From positions 51,402,274 through 51,466,273 of the forward strand of contig OX328127.1 of the NCBI GenBank assembly GCA_946811695.1: DNA of 64,000 bases. Reading direction: 5' to 3'. The position numbers and the translations under genes were made by a program. The stretch is from Gonocerus acuteangulatus (taxonomy: Eukaryota; Arthropoda; Insecta; Hemiptera; Coreidae). Each line of letters begins with the position of its first letter. Positions within the stretch are counted from its first letter, which is position 1. The notes below the pieces were generated by a model, which saw only the letters and a program-made list of their open reading frames with translations, had not been told where the DNA came from and searched no databases. Of the stretch, positions 1 to 64,000 are shown one piece after another.

Positions 1-646
1 CTTCGCGCTTTCACCGGCTCAAAAATGGTCTGATTTTGATGAAATTTGGAAAAAAAACTCTTTCGCCTCATTAGAAAGGTCAAGTTTGTTAATCAGCAGA
101 ATCCGTCCACCGAAACAAGGTTTTTGAGCAAATTTTGCGTAAAAAAAAAATCATGCTTATGTTTTCAAGTTAATGTGCTAGCAGGTACTCGTTATAGGTT
201 CCTTAACATAGGGAAATGAATGAATTAATTTTTAAAGGAATATATGTAATCATTTACGAGGTAAATTAATACAACTACTTTTCCAAACTAAGTTCAGTTT
301 GAGTATTCAGAAAATATTGATTCAATTCAAACTTGTTCCAGATGTTTTACAGAAATATAATCTAACATATTTAAATTTTGGTTATGTTGGAGGTAAGGGA
401 GAATTAGAAAAAAAAAAAAAAATGTATTAATAGACAAGAAAATATTTTCGATTGTAGTATATTTTCAACAGTTCGGAAAATGTACTAAGAGGAGGCTAAC
501 CATTCGAAAGCTAACTTAATTCTTTACAAAAACTGTTCTGATGTGATTTTTAATGGGACAATGTCAATCGGAGAAATAAGTGCTTAAAGTTTCATAATTG
601 TTAGTTTTGTTCTTTTCACTAAATTTTGTCTCTCTTTACCTAACTT
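1..646 (+). mobile_element. Helentron-like (HINE) copy, cut by window start
   Basis: From the first base it matches the internal region of the family described at 56130-57585 (CTCAAAAATGGTCTGATTTTG, CAGCAGAATCCG, ATTTTAATGGGACAATGTCAAT). Another copy interrupts it at about 647. No coding capacity is seen. Confidence 0.5.
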
Positions 647-804
647 TTAGCGCGGTTACTCCCTACCTCCATAGGGAGAACCCGCTTATGAGGTTGAACT
701 CATTACACAATCCAGAAGTGCCGACTAGAAACTTTCTCGTTTCAGACCCCATAGATCGCGAAAATATAGGTGGTTCAAATTTGTATGTATATGTATATAT
801 ATAT

Positions 805-864
<60 letters not shown>

Positions 865-1674
865 TTATATATAGGCTTGTCTGTTCGCACTCTAGCAAGC
901 TCAAAAGTGGTCTGCTTTTGATGAAATTTGGTACAAAAATCTGTCGTCTGATTTGAAAGGTCAAGTTCGTTAACCAGCAGAATCCGCCCACTGGAAGATA
1001 GTGTTTGGGGCGAAATTCACGCAAAAAAAATCTTAACGCTTACGTTTTTGTTTTTGTAAAACGAAAGGGTTTTTCTATTTGTTTATCTCAATTTTTAATT
1101 GGTTGTTTTTTGTTTTAAATTGCATTTATCAGTAAAATTAGTATTGCAGTAAAATAAGCTAAGAAACGGTGAAAGGTATAGGTAATACGTTTGGAATAGC
1201 TGTGGAAATCAAGATGGCTGTGGCTAACCATGATGGCGTATACATAGGTTTGTTTTGAATTCTCCTATCTATATAACCTTCCTCCTGCTACAACTGAAGT
1301 TATCATTATTTCTTATTTTATAGAAAGATTTAACCCACAAGAGAATGAACTTTTATTTGCCATGAAGCACATATTTACAGTTGATTATTACAGTGAAACG
1401 AATTTGCTAGTAGAACAAAGAACTTAAAATGACAACAAATTTTCAGTTGTTTGGAATAGAGCCTGCTGAGCAGTATTCATAGAGTGAGTACGTTTTTAGT
1501 ACATAATTGTATTGACTTATTCAGCCTTCCTCAAGAATGAGGATTAAGAATTATCCGCTTCTGTGTAAGTTGGCTACTGTCAGTTTCCTTTTATTTGTGA
1601 TGCCTAATCTACTCCACTTTTTTGAGATATACGGAACCGTGCTAAAATGATGCAGTTCCTGCGAGTCGGACTTA
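647..1674 (+). mobile_element. Helentron-like (HINE) element, both ends present
   Basis: The 5' end is TTAGCGCGGTTACTCC, then an (AT)n block at about 790-868. The matching inverted GGAACCGTGCTAA is at 1633-1645, followed by a GCAGTTCCTGC hairpin and GTCGGACTT. Asymmetric sub-terminal inverted repeats, an internal microsatellite and a 3' hairpin are the hallmarks of Helentron-associated elements such as Drosophila DINE-1. Confidence 0.6.
793..868. repeat. (AT)n microsatellite inside HINE copy
   Basis: Alternating AT run with a few GT and TT interruptions. It is the internal microsatellite of the element and explains the Tyr-Ile open frames here. Confidence 0.95.
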
Positions 1675-1699
1675 TTTTTGTTATTAATAGAATTGAGCG

Positions 1700-1860
1700 G
1701 GGTCTCCCGTAGTCTAGTGGCTAGCGCGCTGGATTCATAAGTGGGAGATGGTGGGTTCGATTCCCACCTCCGGCAGGGATTTTCTCATCTCAAGGCTCGC
1801 TGGGAGGATTCCTCGCTGCACCCTGGATGTCGGCGCTAATGACCTAGAAGTAGATGCGCC

Positions 1861-1898
<38 letters not shown>

Positions 1899-1907
1899 AA
1901 AAAAAAA
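1700..1907 (+). mobile_element. SINE-C, full length, tRNA-derived, 10-bp target duplication
   Basis: The head reads TCTCCCGTAGTCTAGTGGCT (A-box-like) and GGTTCGATTCCC (B box), then a CGGCGCTAATGACC body and a poly(A) tail. GAATTGAGCG at 1690-1699 is repeated at 1908-1917. This is the best copy of the family. Confidence 0.85.
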
Positions 1908-1956
1908 GAATTGAGCGTGTTTTTAATTTTTGGTTTTGCATCAAAATAACGGAAAT

Positions 1957-2087
1957 GTTATTCCGTCTCCATAGGGAGAACCTGCTTATGAGGTTGACCT
2001 CACGACGCAATCCGGAAGCGCCGACTAGAAACTTTCACGTTTCAGGCCCTATAGATCACAAAAATATAGGTGGCTCAAATTTGTATG

Positions 2088-2146
<59 letters not shown>

Positions 2147-2150
2147 ATAA
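1957..2150 (+). mobile_element. HINE 5' fragment with (AT)n
   Basis: The sequence CTCCATAGGGAGAACCTGC through AAAATATAGGTGGCTCAAAT matches the 5' part of the copy at 647, then runs into an AT repeat (2084-2141). The rest of the element is absent. Confidence 0.6.
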
Positions 2151-2237
2151 TAAAAAAATAAATATTTTTAATAAGTTTATTTACGTACGCCTCTACGTTA
2201 GGAGCCAATATAATAAAAATTTTATAATGTTTAATTT

Positions 2238-2310
2238 TATTTAAATTTTAACGTCCATTTATTATTAACTACGAATTTCAGGACGGGTTATCTATAGGTT
2301 ACCACCCTAT
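2238..2310 (-). repeat. SINE-A 3' fragment
   Basis: TTTAAATTTTAACGTCCATT through GGACGGGTTATCTATAGGTT is the reverse complement of the SINE-A tail (see the copy at 45846). The stretch from 2311 to 2960 is AT-rich; I see no gene or named repeat in it. Confidence 0.7.
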
Positions 2311-2968
2311 GTTTAATTTTAAAAACTCTTTATCTCAGGGGTCAGGTTCGAGTTCAGTAAAGTAAAACAAAGATAATTTTAAATAATAAAAAACCAAAAC
2401 AAAAGAAGAAAAACTCATAGATAAGTTATATCCAGGCATAGATAAACAAGCATTACCTGATATAAAGCCAGCTCGGTATTAACTGCATAGGACAGGATCT
2501 TCGTTACAAATGTATCTTCATTTACAGACTGAGCCTAGGCTTCATGAAAACGGATAACCATCTGAGATTAGCTGTACACTGAACTAGAGCTGCATTAGGA
2601 ATGGCGTTGTTTCTTTTAAACTGCACTATATGTGACTGCTTGTAACCGACTGAACTCTTTTTTGGGGGGGAGCGTCATACCGGTATCCAATGCTACCTGT
2701 ATCGACTGCTAGACAAATATAACAAATAATATTTGCTTATCCCAGCAACGAATCCAACATATCAATGAGCTTTTTTGGATTTTCAGAATTTTCTGTGTTA
2801 GTTTTTTAATTTAAAACTTTTAATTTTTGATGAAAATTAATATAAGAAAAATTTATTTGTTTTTTTATTTTCCGCAAATCTTGTATTCGTCTTTACCCGC
2901 CTTTCTTACCTTTAACGGTTATTCGAATTTAAAACTTTTAAATATGTAATGTAAAATATCATTACAAT

Positions 2969-4192
2969 ATATATGTATATATATTTATATATATGCTTGT
3001 CTGTTAACGCTCTAGCAAGCTCAAAAATGGCCCGATTTTGATGAAATTTGGTACAAAAATTCTAATTTGAAAGGTCATGTTCGTTAACCAGCAGAATTCG
3101 CCCACGGGAAGATAGTGTTTGGGGCGAAATTCGCGCAAAAAAAAATCGTAACGCTTACGTTTTGGAGTTTATATGCTTGCAGGTACTTGTTTTATAAGTT
3201 TCTTAACATAGGAAAACGAAAGATATCTGTAACCGTTTTTGAGAAAAGTGGAATCAATGTTTTTGTAAGTCATTATTTTTTTGTGGGTACTTAGAATCGC
3301 GGGATTCAATCGAAATATTTTTTACATATTGGAAATTAATCCCAACTAAGATTTTTGAATTTTGGTTATATTTGGAGTTAAGGAAGTATGCGAAAAAAAT
3401 ATTTTATTAATAGACATGAAACGTTTTCGGATCTTCATACATTTTTCGTAAATATCTCGATAACGGTTGGGAAATCGTAGTAAGTGGAAGGTGACCATTC
3501 GAATGCTTACTGAATTCTCTACAAAAAAGGTTCTGAAGTAATATTCGATGGGGCAACGTCAATCAGAGATATAAGCGCTTAAAACTTAAAAAGTGTTCGT
3601 TTTGTTGTTTTGAAAGGGTTTTTCTCTTTGTTTATCTCACTTTTTAATTGCTTGTTTCTTGTTTTAAATTGCATTTATCAGTAAAATTAGTATTGTAGTA
3701 AAATAAACTAGGAAACGGTGAAAGGTATTGGTAATAAGTTTGGAGTGGCTGTGGTAATCAACATGGCTGTGGCTAATCATGATGACGTACTTTGTTTTGA
3801 ATTCTCCTATCTATATAACCTTCCTCATAGCCTCCAACTGAAGTTATCGTTATTTTTTATTTTATAAAAAGATTTAACCTATGACAGAATGGAATTTTAT
3901 TCGCCATGAAGCACATATTTACAGTTGATTATAACAGTAAAACGAATTTTTTAGTAAAACATGATACTTAAAATGTTTCCTTGTTTAGAATAGAGCCTTC
4001 TCAGCAGTAGTCGAAGAGTAAGTACGTTTTCAGTACATAATTGTATTGACTTATACAGATTAAGAATTATCCGCTTCTGTGTATGTTGGCTACTGTCAGT
4101 TTCCTGTGATTTGTGATGTTAATCTATTCCATTTCTTCGAGATGTTTGTAACCGCGCTAAGATGACGCAGTTCCTGCGAGTCGGACTTTTTA
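2969..4192 (+). mobile_element. HINE copy, 5' part missing
   Basis: It starts in the microsatellite region (GCTTGTCTGTTAACGCTCTA) and ends with ACCGCGCTAAGATGACGCAG plus the TTCCTGCGAGTCGGACTTTT hairpin end. It is similar along its length to the copy at 647. Confidence 0.6.

Positions 4193-4197
<5 letters not shown>

Positions 4198-4251
<54 letters not shown>
4198..4251. repeat. (AT)n microsatellite
   Basis: Uninterrupted AT dinucleotides directly after the HINE 3' end. Confidence 0.95.
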
Positions 4252-4256
<5 letters not shown>

Positions 4257-4261
4257 AAGAT

Positions 4262-5019
4262 TTTATTTTTTAAAAAATGATTGCGCCACGTTGGGTCGCC
4301 ATTAAATGTTATGATTAATTTTTATAAAATGATTGCGCCACGTTGGGTCGCCAATAATGTTAAAATTTTATTATTTTAAAAAGAAATAAAAAGATTTTAA
4401 TTACTTGAGTAAGTTTTATTATATGAATTTAACTTAATCTCAGGGATAGAAGTTCCGAGTGAATGAATAATATAATATTTATTTTTAGACAATTCCGAAA
4501 TACAAAACAGTATTAAAATACATACAAATAATAATAAAAGAATCAACAACCACAAAAAAAAACAATTTTTACCTCTAAATCAATCCGCTTCCAACAAAGC
4601 ATCAACACACTGCGCTTCAGCAATTAATGGACTCAAGCTCCGCACGCGACCAACGCTGAGAATAGAGAGACCTCTTCCCTCTATCGCTGCTGAGAATAGA
4701 GTGACGCTTCGTTCGAGCGGGAAAGTTTGGCGTCCTTTATTTCTAAACTTCCGCATTATGTTCGTTCATATATAGAGATAATAATTATGTTTTTCGTAAC
4801 TTCAAATAATTAATTTATTACCATCTGAATGTACATTTAATATGGATATATTGTACACCAGTATTGTCCAAAAATATTATTACTTTAAAATGTATATAAT
4901 ACGATGTTATTTGTATATATGGTTTGTGATTTGCGCGGGCTTTTCAAAATATCGATGGTTATTTGAATTTAAAAATATTTTCGAGAATGTAATATATCAT
5001 TACAATATATATAAATATA
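4262..5019. other. Non-genic stretch with short duplicated segment
   Basis: TGATTGCGCCACGTTGGGTCG occurs at about 4278 and 4330, and a similar segment at about 6755-6775, so this is repeat-derived. Near 4975-5018 it resembles 2930-2990. No gene is supported. Confidence 0.5.
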
Positions 5020-6580
5020 CAGTGACCCACAAAACAACAAAATTTGAATACCTCGCAGTTAGAAATGTGTGTTGGGTAATGAAACAAATGTATATGGTTT
5101 TAACACATATTTAATAATTAGAAATTAATATAATAATAATTTTATTGAGGTATAAAAATAAATTCTGAAAAACTTAGTAAATTGAGCTGATTGCAACACT
5201 TTTGTGACTGAGTTAAAACTATTTTAAAACCTTATAATCTATTACTTTTTATTGCTTTCTTTGGCTTTAATTATGATCTGAATTCTATTTGGAATACTTT
5301 TTACAAGATTGTTTGAAAATTATCACGGGATATCGTTCTATATCAATTAGTTTCGCTCACATAATTCTTCAATCGATTACGATGAATTTTTGCACTTGGC
5401 CAAATTTTGTTTTTTATGAAACGAAAAGTGCTCAATAATATCTGTATTAGGAGACCGAGGGGCCAATCTAACAAGTTAATTGAATGATCTTCAAACCATT
5501 CCACATATTTTTGCAATGTACTTTGGATCATTATACTGTTGAAATATAATATCTTCATATTGGAATTGAATACTTGGCAGTCCAGATGACTGGGAAATAC
5601 TTAGATATTCCTCAGGGTTCATTTTTCTTCCAAATCTGGCAATCCGTCTAACATGCACGCCAAACCATTTGACTGCCAACAGCAAATTTTCGTGTAGACT
5701 GGAATTCCCTGTTAGTAATGAGGTGCCCACGTTTTTTTCCAAAGCCAGCATTGTCCATAAGCCCCAAAACGATTTATTTTTGTTTTTTCCTGACCTCACA
5801 ACTCTTCTCGAGTCAGCAATTGTTCAATTTTCATGATTACCACAAAATTCCAGTCATAGTTGCCTGTGTTTTTTTTTTTTTTTTTTTTTTGATGCAATGG
5901 TTTCTTGACCTTTACCCTTGCCATATTTCCCTGACTTATTAGTGTTCTTGGAATGGTTTCAGCATTAATGTGAAACCCAATGTCTGTTTTGAGACATGTC
6001 TGTCTCAGACAGTCTGTCAGGAGTGTCGATCTCGCCCATCCTAATCAGTCGAACCAGTAACTTGCTGTTTCTTTCTGAACTTTTTCTTGGTTGACCTCCA
6101 ACATGTTTAGAACAATGAAGAATCTTTTTTATAACATATCTACTTACTGTAGAAACATTCAAGCCAACTCGAGCAGAAATTTGTCTCATCGAAAGGCCTT
6201 CAATGACCAAAAGCTTAATACTGTAGTTTATGTCAGAGAAAATTGAGTTCATCCTCATTTTTTAAATTTATCTGGCTTAAATGTTATTTTTTATGTCCGT
6301 TTTGCTCGATAGTAACTATTATAAACAGTTAACTTGACACTCTACATCTTTAACTTCACTCCATAACATCCGCCACAAAACTGTTGCAATGAACCAACAA
6401 TGGAAAGTAAATCCCTGAGAGTGTAACCAATGACTAATCCCCTCAAGATCCTTCTAGAAATATACCTCCTAGTCCCAACTAAATTATTTTGACCCGCAGG
6501 AGTAAATATTATACTGGCTTAATTTTTTTTTCCTATTATATAACTTAACTTTCATATCAATGCAACGGTTTTGTGAGTCA

Positions 6581-6583
<3 letters not shown>
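5020..6583 (-). mobile_element. Tc1-like transposon, TA target site
   Basis: The left end is TA|CAGTGACCCACAAAAC and the right end GTTTTGTGAGTCACTG|TA, inverted repeats with one mismatch over 16 bases, inserted at TA within an AT repeat. The length of 1564 bp is normal for Tc1 elements. Both ends and a decayed transposase are present. Confidence 0.88.
5343..6258 (-). pseudogene. Tc1-like transposase, inactivated
   Basis: Reading down from 6258: an N-terminal helix-turn-helix (GLSMRQISARVGLNVSTVSR). Then from 5799 comes the catalytic part, with NPEEYL and IIFQQYNDPKYIAKIC, where active relatives have FQQDNDPKHTA; the catalytic Asp is Tyr here. The last part is WFEDHSINLLDWPLG. Frameshifts separate the pieces. 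Confidence 0.85.

Positions 6584-6634
<51 letters not shown>
6584..6634. repeat. (AT)n microsatellite
   Basis: AT run continuing from the Tc1 target site. Confidence 0.9.
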
Positions 6635-6638
<4 letters not shown>

Positions 6639-6833
6639 ATAATTAAATTAAAATAATGATTTTATTAATAAGTTTATTTACGTTACACCCCTACATTGGG
6701 AGCCAAAATGTTATAATTTAAATTAAAAGAATGATTTAAAATATTTTTAAATTAAAGAATGCGCCACGTTGGGTCGACAAAATGTATAATATTTAAATTT
6801 AAAAACTCTTTATCTCAGGGGTCGGGTTCGGCC

Positions 6834-7098
6834 CCCTGAACCCGACGGTGTGATAAGGCACACTAGGGAGAAAGTATGGTCAGTACTATGCCCCGGCCGC
6901 CTGCCCTTTTTTTTCCCTTTGCAGGTACCCATTAATTAATGAACTAAAGTCTGGGTGAGCCTAGGGACGATCAGGGACCCCAAATCAACCCTCGAACGAT
7001 GACACTAGAAGAAAAAATCTTTAGTGCAAGCTCGGGTTTTGAACCTGGGTCCTCCAGTTCATTAGTCGAGTGCTCTACCACTGAGCCAACCTCGCCCC
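6834..7098 (-). mobile_element. SINE-B copy
   Basis: The reverse strand reads GGGGCGAGGTTGGCTCAGTG, a tRNA-like A box, then GGTTCAAAACCCGAG (B box) and the shared body through CACTAGGGAG. It lacks the far 3' part. See 52148-52497 for a full copy. Confidence 0.8.
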
Positions 7099-7104
7099 AT
7101 AACT

Positions 7105-7390
7105 TTTTAATAGTTTTTTTCTTTTTTTTTTATTGCATTCGACAGTAAAATGAGTATTTTAATAAAGCAAGGTAAGAAAATGAGAAACATTGTAATATTA
7201 TTTCCAAGAGCAATCAGTGTCCAGTCATGGCGCATAACATCTTATATTACTTCTGTTTGAGGTTTCATTGTACATTTTTAAAGAAAGATCAAAACCTACC
7301 AATAACTGCTAATATTCCTTAACTAATGGTGCTAGGTATATGAATAGAACCACATTAAGATGATGCAGTTCCAGCAAGTCGGACTTTTTT
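7105..7390 (+). repeat. HINE 3' fragment
   Basis: GACAGTAAAATGAGTATTTT and the end GATGATGCAGTTCCAGCAAG with TCGGACTTTTTT match the family 3' end. It lies just downstream of the last visible exon of the minus-strand gene. Confidence 0.55.
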
Positions 7391-7456
7391 ATGAAGCATT
7401 ACAAATTTCTTAAGATGACAAAGAAAGTCATAAAGACTACAAAAAAAGAATCTTAC

Positions 7457-7637
7457 CTTGGAGTTGGACAATCCCAATCACTAACTCCTGCAATAGGTTC
7501 GTAACGCAGAGGACTGCATGCATTAGGCGTACTCTCACATTTCTGCAATGGTACAGGGCTTCCATATTCAGCTGGAGGAGGAATTAAATTGCAATTTACA
7601 TTTGATGTGTTGCTATTAGCATCTTTACCACCAGCAA
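7457..7637 (-). CDS. Unidentified gene, third coding exon; gene continues leftwards
   Basis: Acceptor ttcatgcttag, donor CCAAG|gtaaga. It joins exon 2 in frame (split Val) and encodes AGGKDANSNTSNVN, then IPPPAEYGSPVPLQKCESTP and SPLRYEPIAGVSDWDCPTP. Low complexity, Pro- and Ser-rich, so probably disordered. Total visible length is about 172 residues. No further exon was found between 7456 and 1, which is filled by repeats. Confidence 0.6.
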
Positions 7638-7884
7638 CTAAGCATGAAAAGTATGAACACAACTTACTAAATTGATTTCAATTTTTCTTTATTTTAAGAT
7701 GTTTAAGACAGATTTGCACATATACACAAATTTATTCAAAGTATGAGTTAAACCACTTCAAATAAAAATAAATAAATAAATGTAATTTTTAGATTCTGCC
7801 CATGAGATGATTGATGCAAACGTTTTCAATTTTTTTGGTGCTGCTTTACATGTAGTAAAAATAATCTATACTTGTATTAACATG

Positions 7885-8010
7885 TTCGGGTGTACCTGAA
7901 TGGGTGACTAACCACGTGCTGTTGGTATTATAAAAGAGTGGCAACCTGTAGATCGCCCGGTATTAATAGCCTAATAGTTGATTAGCCGTTCAACACGAAA
8001 AAAAAAACAT
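7885..8010 (+). repeat. SINE-D fragment (possibly 5S-derived)
   Basis: GGGTGACTAACCACGTGCTG with TTATAAAAGAGTGGCAACCT and AGTTGATTAGCCGTTCAACA is repeated with changes at 49560-49680. The GGGTGnC..GTGCTGTTGG wording recalls the 3' end of 5S rRNA, but this is weak. Confidence 0.4.
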
Positions 8011-8579
8011 GTTTCACAGTATTTACCTATGATTACTGGAGATATAAATTTAATTTAATTTTAAAGCTCATTTGATTAGATTTAATGGCACCAGGTTAAA
8101 GTTACAAAAAAATGTATTTAGCATAACCATATCAAGATGGCAATTAAAATATTTCTTGGTAACTAATATGTAATTTCATATGAATTAGGATCATATTCGC
8201 AATGTTTTAAAAAATGAAGCAGCATAATATTGGAAGTCCCACTTTCTGGGGCATAATTAATTTTTTGTTTGTAATTCAACATAATATAAAAACAGACAAG
8301 AAATTTCAATTGACTAAGTTCAGTGGCAGAATCAATGACTAGAGAGTATAACTTAAGCTCTCTTATTTTGTGAATTGATAGCAAAAATAGAAGTGTTCCA
8401 CCCTAGATCACCTGGTACGATACTTCCATAAGATTCTTCTGAGCTTTGAAAAAGAAATTTTAGGAGTTACAAAAATCCTCATTTTTGTTCATGTATATAT
8501 AGCGAGTGCAGCAAAGAATTTTCATTTAATGATATATAATACCTCCATCTTACAAGATTATCACAATCAGTTTACATCA

Positions 8580-8787
8580 TTTATTTATTTAAATTTTAAC
8601 GTCCATTTATTATTAACTAGGAATTTTAGGACGGGTTATCTATAGGTTACCACCCTTTTCTAGCCAGGATAGGGGTGATGCCTTTTCTAAAGAAAAGCGT
8701 CCACCCCTAGTGGGAATCGAACCCACGACCTTTGGCACGGAGTGTTAAGTGCTCACGCCTTAACCCTCACGGCCACCGGGTCTCCCA
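8580..8787 (-). mobile_element. SINE-A copy, near full length
   Basis: The reverse strand begins GGGAGACCCGGTGGCCGTGA, with GGTTAAGGCGTGAGCACTTA (A-box-like) and GGTTCGATTCCCACTAGGGG (B box). It ends ATGGACGTTAAAATTTAAAT. It sits in the intron between exons 2 and 3 of the minus-strand gene. Confidence 0.85.
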
Positions 8788-8955
8788 GTTTTCATCAGTA
8801 GGTCATACTTTGTGTGTTTATATACCAACAGCTCACTTATTCTTTAATTAAAAAAATCATTAATCCAAAATTTAAACTTTGCTCATTACGTCTTCATCTC
8901 TGTTCCAGATAATCTAAGGACAAAATTAAAAAAACTTTCTTTGTTTATAACCAAC

Positions 8956-9161
8956 CTGAACTTGCATCTTCATCAGCAAATCTAACATCAGGGTCGCTTA
9001 TTGACAAATGTCTTCGTTTACGATTTACAGTAGTAAGACCTCCATTTGGCCCTGTCAGAGCAGAAATAACTTGGGTAGTAATAGAACCAATTGCTTTAGG
9101 TGGTAATTGTTGGGGTGTTCGACCATGAATAATCTTAGGTTCGATTCTCTCATTTGATTGC
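8956..9161 (-). CDS. Unidentified gene, second coding exon
   Basis: A strong acceptor on the minus strand (ctactaatttttgttgtag, with a branch-like CTAAT) precedes GCAATCAAATG. The donor is TTCAG|gttggt. It encodes about 68 residues: QSNERIEPKIIHGRTPQQLP, then ITTQVISALTGPNGG and a basic-then-Ser site RKRRHLSISDPDVRF. The RRHLS context would suit a basophilic kinase or 14-3-3 site. That is inference from sequence only. Confidence 0.62.
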
Positions 9162-9236
9162 CTACAACAAAAATTAGTAGGCTTTAATTTTTCCAATGTA
9201 AATCAAATAATTAATCAATTCATTAATTATAAATAC

Positions 9237-9367
9237 CCTGTCAAATATTTCTGTATGAAACATTCTGCTGAGGGAGAAGGCTCCTTTTGTTCAAAAGTCC
9301 TGTTTTCAGCAGGATTTGAAAATTGACGAATGAATCCTACAAACTTTTGTCTAAAACCGGGCATCAT
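9237..9367 (-). CDS. Unidentified gene, first visible coding exon
   Basis: Reading down from 9367, two ATGs open MMPGFRQKFVGFIRQFSNPA, then a Lys/Glu/Ser segment to IQKYLT. The donor GG|gtattt lies at 9236-9235. The next exon joins in frame with a split Gly. I do not recognise the protein. The start is chosen as the first ATG pair, with no upstream in-frame extension that looks coding. Confidence 0.6.
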
Positions 9368-9369
9368 AC

Positions 9370-10540
9370 CGCTCAGAGCACTATGTCATTCTTCCAAAAA
9401 TAAAAACAATTACAAATAAAGAATTTTGAACTGTATAAGTAAGTTTACAGTACTCATCACGGACACAAAACACTCATCAGCTGCGAAGAGACTCCAATGA
9501 GGCCAAAGAAGTACCAATTAAGTTGAAAAACGTCATGTATTGACAAAAGACCTTGGTTCCAGCCCAATCCGATTATATTTTTTTAAATTACAAAATTTCA
9601 TTAAAGTAAATAGCTGTGCATTCCGCCTAATGAACCATAATTAATACTCCATCAAAATCGTGGAGTTCCAGGAGCCATGAAACCACATTAATGTGATTAC
9701 CACGAAATTGTAGGTACATGACACAAATAACGAAAGTTAAATATTCATAAACTACTCTATTAAAATCTATCAATATCTCGAAGGCCTGGCTTCTTTAAAT
9801 GATACTTATTGGTAAATAGTGCGTACATTTTTATATTTTAAAAAATCCCTCCAATCTTGACCTTACCCCCAGATTACGATACTTGAACGTAGGAGTGGTT
9901 GAGGAACGTAGCCTAACATTGGTTCCCCTTCAAAATGTTATCCAAAGATGGATCATAGAAACATTTTTTCAGGCATTTACTGGTTGTTTTCTATTATTAC
10001 GTTTTTTTTTTTTTTTGCAATTACGAAACATAACATAGAAGTTTAGGATATGAGACGACTCTTGATTTAAAACTATAAAACGTTGCAAGAGAAAGTTATT
10101 TTTTATTTTATTTTTTTTAATTCGTGCCATCTAGTACTAATATTGACTATTAAGAAAATTCTAAAAAATTGATCTGTACAACTCCGACCTTCTTCCCGCA
10201 ATATCCCGCAGTATCAACGCAATAACGAATGTTTGAAATGTCCTAATTCATTCATTCCGTACCAAATCACTATTTTTAGGGAGAACATTTTAAAATATTC
10301 TTGCAGACCTCCCCTTTTGAAAATAGAGCTTTCTTCCTTATCTTCCATAGAGAAGGAAAATAACCTATAGATAACCCTTGAAAACATTACTGAATCAATA
10401 AAAGACACTTATAAGATCATTTTACCCCGATTTCTTGGCGCATTTAGATATTAAACAATGAAAAAACGTTTATCAATATTCAATAATTGCATATAACCAA
10501 CGTACAAACACTATTCACAATACGCCAAAACAACATAATG
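9370..10540. other. No gene seen
   Basis: AT-rich sequence upstream of the unidentified minus-strand gene, with T runs at about 10003 and 10098. I could not identify a promoter, first exon or repeat family. Confidence 0.4.
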
Positions 10541-11695
10541 GGGTGAGTAAAAGAAATTACCGTTTTATAAGTAAAAATCAAAATTTATTTTTCTTTCAAT
10601 TACAAGTTATTTAATAATCAAAATATAAACCTTTGTGTTCTATGGTTTGACGCCATCTGGAAGCCAGCTGTAGAATTCCTTGATGGTACCCCTCTTTGAG
10701 TTTTGAATCGAAGAACTCGCGAACCCCAATTTCAAGTTGTTGATTTTTTTTTTTTTTCACGATGGAAATGAGTCATTGATCTGAACACGTAGTAGTCTGG
10801 TGATGACTATATGCCGGGTGAGGGAGAAGCTCGATTCCGTCCAAATCAGCTAGTTTTTGTTTTGTAAGGCGAGAGGTCTGGGGTCTGGTATTATCTTGAT
10901 GGAACAAGACTTACTTTTGACTAAACCAGGTTACCGCTGAACCAAACATCGTACATTCTTTGCAGTTGTAGTGGATAGAGCTCTGAATTTATAGAATGGC
11001 CTTCATGCATGAACTCGTAGCGTATGACTCCTTCGTAGTTCCAAAATACAGAGAGCATCGTATTTTTTTCGAAGTGCCCTTGCTTGGCCACGGATTGAGC
11101 TACCCGATCATGGTCAAGCCATTGACCTGTTGTTTTAGGATTACGCTAATACACCCACTTTTCATCCCTTGTGACTATTCTTTTCGTGAAACGATTAGTA
11201 GTTGCTATGAAAAGTTGGGCTTGCTAGGGTGTAGGCATATGGGGAATATCTCGGCATGCACGTTTCACTTTTCCTAACTCTCGCAGGCGTCGAGTCACAG
11301 TAGATTGTGAGTGCCCAAGTTCAGCTGACAACTCACAAGTGCTTTTCGTAGGATCGGCTTCAATAGCAGTGCGCAGAGCATTCTGGTTGACTACTGATAC
11401 ACGCCCTGATCCAGATTTATTTTAAAGGCTCAAATCACCGTCATTCAATTTTTGGAACCACCTTCTCGCCGTCCTTTCATTCAAAGAGTATTCATCTTCA
11501 AATTCAACCACTAATAAAATATTGCTACAGTCCAAACATAAAAATCAATTATTCGTTGATGAAATTAGAGGAAGATTAGTCATTGAATTAAAAATGAAAT
11601 TATTATTGTTATCTATACACAAAACGTTTTTATCCATTAAAAAATAAATTTAAAACATACGTTATTTTATTCCGCTTGTCTCATTTAAACTTTTT
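10541..11695 (-). mobile_element. Mariner-family element, worn ends
   Basis: The span is set by loosely matching ends, GGGTGAGTAAAAGAAATTACC on the left and TTATTTTATTCCGCTTGTCTCAT on the right, enclosing a broken transposase. Ends are approximate. Confidence 0.6.
10750..11440 (-). pseudogene. Mariner transposase, inactivated
   Basis: The minus strand encodes TCELSAELGHSQSTVTRRLR (helix-turn-helix), RIVTRDEKWV with the first catalytic Asp, and FWNYEGVIRYEF. Further down are HQDNTRPQTSRLTKQKLADL and LLPHPAYS, which shifts frame before the third catalytic Asp. A stop follows KWVY. This is the classic mariner DD34D order, decayed. Confidence 0.85.
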
Positions 11696-11698
11696 TAG

Positions 11699-12135
11699 GT
11701 GGCCCGGTGGCCGTGAGTGCTAAGTTGGGTGCATCCCGTACCAAGGTCGTGGGTTCCCACTAGGGGCGATGGCTTTTCCTTCGGAAAAAGTAAAGGCATC
11801 GGCTCTATGCTGGCTACAGAAAATGGGCGTATATAAGGGGGGGCTGAGGGGGCGGCAGCCCCCCCCCCCCCTGAAATTTTGAGTTGATCGGTAAAAATTT
11901 CATAAAATCCTTAAAAATAAATTAAATAAGATCATTTAGTTCATAAAAAATATTCCATTTTGGGTGTAATAGCGTTTTATATGGCTAAAACTCTTCCAAG
12001 ATCTAAATTGTTAGTATTCCATACACCGGAAATGGTCTCAGCCCCCCCCCCCCCGAAATTTTCCCAGGCCCCTCCGAAATTATTTTCTATATACGCCCAT
12101 GCTAGAGAATGGTGCTATCGTTTAGAAATCCCTTG
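11699..12135 (+). mobile_element. SINE-A, split by a MITE
   Basis: GGCCCGGTGGCCGTGAGTGC through the B-box region reaches 11821. The body resumes at 12102 (CTAGAGAATGGTGCTATCG). The MITE at 11822-12101 interrupts it. Confidence 0.7.
11822..12101. mobile_element. hAT-type MITE copy 1 (ATGGGCGTATATA ends)
   Basis: AATGGGCGTATATA and TATATACGCCCATG are inverted repeats at the two ends. CTACAGAA (11814-11821) and CTAGAGAA (12102-12109) form an 8-bp target duplication with one change. Poly-G and poly-C tracts flank the interior. The 8-bp duplication suits hAT-type mobilisation. Confidence 0.8.
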
Positions 12136-12259
12136 CCAAAAACCATTTATGAGTAGACGTTAAAATTTAAATAACTAAATCAACCTTTATAAATATTATA
12201 ACATATTTTACTTCTCCTGAAGTTTGTCTTTGATGTCTGGTCTTTACAAACACGCTATT

Positions 12260-13387
12260 CAGTCCAGTCAACGAATGCTTAAAAACAACTATAGGTGGAA
12301 ATATTTGGAACACAATTTTTGACTTCGTAACTTTGTTTGGACTGGATAGGAGGTGAACATATCAAAAGTCCTCGCCCGTAGCCTTTGGGAGGGAGGGGGG
12401 GGTTTAGAAGGTCCTATTTTTCGGGTTTTCACTTATATCTCGGAAACCCTGAGTCCTAGTGACACGACTATTCTATAATAAATGAAAGCTGATTAAATTT
12501 ACTACAAGTTCTATTCAATAAAGTTTTTCAAGATATCTTTAGTTTTCGAAATATCCGCTCTTAAAAGTCTGTCATTTTGGGGAAACACTTTTGCCGCATA
12601 ATTTTTCCCCTTTTTGACGGGAATGGAATGCTCTACAACCCTATAGCCGACATTTATTTTTTGGGTTCATCGTTGAAGAGATATCCGGTCGAGAATAGAA
12701 AAAAGTGTGTTTTTTTCCCAAAATGACTGACGTTCAAGAGCGGATATTTCGAAAACTAAAGATAACTCGAAAAACTTTATTGAATAGAACTTGTAGGAAC
12801 CTGAATCAGCTTTCATTTGTTATAGAGTGGTCATGTCGATAGGACGCAGGGTTTCCCAGATATAAGTGAAAACTCGAGAAATGAGACCTAAACTCCCCCT
12901 CCCCCCGGCACAAAGGCAACGGGCAAGGACTTTTGATATGCTGACCTCCTAACTACCCGAAACTAAGTTATGAAGTTAAAAATTGTGTTCCAAACATTTC
13001 CATCTATAACTCCTAGTTTCCTGGACTATTAGTGGCTATGTTCGTGATATCACGATAAACACTGAAATTATTTTTACGTTTGAAGGAAAATACATAAAAT
13101 AGCAAAGTAATATATATTATTGAAGGGAATGCAATACTCTACAACCCTATAACCGTTATTTATTATTTTGGGACATCGTTGAAGAGTTATGCCGTCAAAA
13201 CGGGGAAAAATTATGCAGCAAAAGTGTTTTTCCGCAAATGGGGCCTTCTAAACCCCCCTCCCCCCGGCACAAAGGCTACGGGCGAGGACTTTTGATGTGT
13301 TCACCTTCTATCCAGCCCAAACAAAGTTACGAACTCAAAAATTTTGTTCCAAAAATTTCCATCTATAACTGTTCGTTGACTGGACTG
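12260..13387. mobile_element. Foldback transposon with nested inverted arms
   Basis: Both ends carry CAGTCCAGTCAACGAA as inverted repeats, flanked by ATT on each side. Inside, the segment with AAGTCCTCGCCCGTAGCCTT occurs three times: forward near 12367, reversed near 12920 and reversed again near 13275. No coding sequence is seen. Confidence 0.75.
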
Positions 13388-13549
13388 ATTATATAAAAAT
13401 AAAATCATTTCTAATGCCATGACTACTCTTTCACTAGATAATTGATTTTTATGTTTAGACTATCGATATTTAAACAGCTGATTAAAGCCATTTTATAGGA
13501 TCCTCTGTTATGACTTATAAGTTGCGCCTACGCTAAACATTTTTTTTCT

Positions 13550-13605
13550 TTTTTTTTTTTTGTACGGCGCATCTACATCTAGGCCATCAGCGCCGCCTAC
13601 GTTAT
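13550..13605 (-). repeat. SINE-C 3' fragment
   Basis: TTTTGTACGGCGCATCTACA through CATCAGCGCCG is the reverse complement of the SINE-C tail. From 13606 to 14110 I see no gene that I can defend; an 85-codon open frame at 13690-13947 has no recognisable features. Confidence 0.65.
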
Positions 13606-14110
13606 ATTAGGCGGTATTTAGGTTTAGGCACTTGAAGAGGCATACAAATTATATGAACCATGTAGAGACATTTATTAAAAATTAGGACAGTGTTTATTTT
13701 GTTTTTGACTTTCTGCTTACACACGAAAATTCAATTATATTTTTGGTTATGGGAACCTATGACCAACAAAAATATTAAATTTAATGCTACGAAGGTTGTT
13801 TCATTTCATGCGCAGGGTCAGAATGCGTGTAATTGTACTATTGAAGAGATTATTAAAGTAATAAATGCATTTTTATGGGCTTTTTTGCGTGGACCTCGCT
13901 GTTTTCATACAGGATGGAGAGAGTCGTTGTTCGATCACAATAGATGAATAAGAACAGTTTTAGAAAATGCTGTAGCATCTGCTATACGATTCAGTTCTTT
14001 CTCTCCACATAGGCCCAATGAAGGCTTGAATATCAAATTTAAAAAAAAAAATTAAGTTACTGTGCCAATCCCGACTATCCCCAGCACGATAATATGAACT
14101 TACTTACTTA

Positions 14111-14595
14111 TTAGCCAATGCCCACTCTTGGCTTTTCAGCAATGAGATGGCGCGCTGAACGGTAGAGACGATACCTCCTTAGTGCTTCAGTGTGATCCAG
14201 AACGGAGTGGTCCTGAGCTGGACAGAACTCCAGATGATTACCATTCATCTCTTCAGGTCCACAAAGGGTGCATTCCGGTGAAGCAAGTACCTTCATTCTC
14301 TGTAGGTGTGATGGAAGGTAGTCGTGACCTGTTACAAGGCGAAAATTGGCAACGACGACGGTATGTGGGAGATGTGGATCGATTAGGCCATTGCCAACCA
14401 GGCTTTCCCACTTCCTGCCAGTTGACTCTTTCCGCAAGTGATCGGTCATCCAGGTGTTCACTGCCGAGTTGGTTGGTTAGTTTGCTGCTTTGCAGATCTA
14501 AGCGAGGAGGGCTGCCTCCTCCCCGTTGGGGTAGTGCTCTTTTTGGCCAAATAATCAACCTTTTCGTTTCCAGGTACATTAACATGGCTCGGTAC
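14111..14595 (-). pseudogene. LINE-B, end of RNase H and C-terminal Cys/His region
   Basis: VPSHVNVPGNEKVDYLAKKS is the last RNase H motif (usually GHxGxxGNExAD). After a frame change, FRLVTGHDYLPSHLQRMKV and CTLCGPEEMNGNHLEFC form the CCHC-like knuckle that closes such LINEs. Confidence 0.85.
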
Positions 14596-14810
14596 TAGAG
14601 AACTGCACGGATACGTAAAAAGTACTCGGATAAATAATCGCCGAGTATAAAATGGACGATGCGAGTACATACTCGGCATCGTCTCGAATTGGCATCGCCG
14701 ATTACTTTTCATTACGATTACGAGTAATATTCGTGAGTACTGCATCGTAGGCATCGTAAATAATCGTCGACTTCTCGACATGTCGATACAGGAGACAAGA
14801 TAAGCAACAA

Positions 14811-15834
14811 AAGTCCGACTCGCAGAAACTGCGTCACCTTAGCGCGGTTCCGTTCTTATCCCTAGTCCCATTAGCAAAGGAATAGTAGCAGTTATTGGTG
14901 GGGTTTGAGCTTTATTGGTAAATATAAAATAAAATCTCGAAGAGAAAAGAAATTTAAGACTCCGCAACAGGAAACAGACAGTATCATGGTAACTTTCCCC
15001 ACCTTCTCAACGTTCGCTCTGGGAAACATTGTAACAACGTTTCACATTTCCTTACCTTGTTTTATTCAAATGCAATAGTTTTAATGTTAAATGAAATTAA
15101 AATAAGCAACAACCAGTTAAAAGGTTAGGTTAACAGATAAAAAAAAAAACGCTCAGAAGAGCAAGCTAACAATTGCGAATTTTCAAATCCGTACATTTCC
15201 GTTTTACATTACCTCATCAAAAATTACATCAGAACCTTTTTTGTAGAGAATATAGTAAGCTTTTGAATGATTAAGTTCCACTTACCACGATTTCGTACCG
15301 TTTTAGAAAATATACGAAGATCCAAAAGCTTTTCATGCCTATTAATGAAATATTTTGTTTCTAGTACTTCCTTAACACCAAACGGAACCAAAATTAACAT
15401 ATCATAAACGCCTGGAACAAGTTTCAACTAAATTAATCGTTTTTGAATACCCAAACTGAAAATTAGTTTGGAAAAGTAGGTGTTTCATTGTTCTCGAAAA
15501 CGGTTACAGATATCGCTTTAAAAATGGTTTTATTCGTATTTCTACGTTAATAAACCATATGCTTGCATGAGTATCCAAAACGTTAGCGTTACGATTTTTT
15601 TGCACGCGAATTTCACTCCAAAAAGCATCTTGCGGTGGACGGATTCTGCTGGCTTGCGAACTTGACTTGAATTAGTCGACAACCTGAAAATATATACAAA
15701 TTGAGCCTCGGTTATATTCTTGATCTACGGGATCTGAAACATGAAATTTTCGTGTGGGTACTTCCAGATTGTCTCATGAGATCAACGTTATAAGCGGGTT
15801 TCCTATCTATGGAGGGAGGGAGGAACCGTGCTAA
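14811..15834 (-). mobile_element. HINE copy inserted in the hAT-like element
   Basis: It begins AAGTCCGACTCGCAGAAACT, then CTTAGCGCGGTTCC, and ends GGAACCGTGCTAA at 15822-15834. The internal region resembles other copies, with the microsatellite lost. It lies wholly inside 14596-16828, so it is younger. Confidence 0.65.
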
Positions 15835-15949
15835 AGTTAATTAGGCGGATAAATCAAGGGATGCGGATTAAAGAGCGTCGAGTTATTGTAATCAACAGTG
15901 TTCAGCAGTAGCACGAACTTAATCGCTCAGTCGTTTTTGTTTTTTCGTT

Positions 15950-16190
15950 ACAAATATGGAACTTAAGGACAAAAATAAGATTGGTATGTACACCTCAAAA
16001 GAAGTATGTGGTTAAGTTGTGTATGGTCCTGTTTAAAAAAAAAATCGTAATTGAAAGTGATGGTGCGGAAGATGTGCTACCATTTGTAATGTGTGGTAAA
16101 TGTGAACATATTTTATATACGGTGCTAGTCCATCTATTTTAAGGAAACATAATATGTTTTTAAAACAACAGCGTTTCCACATATTATGTG
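15950..16190 (+). pseudogene. BED-type zinc finger remnant of hAT transposase
   Basis: The frame gives KKKIVIESDGAEDVLPFVMC GKCEHILY, then after a base change GASPSILRKH. The C-x2-C, aromatic, then S-x-L-x-x-H pattern is that of BED fingers found at the N-terminus of hAT transposases. Stops and frame changes inactivate it. Confidence 0.5.
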
Positions 16191-16836
16191 GATTAGAGTA
16201 GAGCTGGAAAACTCTACATCTGGAAACGCTGATATTAGAAACAGAAAAAACCGCGCGTGAATGTGAGTGACAAAAAAAAAAAAAAAAAAAAAAAAAAAAC
16301 ATTACCAAGAACGTGTTTTTACATTCGGCAGGACGGTTATTTCTGCCTTTATTTATGTTTTTTTTTCTTTTATCACCTTAAAAAAATGTTTATTTCTTAT
16401 ATTACCTTTATTACTTATTCTTCTTGATTTTACTATAGACTGTCTTACATTGTTTTTCTTTACGTTACAATTGTATAGTCACTCTAGTTTCGTTGAGTTG
16501 TAAGTAATAAAGTGGACTTTGTTTTGAATTTCTCTAATCTCTTCAGAATAAGCAAATTTGTCGTTTCGCAATTCCATCGCCAATTATCAATAATGAACAT
16601 CAGAATGATTTGCTCTTCATTACACATGGCGATGCGAACCAGTATCAAACATAGTTATTCACGGCGATGCCGATGCTAAACGTTCAATACTCGGCGATGC
16701 CGATGCGACACGATGCGATGCTGGTGTTCGTAATGAGTACGAGTACATATAGAGTAATCGAGTTACTCGTCCCACGAGTATAGGTACTCGTAATTACGCG
16801 ATGCTATACTTACTCGTGCAGTTCTCTCCTCGGTAC

Positions 16837-17128
16837 CCACTGAAACATTATGGGCCAACTCTTTTCAAGTAGCTTTTGGAGTAGTTTCCTGCATTCTATT
16901 GTTCTGCCACAGTCAGTTTCTGAATTGCGTGTTAGGCCCTGTATCGCAGCTTGGGAGTCAACCAGTTCAATCCTTTCGATTTCTTTTGAAGCTGCAAGTA
17001 CCGCTACGATTTCGCCGTCATAGTTGCTCTGAGGTTTCCCGACTGCAAAAGAACCCTCAAATAGGCGACTGTAGTATCCGGAGCCAGTCTTCCCTGGGCC
17101 CGGTACAGAAGAACCATCAGTGTAAATT
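16837..17128 (-). pseudogene. LINE-B, RNase H core
   Basis: TDGSSVPGPGKTGSGYYSRL, the second acidic site in SNYDGEIVAVLAASKEIERI, and VDSQAAIQGL show an RNase H fold with D, E and D positions kept. It is cut by the hAT-like element at 16836. Confidence 0.85.
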
Positions 17129-17476
17129 GAATGAATGAATGAATTTCTGTATTTTATAAGTAATAATTACAATTACAGGGAGTCTGGGCATGTTATTTAC
17201 AAATTTACAAAATGCTGATAAATAAAATTAAATGCAAAATAAACAGTGTCTGCATCCAGCAAAAAATAATCAAAACTTAGCCATATAAAGAGAAAAATAA
17301 ATTAAAATAGCAACACGAGTAATAATAACAAATAAATTCTTATTTTATAAACATACATGTTGTGTAAGAGTAACTTTACTACAGTAATAAAATAAAATAA
17401 ATAAAAAAATAAATAAAACAAAAAATAAATAAATAAATAAAGTAAATAAACAAACTCGAGCACAGAATAATCATAA

Positions 17477-18235
17477 TTATTCGTTAATTATAAAAGCCCG
17501 TATCCTCATTACTTCCGTGATGAAGTAGAAGACACTGCTGCATTTGTTGGTTGTGATGTTGGTAAGGAACTGCTGTACTGCTTCTGCATCATTTCCAGGT
17601 GGAAGGTATTTCTTGATAAAGTGATTCCGAGGACTGCTGTACATAGGGCAACGGATTAATATGTGAGCTAGTGTTTCTGCTTCTTGAAGGTTGCAGATTG
17701 TACACTGTTCTTCGGTATTAATTAAGTATGAGCAGCCATTTATGTAAAACCGAATTTCCTTGTCCCCGCTGAGTCTTAGCTGGATTGTTGACCTTTTCTT
17801 ATTGATCATCATATTTGTTTTGATGTATTCTTCTCCATAACCAAGAACGCTAATCAGACGGTAGAAGCTGCTGTAAGAGGAATTACATGCCCGTCCTATA
17901 TCTTTACACAGTTGGTTATTTCTCCATTTTTCCAGAATATCCTCCTTGTGTAGCAATAACCAGGTGTAGCTTGCTCTCGAAAAGACATCCTCATAGCCAA
18001 TTGTATAGAGCATGTTATGGAGATTAGAGAACCAGGGATCTTGAAAATCATGCGGCCTGTTCTTCAGATGACCAACAATCCTGTTATAGCATCGTCTGGG
18101 AAATTCATCTTCGTCCATAGATAATAATTTTATCCACCAATTGAGAGTTCTTTTTAAGATATCTCCACTCAAGTGCGGGAATCCTGTTTCCAATCTCACC
18201 ATGTAGTTAGGAGTCCTGGAAGGAAGGTAGAGCAA
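17477..18235 (-). CDS. LINE-A C-terminal frame, intact 252 codons
   Basis: This is the post-RT region with RLETGFPHLSGDILKRTLNW early on and the zinc-knuckle-like CTICNLQEAETLAHILIRCP near residues 185-205. The last residues are TEVMRIRAFIINE. It is open but belongs to a dead element, since the upstream RT is broken. It is in a different frame from the piece at 18274. Confidence 0.8.
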   Translation of the reverse strand: MLYLPSRTPNYMVRLETGFPHLSGDILKRTLNWWIKLLSMDEDEFPRRCYNRIVGHLKNRPHDFQDPWFSNLHNMLYTIGYEDVFSRASYTWLLLHKEDILEKWRNNQLCKDIGRACNSSYSSFYRLISVLGYGEEYIKTNMMINKKRSTIQLRLSGDKEIRFYINGCSYLINTEEQCTICNLQEAETLAHILIRCPMYSSPRNHFIKKYLPPGNDAEAVQQFLTNITTNKCSSVFYFITEVMRIRAFIINE

Positions 18236-18273
18236 ATGCTTTAAGAATTTAGTTTGAATCCTCTCGATTTTTT

Positions 18274-18732
18274 CTAGATAACAGAGAGCCCATAACTCAG
18301 AGGCGTACAGAGCGGTTGCTCCAACAACGGAATAGAACAGTTTTTGATGGCCTTGGATCCTTTTGAGACAAAATACTCAGATGCTTCTTTGAATTTTCCG
18401 GTGCAACCAAACGGAACTCCGAGATAAAGAAAACTGTTAACATATTCAATTGGTTGATCTTTAAGCATTATAACCGGTCTCCTTTTCATTCGCGGTCCCC
18501 CTCGGAAAACAACTACTTTTGTCTTTTTCTCGTTTATTATGAGCTTGTTCTTTTCGCAATATCTTACAAATGCATTAAGTTTTGCCTGTGCGTCCGCTCT
18601 TGAATCGCCCAACAATATAAGGCCATAGGCGAACAATAAACCGTGCAACGATGAGCCTGCATCTATACGCACGCCAGACAGCTCTTGCATCTCAAATTCG
18701 CTGAACACATCTTGTAAATAAAGACAAAAGAG
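18274..18732 (-). pseudogene. LINE-A, reverse transcriptase catalytic region with ruined active site
   Basis: After the foldback element the frame resumes CLYLQDVFSEFEMQEL, then LHGLLFAYGLILLGDSRAD. Active relatives have FADDLxLLxDS; here the Asp-Asp pair reads Tyr-Gly. It goes on with CEKNKLIINEKKTKVVVF and FLYLGVPF (the later RT motifs). Confidence 0.9.
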
Positions 18733-19481
18733 GGTAAATGTGAAGGAGCGAGGTCTTTTTGAAATGTTGCACTATAACGTATTTTGATGCCCTAAACACG
18801 AATCCGTTAAAAAAAAGAAGCTCGCTTTTCACTAGGAAAGAAGTTATGAAACACTAAAGTTCACTGTTGTGCGGGTTCTGAAAGGTAATGTAACCTACTA
18901 TGTTTGTCAACATGCGCATGCGCGGGTATGGAAAAGTTCGTAATAAGGATGTCTAATTGAAATTTACCATCAATTATTTATCAATTTATCTCCAGTTAAT
19001 TATTCAAAAATATTTTTTTTTAAATAATAAACCATTCTTTAAATTTGTTTTTTAAATTTTAAGAAGATATCAAAACTCTAGTCAATCCAACTCGCTAAAA
19101 TTAATAGAATTCTATTAATTTTAGAGAGTTGGATTGGCTAGGGGTTTTGATATCTTCTTGAGCGAGCGGAGCGAGCGTAAACGCATAGCACGTATGCCCA
19201 AAAGCGACAATTTACGACCAAGTCAGCTACCACAAGGTGAGTCTAAATTTCAATTACACTTCGTCATTAAGGACTATTGCGCATGCGCCTGTTTACAATT
19301 ACGCTGTTACCCCGTCTTTTATAACCTCCATAAAAGTGAACTTTAGTGCTTAATAACTTCTTTCCTAGTGAAAAGCGAGCTTTTTTTTTTTTTAACAGAT
19401 TCGTGTTTAGTGCATCAAAATACGTTACAGTGCAACATTTCAAAAGGATCGGTGTGGAGACCGCGCTCCTTCACATTTACC
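18733..19481. mobile_element. Foldback transposon copy 1, 8-bp target duplication
   Basis: CAAAAGAG at 18725-18732 and 19482-19489 flank GGTAAATGTGAAGGAGCG and its complement. The two arms pair over roughly 300 bases and meet at a small palindrome around AATAGAATTCTATT (19105). It is inserted in LINE-A. Removing it with one duplication restores the LINE frame. Confidence 0.88.
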
Positions 19482-19774
19482 CAAAAGAGATCGGGAGAGA
19501 GAGATTCGCCCTGGAGGACTCCTATCATAATTGATATTGCATGCAGAATAACATTCGTATTTATTTTGGGATACAATTCAGCATTCTTATATAAACCATT
19601 CAAAATTCTTAATATTTTCCCGCTTAATCCAAGAGAATGAAGCTTTTGCCACAATAGATTATGGTCCACAGAATCGAACGCTTTGTTTAAATCTACGAAA
19701 ACTACGTAAAGATTCTGTTTTTTTATTTTGACATGAATAAGGATTAGGCAATACAATGTGTACAAGTTATACAT
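19482..19774 (-). pseudogene. LINE-A, reverse transcriptase motif A region
   Basis: LYVVFVDLNKAFDSVDHNLL holds the first catalytic Asp (FVDL). GVLQGESLSPDLF is the next conserved block, and it is broken off by the foldback element after the TTT TG of Leu-Phe-Cys. Confidence 0.9.
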
Positions 19775-19783
19775 GCATGAACG

Positions 19784-20671
19784 TCATTTTCTAAAGCCGG
19801 ATTGCTCTTTAGGAATAAGGCAGCACATATCTGCCCGTTGTTGCAACCTTTCACCAATAATAGTTGTGAATAGTTTAGTACAAGTATTGAATAGTGCTAT
19901 ACCTCTATAATTAGATGGGTCCAGCTTATCTCCTCTCTTGAAGAGCATGGTTAGTGCCCCTTTTGACCAACCTGAAGGAATCTTCTCTGTTTCCAGGACC
20001 TTGTTAAACAAGTTCAAGAGATAGTGTTGCCACTCTGGAGTTAGAGCTTTGAAGACCTCATAGGGGATCCCATCCAATCCTGGTGCTTTATTTGTTTTGC
20101 ATTTCTGAATAGCGAGTTGTAATTCCTCCAGAGATATTTCAGCCTCAAGGAGCTGGTGTCCAATGTTGTGGAAGGGTTTATCTATGTCTATATATATGCG
20201 TGGTGCTGCATACAGTGAAGAGAGATATTGGCACCAGACATGAACAGCGATTGGATTCCTTTCAATGTTTTTCTTCGTAATGCTTTTTACTGTACTCCAA
20301 AACTGTTTGGAATTTCGAACCTCTGCCAAGTTTTCCACGACCGATTTAAAGTAGGATTTCCGAGCTTCCCTCAAATATCTGTTCTATTTCCTCTTCGTGT
20401 CACGATATTCTTCATATGCACTCGAGTCGTACCCACTTTTCTTTAGCTTGCGGTATGTTTTCCTCGCATTTTTTCTTGATGCCTTGCAATCTAAGTTAAA
20501 CCAAACTTTCCCTCTCCCAACTTGTTGGGCAGCTTTAGCGGGGGTTTTAATGAGATGGATACTTTTGGCAGTGGATTTCATTGCATGGCAAAAGTTATGA
20601 TAGAGTTCTTCAGTGTCTTCTGAATTGAAGTAAATATGTTTCAATTGAACCGAAGTTGCCAAAAAATGTGT
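19784..20671 (-). pseudogene. LINE-A, linker and N-terminal reverse transcriptase
   Basis: Starting near 20671, a Lys-rich linker (NARKTYRKLKKSGYDSS), then NKAPGLDGIPYEVFKAL, WSKGALTMLFKRGDKLDPSN and YRGIALFNTCTKLFTTIIGE are fingers motifs 1-2 of a non-LTR reverse transcriptase. A stop lies at about 20380 and another after GFRK. Confidence 0.9.
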
Positions 20672-20685
20672 CATCAGTGTAAATT

Positions 20686-20760
20686 CTCAACCAGTCTTCT
20701 TCAGGGTACTCTTCTGCCAAAGTTTTCAATGCCGCCATTTGCAATGCCACTGGCAACGAA
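20686..20760 (-). pseudogene. LINE-B, start of RNase H
   Basis: AALKTLAEEYPEEDWLRIYT leads into the catalytic YTDGS, whose Asp codon is split from the rest by the LINE-A insertion. Confidence 0.85.
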
Positions 20761-20820
20761 GCCTGTTTTGAGGCCGAGTGGTCACTTAGGCTATATTTTG
20801 CGTTAGGAAGGCGATAGAGG

Positions 20821-21081
20821 CATGGGCGTATATAGAAAATAATTTCGGAGGAGGCTAGGAAAATTTCAGGGGGGGGGGGGCTGAGTCCATTTCCGGTGTA
20901 TGGAATACTAACAATGTAGATCTTGGAAGAGTTTTAGCCAACTTAAACGCTATTACACCCGAAATAGAATATGTTTTATGAACTAAATGATTTTATTTAA
21001 TTTATTTTTAAGGGTTTTATGAAATTTTTTCTGTTCAAATCAAAATTTCGGGGGGGCTGCCCCCCCTTATATACGCCCATG
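20821..21081. mobile_element. hAT-type MITE copy 2, perfect ends
   Basis: The ends CATGGGCGTATATA and TATATACGCCCATG are perfect 14-base inverted repeats. GATAGAGG at 20813-20820 and 21082-21089 is the target duplication. Similar throughout to the copy at 11822 in reverse order. Confidence 0.9.
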
Positions 21082-21251
21082 GATAGAGGAGACAATTATT
21101 CTTAATTAGGGGAGCAGAAACAGCTGGGGTAATTTCATATTTAGTGTAGAGGTCTTTATGCTTTATGTGGGGTCTTTTGTGTTTTGAGGCGTGCTGTAGC
21201 ATACCTATACTTATTCCAAAGACCCCTGTATTCTATTTCTCTCCCAAAACT

Positions 21252-21470
21252 TTATGCAGTCTTCTCTCTGTGAGTCTGGAGTGATAGGATCTTGGAGTGT
21301 GAGGCCTCCATTGCAGCAATTGGAGTAGATTTTGGGGCTCCAGTAATAGTGCGTAAGGCTTTCTTTTGTACTCGGTCAAGTCTTTTAGGTTTTGCAGTGC
21401 TTGCTGTGATAGTTACTTCACTCCCATAATCCAATATCGGCCTTATGTTCGTTTTATAAATGGCAGCCAA
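21252..21470 (-). pseudogene. LINE-B, region after the reverse transcriptase
   Basis: AAIYKTNIRPILDYGSEVTI and KRLDRVQKKALRTITGAPKS are the standard thumb-region motif of arthropod Jockey-like LINEs (normally RPxLEYGSEVW...RVQNxALRxITGAxxxTP). Confidence 0.85.
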
Positions 21471-21600
21471 AACATCCTTGGATGCTCCCTATTTTGTAGC
21501 CGTCAGATAATTTTAACTTCCAAAGATGTCTTGGGGTTCTCATGCAGATTTAGAATATTTTTGAGGGTATATAACGCTTAGTTCTGCTGGTGAACATGAT

Positions 21601-22210
21601 CTTTCAAATCGGAAAACATTTGAAAATTATATTGAATAATATATTATATATTTTTCTGAAAACTGTTTAAAACGACCAAATTCTATTTATTAGGGGGATC
21701 TATTTTCATTTTTCCGATGGACGTCATTCCTAATTACTTTAATGAATTTAACTTAACTTCTTCGAAGAAAATTGATTGACATCAATCGATACAGTTTGTG
21801 TTTGGCTAATGTAGGTTATGTTGGATATTGTGTATGTTTTCCAGCTGTCTTGAGGTTTGTAAATGCTAATGATTTTTTTTAGTTTATACTCCGTATTCCT
21901 TTTAGAATAATAATTAGTAATGTTTTATTATTATTATTTTGAAATTTGGAATCGAAAGCTTTAAGTTGTCTATCAGATACTATCTACCAGATGACACTTG
22001 CATTGATCAGTAGTACTTGTAATTTTTGTCCAATGTTTCTTAAAATATAATAACAATAAACTCAGATATGAATTTTATCTAAACAGTTTTTATTCTTTTT
22101 TAAAGTATGAACTGAAGATTTACTACCAATAAAGTTCAGTCTTATTCTTAATATTTTCCACTTCAAAGAATAATTTATTCACAATTTTTGTTTTCTCTAG
22201 AATGCATATA
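21601..22210. other. No gene seen
   Basis: AT-rich sequence between LINE-B and the second Tc1-like element. No repeat family, ORF or RNA was recognised. Confidence 0.4.
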
Positions 22211-23625
22211 CAGTGGCTCACAGCCAAAATGATGCAAGATATTTACTTAAAAAAAATATATATATTCAATACCAACCCACAATTTATTCTGAAAATCTGT
22301 GTTTACAAAAATACAGTAGGATCATCAGGCTAGAACATACAATAGTTAAAAATTTATTTGAGATCAAATCTTAAGATTAAACAAAAACATTATAAATTAA
22401 TATACATTTCTAAGGCCACAATGAAAATGATGCAAAATGGAAAACGTCCAAAAATTGAAAAAATATTTTAAATTTTATTACTTTTTAGCTAATCCTTTAT
22501 TATTATTTATCACATTCATACAATTGAGCATGAATTGGACAAGCACGTCTTCTTGGCACGTCTTTATGAGATATTCTTGGTTGGATATTTTATGTTTCCT
22601 CACTTCTGTTTCTAATTAACTTCATAAATTCTTTATGATGTTGAGGTCTAGTGATTGGAGGAGTGATTTTATAGTTTTGGCGATATTATATGAACCCATT
22701 GTTTTGCGAGAAGAAGAATGCTTGGGATCGTTATGTCCATAAAAAGCAAAATAATTTATTATTCCGAACTTGGTTGCAATATTTTCTTCAGGATGTCACA
22801 ATATTAATGTTTCTCCATTGTTTCCTCAATAAAATGATGATATCCTACCGTCGAAGCAGCCATACACCTCCTAACCATAACATGATCACCGCAATGTTTG
22901 ATGTTCAGGCGAAGATTATTTTCATGGAGTTCTTCATTTGCCTTTCTCCAGTCAAAATTTGTTCTATCAGAGCCAAACAAAGTGAATTTTGACTTATCCA
23001 AAAACAAAACAGTTCTCCAGGAGTCCATCTCTTCTTTAAATAATTCTTGGGAGAAATAATTTGAATCTTTTTATATTTTTCGTTGATGTAAGAATTTTGC
23101 CTTGCAACTCCACAATTGTATTGCCTTTATTTTTTAAGATTCTTTGAATGGTTTCAGCACACACCGTTTTATTTAATCGTTTTTTAACTAATGTAGCCTA
23201 CTTTGCAGCACTTAATTTTGAATTATTTTTTATTTGCTACATAATCCAACGTTTGTCATTGCCGGTAACACATTTCTTTTGTAATGACTCTAGATTTTCT
23301 TATTATTCTGTTTTCTTTTTTAAAACGTTCAGTTATATGTTGAATTGCCGCATAAATCCTATTGATAATAGAGGCGATTTCATGTTGTTTTGCCCATTTT
23401 AAATTTGTTAATCACGATTTCCCGTTCAGGAATAGTTGTATGCGTACCAAATTTAAGCAAATGGTCGAACAAGACTGATTACTTGTATTCATATTGTTTA
23501 TTTTCTGTTTTATTAAAAGAATGAAAAGTAATTAAAATATTAGTAAACTCATGTCCCCAAAAATTGAAGAATACCTATTTTCTAAGCGGAACTAATCTTT
23601 GCATCTTTTTCACTGTGACCTTCAA
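22211..23625 (-). mobile_element. Second Tc1-like transposon
   Basis: The left end is TA|CAGTGGCTCACAGCC with GATGCAAGA. The right end has TTTGCATCTTTTTCACTGTGACC as a worn inverted match, so its exact limit is uncertain. It encloses a Tc1-type transposase fragment. Confidence 0.75.
22804..23028 (-). pseudogene. Tc1-like transposase fragment
   Basis: WRTVLFLDKSKFTLFGSDRT, then NEELHENNLRLNIKHCGDHV and MVRRCMAASTVGYHHFIE are the central Tc1 transposase motifs (usually VLFSDESKF...KHGGGSVMVWGCMA). The first catalytic Asp of the motif is kept but the surroundings are broken. Confidence 0.85.
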
Positions 23626-24312
23626 TTCCTATGAGTTTTAATGAAGATTTTTTCCCTATTTGTATAAATGTTGTAGAGTTGATTTGGTTACCTAAATTCA
23701 ATGTATGACAATGGATCATTATGCCCTAATGTGCATTGTCATTTAAATTGTAACAAATTGAGAACTACAAGCAATAGAAATAGAAATGTTGGTTTACATC
23801 ATTTTGACTGTGAGGCACTGTGTATAAGTCTAATATTTGTATGTAGCTATTCAGAATTAGTAGGGACATGTGGGACCAGGGACCATATATTAGGTAACCA
23901 GTAAACTTGAGCAATATCTTTGCTAGTTAACAGTTGATGAATATTTCTGTAAGTTCAATCTTTGGAATTCCAAGTATTGTACTTTTCTTAGTGCAAATTG
24001 AAAATAAGTGGAAATAGATTTGAATGTTATTTCAGCTCTGAAAAATCAAGGCTCTCTCTGTTTTAATGTACTATTTATTCTTTCAAATATATTTACTTTC
24101 AATAATTTTTATGGAGTATAATTTCCATCATATAATATTTAAACGTGATATTATATTCTTAATCCACTTTAGATATATTTATCATAAATCATATTCATAT
24201 TCATTACTAGAACCTAGATTAAGATTTGTTGGAGTAGTATATCTTACTCTCGGTCTTTATCATCGCACACAGTGGACACAGATTGATATGAAATTGTATT
24301 TTCTTGTTTTAG
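23626..24312 (+). promoter_or_regulatory. Sequence before the Spt5 start exon; acceptor at its end
   Basis: The last bases (tttcttgttttag, AG 24311-24312) form a strong 3' splice site directly before the start exon. Spt5 therefore has an upstream untranslated exon that I could not place. No promoter motif is convincing. Confidence 0.5.
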
Positions 24313-24313
24313 A

Positions 24314-24457
24314 ATGTCTGATTATGACAGCGATCAAGGAAGCGAGGCAGGTAGTTATCAAGGAAGTGAGGTTGGAGACAGTGACGCAGGGAGCGTTGCT
24401 GGAAGTGGTGCTGGGAGTGTAGCTGGAAGTGGCAGGGGTAGTGAAAGTGAAACAGAG
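24314..24457 (+). CDS. Spt5: Spt5 coding exon 1 (start codon, Ser/Gly/acidic N-terminus)
   Basis: The exon begins at 24313 after a strong acceptor (ttcttgttttag) and the ATG follows one base later. It encodes 48 residues beginning [14 protein letters not shown], low complexity in Ser, Gly, Glu and Asp, as in the acidic N-terminus of animal Spt5. The donor is GAG|gtggaa and the phase is 0. The start is chosen because it is the first ATG after the acceptor and opens the MSD/E-type N-terminus seen in other Spt5 proteins. Confidence 0.9.
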
Positions 24458-27400
24458 GTGGAATTTTCTTTTTGCATTATTATAATTATATATTCAACCC
24501 TGAAGTGACTTATTAACCCATTTGTTGCTGAGCACTGCAAGGGTTGACCTTGACCGGGTGCTACCGGGCTGAGGCCTCAACAATCACCACTGCTGGGTTC
24601 TTTTTGTCAAATTACAATTACAAATAAAAAAATAGCATCCCCATTTTTTCATGTGGTCTTTGGACCGGCATTGCTATAGTTTTATAAAGGGTCTAGTAAT
24701 TCCACAGGTATACAAAAAGTCTGAGGGCTAACAGTCATAAAGCTTGCAAAGTTTGAAAAGGTGCCTACACTGTCTATAAGCCGAGACACATTAATGTGGG
24801 ACAGGCATACTGTGGGAGGGGGGGGGGATGATTAAAAATGGAACAAATCAGAAGAAAAATGGTGAGTTTTAAGTCACAAATAGTAGAGGGACTGGCTGCT
24901 GGCTGCGCTGTGCAAGTACTTCCAGCGTTTGCTCACAGATTACAGTTAATATACTTCTCACTTCTTTGACACTTGGGCGTAGTAGTCAAAACGTTTGATT
25001 GTAGTAAAGTAACCGATTCATAAAAGATTCTTAAAAACATAAATTCATTACTTTTTACATCTTACAGCCATTTCCGGGACATTGATATAACTGTGCGGGA
25101 CACCGGGACAAGAGCAAAATACCGGGACTGTCTCGGTCAAACCGGACTTATGGCAAGCCTATCTATAAGTCTGCTAGTTAATTTAGATACTACTAGAGCC
25201 ACATAATTATGTGAGTGCAGCAGTTGTTCAGGGTCACATACCTGTGTCACTGGAGGGACACTGCCTTATCGCTGTGTTCTTAGCACCAGGAGCACGCCAG
25301 CCCAGCGCACAGATCTTTGTTAGTAGTGCAAACGGGTTAATCATAGTTGTGTACTGAGATCACATTACACTCAGTGAATGATTATATCTTTTATTGTTGT
25401 CATTTGTAAGTAGATATTGGATTTTCACATGATTCAAAACCCGTCCCAGCCCTTTAATCATTAATTCATTTATGAATAGCTAAAATTTCTTAATGTATAT
25501 AATATCGCTATTGTGTAACCGGGGCTGTTGCTGATTTGAGTTCCCAAATTATAGATAAGTCTTAAAAGACACAGCAAGTAGACTATAAACAACCCAGTGA
25601 CTTAGCACAGAGATGGGTATAATTTTATTCAAAAATAAAAAAAACGAATTTATTGGTACTTCACTTATTTGTAAATACAAAAAAATAAATAAATGCGCGC
25701 AATAAAAATAAATGTGCAAAAATAGAAGGTGGTATTAGGAAGGATATAGAAAGTAGTATTCGGAAGGATATTGAAGGTGGTACTTGGAAAGATATTGAAG
25801 GTGGTACTTGGAAGGATATAGAAGTTGATATTAGGAAGGATATAGAAGGTGTGGTATTAGTCATTGAATTAGTAGATAGTGGAGGGAGTGCTATCTATAT
25901 TCCAATGTTAAAAAAATGCAGATCTAAAATCGGCCATTTTAGTGTGATCAGTGACGCACAAAAATTTGAATCTGAATATGATTGTAAACAAACAATAAAC
26001 TTAAACGAATATATCTATATATTTGTTTAACCCTTAACTTACAGTGGGTGGTGCGGGCTGGCCGATCCTGTAGTATGGCAATCTCTCTACCTGCCCGGGC
26101 CCTAATTACGAAGCTATTCTCGCTCTCCTCTATATTTGTGTGAGAACAATCATATAATTTCCTCCCTCATTTTATAATTTTATTATTCATTTACGTTTTC
26201 TTTTAGCTCTAAATATTTAGGTTGAATTATATAATTAGTTGCTCCAATAAATATTTTTTATTGTCTATATTTTTTAGTATGAAAAATATTATTTTTTTAT
26301 GATACAGTAACTAATCAATGAAGCTAAATAAATAAATAGCCTCTTTTTTTTTTATTAAAACAATGAAAAACCAATATCCTTTTCGATTTAGATCGAACAC
26401 TGGCGATGTTAATTTTTAGGAGCCCGGCCCAGGTATCCATAATCCGTAGCTCTCTCGACACAAATAGTTAACTTTTCCGACAACTAGTAGTAAAAGAAAT
26501 AGCTAAAGCTGTCTTCAGTCCTTGCTTAATAGCCCCAAGGTCAAACACCTGGAAAAGTTAGCCGTAGGGTGCCGGTAAACGAGAGAGGAGGTTTGGACTG
26601 CTGTAGAAGTCCTTCGTTCCAGGGGCACGGCAGCTCTCGACTGCTGTACAAGTCCTTCGTTCCAGGGGCACGGCAAACTTCGACCTCTACAGAAGTCTTT
26701 AATAAGGAAAGGGTGTGTCCTACTAACTCAATGGTATTAAGAAGGATATAGGGATGGTATATTAGAATTATATAGAGGGTGGTATTAGGAAGGATATTGA
26801 AGATGATAATAGGAAGGATTATTATCTGGAAGACGGATTGCCTTTCCTGAATGTAAAAGTAGAGAAGATTGATGAGCAGTTCATTCAGTGTACAGAAAAC
26901 CCACTCATACTGATAAATATTTAAACACAGCTTCTCATCAACAACCAGTGCTGAAAAATACTGATGGGTAGAGCTATTACAGTTTCACAACCAAACCATT
27001 TAAAAAAAAGAGGGACACTTGAGATTAGCTCTAAGAAAAAATGGGTACACAGATAAAGCTCTCAGGAAGCATATCAAATAAGCAAAAAGATAAAGGGAGC
27101 CCACTGAAAAGGGAGTACAGGAAGATTCAAACAAGAAGAAAATAATCCTGCCTTACATGTTGAGACAGAGATGATAGCCAATACTGTAAAGAAATACGAT
27201 ATCAAGACTATTAATACCACTAAGTGCGAAATCAGTGAAATGGTGAATAACCCTAAGGATTATAAATAAAGAATTGTGGAACACGAAGAATGTTAAAAAC
27301 AACGAGCAAAACTAAAGGCGAAACGAGTCCAGCTGTAAACCACCAATCAGAATCGAGCAAGAGTGGAACTGACCACTCGGAATCATGGATGAACAGACTA

Positions 27401-30400
27401 GGCCCATAGAACTGCATGAAAACAGACCCTTATACCGGATAAACCAGGCGAACATCCTCATTCTTTGACTTAACCTCGAGGAAGTTAGCAGCATGACTAA
27501 TGGGTGAAACAGATGGTGACTTGGTCAATAATCGAAGATCATAATGTTTGTAACAATATAAAAGTGTTGGTTATGTTTCGAGTTTAGGAAGTAAGAGAAT
27601 AAATAAAAAAATCAGTCCCGTAACAGGCCACAAGGGCCCAGAGGGGCAGATACTGTAGAGGTATCTGATTCTTGACCATACGGCACACTAGGGAGATAGT
27701 GTGGTCAACACTATGCTCCGGCCGCCTGATTTTCCCCTTGGCTGCTTCGACTGCTAGAGTCATTAGCACCCAAGGTACCCATTATTAATTAAATTAATTA
27801 AAGGCTGGGTGAGCCTACGGACGATCTGGGACCCCAAATACAACCCTCGAACGGCAGCACTAGAAGAAAAAATCTTTAGTGCGCGCTCGGGTTTTGAACC
27901 TGGTCCTCCAGTTCATTAGTCGAGTGCTCTACCACTGAGCTAACCTCATCCCCAGTAAGAGAATAAGAATAAGCAATTAGGGAATAGTTGGGATTCGGCT
28001 ATAAGAATATTTTATTTACCTACATGGGCTGTTTTGAGATTTTTCTTAAAAATGTAATTTTTGACAGGGCAATCTCATTTGGAGAAATTGGTGCTTACAA
28101 TTATAATGTGTCAGTTTCGTTCATTTCACAATTTTTTTTTTTTTTTTTTTTGTCTCTGTTTGCCTCAGTTTTTAATTGGATGTTGTTGTTTTTAATTGCA
28201 AATAGCATGGAAATTTTGTTCAGTAAAACATTTCAAGTAAATGAGAACTTCATCTGAATTTATTGCCCTTTGTAATGGGTTTGTCTTTAAAATAATCAAA
28301 AGTCTAGGAGATGGAGTGAGTTATTTCCACTTGGAGTGGTTTATTGCCAGTAATCTGTGCAGTTAAACGCCTAAAATCTTGGTTTTCTTCAAGGTTGGAA
28401 TAGGTTTTTATGTTTTTCACAAAATATTCAAACAAAACATTAACTTTATCTATTCCAAATGACACTAGGGATAAGAATGTTATGGAAACACTTCTAAAAT
28501 GTAGACATTTTTTAATTATGAAGTGAAATGGAATAGACTTAACATTTTTATTCAGTCATGTAAAGTAATTCCAATGGACCATAACATCTTCTTAGCAAAA
28601 TTAATTGAAATAACGTGGCATTTGGGCCTATTCATAATTAGAAAAATTGATATTCTTTATTATGAATCGTCTTTAAAATATTATTGATATTTTGAAAATG
28701 AAATAAATACCTCATTGTATTTATGTTCCTCAAACTAACAATGAAATTGGGAGCATATCCAAAGAAATATTGATTACTTATGGCAGTTTCTCCATATCCA
28801 TGACTTTCAAATGGTGCCTGTTATTATTGCCTAGGTTCTGATGTGAATAAGTATTTAAAAGATTACCTTTCACATTGGGTTTTTGCAGTATTCAAAATAA
28901 CAATTTTGAATGGGTTGCTGGCAGTAAAAACATTTAACTAAAATAGTTATTTATGGGAAAATGGAGGATTAAGAGGGGATGGGGGGGGGGAGGTGACCTT
29001 GACAAGTGCTGCTGTCCTTTGGATTCTGCAGAGCTATAGGTTATAACATATAGTTTATGCATCCATTTAGAGATGAACGTGTAATAGTCATCAGAAATTT
29101 ATTATAGTTTAAAAATGGACAAAAATATTCTTTGCTTGTATATAAATACTATGAGGCAATATTATAAATCATTAAAAACTAAGAATAAGGTTAAAATAAT
29201 TCCATTAATATTACATTTTTGTCTAATATTCTGTTCCAATCTTATTTGTAATCATTTGTTTCCTTAGGTGAGAAGTCGAAATGCAAGTCGTTCCAGATCA
29301 AGAAGTAGAAGTAGAAGCAGAAGTCGAAGTAGAAGTCAGAGCAGAAGTCGGAGTCGAAGTGTTAGCGGAAGCAGGAGTGGAAGTGGGTCAGAGGCAGAAG
29401 AAGATAATAGGTTAGTATTTCCACAGATAGAACATAAAATTATTTTTAAAAATGGATATAAATTATCTAATTATTTTGTTTTTTAGGGTCGAAAAATCTG
29501 CTAGCGAAGAAGAACCAGAAGGAGAAGATTTAAATTCAGATGTTGAAGAAGAGGACGAAGATGTGAGTTCTGTTACTTTATTGAAAAATTATAATTGACT
29601 TCTTTTATATGTTTTAAGAATAACAATTTGAAAGTACGTAATTTCTTGTACGTTGTTTCAATTTATATTAACAATCCCAATCTCTGAAGCATATTAACTA
29701 ATCACTGAAAAATATGTTGCTAAGTAAAATAATTGATTATTCCATTCAGCATATGCAATAAATATGTATTTACTCCATCTATATCGGAAACTTTTGAAAT
29801 TAACCCCAAGGAACAAACTGATTTGATTTTGATGAAATTTAGTAAAAAAAAGAAACAAAAAAAGACACAAAGTCCAATTCTAATTTATCATGGTCTAGGA
29901 AATCAATTGAAAAGAAGTTTCAATGAAAACAAAAGGATGCAACCTAACTGTATTTGATAGCTGACTCACTCAGCTGTCTAGTCAGTCAGTAAATATCTGA
30001 CACAACTTAAAATGAGATGTATTCAAATTAAAATTCATTTTTATATTCATTAACACATTCAATGCCCCTTAAAATTTTAAAACTTTCTACGGAGCCAACT
30101 ATGTTTTACCTTATTTTCATTAATAAATAGCTACTAGTATAATGAGTTGAAATGCATTTTTTATGACACTAACATCCGGTTTGAAGCATGCCCCGGGAGC
30201 CGGGGCGAGGGCACCGTGTGCAGTCTCACCCTGGTAGCCGGGGCATGGGAACCATCTCTAGCCTCACACGGTTACCTGAAATGGTTTGTATAATTGTCTT
30301 TGTTGGGAAATCCATTGAAGAAATACTTATAAAGTGATATTATACCTATGCCCAAGTTAATATAATATACTTTTATTGTATAAATGCACACGCGATGTAG

Positions 30401-33400
30401 GTGTAATATATTTTATGCATTATTACTTTATTATATTTATTTTCAATTTTCCTAACTTATTAGTAAAACCTATTACTATTATTTATTATATATCTTCTGC
30501 TACTAATATCTTACTAACTAACATACTATTCTAACAATTATTTATTCCTATGCTTATACTAACAATAATTACTTATAGGCGTGAAATTCCCTAAAGCAGC
30601 AAATTTGGGCATTGAGTACAGTAATACAGAGTGTTTTCTCTAATTTTCTGTTGTCCGATCAGTTTTTGCATCTCCTAATTGTTTCCCCTTTGTAACCTTT
30701 CGGAGAACTACTGGAACTGAGGTGTTGCACCGACTAATGCTTCTATTATCGCCAACCTCAAGTCATAGAGGCTCATAAATTTGGCAGACCCTCTAAATGT
30801 GTGGTACAAAAAATGTGAATTTAGCAGCATTACTTGAAAAATGAGAAATCTCAATTTTTTCAATTTCTAATTTACGAATCGATTTCTAATTCGTCATCAG
30901 AGGCATTGAAAATTATTTCATGGATTTCCTCTACTATGGAAATAATAGTATTCCGCCTCTTTTCTGTTTTCCATGGTAAAAAAAAAAAAAAGAAGTCTTA
31001 ATTACTCTAAAAATATAAAATGACTCCTGAACATTTTGAAAAAAAAAGTAAATTTCCTTTTTTAGAACTTTTCCTTTTTAGGGTGATACCACAAGAGAAC
31101 ATCGTATCAGAATATTTTATAAGAATGTTCCTAAGTTCTTTCCTCCATTTTTATTATTTAATGATATAAATACTCATAGTTTCGTACCTGAAGGAACAGG
31201 AGTGGCGATAGTACTTTCTGTTGCGCTATGTGGACTAGTTGGCCCGAATGTAGGAGACACTTTTCGGCAGACTCGTCAACGTAGCTTCACTTCCCGTAAA
31301 TCGATTTTCAGTAAACCGATAAATATATTATAAAGATACAAAACATGACACTAAAAGAAATAATTAAATCATAATTAAAGCAATGGCATCTGTTATAACA
31401 GTTATGAAGAGAATTTTTTGTTATGTACATATTTAAAAAAATGACGACTAAAATCCATGACCACTGTTATTTTTTTCCACCACGTCCAGACATTCTGAAA
31501 TCTAAAGAACAATGTTCCACAATAATTAACCGTACTGAATAAATATAAAAAGGTTTTACAAATTTTTATTATTATTATTGTGTACACACGTAAATTTTAA
31601 AGAAATTGTAGAACAAGTAAATTTTTCAGGAACCAATGACATTCCCACAAGACTTGTTCACTTAGCAATGTCCAGAAGCAGTCTAAACCCCCTGCGAGTT
31701 GCTCAGCCTGTGCTAGAGCAATAAAATTGGAGGTAGGAGAAGACCCCTGGCGAAGGTATAGCTCGCCCCGGCTCATGGGTCGTGGGCAGTGAAGGTGTTA
31801 AAACAAAAATTTGTAAAAGTGATTCTATTCATTATAGGAATATTAAATAAAAATAATTAATAGAATAACTAATACAAACAAAAAAGTGAACACAAAACCC
31901 CGAAACAAACATACTTAATTGATTTTTGTAGCATTTAGAAACTTATTAGGCAAGTAATCATTTTGATGATGGAAATGTCATTTGGGAAGTAAATAAAAAC
32001 CAGTTATTCATTTATTTTAATGTGTTGTACCATTATTGCATGCCCTCATTAATTTACATAATTATTTTACATCAATAATACTCAGCAATAATTAAAAATT
32101 AATTCCAACCAAATTTCAAATTTAATTTCCTACCAAAATCAATTTTCGATCACACGACCAAATACATCTCTTCTGTTACGTTTTTGCATCGCTCATTATA
32201 CAAAATTTAGAAACCCCCAGTCATATATTTTCATATGAAAAAATGAATTTATCTATGATTTAAATAATGTTTGGGCAGTTTTATATGTATATTATATATT
32301 TGCATTAATGATATCTAAGAAATTGACAATGATTTTTCCCACTAATGGGGTTTGATAGCTAATTTATTATTTTCATCTAGCTATTTTATTCCCATTTCAT
32401 CAATGTTGGTTCAATTGAAATATTTCCTACATGTTTTTAATTCATCTAAACTAGGATGTCTAAATTTTGGTTACATTTGATTGTTAAGGAAGTATTCGAA
32501 AAAAAAAAAAATCATTAATAAGACATGAAAAGTCTTGGGATCTTTGTTTATTTTCATAAATATCTCGAAAACGGTTAGGAAATAATGGCAAGTGAAAGGT
32601 GGTGACCATTTGGAAGCTTACTAAATTCTCTACTGAATAGGTTCTGAAGCAATGTTCGATGGGGCGATGTCAATTGGAGAAATTAGTGCTTAAAACTTAA
32701 AACAGTGTTAGTTTTATCCTTTTGAACAGGTTTTTGTTTCTGTTTAACTCACTTTTTAATCGTTTTTGATTTAAATTGCATTTAACAGTAAAATGAGTGT
32801 TTTAGTAAAACAAGGAAAGAAAACGAGAAACGTATTGGTAACATTGTTTTCTAGTGCTAACGTTGAGAAGTTGGGTTCAGTTCTTTCTGCATAGGATACT
32901 GTTAGTTTCCTGTTGTGGTGCCTTAAATCTTCCTTCTCTTTGACATTTTATAAACATATGGAAAACTGCTTCTATTCCTTTACTAACCCTTTCCATACGC
33001 AATCTCCTTGCCGTAGTAAAACTCATCTTTTATAATTTTTATTTTTATTTTGGTTACAATGATTATTAACTTTTATTTATGTTGAATTAGTTTGGCGTTT
33101 CAATAATTATTTTTTTGTTGAATAACTTTGTTTAAAAATAAGTTTTAAAAAAGTTATATTATATAGGCACAAGAAAAAAGAAGGTTTTTCTGTTTATCAT
33201 TTGCCCTTTATTTTATGAATAATAAGCAAGGGAATAATATACTCCACAACTACGGCAAAAAGTTTCCCATCTTCCTTTTTGATCCGTGACTTTGTACACT
33301 GGCGGAGCTAAAAACTTATTTTATTTTTATTTTTATTTTTTGTATAAACGTATTTACAAAAACAAAAGGATTATTATAAATATTTACAGTTAATTTAATG

Positions 33401-36400
33401 AATTATTCAATTAAATACGTAATATATTAATCTTATCAATTGAATATTACATTTATTTTTAAATGGAGGAAACGCAATAAAAAAAACAAACGTTTTTTCT
33501 AAATTTAACAAAACTAAATATAAGATCTTAACACTTCAAGATGAAAAGTGAACTAATTTTGCAAAAACAAGTTGTTGGGAATGTACAGAGGTATAAAAAC
33601 AAACGATAATTTGAAGTAGGTTGACCGGGTAAATGGGTGAAGAAGGCAACGAGTTCTAATTCGACTGAAAACGACCAAAAACTTCATTCAAATGCCATCC
33701 AGTAATAGGCAGAAATACTGGAAGTACAATACGGTAACGCTAGATAGCTCTAAAGTCAAGAAATGAGAAGATAAAGAATGCGAGAGATACGCCAAGCTCT
33801 AGACTGCTGTACAAGTCTTGCTTCGACTTCTACACAAGTCCACGGTATGTGGGTCCCGACCGCTCTCGACTGCTGTACAAGTCCACGGTACGGAAAGGGT
33901 TAATGGCACTAGGGATATTAACGGAAACACGCTAACATGTCTCAGTTCCTGCGAGTTGAACTTTTTATCATCAATGGACTGTTTTATCAAGAACTTCTTC
34001 TCTAACAGCATTCGCAAAGGTTGGATTATTACTCCTTTTATTAATTTATATATTGTTAACGTGAAAATATTCCAGTAGGGACCCAGCCCTACTGTTGGTG
34101 TTACTACTGCCCTATTTGACTACGCCTCCCATTTGATGGAATTTAAGGTATTGCACCATGCTTTCGAATCCTGGGGTGACTGTTGGCTTTTCTCTTTGTT
34201 GATAAAAACACAGGATAATTCCCGTCCCGAGTGGTAGCATCACTGCTCGGAGCAGAGAGACGACAGAGTGACTAAAGGCTGAAAACCAGCTGCTTTAATC
34301 TCAGGAATCGGCTTTTTGTGTAGTTCTTCTCCCGAACAGACTCCTCTTCTGGATTTTCCCATTACAGTGGAGTCATTTATACGAATTTGAGGGGGAACAG
34401 AAAATGTTTCGTATAAGTGAATACTTTGTATGGCTGAATAGTACTAGGTTTATTGACTATTTTTAAATAAAATAAATTCTTCATAAAAGTGGATGTTGTA
34501 TATAATTGAATATCACAAAGTGAATAATTCAATACACAGTATTAAATGGAGTTTTGCCAGGGAACAAAAAATTCTTCGTATAACTGAATGTTTTGTATAA
34601 GTAAGTTCTTATAAGTGAGACTCTCCTGTATTACTAACTTAAAAGATGAAATCGTCAATCCCGTACTACCTGAGTGTATGTAATTTGACTGCCTATCCTT
34701 AAAGCTTGTACCACAAAATAATATGTATTATCATTTTTATTTATTTATTTTTTTAAGGAATATGACGAAGAAGAGGACGAAGAAGATGAAGGGCCAAAAA
34801 GCAAAAAGAAAAAGAAAAAAAATGATAGATTTGGTGGTTTCATTATTGATGAAGCTGAAGTAGATGATGAAGTTGAGGAAGATGATGAATGGGAAGATGG
34901 TGCCCAAGAAATAGGCATTGTGGGCAATGAGATGGAAGAACTTGGTCCTACTGCTCGTGAAATTGAAGGAAGGAGGAGGGGCACAACATTGTGGGAGTAA
35001 GTTATTTTGTTTATTTTTTGTCCAATAACATATTCCGATTGAAATATAAATACGAAACATCTTTTCATATAAATATAAATTTAAAACATAATATGAATGT
35101 GTTTTGTGAATTTTAGATATGTTTGGAGGAGACAACAAAATATTTTATTAACAGCCATGGGTAGTTTTGAACTTATTGTTTGTTCCTTAAATATCTCAAA
35201 CTGATTGAGACTTTGAGATAAGCGAGTGAACGGTGCTCATTCAAAACCCTAATAAATTTTGTACAGTTGATATAAAGGGTAAATTTTAATATGACCACCA
35301 TAGTTGGAGAAAACAATAATTGAAGATTAGGAAGTATTGGTTCCGTTTTATTAAAGGCCATGCTTTAAAGTTTCTCTTCTGAGCTTTCCAACTACACCAA
35401 CGATAAGCATTTTATGCTATTACACGCTAAGATGGTATAATTGTTAGTCTGAACTTCTGGTAAATACTAGAGGTACAGATGTTAACGAAATATGCCAATG
35501 AGATATTCTTTTTTTCCTCGTTTGTCCACAAGGCTTTGTTTTCACTTAATTTTTAAAAAGTAGAAACTGAAGTTTTCCTTTCAAGAGATATTTCCTTCAT
35601 TGATTGTTGTAGAGGTATTCATTTAAAGAGAATTTATAATTCACTTGTCATATTTACTTTTTCACTAGCCCAGAAGAAAAAAAAAAAAAAACACTTGTCA
35701 GAAATCTAATGTCACTATTTATTTTTTCTCTCTCAATATTTATGTTTTATTCAATAATATTACAATTTGTAATTTGCATTATTTGAAATATTTTTTAATT
35801 TATTTCCTTTTTAGTTCTCAAAAGGAAGATGAAATAGAAGAATATTTAAGAAAGAAATACGCAGATGAATCTATTGCTGCAAGGCATTTTGGAGATGGAG
35901 GTGAAGATATGTCTGATGAAATTACACAACATACATTGTTGCCTAGTGTAAAGTAGGTATTTTTCATGATTTTCATTTTAACAAATTTGAGGAATATTTT
36001 GGTTTACTTCAAAATAATATTAGTAAAGTATGACCAAATAATATTAGTAAAGTAATGCTCTAATAAATTGATTATATTTTATTCTGAGTAATAATGATTA
36101 TTTTTTTTCATTGGATTTGATGAACATTAAAACTTTGTTTTCTTATTTAAAAAAATCAATTTTAATATTTATTGATTTATGTAATAAGTTTTATTCAAAA
36201 ACAGGAAATGCGCTGTTTATTAAATGAAAATGTTGTTAAAATTATTAATTCCTTAAAAAAAACAATACTTATCAAATTTTCAGGAATCCAAGGTTTATTT
36301 TTTAACTAATGCAATAACCATTAATATTGTATTTATTACTTACTATCACAGAGACCCAAATTTATGGATGGTGAAATGTAGAATTGGTGAAGAAAAGAAT

Positions 36401-39400
36401 ACAGCTCTGCTTCTTATGAGAAAATTCATTGTATACCAAAGTACGGAGCCATTACAAATTAAATCAGTAGTTGCTCCTGAAGGTGTTAAAGGATATGTTT
36501 ACATTGAATCATTTAAACAGGCGCATGTGAAGCAAGCCATACAGAATGTGGGTAATCTGAGGATGGGGATTTGGAAGCAACAGGTAAACATTAAAATCTT
36601 TATAAGCCTTTGTTCATATATTTTTTTAAAATTTTGTTTATGAAAAACATGGGGAAAATATAAAAAATTAGGGTATGGTTAAGACAACACTTATAAAGGT
36701 TACTCAATGATTTTCATCATTCAAAAGAACTCCAGTTGTAAAAACATACTGTTTATAAGAACAAAATTTCTAGTTACTCATTTCAATTCAATTTAAGGGG
36801 TAGTACTACCTTGTGCGTTAAAATCAAAGTCATTTTCTTGAATTTATAAATAAAAAAATAAATCAATATTTCATAATTCTTTATATCAAACGTTTTATAT
36901 GGGATGTAAAAGCATCAAAAAAAAAAGTTTCAATTTTTCAAAAAAAAAAAAAAAAAAAAAAAAAATGGCTGCACTGTATTTGAGAAACGGAAACGCTCTT
37001 TTTTTTTCCACGGGCGATAATCTGCAGGCGGCAATTTTTAATCTAGAACGAAAAACTAAAATTATTTTGAAAGAAGAAGGTTAAATCTAGTACCTGAAGT
37101 ACATAGGATTTTTAAAAAATATTAATTTTTTTGTAAAGGGTGACTGATTATTCATTTTCTATTAAAAAAATCATCGAAAATCGGTGATAAAATTGTTATA
37201 ATTCAATGAATCAAAAAAAATCCTACATACTTTACTAGCAAATATCATTAGGAAGCTGCAGTGAAAATGTGAAGATGATTGAGTAAAAATTGAAGACACC
37301 AGAGTATTGTCCGATTTGAAAAACATAGTTTTGAGAAAAGGACTTTAAAGTTTAATGTTCTGAAACGTTCATATTTTTTCTGTTTAATTTTTTTCATACT
37401 TTCTTGTAGTAAAAATTAAAAAAAAAAAAAAGGTTTTAATTTTGAAATGTATTCAAGGAGGACCAAAAAAAAAAACTTAAAAATTAAAAAGGGACCAATC
37501 GAAACTCGCTCAAAAAATTATCTTCAAATCAGCATCGCGTTCACTTTTAGGTATAGGGACGTCATTCGAAAAATCAAATTTTTTACCCACTTAAAAAATT
37601 TTCTTCACATAAAGACTCTTGGATATCATTTTTGATTATTTAAGGAAACATTTTAGCCCATTAATAAAAAAAAAAAAAAAAAATTAAAAAAAAAAAAAAT
37701 GGTAAAAATAAAGTTACAAGTTGGTATTGCCCCTTAATGTATTAAATACCTGGTTATCAGAATATCGTTTGTAAGGATTTATTGTATATAATGACCAAAA
37801 GATATTCTATCTCTGAGAAAACAAATCCCCGATCACAACAGATGACTAATAATTAATGAGAAAATAAATCCTTTGAAAGAGGAGTTTGTTATAATATTGT
37901 AAACAAATATTTTTCTGTTTTCCGAGAATGTTTTCATTGGTTTCCAACAATATATTTAGGCACTCTTTTGATACCTTTCTCAGTTTCTACTTAAAATCTA
38001 GTTAACCCTTTAACAATGAGGCATTCTTCATGGATTGCAATGCAAATGGTATTAATAGGCTTGAGCCCACTAGGGGTGATGGCTTTTCTTCAGAAAAAAG
38101 AGAAGGCATCAGCCTTATCCTGGCTGGAAAAGGGTGGTGACCTATAGATAAACCATCCTAAAATTCATAGATTGATGAAATTTGGTGGGGAGGTAGCCTT
38201 TGTATAGACTAAGAAAGATACCAAATATTATTGAAAAATATCAACTGATTTGTAAATTACAGCTATGTAAAATTTCAAAAATTGTCAAAAAATGCCGGTA
38301 CCTGAAATGTTTGAATTGCTATTGTGGCTCTTATATTTAAGCTAGAGAGCTGGGAGGGGTGTTATTTTAAAGCTCTTTGTACAAACTTTCTTATGACATG
38401 CAACACCATATAGGTTAGGGGGAAAAAAAATTTCTCAAATTCAAAAACAAAATTTTATTTTTATATATCTCAAAATGCGTATTTTTTAAAATTTTCAAAA
38501 TTTTATATGTTTTTCTCAGTGTATTTGAGAACTTATTCCTAAAGTTTTATGATGGGATTCCAATGGGTTCACCATTTATTAATTTTTTTTTTTTTTTTAA
38601 GACGCTAATATTTTGGACGATATACAAAACAAAATCATATTTTTAAAAACAATGAAAATACGGTAGTTGGAAAGAAAACAGCATGTAGAACTTGTTAGTA
38701 AAAACAGTACAAAAAAAATTAAACAGTAAAAACAACGCACATTTTTTATGTAGTTTGTAAACGCCAAATCACAATTTCAAAAAAAACACTGTTTTTACTA
38801 ACAAGTTCTACATGCTGTTTTCTTTCCAACTACCGTATTTTCATTGTTTTTAAAAATAAGATTGGTTAAAATTTATTGTATTGATATATATACTCCGCTC
38901 ATTTCTGCCTGTCTTTTACTTACTACTTGTACATTTTCTTTACTTATAAGTTGTATATATTTTTTAGCTGAAGAAGGCTGCCATTGTTGCAGTCGAAACG
39001 TCCAAAATACAGATTTCTTTTTGAAAGTCAGACGTTTTTCTCCTAGCCGAATCCCAACTATACCTGTCTTCGTATCTCTACAGCGGCTAACTATCTCCAT
39101 CTACAAAATCATATATGTACCTATAAATGTCATATTGCAATACATCTTCAAATCTCTTTAAAATTTTTATAAATAATCTTTTTTTTTTAATAAAAATTGG
39201 TTGATTAATTAGAAATAATAATTATAATAGTGAAAGCATTTTTATTAAAAAATAAAATAAATCAGTATTAAATTAAACTTATATTATCATTAAATTTTCT
39301 AATAACAAACAAACAAAATTGTACTTGCCTTCATTAACAAAACTACTTTAAGAAGATGACAAGTAAAATTTAATTACCTATGTCACGCAAGAAAATTATG

Positions 39401-42400
39401 TAGAAACTGGAAATTTCTTAAGTGATAGTTTTGAAAAGGCATTAACAATGTCATGATTTTTTACCAGATGAAACCGTTTAAAAATCAAAGTAATGTATTT
39501 TTCTTTTGATTATAGCTTTGAAACTGTGTCTACTATAAGATAATTAGAAAAACTCTTAATAGAGGATGTAAGAGGTTACGTAAGTGCTTCATATGACACT
39601 AAATGGTGGTTGACATATGTTTTGTATAAAAATGAAGCTTGAGTTAAGGTCACCTTCTTGCACCCTGCTGGACCTCCTCTATATTTTTCATTTCCACGAA
39701 AACCTGATGTTTTTGGGATGCCAGTTAATTATAATGGGCGCTCAAAATTTAAATAAATAATGATATATTGTATAAATTTAATCCCGTTATACCAACTGGA
39801 AGAGTTTACACACAGAAAATGATACTCAAACATCAAATGAAGCTTTCCAGGATAAGACATAAGCTACTCAGCATTACTTTTCATCTCCTTAAAGTAGTTT
39901 TGTTGATGAAGGCAAGTAAAATTTTGTTTAAGGTTTGTTATTAGACAATGTTTATTTATTTACATTTTAATGTCCATTATTATTAACTGAGAATTTTCAG
40001 ATAGGTTATCAATAAGTTACCACCCTTTTCTAGCCAGAATAGGGCTGATGCCTTTTCTTTTTTCTAAAGAAAAGCCACCACCCCATAGTGGGTATCGATC
40101 CCACGACCCTTGGCTCTGAGTGTTAAGTGCTCACACCTTGACACTCATCGCCCCCGGGCCTTCCATTACATCATTAGAAAATGTAATGATAATATAAGTT
40201 TAATTTAGTACTGATTTATTCTATTTTTAAATAAAAGTGCTTTTACTAATATAATTCTGATTCTGATTTATCAATAAATTTTATTTAATAAAAAAAGATT
40301 ATGTGTAAACATTTTAAAGAGATTTAAGTTGTATTGCAATATGACTTGTGTAGGTACATATATGATTTTGTTTTGTATATCGTCCAAAATATTAGCGTCT
40401 TAAAAAAAACAAAAAACAATTAATAAATGGTGAACCTATTGGAATCCCATCATAAAACTTTAGGAATAAGTTCTCAAATACTCTGAGAAAAACATATAAC
40501 ATTTTGAAAATTTTAAAAAATACGCATTTTGAGATATATACAAATAAAATTTTGTTTTTGAATTTGAGAAATTTTTTTCCTCCTAACCTATATGGTGTTG
40601 CATGTCATAAGAAAGTTTGTACAAAGAGCTTTAAAATAACACCCCTCCCAGCTCTCTAGCTTAAATATAAGAGCCACAATAGCAATTCAAACATTTCAGG
40701 TACCGGCATTTTTTGACAATTTTTGAAATTTTACATAGCTGCAATTTCCAAATCAATTAATATTTTTCAATAATATTTGGTATTTTTCTTAGTCTATACA
40801 AAGGCTACCTCCTCATTAAATTTCATTTAAATCTGAGATGGTAAGAAAAAACACTGTGTTGATTTGACACGGAATGACCCCAATGCCCTAGTCGTTATTT
40901 CCCATTATTTAAAAGATTAAATTATTTTATTTTTTTATTGTGGTATTACTATTTGTTTTTCTCAAATACTATTTTTTTTAAAGCAATGTTTTATGTAATT
41001 CAAATGTAAAAATATTAAAAGAAAAATAAAAGTTATTGTGATTGTTATTAAAGGTTGTTGTGAATTTTGTTTTCATATTTTTATTTATTTATTTATTTAT
41101 TTTAACGGTTTTCATAAAATATGAAAAAATCAAAGTAATTTCCTGTCTCCAAAATCTCATAAAATTAAATTTCAAGGAGGGAAAAGGTGCTTTGAATCAA
41201 AAAGAAAAATAATTTATGTACGGTTACAATTTCCATGAGGTTAATGAACTTTTGAATAAATCAATGAATGTCCTGCGCCCGTGGTATAATCCCCCCCCCC
41301 TCTGTGGAAAACAAATGTTTTTGCCTAATATAATCAAATTTAGCTGGCTCAATACGTTCAAATTAAGGAAAGAACACGTGGTCGATTGCCCCCTGACACA
41401 CTTGTGGATTGATTAATTGACCCTATGTTGCACTTGTGGATAGTTACGAATTTTTCCATCCGCACTGAATGTGTTAATACATAAAAAAGTATTCAAACTA
41501 ACATTCCTGAATATTTTTCAATCAAAGAGCATGTAAAAGATTTTAATTGAAGAAAAAGTAAACTATAAATTGTAGCAAGAATCAGTTTTTGCTATTAAGC
41601 TCCGATGTTCCAGATGCTGATGTGCCTTAATACCTAAAAAAAACAAAAAACAAAGTCCGATGTTCGTGTGGATGTTGTTATAAATGAATTACTATTTCTG
41701 AATAATTTGAATTATTATTATTACGGAATCACAATAATAAATATTTGTTCAAGGTAGGGATTGTCGGGGTTCGGTCCCTGCTACTTAATAAAACTACATT
41801 TTATCATAAAAATGGTTTTATTGTGCCGACGTTTCGGCTTGAACTTCAAGCCTTCATCAGGGCTGTAAAAAACAAGTAGGACGGTTTTTTACAGCCCTGA
41901 TGAAGGCTTGAAGTTCAAGCCGAAACGTCGGCACAATAAAACCATTTTTATGATAAAATGTAGTTTTATTAAGTAGCAGTGACCGAACCCCGACAATCCC
42001 TACCTTGCATCATCTACGGTCAACGATCTCCTCTCAATAAATATTTGTTCTTTTGCCATTTTTATGAATAACTGCTTTCTTCTATGATGGGAAGTTGGCT
42101 AAGAGTAGAGAAATACGTGAGTCATATATAAGAACAGTTATTGGTTCTGTTAATAGTTCTTGCCTGAGTAATGCCTTTATCTTGCACTTACTGGTCTAGC
42201 AATGCACTGTTAACAGAATAGAAAGTTCATTTTGTCTTTCCTGTTCTAAACTTGTTGGGTCCCTGAACCTGAATGTTCAAGCAATTTTTTTGTCAACCAT
42301 GAATTATTCCTTCAACGTATCTCATGCAAATGGCTTATGGCCTAAAAGTACATCTTGGATTATGTTGCCATATACAATCAAATAAGGTGGTGAAATATAT

Positions 42401-45400
42401 CAGCCAGTAATTTTGATTATCATTGAGCTTTCCAGCATTGTATTTTTTCCTGCTTGGATTCTTTCAAACAATTGTATGTTGCAGTCATTCATTTATAGTT
42501 TTGTGTTATTCTTGAATTTCCTAAATAATTCCGGAATTTTTTTATGGGATTCTCTTATCTCCCTTACATTTGACAAGGAATTAATATTTTTGTTCAACTT
42601 ATCATCCAGACGCTCTTCCTCTGTCGGAATGCTTTTAGACAATGTTTGATTAAAGTCTTTCTCTCATGTGCAAACAAAATAATTCAGCTTCATTACACAT
42701 ACGTATTCTACTCCTAGAAGCAGCCAATTGCTCTTTTTGTTTGTCTAAATACGCTGTCCATTCTGTTTTTTTTCTTAACTGAACCAATATGATACACAAT
42801 TATTTAATAGATTTTACCCTTTAACTTGTTTCTTAGAAGGCACGATGGCAAGCCGTTGTTGTGGATTCCCCGGAGAGGTGGTAGGTTTCCTTTCGAAAAA
42901 AAGAAAAGGCATCAGCCTTTCCTGGCTAGAAAAGGATGATGACCTATAGATAACCCGTCCTAAATATCTGTATTAATTGTAAATGGACGTCAACAATTTA
43001 AATAAATAAATATCTTGTTACTTTCCAACATGGTAGTATGTTTTGAGTTATCTTGTTCTTGCTTCTTCATATCTGTTGCTCAAGTAGAAAGATTACTGAT
43101 TTTGAATAGATGAGATGATGAAATTAACAATTTGTAGGGAAAATGACCTTATTCATTATACATTGTCACAAATACACATCATATTCAAATTGTAAGTTTA
43201 ATGTAAAATGTGTGTTTTAGATGGTGCCAATCAAAGAAATGACAGATGTTTTGAGAGTTGTCAAAGTTCAAACAGGACTTCGGCCTAAGCAATGGGTTCG
43301 CCTTCGAAGAGGTAAAAAATAATAATTTCTTCCTATGAAATATATTGGATTACTTCACTTATTATTTTACTAATTTTAGGCCCTGTTACTGATCTAATCT
43401 TCTTTTCTTAAAACACTTAACAGAATGATCTTTTATTTCCTTTAGAGAAATATTTGATGCGCTTTACTCTAATTTCCATTTCTTTGATTCTTTCTTGCTC
43501 TTAACTTTTATTAAATATTTGTAGAATTATGTCTGAAGATATTTAATTTTAGTTCTTTGAAGAAATATACTAATTAAATTTTCATGATGATTAGATAGTT
43601 AGTTTTTTTTTTTTTTAGCGAGGTGATAAAAGCTTTTTATGAATAGGAAACCTCTAATTAAAAACAAACTCACATGTTCACTGATATCTTGTAACAAAAT
43701 TTAATTAAGTAAAGATGGAATGGTTGGGATTCGGCTAAAGAAACCTCAATATGATTTTTGGTAAAAAAAAATCTATATTTTGGACGTTTCGGCTACTTAT
43801 TGGTAGCCTTCGTCAGCTAAAATGACAAGAAAAACAGAAATTAATCCAAAAAAAAAAGTTTATAATTGAGATAAGTAACAGAACTATAAATACAATTAAT
43901 TAACTTATTATAAAAGAACAATTTGGTCTAAAATTCTTAGAATGAGTAGAATGAAAATCAGAAGAAACATAACAAAAAAAAAGAAGAAAAAAGGCTATTA
44001 TATTGAAGTTTATATAAGTATATAGGTATATAGGTGCTAATAGTAACAAACAGATAAGATACTACATACCAATGGAAATGCCTGGAGGCAGATTTTTTTA
44101 CCAAAAATCATATTGAGGTTTCTTTAGCCGAATCCCAACCATTCCATCTTTACTTAATTAAATTTTGTTACAAGATATCAGTGTACATGTGAGTTCGTTT
44201 TTAATTAGAGGTTTCCTATTCATAAAAATGAGTTAAAAAGCTTTTAGATAGTTATTCGCCCGTGGTCAAATTAAAAATTGTTAATAATGTTCCTTTGAAT
44301 GGATGAAAATAACAAAATAGTTTTTTTTTCTAATTTGTGTGCATCAACAGCTAATCTTATTAATGCAATGTCAAAATAGTAATTCTATCATTTTTGTTAT
44401 TATGAAATAATTATCTAAATTCATCTTGGAAACTTAAAATTAAAAATTATAGTTATTAATATTTTTTATTATGAAGTTTTATTTTTATTATTTCAGGTTT
44501 GTATAAAGATGACATTGCTCAAGTTGATTATGTGGACTTAGCTCAAAACCAAGTTCATTTAAAACTGCTACCTCGAATAGACTACACAAGGCCAAGAGGA
44601 GCTCTAAGAGCTAACCAGGTTTGTTTCTTGTCAAGCTATTCATGCTCTTTACTGGGGGAAGAAAAACAGTAATTATTTTAAACTGAATAAATTGTTTTCT
44701 TTTCTTGGCCAATAGAGCTAATTGGCTCTTTGAGAAGATACTATTATTTCTCCTTGGAGTCACTGTCACCAAATTCCAAAGATAAAAAAAAAAATATTCT
44801 ACCATTTTTGACTGATTAACAGACTGACAAACACAAAATTCAAAATCCATAAGGCTGCAATTATTATTTTGCACAAAATAACCAACTATTATAGAATTTT
44901 TCAAATAAAAAGTGAAGAATATCTCTCCATCTTTCAACAAGGACCACATCTTAACTCTCAGTTTTGACATGGCCTTTGTATCAGTAAGTTTGTCTATGTT
45001 CCATTGGGCTATAATTAATTTTTAGGCTCCAGAAGAGGTATCCGAGGACGCGAAACATGTAGAGCCATTTTTAATATAATTACGATTTTGTTAATTTGGA
45101 CTTTTATTGCCTAACAAAGAAAAATCATTATTTCATTGTTTAGTTTTATGATATGGGGTTATTAGGACGGGTTATCTAAAGGTTACCACCCTTTTCTTCT
45201 AGACAGATTAGGTGTGATACCTTCCTTTTAGTCAAAACAAAAGATACCACCCGCAGTGGAATTCGAACCAAATATCCCTGGTTCAGAGAGATCAAGTTTT
45301 AACATTCGGGCCTTCCCATTATTGTTTAAATTAAGTATTCTATTGCCGGTATTTATGGGACGAGGTTAGCTCAGTGGTAGATCACTGGACTAATATGCTG

Positions 45401-46680
45401 GAGGACCACAGTTCAAATCTTGAGAACCCACTTAAGATTTTTTTCTTCTAGTGTCTTCGTTTGTGGGTTGGATTCCACCTCGGTGACTGTCCCTAGGCCA
45501 GCCTGTAATTAATTTATAAATGGGTACCTGCAAAGGGGAAAATAAGGCGGCCGGAGCATAGTACCACACTATCCCTAGTGCACTGTATGGTCATGAATCA
45601 GATACCTCTTTAGTAAATGCCCCTCTGGGCCCTTGTAGCCTGTTACTGGACTTATATGTAATATGTATTTACTTCCCAAAACTTATTCACATGCCTAAAT
45701 ACAGAAGTTGCATGTCTCTCTGCTAGAATAAATTCAACCTTAGGTACATAAATGTGCTTCAAATTCATTGTTTCATCCATTAGATAATATTTGAAATATA
45801 TTTGATAGTTGAGGACAATCTTTTGATGTAACTGTAATTCTATTAGAGGCCTGGTGGCCGAGAGTGTTAAGGCGTGAGCACTTAACACTCCGTTCCTAGG
45901 TTGTGGGTTCCATTCCCACTAGGGGTGGTGGCTTTTCTTTGGAAAAAAGAAAAGGCATCAGCCCTATCCTGGCTAGAAAAGGGTAGTAACCTATAGATAA
46001 CCCGTCCTAAAATTCTGAGTTAATTCTAATGGATGTTAAAATTTAAATAAATAAATAATTCCGGGCCTCCCTGTGTTCTAGTGGCTAATGCCTTAGATTC
46101 TCATGTGGGAGATGGTGGGTTCGAGTCCCATTGGCGGCAGGAATTTTCTTATCTAACAGCTCGTTGAGAAAATTCCTCGCTGAACTAGCATATCGGCGCT
46201 AATGGCCGAGATGTTGATGTGCCACACAAACAAAAAAAATAAATAAATAAATAAAAAAAATTCTATTAATTGGGATTCTTTTTCATTGCCTTTTTCATAA
46301 ACAAATATTCTTCTCATATATTTATTTAAATTTTAACGTCCATTTGGGGGCGAGGTTAGCTCAGTGGTAGAGCACTGGACTAATAAGCTGGAGGCCTGAG
46401 TTCAAACCCCGAGCAAGCACTAAAGATTTTTTCTTCTAGTGTCTTTGTTCATGGGTTGAATTCGGCCTCCCCGACCGTCCCTAGGCCGACCCAGCCTTTG
46501 ATTAATTTAATAATGGGTACCTTGGGTGCTAATGACTCTTGCAGTCGAAGCGGCCAAGGGGAAAATCAGGCGGCTGGAGCATAGTACTGACCATACTATC
46601 TCCCTAGTGTGCCGTATGGTCATGAATCAGATACCTCTATAGTATCTGCCCCTCAGGGCCCTCTTGGCCTGTTACGGGAC

Positions 46681-46744
<64 letters not shown>

Positions 46745-49700
46745 GTCCATTTATTATTAACTACGAATTTTAGGACGGGTTATCTATATGTTACCACCCA
46801 CCTCTTCTCATATATGCACTAGTATAGGGGGGCTTGGTTTTACATGCATCCTAGTTATGGTCACACTATCTTTAGCATCCCAAAATTTGGATGACTAAAA
46901 TGTATGTTACTGTGTAACTTCTCTTATAGTCTTATAAGAGACTATAAGAGAATACTGTCCAACCTCTTTGCCACTGTTCAAGAAGACTGTGCTTCTGACC
47001 TCCTAAAGGAATTTTATGTGATCAACTTTAACATTTTAGTTTTTATTTCTCCTAAATACCAGATAAGACCATCTCTTTATGAATTCTTTTTAAGTATTGA
47101 TTAATATTTTTAACAAATAACTCTGATTTTGTCTAAGGACATCGAAGCTCTAAAGAGAAAAAAGAAGAGGAAACCACCTGCTAAACCCTTTGACCAAGCT
47201 GCCATCAGAGAAATAGGCGGGGAAGTTACATCAGATGGTGATTTCTTGATATTTGAAGGCAACCGATACAGCAGGAAAGGATTTTTGTACAAAAATTTCA
47301 CCATGAGTGCTATTATTGCTGATGGTATGATTTTAGTTCAATTTTCTACAATTTTAATTTTTGAATTTTTATGTACTATAAAATAATATAAAATAATTTG
47401 TTAATTATCATCCGACAAAAATCCTCACAAACATTCTTTGTAAAAATACATAATGGACTTTATTCACATAATTGTGTTTAATATATATGTAGGATGACAA
47501 CAAACTGGTGTCATATAATTTGTGATTTTTAATGAAAATAATGAAATTTTAAGTAATATGCGGCAGGCATCCTGGACATTTACCCAGTGCACAAAAATAT
47601 AGGGATGCAATTTTAGCTGTAAGTGTGACAAAAATACTAATGTATTACATGCTAAAATAAATTACAAAAAAACGACAAACAATAAAACCCTTAAGGAAAC
47701 TAACACAAAAAACTGTTCATAGCAACGAATGAACTGTTCGTCACTTTCGATGTTTAAGCACTTATTCCTCCTCCATAGAGCATCCCATCGAACATTTCTT
47801 TAGAACTGTTTTCGTATAAAAATTAATAAGCTTTTGAATGGTGTCTTTCTACTTATGATTTTCCAACCGTTTTTGAGATATTTAAGAAATTTGTATTTAT
47901 TTTTTTTTTATTTTTTATTTTTTAACGGCGCATCTACATCTTGGCCATTAGCGCAGTATTTAAGAAAATATACAAAAATTGCTCATGTCTGTTAATAAAA
48001 TATTTTTTTTTTTTAATACTTCCTTTACTCCAAACGTAAAATTTAAATATCTTAGTTTGTATGAGTGTCAAACATCTAGGAAACATTGCAACGGAACCAT
48101 TTCAAGTCAAAACTGACTAACAACTGAACAATTGTTATGTGTAAACAATGTAATTGATGAACTTATGAGTAAATAATACTGTTATTTTCTTAATTGACTC
48201 AACAGGGTTTACTATATTTTTAGATCTTTCTGACAAAATAAAATGCAGTTTCATGCTTTAATTTTAGGTGTAAAGCCAACACTATCAGAACTTGAAAAGT
48301 TTGAAGAATCGCCTGAAGGAATAGACTTTGAAGTTTCTACTGCAAAGGAATCTGGCCCTGGACACAATTTCTCGGCCGGGGACAATGTAGAAGTCTGCCA
48401 AGGTGAATTGATGAATTTACAGGGTAAAGTCCTTTCGATTGATGGCAACCTTGTCAGTGTAATGCCGAAACATGAGGAATTGAAGGTAATTAGTTGTTAT
48501 AAATGATTATTAACCCATTCGATAGAGTAGACTGATAAATCAGTTCAAGCGCATTGATCCCCGGGGCCTGTAGACTGATACATCAGTTTGCTCTTTCCAG
48601 CGTTAGAGGACTGTGGCTTTGTTATTAGTTCTGTCCCTAGCCCCTCTACTGGCTGATGAGACATGTTCTAGTTCTTTTCCTTGCCACTAGAGTTCATTCA
48701 AATGCATTTTATACACTTGTACGGACCCTTTATGACCTCTTGTCCTTTGTCTACCTGACTTTATGACTATATCTGCCCTTATCCCTTGCAGTTTCAGTCT
48801 TCAGTCTGTTCGCTGGTTTTGCACAGTTTACTGGCTATCTTTATCTCTATCATATATTGTTTTCAATATATCAAGAAAAGTGTATAATAATGAAGAATTA
48901 TTGGAATTACTGGCTTGTAAATCGGAAAGCGATTTTAATTCTTCATCAGACTCTGACTATGAAGGAAATATTAGATAGTAGTGGGGATTACTCCGGGTAC
49001 TTCAGGTGTGAACTATGGATGATGATAGGAAACATTAAAAAAAAATATACGTATAAAGAAACAGAAACGGGAATGTAGCTAAAAAGCAGTCAGGCTACTG
49101 GGCACGTAAGCTGCCCTGGACTCTCAGGCTGCCAGGCCCGCAATACACTCGTATTAGATAGTCCCTAAAAGGTTAAAACTGTACCTTAATAATATTGCAT
49201 GCGGATGGTCTAAAAATATGTATGTGAATTAACAAATACAATATATTAATCACAGTTCTACTAGTTTTACACATTTTGTTCCTTTTGTTCCTCATCAAGA
49301 GCATTCTTTAAATATTTACTTAAATTTTAACGTCCATTTATTATTAACTACGAATTTTAGGACGGGTTATCTTTAGGTTACCACCCTTTTCTAGCCAGGA
49401 TAGAGGTGATGCCTTTTCTTTTTTTCGAAAGAAAAGCCACCACCCCTAGTGGGAATCGAACCCATGACCTTTGGCAATCTTTAAATATATTGTTACCTTC
49501 CACTACCACATCATGACAAAAGCTCAGAGCAATGGTGCCAACCAGTCAGCGGTTTTTAATTGATAAATCCCTTACGGGTGTCCGACCACATGCTGTTGGC
49601 ATTATTAAAGAGTGGCAAGGATAGCCTGGGGTTAATAGCCCAATTGTTGATACGTCGTTAAACAAAAACCCCCCCAAAAAAATCCATAGCTTTAATGAAT

Positions 49701-51918
49701 GCTTATGTTTATTAAGTCTCATTATTATTATTAGTTCTGTCTATTATTTCACTCATATAATTTTTGACCTTCTACCTTCTACATTGTAACTGGATTTAAA
49801 AGGATTACTTATCAACAATTATATCCCAATATTATTTTAATTTTAACGTCCTAAGAAAACATAAGTATACACTTCTGAATGATAAAATAGTACTAATAAT
49901 TTTTTTTTTTTGAGGACCCAGGCTCACAACACGAGCTCGAACTAAAGATTTTTATCTTCTAGTGTTGTAGTTCAAGGGTTGAATTTAGGGTTCCCAGATC
50001 GTCCCTTGGCTCACCCAGCCCTTAATTAATTAATGGGTACCTGCAAAAGGAAAAAATCAGGCTGCCAGAGCATAATACTGACAACACTATCTCCCTTGTG
50101 TCCCGTATGGTCAAGAATCAGATACCTTTACAGTATCTGCCCCTCTAGGCGCTTGTGGTCTGTTACAGGACTAAAGAAAATATGACAATTTTTTTTATAA
50201 TTAGTTCTAAGCTTTGTTTTAGTTAATTGTCTGTCTAAAACATCTCAGTTACAGTTAATATTTTTTTTTTATTATTTACATATTAATAGATATGTTTCAT
50301 AATTGTTTTCTTAGCTCTTCATAACATTTCAGAAATAATAAATGGTGTTAATTCATCAAAAATATTTTCGGAAATTTCAAATAAAAAGATTTGAAAGATC
50401 TAATGCAGTTCTAACCTAAATTTTCCAAAGAGCTAAATATATCTTCCTCAGACTAAATATACAGTCTGATAAAATAATTTCTTCTCTACTGCCTAAGCAG
50501 TGTGAAGTTGCAGGTCATTTGTAGCACAATCTCTGATTTCAATCTAACTCTCCCTATTAGTCTATCATATCGCTCCACTTCGTGCTTGAAAACTTCATCC
50601 AACTGTTAATCCACGCTTTATGGTCAGTTTTATTTATTTGTTTTTCTCTGACAGCCATTTTGTAAATCTTAGATACAGTATGGAATTATTATTATTATTT
50701 TTTTTTTATCCAGAGTTTTGATTTATTCTTTAGTTGTAAGGAGTTTATCCAAGTTCTTGATTCTTGCCGCTCAGTGAAATATTTCTGTTTTCATTCTGTA
50801 TCAAATCATTCAGAAATATATTTGTTTTCACCATATTGAACATTGATTTATATCCCATTTGTCTTAGGTTTATCATCCGGTTGATTATGTAAAGGCAAAA
50901 TAATAAAAAAAAATATAGTTTGCCTGTATCTCTTAATATCAGTCTGCATGTCATATTTTTTGGGAAAAAAATTAACCTGTGTTCCTGTGCGTAAATTTTC
51001 ACAGGAGCCTATTGAGTTTCAAGCTCAAGAACTTCAGAAATACTTCAGATTAGGAGACCATGTGAAAGTTCTGTCTGGACGTTATGAAGGAGACACAGGT
51101 CTGATTGTCCGAGTAGAAGAAAACCGTGTTGTCTTGTTCTCAGATTTGACAATGCATGAATTAGAAGTTTTGCCTAGAGATCTTCAGCTTTGCTCAGATA
51201 TGGCAACTGGCGTGGATTCTCTCGGCCAATTCCAGTGGGGAGATTTGGTGCAGCTTGAGTGAGTATAATTGTCCATGTGGAAATTGATTTTAAAGTCAAC
51301 ATTAATTATAATTTTTTAATTCCCATACGTTTTTCCGCTAATTACGTTCAATTTTCTTATTATGAAGTCTCGACTCTACAAATAAAATGTATATTGTTAT
51401 ATTATATTGTTATTGTATATTGTTGGATCAAACCAATTGTGCTTTTAAATATATATTGTTTTATTTTAAGTAGCAGTCGCCTGAACGAAATCGGTTAGCC
51501 TTCAACTTATGCCAATTGTTCGATCATTTGAATTTGAGTTTAATATATAGTAACTTGAAAATAGCTTATTACTTCCTGACAAACTTACTCCCAAAATTAA
51601 AATTTGCATAATATATTTCTAAAGAAAATTAATCATTCAGGATGTTGATCCTTTTTATACATTTCCTTTTAATTGATTTTAAGTTGGTTTGCTTGACATC
51701 CATCTGAAGACATGAAATTTTAAAATTGCCTATTTATTGTATTTTTTATCTATTATAGATTCAAATATTAGAAAGTCACTACAAGGTGGTGGCTTTTCGT
51801 TGGAGCCCTATCCTGTGTAGAATGAGTGGTAACCTGTAGATAACCCATCCTAAAAATCTGTGTCATGTATAAACATACGTTAAAATTTAAATAAATAATT
51901 ATTATATTATATTATATG

Positions 51919-51982
<64 letters not shown>

Positions 51983-52084
51983 TATACATAAATACGTATT
52001 AATTTATCATTAATTTTAATTAATTTATCATTGGATATTCCTACTTGAGACAATGTGATTAAAATATTTTGGTCTTGAGAAAAC

Positions 52085-52150
<66 letters not shown>

Positions 52151-52493
52151 GACGAGGTTAGCTCAGTGGTAGAGCACTCGACTAATGAACTGGAGGACCA
52201 GGTTCAAAACCCGAGCGCGCACTAAAGATTTTTTCTTCTAGTGCTGCCGTTCGAGGGTTGGATTTGGGGTCCCAGATCGTCCCTAGGCTCACCCAGCCTT
52301 TAATTAATTTAATTAATAATGGGAACCTTGGGTGCTAATGACTCTAGCAGTCGAAGCAGCCAAGGGGAAAATCAGGCGGCCCGAGCATAGTGTTGACCAC
52401 ACTATCTCCCTAGTGTGCCGTATGGTCAAGAATCAGATACCTCTACAGTATCTGCCCCTCTGGGCCCTTGTGGCCTGTTACGGGACTGATTTT

Positions 52494-52557
<64 letters not shown>

Positions 52558-55500
52558 GTTTTCTCAAGTCCAAAATATTTTAATCACATTGTCTCAAGTA
52601 GGAATATCCAATGATAAATTAATTTTTTTTACCACATCAATAAATAGTGGAACACTGAATTAAAAACACCACCCATATTCAAATAATTTATTAAAATTGT
52701 AACGCCCATTTAGAGATGACAATGATTTTTGTTTAGGATTTATATATTAGTTATTCAAATAACTTAAGGAAATTTCAATCACTCTTCAAATATTTTTGTT
52801 TCTGTTAATTAGGGACATTTATATCTTTATAAAGCACACCTGATTTAACCTAAACTATTTTGCCAGATGGGTACTTTCATTTATGTGTTTTGCAATCACA
52901 AATCATGTTTGAGGTTATAAAAGAAGCCTTTCAGAATGTAAAAAATAAATTTTTTGAAGTAGTTGAAAGTATAATACCCCACACAGTTGAAGATTGGGAA
53001 GTCCTTATAACAAATGCAATTGTTATTGTTTTAGCTCTCATATTTTCTGCTCTTAGTATTCGTTTTCTAAGACACGAATAGATTCATTGTGATTAGTGTT
53101 GTGTTTTTGATCCTGAAATAAATTCATGCCATGCCATACTCATCCTACAAGAAAAAGAAAAGGATTTTTACTATCGGATATGACATTGACTTTTTAATAT
53201 ATTAAGAAGAATGAATTTAGTGTAAAAGTAAATATTTCATTAATGCATACATATTTCAATTACATTAAAAATGCTTTGATATTTTTATATCCTTAAATCT
53301 TTCTTTTCAATTGTTATTAATATTTTGATATAATTACTAAATATTTAATCACTCTTGCCTTCTATTTGTTCATTCTGTAAATTGTTTTGACTCTTTATTA
53401 GTAAAATATGTATAAGATTAATTCTATAAAAATTGGATTTATTCTGTTACTTAAAGGTGTAATACTTTTCTAATTTAAAGGTAAATATGCAGTTTCCAGC
53501 CCTCCAAACCGATTTCTTTCAAACTTTGCACAATAACGTATTTTGATGCACTAAACACGAATACGATAAAAAAAAACCGTCGGATTTAACTAGGAAAGAA
53601 GTTATTAAGCACTTAAGTTCACTGTTGTGCAGGTTATGAGAGCTAATTAGAAGAATGTCTAGGACGACTTTAATGTCGAGGATTAGAAAAATGTCTAGGA
53701 CGACTTTAAGGGCATACATGCTATGCGTTTCCGCTCGCTCAAGAAGATAACAAAACCCCAGTCAATCCAACTCGCTAAAATTAATAGAATTCTATTAATT
53801 TTAGCGAGTTGGATTGACTGGGGTTTTGTTATTTCCTTGAGCGAGCTGAGCGTAGCGGAGCAAGCGGAAACGCATAGCACGTATGCCCTTAAGCGACAGG
53901 TGACGACGGGTGAGGATGCCCTTTAAATTAACAATATCTTTGAATAAATGGTTTCTGAACATTTCAAATGACAGTTCTCTGTTTCCCAATGTTACATATC
54001 TGCGCATGCGCGTGTTTACAAATACGCTGATGACGCCTAGTTTTATAACCTTCCTAACTTTAGTGCTTACTATTATAGTCTATTAATTTTAGCGAGTTGG
54101 ATTGACTGGGGTTTTGTTATCATTTTGAGCGAGCGTAGCGAGCGGAAACGCATAGCATGTATGTCTTAAAGTCGTCATTTATGCCTTAAAGTCATGTATG
54201 CCTTAAAGTCGTCACAAATTTAGTTGTTTACATTAGCTCTCATAACCTGCACAACAGTGAACTTAAGTGCTTAATAACTTCTTTCCTAGTTAAATCCGAC
54301 GTTTTCTTTTATCGTATTCGTGTTTAGTGCATCAAAATACGTTATTGTGCAAAGTTTGAAAGAAATCGGTTTGGAGCGCTGGAAACTGCATTTTTACCAA
54401 TTTAAAATATAAAATGAGAATCCATTTTTTACTTGACCATGAAAGCATTGAAGTTCAATTGTATTTCGGAAAGAGGCTGAGTGATTAATTTCCACTACTG
54501 TATGTTTTCAGTCCATTTGGCACCTAAAATCTTACTTCTCTTCTCGATTTTATTGAAGGAAACATTTGAATGTTTAAGATAAGAATCATGCTTAGATGCC
54601 GCAAGACCTGTGAATCAGACTTTTTTATTCATTACTAGCTGTTACCCAATGTGCCATGCTACTCTTACTTTCTCCCCGTATCAAGATCTACCTATTGTAC
54701 TATGAATTGCCATAGTACAATACATATTGTACAAAATTTGAAAGAAATCGGTTTGGAGGGCGTGAAACTGCATTTTTACCATAGATAATTCTTCTGTTCC
54801 TTTGCGAAGTAGTAAGTAATAACTAAATACTTACCTACATCAACCTGCTTTGATTTTTTAATTTTAATTGCTTAATTTCCGTTTTTACAATAACTCAGAT
54901 TTTTTTTATGCAGATTATCTTCAGGTTAGACCTTTCCTTTTTTGGAAGAAAAGCCACAACTCTTAGTGGGAATCAAACCCTCAACCCTAGGCACGGAATG
55001 TTAACTCCTTAACCTTATAACCTCTGACAGTCGTGCGGGACAGGTATCCCGTAGTTTTACATCCTACTTTTTGATGCAGACTTTGGACATGCCACTGGAG
55101 TTTTTTTTATGTATAAAAATTCTTTGTTAAAACTTTTTATATTTAATTTTTTTCACTACTTTCTTCAAAAATCTGTCTAAATTCGAAGCCACTGATCACT
55201 TCATACGATGTTGACACCTACATATATGCACTCAGAGTGTTTGAAGAGTTAACACAAGTCCATCTGGACTCCTAATGTTTTTAATTTAATTGGTAACATA
55301 AAAGTATCCATATCCTTGTCAATATCCTGGAACTCTTGTCAGCAGGACATTAACATTCCACTTGCTCATATGTCACATAAGTTAGAATAAGGTCAGGAGA
55401 ATGAAAATATAATAAATTGTTTATATTTATTTATTTATTAACTCTTTTATATCGCGTGGATGGGACCAAGGGAAAGAAAAAAAGGAGTCTTCCTCAAAAG

Positions 55501-57390
55501 TATTTTATTACAAAAGGCCTTTTGATAGTAGTATGTCATCATCATCAGGTATCTAAATATGTTGCCTGTTTAATTTTATCTAATGATGACTCACCAACTT
55601 TGGAGGTCCTAATGCCTAAAATGGAAGCTGTTTTTGTTCATTGAAATGATTTTTTCTGCCTCATTCGCCTACAAAATTTACCATTTGCCTGATCATAAAT
55701 TGAGGTGTTCTTCCAGGTTTTTAGAGGGAAGTCTTGATTGTATTTGAATAGTCATCTATACTAGTTGGACTTACATTATTATTGGACTTTTTTATCTAAC
55801 TAATAAACATTGCTTCATTTGTAGTGTCAAAGGGATGTATCATATCGTACACTCTCATTTAATTTACATTTATGCTTTACACAACATAGCCTCACCTAGA
55901 ATTTTTCACCAAATTATGGTTAAATAATTCTTCCTTTCTATGTTATTTCTATGATCAATTATTATTAAAAAAATTCAGTCATGACCACTTTTGGTACAGT
56001 ATTTCTATTATTTCAAAATAATTTGTTGTCTATGTATATTTTCATAACTTTATGGAAATTAATATTATTCTAGAATATAGGCAGCTAATGTGATCACATG
56101 GGGCTAAATAATTATCCACATTTTAAAAAAAGACCGACTCGCAGGAACTGCGTCATCTTAGCGCGGTTACGTACATCTCGAATAAATGGAATAGATTAGC
56201 ATCACAAATCACAGGAAACTGACAGTAGCCAACTTACACTGAATAATACGGATAATTCTTAATCCTCATTCTTGAGGAAGGCTGAATAAGTCAATACAAT
56301 TATGTACTGAAAACGTACTTACTCTTCGACTACTGCTCAGAAGGCTCTATTCTAAACAACCAAAAATTAATTGTCATTTTAAGTATCTTGTTTTACTATC
56401 AAATTCATTTTATTGTTATAATCAACTGTAAATTTGTGCTTTATGGCGAATAAAATTTAATTCTGTCGTGAGTTAAATCTTTCTATAAAATAAGAAATAA
56501 CACTAACTTCAGTTGGAGGCTATGAGGAAGGTTATATAGACAGAATTCAAAACAACCTACGTCATCATGATTATCCACTGCCATCTTGATTACCACAGCC
56601 ACTCCAAACTTATTATTACCAAACCTTTCACCGCTTCTTAGCTTATTATACTACTATACTAATTTGACTGATAAATGCAATTTAAAACAAGAAACAACCA
56701 ACTAGAGAGTGAGATAAACAAAGAGAAAAACTGTTTCAATAGACTTTTTTAACACTTTTTAAGCTTTAAGCTCTTATATCTCTGATTGATGTTGCTCCAT
56801 CGAATATTGCTTCAGAACATTTTTTGTAGAGAATTTAGTAAGCATTCGAATGGTCACTTTCCACTTACCACGATTTCCCAACCGTTATCGAGATATTTAC
56901 GAAAAATGTATAAAGATCTGAAAACTTTTCATGTCTATTAATAAAAAAAATGTTTTCGCATACTTCCTTAACTCCAAATATAACCAAAATTTAAATGTAT
57001 CGGGTGGAATTAATTTCCAAGATGTAGACAATATTTCAACTGAATCCCGCGATTCTAAGTACCCACAAAAAAATAATGACTTACAAAAACATTGATTCCA
57101 CTTTTCTCAGGAACGGTTAGAGATATCGCCTTGAAAATGGTTTCATTCGTTTTCCTATGTTAAGAAACATATAAAACAAGTACCTGCAAGTATATAAACT
57201 CAAAAACGTAAGAGTTACGGATTTTTTTGCGCGAATTTCGCCATAAACACTATCTTCCAGTAGGCGGATTCTGCTGGCTAACGAACTTGACCTTTCAAAT
57301 CAGACGACAGATTTTTGTACCAAATTTCATCAAAATCGGACCATTTTTGAGCTTGCTAGAGCGCGAACAGACAAGCATATATATAAATTT

Positions 57391-57443
<53 letters not shown>

Positions 57444-57864
57444 TATATACAAATTTTAGCCACCTATATTTTCGTGATCTAATGGGTCTGAAACGAGAAA
57501 GTTTCTAGTCGGCACGTCCGGATCGCGTCATGAGGTCAACCTCATAAGCGGGTCTCCCTATGGAGATAGGGAGTAACCGCGCTAAAAAGGGCATCAGCCC
57601 AAACCTTGGTTAGAAAAGGGTGGTAACCTTTAGATAGCCTGTCCCAAACATATGGGTTCTGCGTAAGTGGACATTAACATTTAAATAAAATTAATTCTTA
57701 ATGTCCATTTTTATGTAACACAGAGAGGATGGCTATACAAGTTGTCACCCTTTTCTGGCCAGGTTAGGGCTGATTTATTTTATTTAAAAAAAAAAAAAAC
57801 ACCTCTTCTTGTGGGAATCGAACCTATGGCCTTAAGCACGAAATGCCGTTCACTTATGGCCTGA

Positions 57865-57926
<62 letters not shown>

Positions 57927-59960
57927 CAGGCTCTCAAATAAAAAGATTTTTAATGTCAATATTTTTTTCCTATGTCTATCTATATGTTTGTATTTTGTAA
58001 TGTTTTCAGATTATAATGTTTATTTTTAATTCTTATGGGGCTCCATCAAGATTGGTGACGATGATTAATGATGTAATTATTCCTCTAGCTCCAAATATTA
58101 GGCCAATTACCCCCACAATTACTGATTGGAATGAGGGATGCATGGTTTCATATAATTGAAAGGGGAGTGTTTCTTCCCTCCCTTTTCTTACTTTGTGGAG
58201 GAAGAAAATTCATTTTGATACGAGGACACCACTTCTGTTATTATTAATAAAATATTAATTTCCACTTATATAACATACAGATTTTGGGACGGGTGGCTTA
58301 TAGGTTACCATCCTTTTCCAGCCCAGGATAGTACTGATTTTTATTTTTTTTTTTTTTTATTATTTTTTTTTTTTATTTTTTTTTTTTGTATGAAAAGCCA
58401 TCACCTGTTGTGGAAATCAATTCCACAACTTTTACCACCGGGCCTCACCACGTCTTACCTAACCAGTACTAGGCTCAAGGGTTAGAGCCAAGAAGATGAT
58501 AATGCCTTTTCCTTAAAACGTGTACCATGATAGAATTGTATCTTTTATTTATTTGTAATTTATTTAGTTTCTTACTAATTACTTTCTTTTTAGCCCACAA
58601 AATGTTGGTGTCATAGTGCGATTGGAGCGTGAAAACTTCCATGTACTAAGCATGCAAGGGAAAGTTGTTGTCTGCAAACCTCAAGCACTACACAAGAAAA
58701 AGGAATTCAGAAATGCAGTGTCACTTGATTCGGAAAATAATACAATTCAGAGAAAAGATATTGTCAAAGTTGTTGATGGTGTGCATTCGGTATGTTTGTT
58801 TAGAATTATTTTTTATATTAATATTTTAATTATGATCTGAAAAATATTATTTTTTCCTGCTTATAGGGGCGTAAAGGCGAAGTTAAACATCTTTATAGAA
58901 ATTTTGTGTTCCTTTTTTCTCAAGTTTACTTAGAACATGGAGGTATATTTGTCTGCAAAACAAGGCATGTCTCTCTTGCTGGAGGCAATAGGGTAAGTTC
59001 TGTAGTATTTTTTATTATTTTGAAAAAGCTTGCTGTCCTCGTGGAATCAGTTCTTATTGATTCCCTGGGGATTCTCAGCAACCATCAGACCTGAGCAGCT
59101 GTTAATCATTCAGATCATTGTTCTTTACAGATCATCTGGCAAATTTAATAAAATCCAAATTCCTCTCCCCCTAAAAATGTACTTAAAAATTAATTTTTAA
59201 ATCTGGAGTTAATAAATTTCTCTTTCTTTGTCTCCATATTCTGAAATAATTTAAGAAACATTAAACAAATTACTTAAATTAATTTTCGAATGAATGATTA
59301 TCAGGCTGTGCGTATAGCAACCCAATTTATTTGGGTAGCAATCTTTTTTGAGTAAAAATTTTCTTTCATTCTATAAACTTTGCTTTCTACATGATCAAAT
59401 TTAAATAATTTACAACTTAATCTATTCTTTTTATAAATGCAGATTTATTAGTAAGGTATCTGCAGAACAATATTAGCCAGTAGCTGATACGAATTCATGC
59501 TTTAAATCTATTTATTCTTTAACCTCTTAAATAATATAAAATCTAATAACAGGAAAAAATAGAATGTATACATTTTAAAGGCTAGCTAAAAAGTAAATAA
59601 ACTACATACTCTATGTTTACCATCCTCAATTTTGGTTACAAAACACAAAACATATTCAATTAAAGGTTTAAAGAAAAAATTAAAAAGTCCGGCTCGCAGG
59701 AACTTTTAGTGAGTTTCTATAATATTTATATCTTGTGGGATTTGGAAAACCAACACTTTCAAAATTTCAAGCTCTGTTTTCTCTTCCTGAGATAGCCCTA
59801 TTAAAATTTAAGCCTAACCTTTTTTAGTATGAAAATTATTTGGCTTCCAAATGAATACCTTCCATGATTTCTCAACTGTTTTTGAGATATTTAAGAAAAT
59901 AAACAAAAATGCCAAAACTGCTCATTTTTGGTGATTGTGTGTGTGTGTGTGCGTGCGTGC

Positions 59961-60023
<63 letters not shown>

Positions 60024-61285
60024 TGATGTTATTTTGTGTCACTGTGATAGTATGTTTGGATGGAACGGCAATTTTCCCCAGCAGTGGTACTCCTTCTCAC
60101 TTCTTCCTGGAATATTTCGATGGGTTCATCTCCATCTTCTTCAGCCAGGTACTTGTTGTTTCTTCCTTGGTGGTAGCCAAGGGAATGACATTTTTCTCGT
60201 CTCTAGCTCCAGTACCGGCGGACCAATGGTGTTGAAGCTCCCTGGTGTAGTTGGGATTCTGTCCGTTAGTAGCGCTGATGGTATTGCGTTTTTTTTTTTT
60301 TTTTTTTTCCTGCTTCTATTTTCCTCGCCGTAAGGTTTTATATGTTTGATGTTATTTTTCATCGCTGGGATAGTATTTTTGGATGGAACGGCATTTTTCC
60401 CCAGCGAGAAAAATGTCATTCCCTTGGGTACCACCGAGGAAGAAAAACAGCAAGTACCTGGCTGAAGAAGATGGAGATGAACCCATCGAAATATTCCAGG
60501 AAGAAGTGAGAAGGAGTACCACCGCTGGGGAAAAATGCCGTTCCATCCAAAAATACTAACCCAGCGACGAAAAATAACATCAAACATCAGAAACTTGACC
60601 TTATTGTTGTAGATGAAGTATTTTGAGCCAAAACTGATACATATCTTATTTTATTAGTAATGAACTTGTTCTTAGACTCCAGTTACTGGACCAATAAATG
60701 GGAACTACCCAATGTCACCCAGAATATCGTCACCCATGCATCCTCAAGGTGGTGGAAGAGGACGTGGAGGAAGAGGTGGTGGAGTTAGGAGAGACAGAGA
60801 CCTCATTGGGGTTACTATTAAAATTACAAGTGGGCCATACAAAGGTTAGTGACATTTCAAGAAGAAAATTCATTATTAATAACATACTGCAAATCTCTGT
60901 TTAGGATCAGATAATGGACAAAAAAATTATCACTTGTGTTCATATTACAGACTTTTAATTGCCAATTTTTAACATGATGGAAAACTTAAATAATTAATTG
61001 AGAATAATGAATAAAGTAATTTGTTCAGTTTAAATTATATTTTATAATGTGGCAAGATGTGCTTTATAATGTTCTCTTTCTTCATTTATATTACCTTTTA
61101 TTTCTTAAGATATACCTTAATTTCTGAATTTTGTGGCTGAAATAGTTTTCTTCTTTTTCTTTTTAGGTAATGTTGGTATGGTTAAGGATGCAACTGAAAC
61201 TACAGCTAGAGTAGAACTTCATTCATCTTGTCAAACAATTTCTGTTGACACTAGTCACATTGCTCCTGCTGGAGAACAAAGAAGG
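24314..61285 (+). CDS. Spt5: Spt5 (DSIF large subunit), coding span; 15 exons, C-terminus outside window
   Basis: Transcription elongation factor Spt5 binds Spt4 to form DSIF, which clamps RNA polymerase II and controls promoter-proximal pausing and processive elongation in the nucleus. Fifteen exons (listed separately) splice in frame with GT-AG introns into about 818 residues. The order is an acidic/Ser-rich N-terminus, an RS tract (about 50-90), a Lys-rich then acidic block, NGN (about 247-340), KOW1 (about 345-380), KOW2 (about 492-527), KOW3, KOW4 and KOW5 (ending near 810). Metazoan Spt5 is about 1050-1090 residues; the missing part is the C-terminal phospho-repeat region, which I do not find before 64000. 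An acceptor directly before the ATG (AG at 24311-24312) implies at least one untranslated exon upstream. Introns run from 76 bp to 7.3 kb and the large ones are packed with transposons. Confidence 0.97.
24517..25336. mobile_element. piggyBac-like non-autonomous element 1 (TTAA flanks)
   Basis: TTAA at 24513-24516 and 25337-25340 flank CCCATTTGTTGC and its partner, whose complement is CCCGTTTGCACT. TTAA duplication and CCC ends suit piggyBac. No transposase frame remains. Spt5 intron 1. Confidence 0.6.
25728..25860. repeat. 24-bp minisatellite, about 5.5 units
   Basis: The unit GGTGGTATTAGGAAGGATATAGAA recurs with small changes. A looser cluster of the same unit lies at 26737-26822, about 1 kb on. 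Confidence 0.85.
26565..26700. repeat. Imperfect tandem duplication
   Basis: GTCCTTCGTTCCAGGGGCAC occurs twice, about 55 bases apart, next to CTCGACTGCTGTACAAGTCC, a sentence also found at 33866-33888. This is probably part of a piggyBac-like terminal region. Confidence 0.6.
26820..27590 (+). pseudogene. Penelope-like retroelement relic (end of RT and following region)
   Basis: [20 protein letters not shown] is followed, after a one-base frame change, by [19 protein letters not shown] and then a [20 protein letters not shown] stretch. In my memory this LPFLDV...[11 protein letters not shown]...GY signature belongs to Penelope-type reverse transcriptases. Downstream there is a possible RIVEHEE segment, as in the GIY-YIG region. 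Several stops and frameshifts make it dead. Spt5 intron 1. Confidence 0.6.
27603..27953 (-). mobile_element. SINE-B, full length, 13-bp target duplication
   Basis: AGTAAGAGAATAA at 27590-27602 is repeated at 27954-27966. The reverse strand runs from the tRNA-like head to CGGGACTGATTTTTTT. It separates the Penelope-like relic from its 3' tail. Confidence 0.88.
27967..28245 (+). repeat. Tail of the Penelope-like relic and adjoining old repeat
   Basis: TAGTTGGGATTCGGCTATA near 27984-28003 matches the ends of the hammerhead-bearing inserts at 38641 and 43602. The following part (to about 28245) resembles the internal region of the Helentron-like family (GGGCAATCTCATTTGGAGAAATTGGTGCTTA) but is worn. 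Confidence 0.45.
28260..29267. other. Spt5 intron 1, end part; no feature
   Basis: AT-rich intron with a G run at about 28980. No coding, RNA or recognised repeat. Confidence 0.4.
29268..29410 (+). CDS. Spt5: Spt5 coding exon 2 (RS-dipeptide tract)
   Basis: The acceptor is ttccttag and the donor AATAG|gttagt; 47 codons plus 2 bases. The exon is almost wholly Arg-Ser dipeptides followed by SGS repeats and EAEED. The DNA is a degenerate AGAAGT/CGAAGT hexamer array. A start as V (GTG) fits a phase 0 junction with exon 1. RS tracts are typical of SR proteins; here the tract lies in the disordered N-terminus of Spt5. Confidence 0.9.
29487..29562 (+). CDS. Spt5: Spt5 coding exon 3 (acidic)
   Basis: A 76-base exon after a 76-base intron, acceptor ttttttag, donor GAT|gtgagt. 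It completes a split Arg codon and encodes 25 more residues rich in Glu and Asp (ending VEEEDED). This continues the acidic N-terminal region. Confidence 0.9.
30054..31797 (-). mobile_element. piggyBac-like element 2 (TTAA flanks)
   Basis: TTAA at 30050-30053 and 31798-31801 flank CACATTCAATGCCC and GGGCAGTGAAGGTG (12 of 14 inverted match). The minus strand near 30960 gives [19 protein letters not shown]. That acidic style is typical of the N-terminus of piggyBac transposases, here followed by a stop. Spt5 intron 3. Confidence 0.6.
31802..32449. other. Spt5 intron 3; no feature
   Basis: AT-rich, with many short A and T runs. Nothing recognised. Confidence 0.4.
32450..33972 (+). mobile_element. 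HINE copy split by a piggyBac-like element
   Basis: AAATTTTGGTTACATTTGAT, CGATGGGGCGATGTCAATTG and CAGTAAAATGAGTGTTTTAG match the internal region of the family. The 3' end (ACGCTAACATGTCTCAGTTC, then CTGCGAGTTGAACTTTT) follows at 33932-33972 after the insert at 32987-33899. Confidence 0.6.
32987..33899. mobile_element. piggyBac-like non-autonomous element 3
   Basis: CCCTTTCCATACGC and the complement of the right end, CCCTTTCCGTACCG, are inverted repeats. The flanks are CTAA (left, mutated) and TTAA (33900-33903). Tandem CTGCTGTACAAGTC copies lie near the right end. Confidence 0.6.
33973..34757. other. Spt5 intron 3, end part; no feature
   Basis: A segment at about 34370-34620 carries repeated TTCGTATAA(G/C)TGAAT phrases, perhaps a worn repeat. 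No gene. Confidence 0.4.
34758..34996 (+). CDS. Spt5: Spt5 coding exon 4 (acidic/Lys block, [14 protein letters not shown] motif)
   Basis: The acceptor is tttttttaag and the donor GGGA|gtaagt; 79 codons plus 2 bases. The exon starts [12 protein letters not shown], passes through a Lys run, then [19 protein letters not shown], the conserved block just before NGN in animal Spt5 (human has GGFILDEADVDDEYED). It ends in TTLW, joining the next exon to give LWDSQKED. Confidence 0.96.
35110..35370 (+). repeat. Worn HINE-internal fragment
   Basis: GAGACAACAAAATATTTTATTAACAGCC and AATATCTCAAACTG resemble the family internal region. It is short and diverged. Spt5 intron 4. Confidence 0.35.
35815..35952 (+). 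CDS. Spt5: Spt5 coding exon 5 (linker into NGN)
   Basis: Acceptor ctttttag, donor GTAAA|gtaggt. It encodes 45 residues plus split codons, including [20 protein letters not shown] and a conserved [11 protein letters not shown] that leads into the NGN domain. Confidence 0.97.
36352..36583 (+). CDS. Spt5: Spt5 coding exon 6 (NGN domain)
   Basis: Acceptor tatcacag, donor CAACAG|gtaaac, 77 codons. It encodes [20 protein letters not shown], the conserved [16 protein letters not shown] and [16 protein letters not shown]. This is the core of the NusG N-terminal domain, which contacts Spt4 and the polymerase clamp. Confidence 0.98.
36797..37733. mobile_element. TTAA-flanked element with GGGGnAnTAC ends
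   Basis: TTAA at 36793-36796 and 37734-37737 flank GGGGTAGTACTACCTTG and CAAGTTGGTATTGCCCC, inverted over most of 17 bases. It contains several A and T homopolymers and no protein. Kolobok or piggyBac type is possible. Confidence 0.6.
38061..38172 (+). repeat. SINE-A fragment
   Basis: CCACTAGGGGTGATGGCTTT through TATAGATAAACCATCCTAAA. Its 3' end abuts the left arm of the large palindromic transposon. Confidence 0.75.
38641..39102 (+). mobile_element. 462-bp hammerhead-bearing insert, 12-bp target duplication
   Basis: ACAAAATCATAT at 38629-38640 is repeated at 39103-39114. The insert begins with a perfect hairpin (38641-38708 against 38788-38855). It ends with the hammerhead-like motif and the sequence GCCGAATCCCAACTAT. 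It interrupts the left arm of a large palindromic transposon; the uninterrupted right arm (around 40370) confirms the empty site. Confidence 0.75.
38950..39015 (+). ncRNA. Hammerhead-like motif, CTGAAGA variant
   Basis: CTGAAGA at 38968-38974 fits the CUGANGA consensus (position 7 is free). Stem II is GGCTGC with GCAGTC (one G-U pair) around CATTGTT. GAAACGTC ends at 39002. Stem I is short: TTTTAG before the core with CAAAA after it, with one bulged A. In the sense of Spt5, intron 6. Confidence 0.68.
39550..39750 (+). pseudogene. Transposon-associated protein remnant (GYVxxxYDxxWW domain)
   Basis: [20 protein letters not shown], a stop, then [20 protein letters not shown]. The pattern YVaxxYDxxWwxGxVl...vxFmhPxGPxxxFxWPxxxD is one I recall from proteins tied to DNA transposons in many animals. 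I cannot name the family with certainty. Confidence 0.5.
39948..40168 (-). mobile_element. SINE-A with imperfect target duplication
   Basis: The reverse strand carries the head, B box and ATGGACATTAAAATGTAAAT tail. TTAGACAATG before it and TTAGAAAATG after it form the probable duplication. It is inserted in the right arm of the palindromic transposon. Confidence 0.8.
40882..41735. other. Spt5 intron 6; no feature
   Basis: AT-rich intron with a C run at 41291. No gene or recognised repeat apart from simple TATT tandem at about 41080. Confidence 0.4.
41808..41872 (-). ncRNA. Hammerhead ribozyme, inverted partner
   Basis: The minus strand carries the same core: CTGATGA (complement of 41854-41860), the same stem II and GAAACGTC. 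The upstream half of outer stem I reads TGTTTT instead of GGTTTT, leaving about five pairs. It faces its plus-strand partner head to head within one foldback insert. Confidence 0.78.
41882..41944 (+). ncRNA. Type I hammerhead ribozyme, canonical core
   Basis: The conserved box CTGATGA is at 41897-41903. Stem II is GGCTTG (41905-41910) with CAAGCC (41916-41921) closed by AAGTT. GAAA is at 41922-41925, and the self-complementary ACGT stem III (41925-41928) is followed by C41929, the expected cleavage site (GUC). Stem I forms from GCC (41894-41896) with GGC (41930-41932) and, across an internal loop, GGTTTT (41883-41888) with AAAACC (41938-41943). A stem I with an internal loop and a minimal stem III is the arrangement known from Penelope-like elements and retrozymes. 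It lies in Spt5 intron 6, in the sense of Spt5 transcription. Confidence 0.85.
42838..43012 (+). repeat. SINE-A, diverged head
   Basis: The body AAAAGGCATCAGCCTTTCCT and GACCTATAGATAACCCGTCC are clear. The tRNA-like part is scrambled. Spt5 intron 6, about 200 bases before exon 7. Confidence 0.7.
43221..43311 (+). CDS. Spt5: Spt5 coding exon 7 (end of NGN, start of KOW1)
   Basis: Acceptor gtgttttag, donor AGAG|gtaaaa, 30 codons plus 1 base. It encodes [17 protein letters not shown] then [10 protein letters not shown], the NGN/KOW1 junction. The preceding intron 6 is 6.6 kb and full of transposons. Confidence 0.97.
43602..44243 (-). mobile_element. 642-bp hammerhead-bearing foldback insert, 11-bp target duplication
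   Basis: TTAGATAGTTA at 43591-43601 is repeated at 44244-44254. Arms of roughly 190 bp (from AAAGCTTTTTATGAATAGG at 43630, mirrored to 44240) enclose it. The sequence ATGGTTGGGATTCGGCTAAA and its complement lie inside the arms. The hammerhead-like motif is present only on the left side. Confidence 0.7.
43770..43830 (-). ncRNA. Hammerhead-like motif, CTGACGA variant
   Basis: On the minus strand CTGACGA (complement of 43810-43816) is followed by a perfect six-pair stem II (GGCTAC/GTAGCC around CAATAA), then GAAACGTC (complement of 43783-43790). Stem I pairs CATTTTAG with CAAAATA with one bulged A. The flanks match the motif at 38950 (TTAG before, CAAAATA after), so the two are one family. Antisense to Spt5, intron 7. 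Confidence 0.72.
44497..44618 (+). CDS. Spt5: Spt5 coding exon 8 (KOW1)
   Basis: Acceptor attatttcag, donor CCAG|gtttgt. It completes a Gly codon and adds 40 residues, starting [20 protein letters not shown], the KOW1 motif. The wording is nearly identical to insect Spt5. Confidence 0.98.
45025..45066 (+). ncRNA. Divergent hammerhead-like motif with one core substitution
   Basis: GGCTC (45025-45029) and GAGCC (45062-45066) form a perfect stem I. The core box reads CAGAAGA instead of CTGANGA. GTATCC/GGACGC gives stem II with one mismatch. GAAA is followed by palindromic ACATGT (45055-45060) in the stem III position and then A. All helices of a minimal hammerhead are present but the T-to-A change in the core should impair cleavage. 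Spt5 intron 8. Confidence 0.45.
45166..45320 (-). repeat. SINE-A fragment
   Basis: GGACGGGTTATCTAAAGGTT through AACATTCGGGCCTTCCC is a reversed, diverged copy. Confidence 0.7.
45359..45651 (+). mobile_element. SINE-B copy
   Basis: GGGACGAGGTTAGCTCAGTG head, then the body to CTGTTACTGGACTT. Internal deletions relative to the copy at 52148. Spt5 intron 8. Confidence 0.85.
45846..46055 (+). mobile_element. SINE-A, reference copy
   Basis: GGCCTGGTGGCCGAGAGTGT with TTAAGGCGTGAGCACTTAAC looks like a Ser/Leu-type tRNA A-box region. TTGTGGGTTCCATTCCCACT is the B box. The body ends in an ATGGATGTTAAAATTTAAAT tail with (AAAT)n. Confidence 0.88.
46073..46260 (+). mobile_element. SINE-C copy
   Basis: GGGCCTCCCTGTGTTCTAGT, GGTTCGAGTCCC and CATATCGGCGCTAATGGCCG with an A-rich tail. 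Directly downstream of a SINE-A. Confidence 0.85.
46321..46800 (-). repeat. SINE-A 3' fragment split by SINE-B
   Basis: Pieces 46321-46345 and 46741-46800 are one SINE-A tail once the SINE-B between them and one 12-base duplication are removed. Confidence 0.85.
46346..46740 (+). mobile_element. SINE-B with long T tail and 12-bp target duplication
   Basis: TAACGTCCATTT at 46334-46345 and 46741-46752 bounds it. The tRNA-like head (GTTAGCTCAGTGGTAGAGCA, GTTCAAACCCC) is at the left and the copy ends GGGACTGA plus about 55 T. Length may be affected by assembly of the homopolymer. Confidence 0.88.
47138..47324 (+). CDS. Spt5: Spt5 coding exon 9 (KOW1-KOW2 linker)
   Basis: Acceptor ttgtctaag, donor GATG|gtatga, 62 codons plus 1 base. 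It encodes a basic start ([18 protein letters not shown]) and the highly conserved [20 protein letters not shown] segment of the linker domain between KOW1 and KOW2. Confidence 0.98.
47760..48100 (-). repeat. HINE-internal fragment holding a SINE-C tail
   Basis: ATAGAGCATCCCATCGAACATTTCTT and ATACTTCCTTTACTCCAAACG are reversed family sequence. Inside, 47895-47952 (ACGGCGCATCTACATCTTGG) is a reversed SINE-C tail. Spt5 intron 9. Confidence 0.55.
48268..48485 (+). CDS. Spt5: Spt5 coding exon 10 (KOW2)
   Basis: Acceptor aattttag, donor AAG|gtaatt. It encodes [19 protein letters not shown] then [20 protein letters not shown], the KOW2 motif, ending MPKHEELK. Confidence 0.98.
48514..49172 (+). mobile_element. 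piggyBac-like element 4 with N-terminal remnant
   Basis: TTAA at 48510-48513 and 49173-49176. The left end is CCCATTCGATAG; the right end matches poorly. The frame at 48880-48978 reads [28 protein letters not shown], the acidic N-terminal style of piggyBac transposases. Spt5 intron 10. Confidence 0.55.
49312..49476 (-). mobile_element. SINE-A copy, head missing
   Basis: TTAAATTTTAACGTCCATTT through GGGAATCGAACCCATGACCT on the reverse strand, truncated before the A box. Confidence 0.8.
49560..49680 (+). repeat. SINE-D fragment
   Basis: GGGTGTCCGACCACATGCTG, AAAGAGTGGCAAGGATAGCC and GTTGATACGTCGTTAAACAA match the copy at 7885. Confidence 0.45.
49915..50176 (+). mobile_element. SINE-B copy, head scrambled
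   Basis: ACTAAAGATTTTTATCTTCT through GTCTGTTACAGGACT. The tRNA-like part is mostly lost. From here to 51004 the intron shows nothing else. Confidence 0.8.
51005..51258 (+). CDS. Spt5: Spt5 coding exon 11 (KOW3)
   Basis: Acceptor ttttcacag, donor CTTGA|gtgagt, 84 codons plus 2 bases. It encodes [20 protein letters not shown], the KOW3 motif, then [19 protein letters not shown], and ends QWGDLVQL. The split codon joins exon 12 to read LVQLDPQNVGVI. Confidence 0.98.
51782..51898 (+). repeat. SINE-A 3' half
   Basis: GTGGTGGCTTTTCGTTGGAG through GTTAAAATTTAAATAAATAA; diverged. Confidence 0.7.
51917..52146. repeat. Two (AT)n microsatellites and spacer
   Basis: AT runs at 51917-51969 and 52090-52146. 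The spacer (52020-52085, TTATCATTGGATATTCCTAC) is mirrored at 52555-52620, so the AT arrays flank an inverted repeat around the SINE-B. Confidence 0.85.
52148..52497 (+). mobile_element. SINE-B, reference full-length copy
   Basis: GGGGACGAGGTTAGCTCAGT with GGTAGAGCACTCGAC (A box) and CAGGTTCAAAACCCGAG (B box). Then the conserved body with CACTATCTCCCTAGTGTGCC and the end GTTACGGGACTGATTTTTTT. It sits between AT microsatellites. Confidence 0.88.
52500..52551. repeat. (AT)n microsatellite
   Basis: Alternating AT run after the SINE-B tail. Confidence 0.95.
52905..53081 (+). CDS. Nested 58-residue single-pass membrane protein in Spt5 intron 11
   Basis: The ATG at 52905 opens a 58-codon frame (stop TAG 53079-53081) on the same strand as Spt5. 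Residues 1-34 form an amphipathic acidic/basic segment ([20 protein letters not shown], then [13 protein letters not shown]). Residues 35-52 are a hydrophobic helix ([18 protein letters not shown]), and the tail is RFLRHE. This is the layout of a small tail-anchored or single-pass membrane peptide. A possible acceptor (ttttgccag, AG 52865-52866) lies upstream and AATAAA is at 53117-53122. That suggests a nested gene with a spliced 5' UTR, or an old retrocopy. I do not recognise the family. The frame carries no stops although the surroundings are decayed repeats and intron. Confidence 0.6.
   Translation: MFEVIKEAFQNVKNKFFEVVESIIPHTVEDWEVLITNAIVIVLALIFSALSIRFLRHE
53480..54398. mobile_element. 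Foldback transposon copy 2, 8-bp target duplication
   Basis: AATTTAAA at 53472-53479 and 54399-54406. The ends are GGTAAATATGCAGTTTCCAG and its near-complement. Long arms share ACCGATTTCTTTCAAACTTT and GCACTAAACACGAATACG with copy 1. The centre holds the palindrome AATAGAATTCTATT and GCGAGC repeats. Spt5 intron 11. Confidence 0.85.
54719..54786 (+). repeat. Solo end of the foldback family
   Basis: AATTTGAAAGAAATCGGTTT with GAAACTGCATTTTTACC matches one terminus of copy 2; no partner arm nearby. Confidence 0.7.
54930..55020 (-). repeat. SINE-A fragment, diverged
   Basis: GGAAGAAAAGCCACAACTCT and GTGGGAATCAAACCCTCAAC read as a reversed worn copy. From 55021 to 56129 no gene or repeat was recognised, apart from a 55-codon frame ending at 55644 without clear features. 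Confidence 0.6.
56130..57585 (-). mobile_element. HINE, best full-length copy (1.46 kb)
   Basis: On the plus strand it begins AAGACCGACTCGCAGGAACT, then CTTAGCGCGGTTACG, and ends GTAACCGCGCTAA. Both sub-terminal repeats, the hairpin end and the (AT)n block (57399-57436) are present. Spt5 intron 11. Confidence 0.7.
57586..57690 (+). repeat. SINE-A 3' half
   Basis: AAGGGCATCAGCCCAAACCT through GTGGACATTAACATTTAAAT, directly abutting the HINE end. Confidence 0.7.
57696..57866 (-). repeat. SINE-A, reversed and diverged
   Basis: TAATGTCCATTTTTATGTAA through GGGAATCGAACCTATGGCCT. It faces the fragment at 57586. A run of about 56 T follows (57868-57923). Confidence 0.7.
58258..58447 (-). repeat. 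SINE-A, reversed and diverged, with T-rich insert
   Basis: GGGACGGGTGGCTTATAGGT and CCATCACCTGTTGTGG flank a long T-rich block; ends CACCGGGCCTCACC. About 150 bases before exon 12. Confidence 0.65.
58594..58789 (+). CDS. Spt5: Spt5 coding exon 12 (KOW3-KOW4 linker)
   Basis: Acceptor tctttttag, donor CATTCG|gtatgt, 65 codons after the split Asp. It encodes [20 protein letters not shown] and ends [12 protein letters not shown], the first strand of KOW4. The 7.3-kb intron before it holds the nested small-protein ORF. Confidence 0.97.
58867..58992 (+). CDS. Spt5: Spt5 coding exon 13 (KOW4)
   Basis: It lies after a 77-base intron; acceptor gcttatag, donor AATAGG|gtaagt, 42 codons. It encodes [19 protein letters not shown] then [17 protein letters not shown]. 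This is the KOW4 region and its conserved follow-on segment. Confidence 0.97.
59682..59935 (-). repeat. HINE fragment
   Basis: AAAAAGTCCGGCTCGCAGGA then internal family text (CTCAACTGTTTTTGAGATAT). Truncated at the (GT)/(AT) microsatellite. Confidence 0.5.
59938..60018. repeat. (GT)n then (AT)n microsatellite
   Basis: GTGTGTGTGTGTGCGTGCGT followed by an AT run. Confidence 0.95.
60104..60152 (-). ncRNA. Hammerhead-like motif with AUAU stem III, inverted partner
   Basis: Complement of 60138-60144 reads CTGAAGA, with the same stem II, GAAATATT and CCTGG/CCAGG stem I as the plus-strand copy at 60454. The two lie in arms of one inverted repeat. Confidence 0.48.
60454..60503 (+). ncRNA. Hammerhead-like motif with AUAU stem III
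   Basis: CTGAAGA is at 60462-60468. Stem II is GATGG (60470-60474) with CCATC (60483-60487). GAAA is at 60488-60491, and self-complementary ATAT (60491-60494) replaces ACGT, followed by T. Stem I is a perfect CCTGG (60457-60461) with CCAGG (60496-60500). The topology matches a minimal type I hammerhead. The cleavage triplet would be AUU-like rather than GUC. Spt5 intron 13. Confidence 0.5.
60676..60844 (+). CDS. Spt5: Spt5 coding exon 14 (Gly/Arg-rich linker, start of KOW5)
   Basis: Acceptor gttcttag, donor AAAG|gttagt, 56 codons plus 1 base. It encodes [20 protein letters not shown], a [12 protein letters not shown] stretch and [17 protein letters not shown], the first half of KOW5. Its frame differs from the long open frame that overlaps it, so it is easily missed by ORF length alone. 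Confidence 0.95.
61167..61285 (+). CDS. Spt5: Spt5 coding exon 15 (second half of KOW5); last exon in window
   Basis: Acceptor ctttttag. It encodes [20 protein letters not shown] and a [11 protein letters not shown] strand, completing KOW5. The donor is AGAAGG|gtgcat, a weak match, so the exact end is less sure than the others. No C-terminal repeat coding (TPxYGSxTP-like) is visible from here to 64000. Confidence 0.92.
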
Positions 61286-61289
61286 GTGC

Positions 61290-61880
61290 ATATATATATT
61301 TTTTTTAAATCTAAATTATAATAAATGATAGTAAACTCTTCTCAAAATTTCAACTGATACATTCAACACAACAATTTTCTTTTTAATTGCCTTAAAAAGA
61401 AAGCCTTGAGTACCTATTTATTTTATTTTTTCTCTGATAATGCTCATCTGACACAAATCTTAATCTTTATCTTATACCAAGGGATATCAAGGTAGAAGGT
61501 TAAGGAGAAATTAAATGAATATTGAATATGAATGGCAGTAGGTGGGGTGAAGGTTCAACATATGGAGCTGAAACTGATATTAACACCTTCCGTCTTTCCC
61601 TTCATGGTTTTGCTTATAGGTGTTGATTTCAACATTTAACAATAATAATAATATGAGTGTTAATGACCCTGGCAGTCGGAGCCAGGCCAGGCAGACTTTT
61701 CTTAATAACACTTACAACATCATCCAGCTCAGTAAGTAACTCGAATAGTTCAGAGCTCTTCTTTATTTTGTAACCATCGTTTTCTTGTACAACTCCGATT
61801 ATTTTCTTTAGTACTCTTATTTTTCATCTTAGCATTTTGGCCTGATTATAGTTTTTTAATCAGCACCTTAGCACCAATGT
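61290..61880. other. Spt5 intron after exon 15; no feature
   Basis: AT-rich sequence without a further Spt5 exon, gene or recognised repeat. Confidence 0.45.
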
Positions 61881-61883
61881 TGG

Positions 61884-62470
61884 GCAAAACTAAAACTAAA
61901 ATTAAAAGTACATTCACTTTTTGGTATAAACTAAATCTAAACTAAAAATTGCTGCCTAAAAAAACTAAAACTAAAATTAAATTAATTAATGGATATTAGT
62001 TAAACTAAAACTAAAACATTGGGAATCAATTAAAAACTAAATTAAAGCTTTTAGTTTAGTTGAGTTTCACAAAACTAACGTGAATTAGTGTAAATCATAT
62101 GTTATTTCGATAATTATGTAAATTATTAAAACTAATTGAACTTGTTAATTGGTTTTATTTTTGTTATAAATAGGCTAAAGTTGTAAGTTATAACCTCATT
62201 TTCTATTTGTTTCCATTATTAATCATAAATAAGCATTCTTTATTTAATCAAAAATACATATCTATTTTTTTACCCTTGTTCATGGATAGTATATTTTTTC
62301 AATAAACTAATTAGGGAATTAAAATTTATAACTAAACTAAAATCATAAATTAAGGTCACTTTTGCTTAAATTAAACTAATCACCATACTAAAAACTGATA
62401 CTACTGAAACTAAAAATTATACAAATCTAAAACTAAAAATATAGCATGAGTTTATTTTTAGTTAGAGTAA
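61884..62470. repeat. AAACTAAA-rich degenerate satellite-like block
   Basis: The phrases AACTAAAACTAAAATTAAA recur for nearly 600 bases on this strand, with one TTTTAGTTTAGTTGAGTTT in the opposite sense in the middle. It starts TGTTGGGCAAAACTAAAACT. Confidence 0.65.
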
Positions 62471-62732
62471 ATTAACGTTAAACATTTCACTCGAGATACC
62501 TGAAAAGTACCTGCAGCTTGGGAAGCTGTCAAATCTTCTTCCTTAAATAAAACATCTCTGTTGGTCTTAAAATCTTACGTTTATTTTTCTATTAATGATT
62601 AGGCCCAGTTCTTTAGCAGCTATTTTGAACTATTCCTCTGCCCCTGCTAATGCCATAGGGCCTAGAATGAAAACCTTGTATCTGAAAAAAAAGTAAATAT
62701 GTTTTATACATTATTAGATGGATATGGATAGG

Positions 62733-62945
62733 AAGCCCGGTTGCCTTGAGCGTTAAGGCGTGAGCACTTAACACTCCGTGCCAAAGGGTCGTGGTTTCAA
62801 TTCCCACTAGGTATGGTGGCTTTTCTTTAGAAAAAAGAAAAGACATCAGCCCTATCCTGGTGAGAAAAGGGTGGTAACCTATAGATAACCCGTCCTAAAA
62901 TTCGTAGTTAATAATAAATGGACGTTAACATGTAATAAATAAATA
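62733..62945 (+). mobile_element. SINE-A, near full length
   Basis: GCCCGGTTGCCTTGAGCGTT, AAGGCGTGAGCACTTAACAC, GGTTTCAATTCCCACTAGG and the tail ATGGACGTTAACATGTAATA. Confidence 0.85.
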
Positions 62946-64000
62946 GATGGATATGATGGCTAATGAGAAAGATTCTTTGTCGATAGAGCCCAGCACAAGT
63001 AAGATGACACTTAAGTTTCTTTGACACTCAAGTATTGTTAAGTTGGAGCTTATCCACCTAATAACGAATAAAAGTTATTAAGGTTTTTTTTTCTGAGATA
63101 TGAGGTTTTCATTCTAGACCATCGTTATACTGGGTTAATCTGCTTTAGATGTACCTTCGTTCTAGTTTTCTTGATGACATTCCAAGATGAGGTTAAACAG
63201 TACTGGGTGAAGAAGGTCTCTTTGTCATAGACCATGTTTCGTAGACTTTCGATTGCGTAGAAGGTGCGAGGAATTTTTTTATTTGTATGGCTCATCGACA
63301 TCTAGGCTATTAACACCAGCAGGTTTTTATTTGATTACATTCTGTGTCGGTCAGTCATTTTAACCAGAGATATATGTTTTTTGGACACAAGAAACTTGTT
63401 TAGTGCCTCCAGCAGTTTATTTCTGTCAGTACTTTAATAATCCTGTTTAAAGTCTATAAATAAATAGTGGTGTTACGTTACACTTGTAAGAAGTTTCTAA
63501 CATTTGCCTAATGATAACCTGGTCTAAACCCGCAGTCATATTGACAAATTGTTCCTTTGGTTCATGTACCAATTGTTCCATGTACTCATTCTTCACTAGA
63601 ACTTGGAAGGTTGTTCATGTAACTTAATATAAGTCAAACTTTTCCAAAACGAGTTTTGCCCAAGAAAGTTAATTGTTGGGGAAACGAAAAAAACTCTTTT
63701 AGGATGTAATTTTTGATTTTTTGGAGGAGGGAGTTCTGGTTTCATGACACATATTGCTTTACTCAACTGAATTTCTAAACGTTTTACCCTGTTACTACAA
63801 TAGTTGTTAAGAAAAAGTAAATAATAGTTTGGACATGGGTCCTTTTGGAACTGTATGCTGGACAAGGGGCACTTTGGAATTGTATGAAATGTACAAGGTG
63901 CATTTTGATTTTATACAATGCTTTATTAATTTTTTAAAAATATGATTCGTATCATTTGCGTAATCACCATTACTCTAATAATTCCAGTTACAACATAAGA
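62946..64000. other. End of window; mostly unassigned
   Basis: A reversed SINE-C tail fragment lies at 63277-63322 (GTATGGCTCATCGACATCTA). At 63470-63600 there is a worn trace of a retroelement on the minus strand (the phrase TGATAACCTGGTCTAAACCC resembles RT text), too weak to call. No Spt5 exon. Confidence 0.4.

Follow-up and report, generated by a model that had tools for sequence, protein, structure and literature searches.

Within an intron of Spt5, in the sense of transcription, lies a motif with the letters of a hammerhead ribozyme. Does it serve the gene, for example by cutting the pre-mRNA, or did it arrive there as part of something else? The window, that is, the whole stretch of 64,000 nucleotides from Gonocerus acuteangulatus (contig OX328127.1) analyzed here, had been described before as carrying a canonical hammerhead ribozyme in this intron. 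The motif, at 41897–41932, is real and far beyond chance, but it is neither canonical nor a feature of Spt5. Very probably, a Penelope-like retroelement (PLE) inserted into the intron as a truncated head-to-head pair of pLTRs, and the minimal type I ribozyme that it carries would be silenced by a hairpin.

Gene context and anatomy of the motif

The Spt5 frame of the window was assigned by protein similarity. The open frame at 36257–36640, which encodes the NGN domain and starts upstream of the exon proper, matched SPT5 chains in phmmer (best E-value 5.3e-36, chain 3h7h_B), and the frame of the next exon, beginning MVPIKEM, continues the WNQQ-MVPIK order of the aligned SPT5 chain; the exon borders were read by eye. 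Both exons are encoded on the plus strand, so the sense orientation of the motif, as given in the preliminary description, holds, and the insertion described below lies in sense within a single intron of ∼6.6 kb. The features of the gene, the motif, and its two relatives in the window are as follows:

36257–36583, plus strand: Spt5 NGN-domain exon, followed by the donor GT at 36584 (phmmer to SPT5 chains)
38788–39105, plus strand: second repeat in the Spt5 intron, ∼318 bp (copies in the genome)
38968–39002, plus strand: hammerhead motif of the type seen at 41883–41943, within the second repeat, N7 = A (pattern match)
41883–41943, plus strand: hammerhead-like motif including the split stem I, stem II, and ACGU at the place of stem III (sequence, folds)
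41904, plus strand: extra unpaired A between A9 (41903) and G10.1 (41905) (sequence, register test of stem II)
43221–43319, plus strand: frame of the next Spt5 exon, starting MVPIKEM (order of the aligned SPT5 chain)
43783–43816, minus strand: third such motif, antisense and downstream of the exon at 43221 (pattern match)

Read from the window sequence, the core (41897–41932, plus strand) is CTGATGA-A-GGCTTG-AAGTT-CAAGCC-GAA-ACGT-C-GGC. CTGATGA occupies 41897–41903, stem II has six pairs (41905–41910 with 41916–41921), GAA (41922–41924) is followed by ACGT (41925–41928), and the cleavage position, C17, is at 41929. Stem I is in two parts, one formed by GCC (41894–41896) and GGC (41930–41932), the other by GGTTTT (41883–41888) and AAAACC (41938–41943). 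Every letter previously listed for the motif (CTGATGA, the six-pair stem II, GAAA, ACGT, C17, and the split stem I) was thus confirmed. When up to three mismatches were allowed, the 36-mer occurred twice in the window, with 0.00 occurrences expected.

The assignment as canonical did not survive closer inspection. CUGANGA, GAAA, and C17 are all present, but stem II does not start right after A9 with a 10.1–11.1 pair; skipping 0, 1, or 2 nucleotides yielded 0, 7, and 1 consecutive pairs, respectively, which means that one nucleotide has to be skipped. Nor does the monomer form a stem III, the place of which is taken by a self-complementary ACGU alone, that is, two base pairs without a loop. The additional base and the lack of a stem III rule out a canonical hammerhead. 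Consistently, no Rfam hammerhead family matched at gathering score anywhere in the whole window, and at E ≤ 10 the hammerhead models matched neither 41000–43000 nor the 69 bases 41880–41948. The absence of a covariance match, which the preliminary description had named as a refutation, counts against "canonical" but does not speak against the minimal type found in PLEs, because that type lacks a proper stem III (the available part of PMC7761336 describes it as being without helix III). What is found here, an intact core, a nearly missing stem III, and a PLE as the carrier, corresponds to this minimal type, which has been published for PLEs (excerpts of PMC7761336 and PMC6155905). The earlier suggestion that so short a stem III might require two copies fits the PLE literature as well, as far as the accessible text of PMC7761336 goes.

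The motif has company in the window. With N7 left free, the pattern CTGANGAN{6,36}GAAACG occurred four times where 0.08 occurrences were expected: once in each arm of the insertion described below, at 38968 (plus strand) in the same intron, and at 43785 (minus strand). The second motif of the intron has a CTGAAGA core and a G-U pair in stem II; it is embedded in a high-copy repeat of which 36 of the 40 scored places match from window position 38788 on, at 96–100% (1,434 first-look candidates). The third has a CTGACGA core and a stem II of GGCTAC and GTAGCC. A tRNA match to Rfam at 46350–46419 (plus strand; 33 bits, gathering score 29) contains several mismatched pairs and is possibly a tRNA-derived SINE or pseudogene.

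Taken by itself, an intact core lying in sense in an intron, where another motif of this type, also in sense, precedes it by 2.9 kb, could suggest a ribozyme domesticated in Spt5, which would cut the pre-mRNA after 41929 much like the intronic hammerheads of RECK and C10orf118. The extra core nucleotide, the lack of Rfam matches, and the loopless ACGU in place of stem III speak against such a reading, and so does the surrounding DNA.

The insertion, its copies, and a coding relative

An insertion of 285 bp (41751–42035), consisting of two head-to-head copies of a PLE terminal repeat, harbors the motif in its right arm. The preliminary description had mentioned neither this location in an inverted-repeat arm nor the twin motif on the minus strand nor the extra core base. 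The inverted repeat spans 124 nt (41750–41873 versus 41884–42007), with 99% complementarity and 10 nt between its halves; when the arms proper were aligned, there was one mismatch per 123 bases. On either side, the 285-bp block is bordered by the exact 15-bp direct repeat AATAAATATTTGTTC, which identifies the block as an insertion with a target-site duplication. Its parts are as follows:

41736–41750, no strand: target-site duplication, left copy, 15 bp (exact direct repeat with 42036–42050)
41751–41873, minus strand: left arm, a copy of the PLE terminal repeat without the 3′ tail (inverted repeat, arm alignment)
41825–41860, minus strand: left-arm copy of the hammerhead-like motif (exact 36-mer match)
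41874–41883, no strand: spacer of 10 nt between the arms (inverted-repeat analysis)
41884–42006, plus strand: right arm, a copy of the PLE terminal repeat (inverted repeat; copies across the genome)
42007–42035, plus strand: 3′ tail of 29 bases, on the right arm only (ends other copies too; missing from the left arm)
42036–42050, no strand: target-site duplication, right copy, 15 bp (exact repeat with 41736–41750)

At least 88 pieces across the 1.106-Gb genome match the insert, a lower bound for which 40 of the 59 first-look candidates were scored. Inverted arms were present at four of the 17 loci examined (the window copy, L002, L003, and L007), and a single arm ending in the same tail at the other 13 (L008–L020), within the stretch examined. 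When 24 distinct tail junctions were inspected, nine, including that of the window, were flanked by a repeat of 13–17 bp, and at the remaining 15, no flanking repeat of 9 bp or more was found within the stretches examined. The motif belongs to a dispersed retroelement, and its designation as a canonical ribozyme of the Spt5 intron was not borne out. Rfam, searched for any family at gathering score, gave zero matches in the 12 repeat loci scanned (of 65).

The nature of the parent element is indicated by one longer relative, L030, in which a pair of oppositely oriented arm copies, ∼3 kb apart, encloses two overlapping open frames with matches to the Pfam families RVT_1 (6.4e-9) and GIY-YIG (3e-5). 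A reverse transcriptase (RT) and a GIY-YIG endonuclease are the domain pair of canonical PLEs (stated in the part of PMC11167929 at hand). The window copy itself is non-coding, but it does show the arrangement of pLTRs, with an inverted pair, a tail at one end, and a short target-site duplication. The RT frame of L030 had 188 homologues at E ≤ 0.001, and among the 120 listed, those with a name were mostly insect proteins. Of the three proteins scanned against Pfam, that of L031 had no match. At L030, L031, L033, L034, and L035, this terminal repeat also occurred in head-to-head arrangements that were longer or complex; in L030 and L031, these included segments of the coding part in inverted orientation.

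How far the motif itself is spread was assessed with the core pattern CTGATGAN{8,38}GAAACGTC, which matched the genome 7,294 times (3,671 + 3,623), whereas the reversed pattern, serving as control, matched 17 times. Among the first 100 of these matches, which all lie on contig C1, neighbors no more than 5 kb apart were head-to-head in 15 of 18 pairs, on the same strand in two, and tail-to-tail in one; none of 10,000 strand shuffles reached 15 head-to-head pairs.

Two further explanations can be weighed against these data. MITEs typically bear long inverted repeats, and a DNA transposon of that kind, or a chance resemblance, might have produced something that merely looks like a hammerhead. The excess of core matches over the control, the tail on only one arm, the variable length of the duplications (13–17 bp), the linkage to RT and GIY-YIG in L030, and a stem II pairing that is retained while both of its sides change among families (see below) leave this with a negligible probability. 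The other candidate is a non-autonomous metazoan retrozyme, that is, a repeat of a few hundred base pairs with a type I hammerhead that spreads through circular RNA. The small size of the repeat, the type I hammerhead, and a target-site duplication of more than 4 bp agree with what an excerpt of PMC7229834 reports for such elements. The retrozymes published there are arranged in tandem and carry canonical hammerheads, though, whereas the near pairs among the first 100 matches are predominantly head-to-head, the window carries a hammerhead of the minimal type, and in L030 RT and GIY-YIG frames lie between copies of this repeat, which makes a retrozyme very unlikely.

The PLE reading accounts for the locus as follows. 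An element of this kind would have entered the Spt5 intron in severely truncated form, as a head-to-head pLTR pair, leaving behind the 15-bp target-site duplication and the tail on one arm. The hammerhead motif would then be the element's own minimal type I ribozyme, which in the PLE family may act on the RNA of the element, probably as a dimer or together with a protein that the element encodes.

A nearly constant additional base in the core

The base intervening between A9 and stem II is not peculiar to the window copy. A pattern in which A9 is followed by any base but G, and this base by G, had 6,726 matches (control 0), and one requiring G directly after A9 had 21 (13 + 8; control 0), with the reservation that the three core patterns differ slightly in their spacers, are not exact subsets of each other, and do not include pairing. 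In several of the 21, stem II is unchanged and the extra A has been replaced by G.

Pairing was therefore looked at separately in 33 distinct motif sequences (N7 free) from 88 sequences, the loci having been picked by pattern or similarity and hence not representing an unbiased sample. In 21 of the 33, stem II comprised at least four consecutive pairs, and in all 21, exactly one base had to be skipped. In the other 12, no stem II of four consecutive pairs was present in any of the three registers tried; they include decayed copies and motifs chosen for their G after A9 (such exceptions were sampled at L076–L087). In two of these 12 (CTGATGACGC...), bulge-free pairing would be possible beneath a C-C mismatch, an argument against a strictly universal extra base. 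Within the 21 paired motifs, pair 1 of stem II was always G-C, whereas pairs 2–6 varied on both sides in some motifs, pair 5 occurring as T-A, A-T, G-C, and C-G; it was unpaired in two motifs, and pair 6 in six. Letter changes on both sides with pairing intact indicate that stem II was kept while the sequence diverged between families. Judged from the pattern counts, the one-base insertion into the core appears to be nearly constant across several stem II families of this genome.

A possible counterpart is found in the PLE PAc of Anolis. According to an excerpt of PMC11167929, the ORF of PAc opens where stem II begins, with C3 and G8 lying ahead of the start codon and the cut falling 26 bp beyond it. 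One motif of the present genome, at C1:1742046, reads CTGATG ATG AAC...; with an ATG assigned to A9, the extra base, and G10.1, the cut position is 26 nt away from this codon, the same spacing as in PAc. From this match, we infer that PAc may share the inserted base, as the T of its ATG. The family of the window differs from PAc (a Poseidon element) in that the frame at this place closes at once (ATG AAG GCT TGA). It is conceivable, but on balance we consider it unlikely, that the PLE hammerheads of this genome represent a core variant with a near-obligatory unpaired nucleotide between A9 and stem II, which is protein-assisted or dimeric and in which A9, the insert, and G10.1 double as a start codon. 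As to the effect of such insertions, an excerpt of PMC3088659 associates those at other core positions (after A6 or beside C3) with low activity and suggests that the structure tolerates one within GAAA almost unaltered.

Predicted folding and comparison with known systems

Whether this particular copy would cut was approached by folding. For the 285-nt insert, a hairpin of −223 kcal/mol was predicted, as compared with −63.5 kcal/mol for shuffled sequences (z = −32), and pairing of the 61 motif bases with the left arm had a mean probability of 0.98 (lowest single position, 0.001). The motif stretch alone had a predicted energy of −22.3 kcal/mol. Forcing the hammerhead in the right arm yielded −139.8 kcal/mol, that is, a cost of ∼83 kcal/mol, which makes cutting of the Spt5 pre-mRNA by this copy unlikely. 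The same is suggested by the order of synthesis: the left arm, transcribed first and separated by a short loop, would draw the right arm into an almost perfect hairpin, which should also win kinetically over the hammerhead and leave the ribozyme silent. All of these energies are thermodynamic, from which proteins or cotranscriptional kinetics could cause deviations. The hairpin is probably also what Rfam microRNA families and small RNAs responded to over the palindrome; we take these 18 matches (up to E 10, each far under gathering score) to reflect it.

Outside the hairpin, too, the predicted energies do not favor the hammerhead. The isolated 61-nt motif preferred a fold with GAUG-CGUC pairing (−20.8 kcal/mol) over the hammerhead helices (−17.9 kcal/mol), in energies that leave out non-canonical core contacts, and for the homodimer, −34.7 kcal/mol of the hammerhead form compares with −51.8 kcal/mol of the best co-fold. 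The Spt5 intron contains no second sense copy of the window-motif sequence, and pairing of its sense motifs at 38968 and 41897 into a mixed dimer looks poor, as their stem I letters, read from the sequence, differ. In the accessible text of PMC11167929, the PAc hammerhead was not cleaved without protein; the same source states that its authors had earlier seen PLE hammerheads self-cleave at 3–25 mM Mg2+, so this type can be active without protein. Given the intact core letters, a transient active fold is conceivable, but the predicted sequestration by the inverted partner 10 nt upstream leaves only a very small probability that this copy cuts the Spt5 pre-mRNA after 41929, as had been proposed. 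Together with the target-site duplication and the nearly identical arms, this renders a ribozyme domesticated by Spt5 highly improbable, despite the self-cleavage reported for other PLE hammerheads.

Like the window motif, the mammalian hammerheads of RECK and C10orf118 are intronic. They are conserved across species and were active in vitro (as given in the available part of PMC3088659), whereas the motif described here is one copy of a repeat. Read from the intron alone, the ribozyme of a retroelement can thus pass for a gene-regulatory one, and what decides against that reading is the copy number together with the target-site duplication and the presence of an inverted partner. Metazoan non-LTR retrozymes resemble the present case in being short mobile repeats that carry a type I hammerhead; they differ in that this hammerhead is canonical, and they are described as tandem and as found in the form of circular RNA (excerpt of PMC7229834). 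The closest likeness is to PLEs of the Penelope/Poseidon kind, in the RT and GIY-YIG frames of the longer relative, the pLTR-like repeat, the head-to-head inversion, the tail on one arm, the short AT-rich target-site duplication, and the hammerhead without a real stem III. For the Penelope elements of a rotifer, the available part of PMC3846280 describes pLTRs with an adjacent inverted pLTR and an optional tail on one inverted pLTR, names head-to-head palindromes as the commonest inverted arrangement, and gives a length of 8–10 bp for target-site duplications, where present; the insertion of the window fits this description, except that its duplication, at 15 bp, is longer. A further difference from the Penelope/Poseidon elements is that the window copy has no coding part, the terminal repeat by itself making up a palindrome that is nearly perfect. 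The insertion is of a known PLE kind, and the mild point of interest is its core insertion; being near-constant, this extra nucleotide raises the question of how the hammerheads of PLEs differ from those of the textbook.
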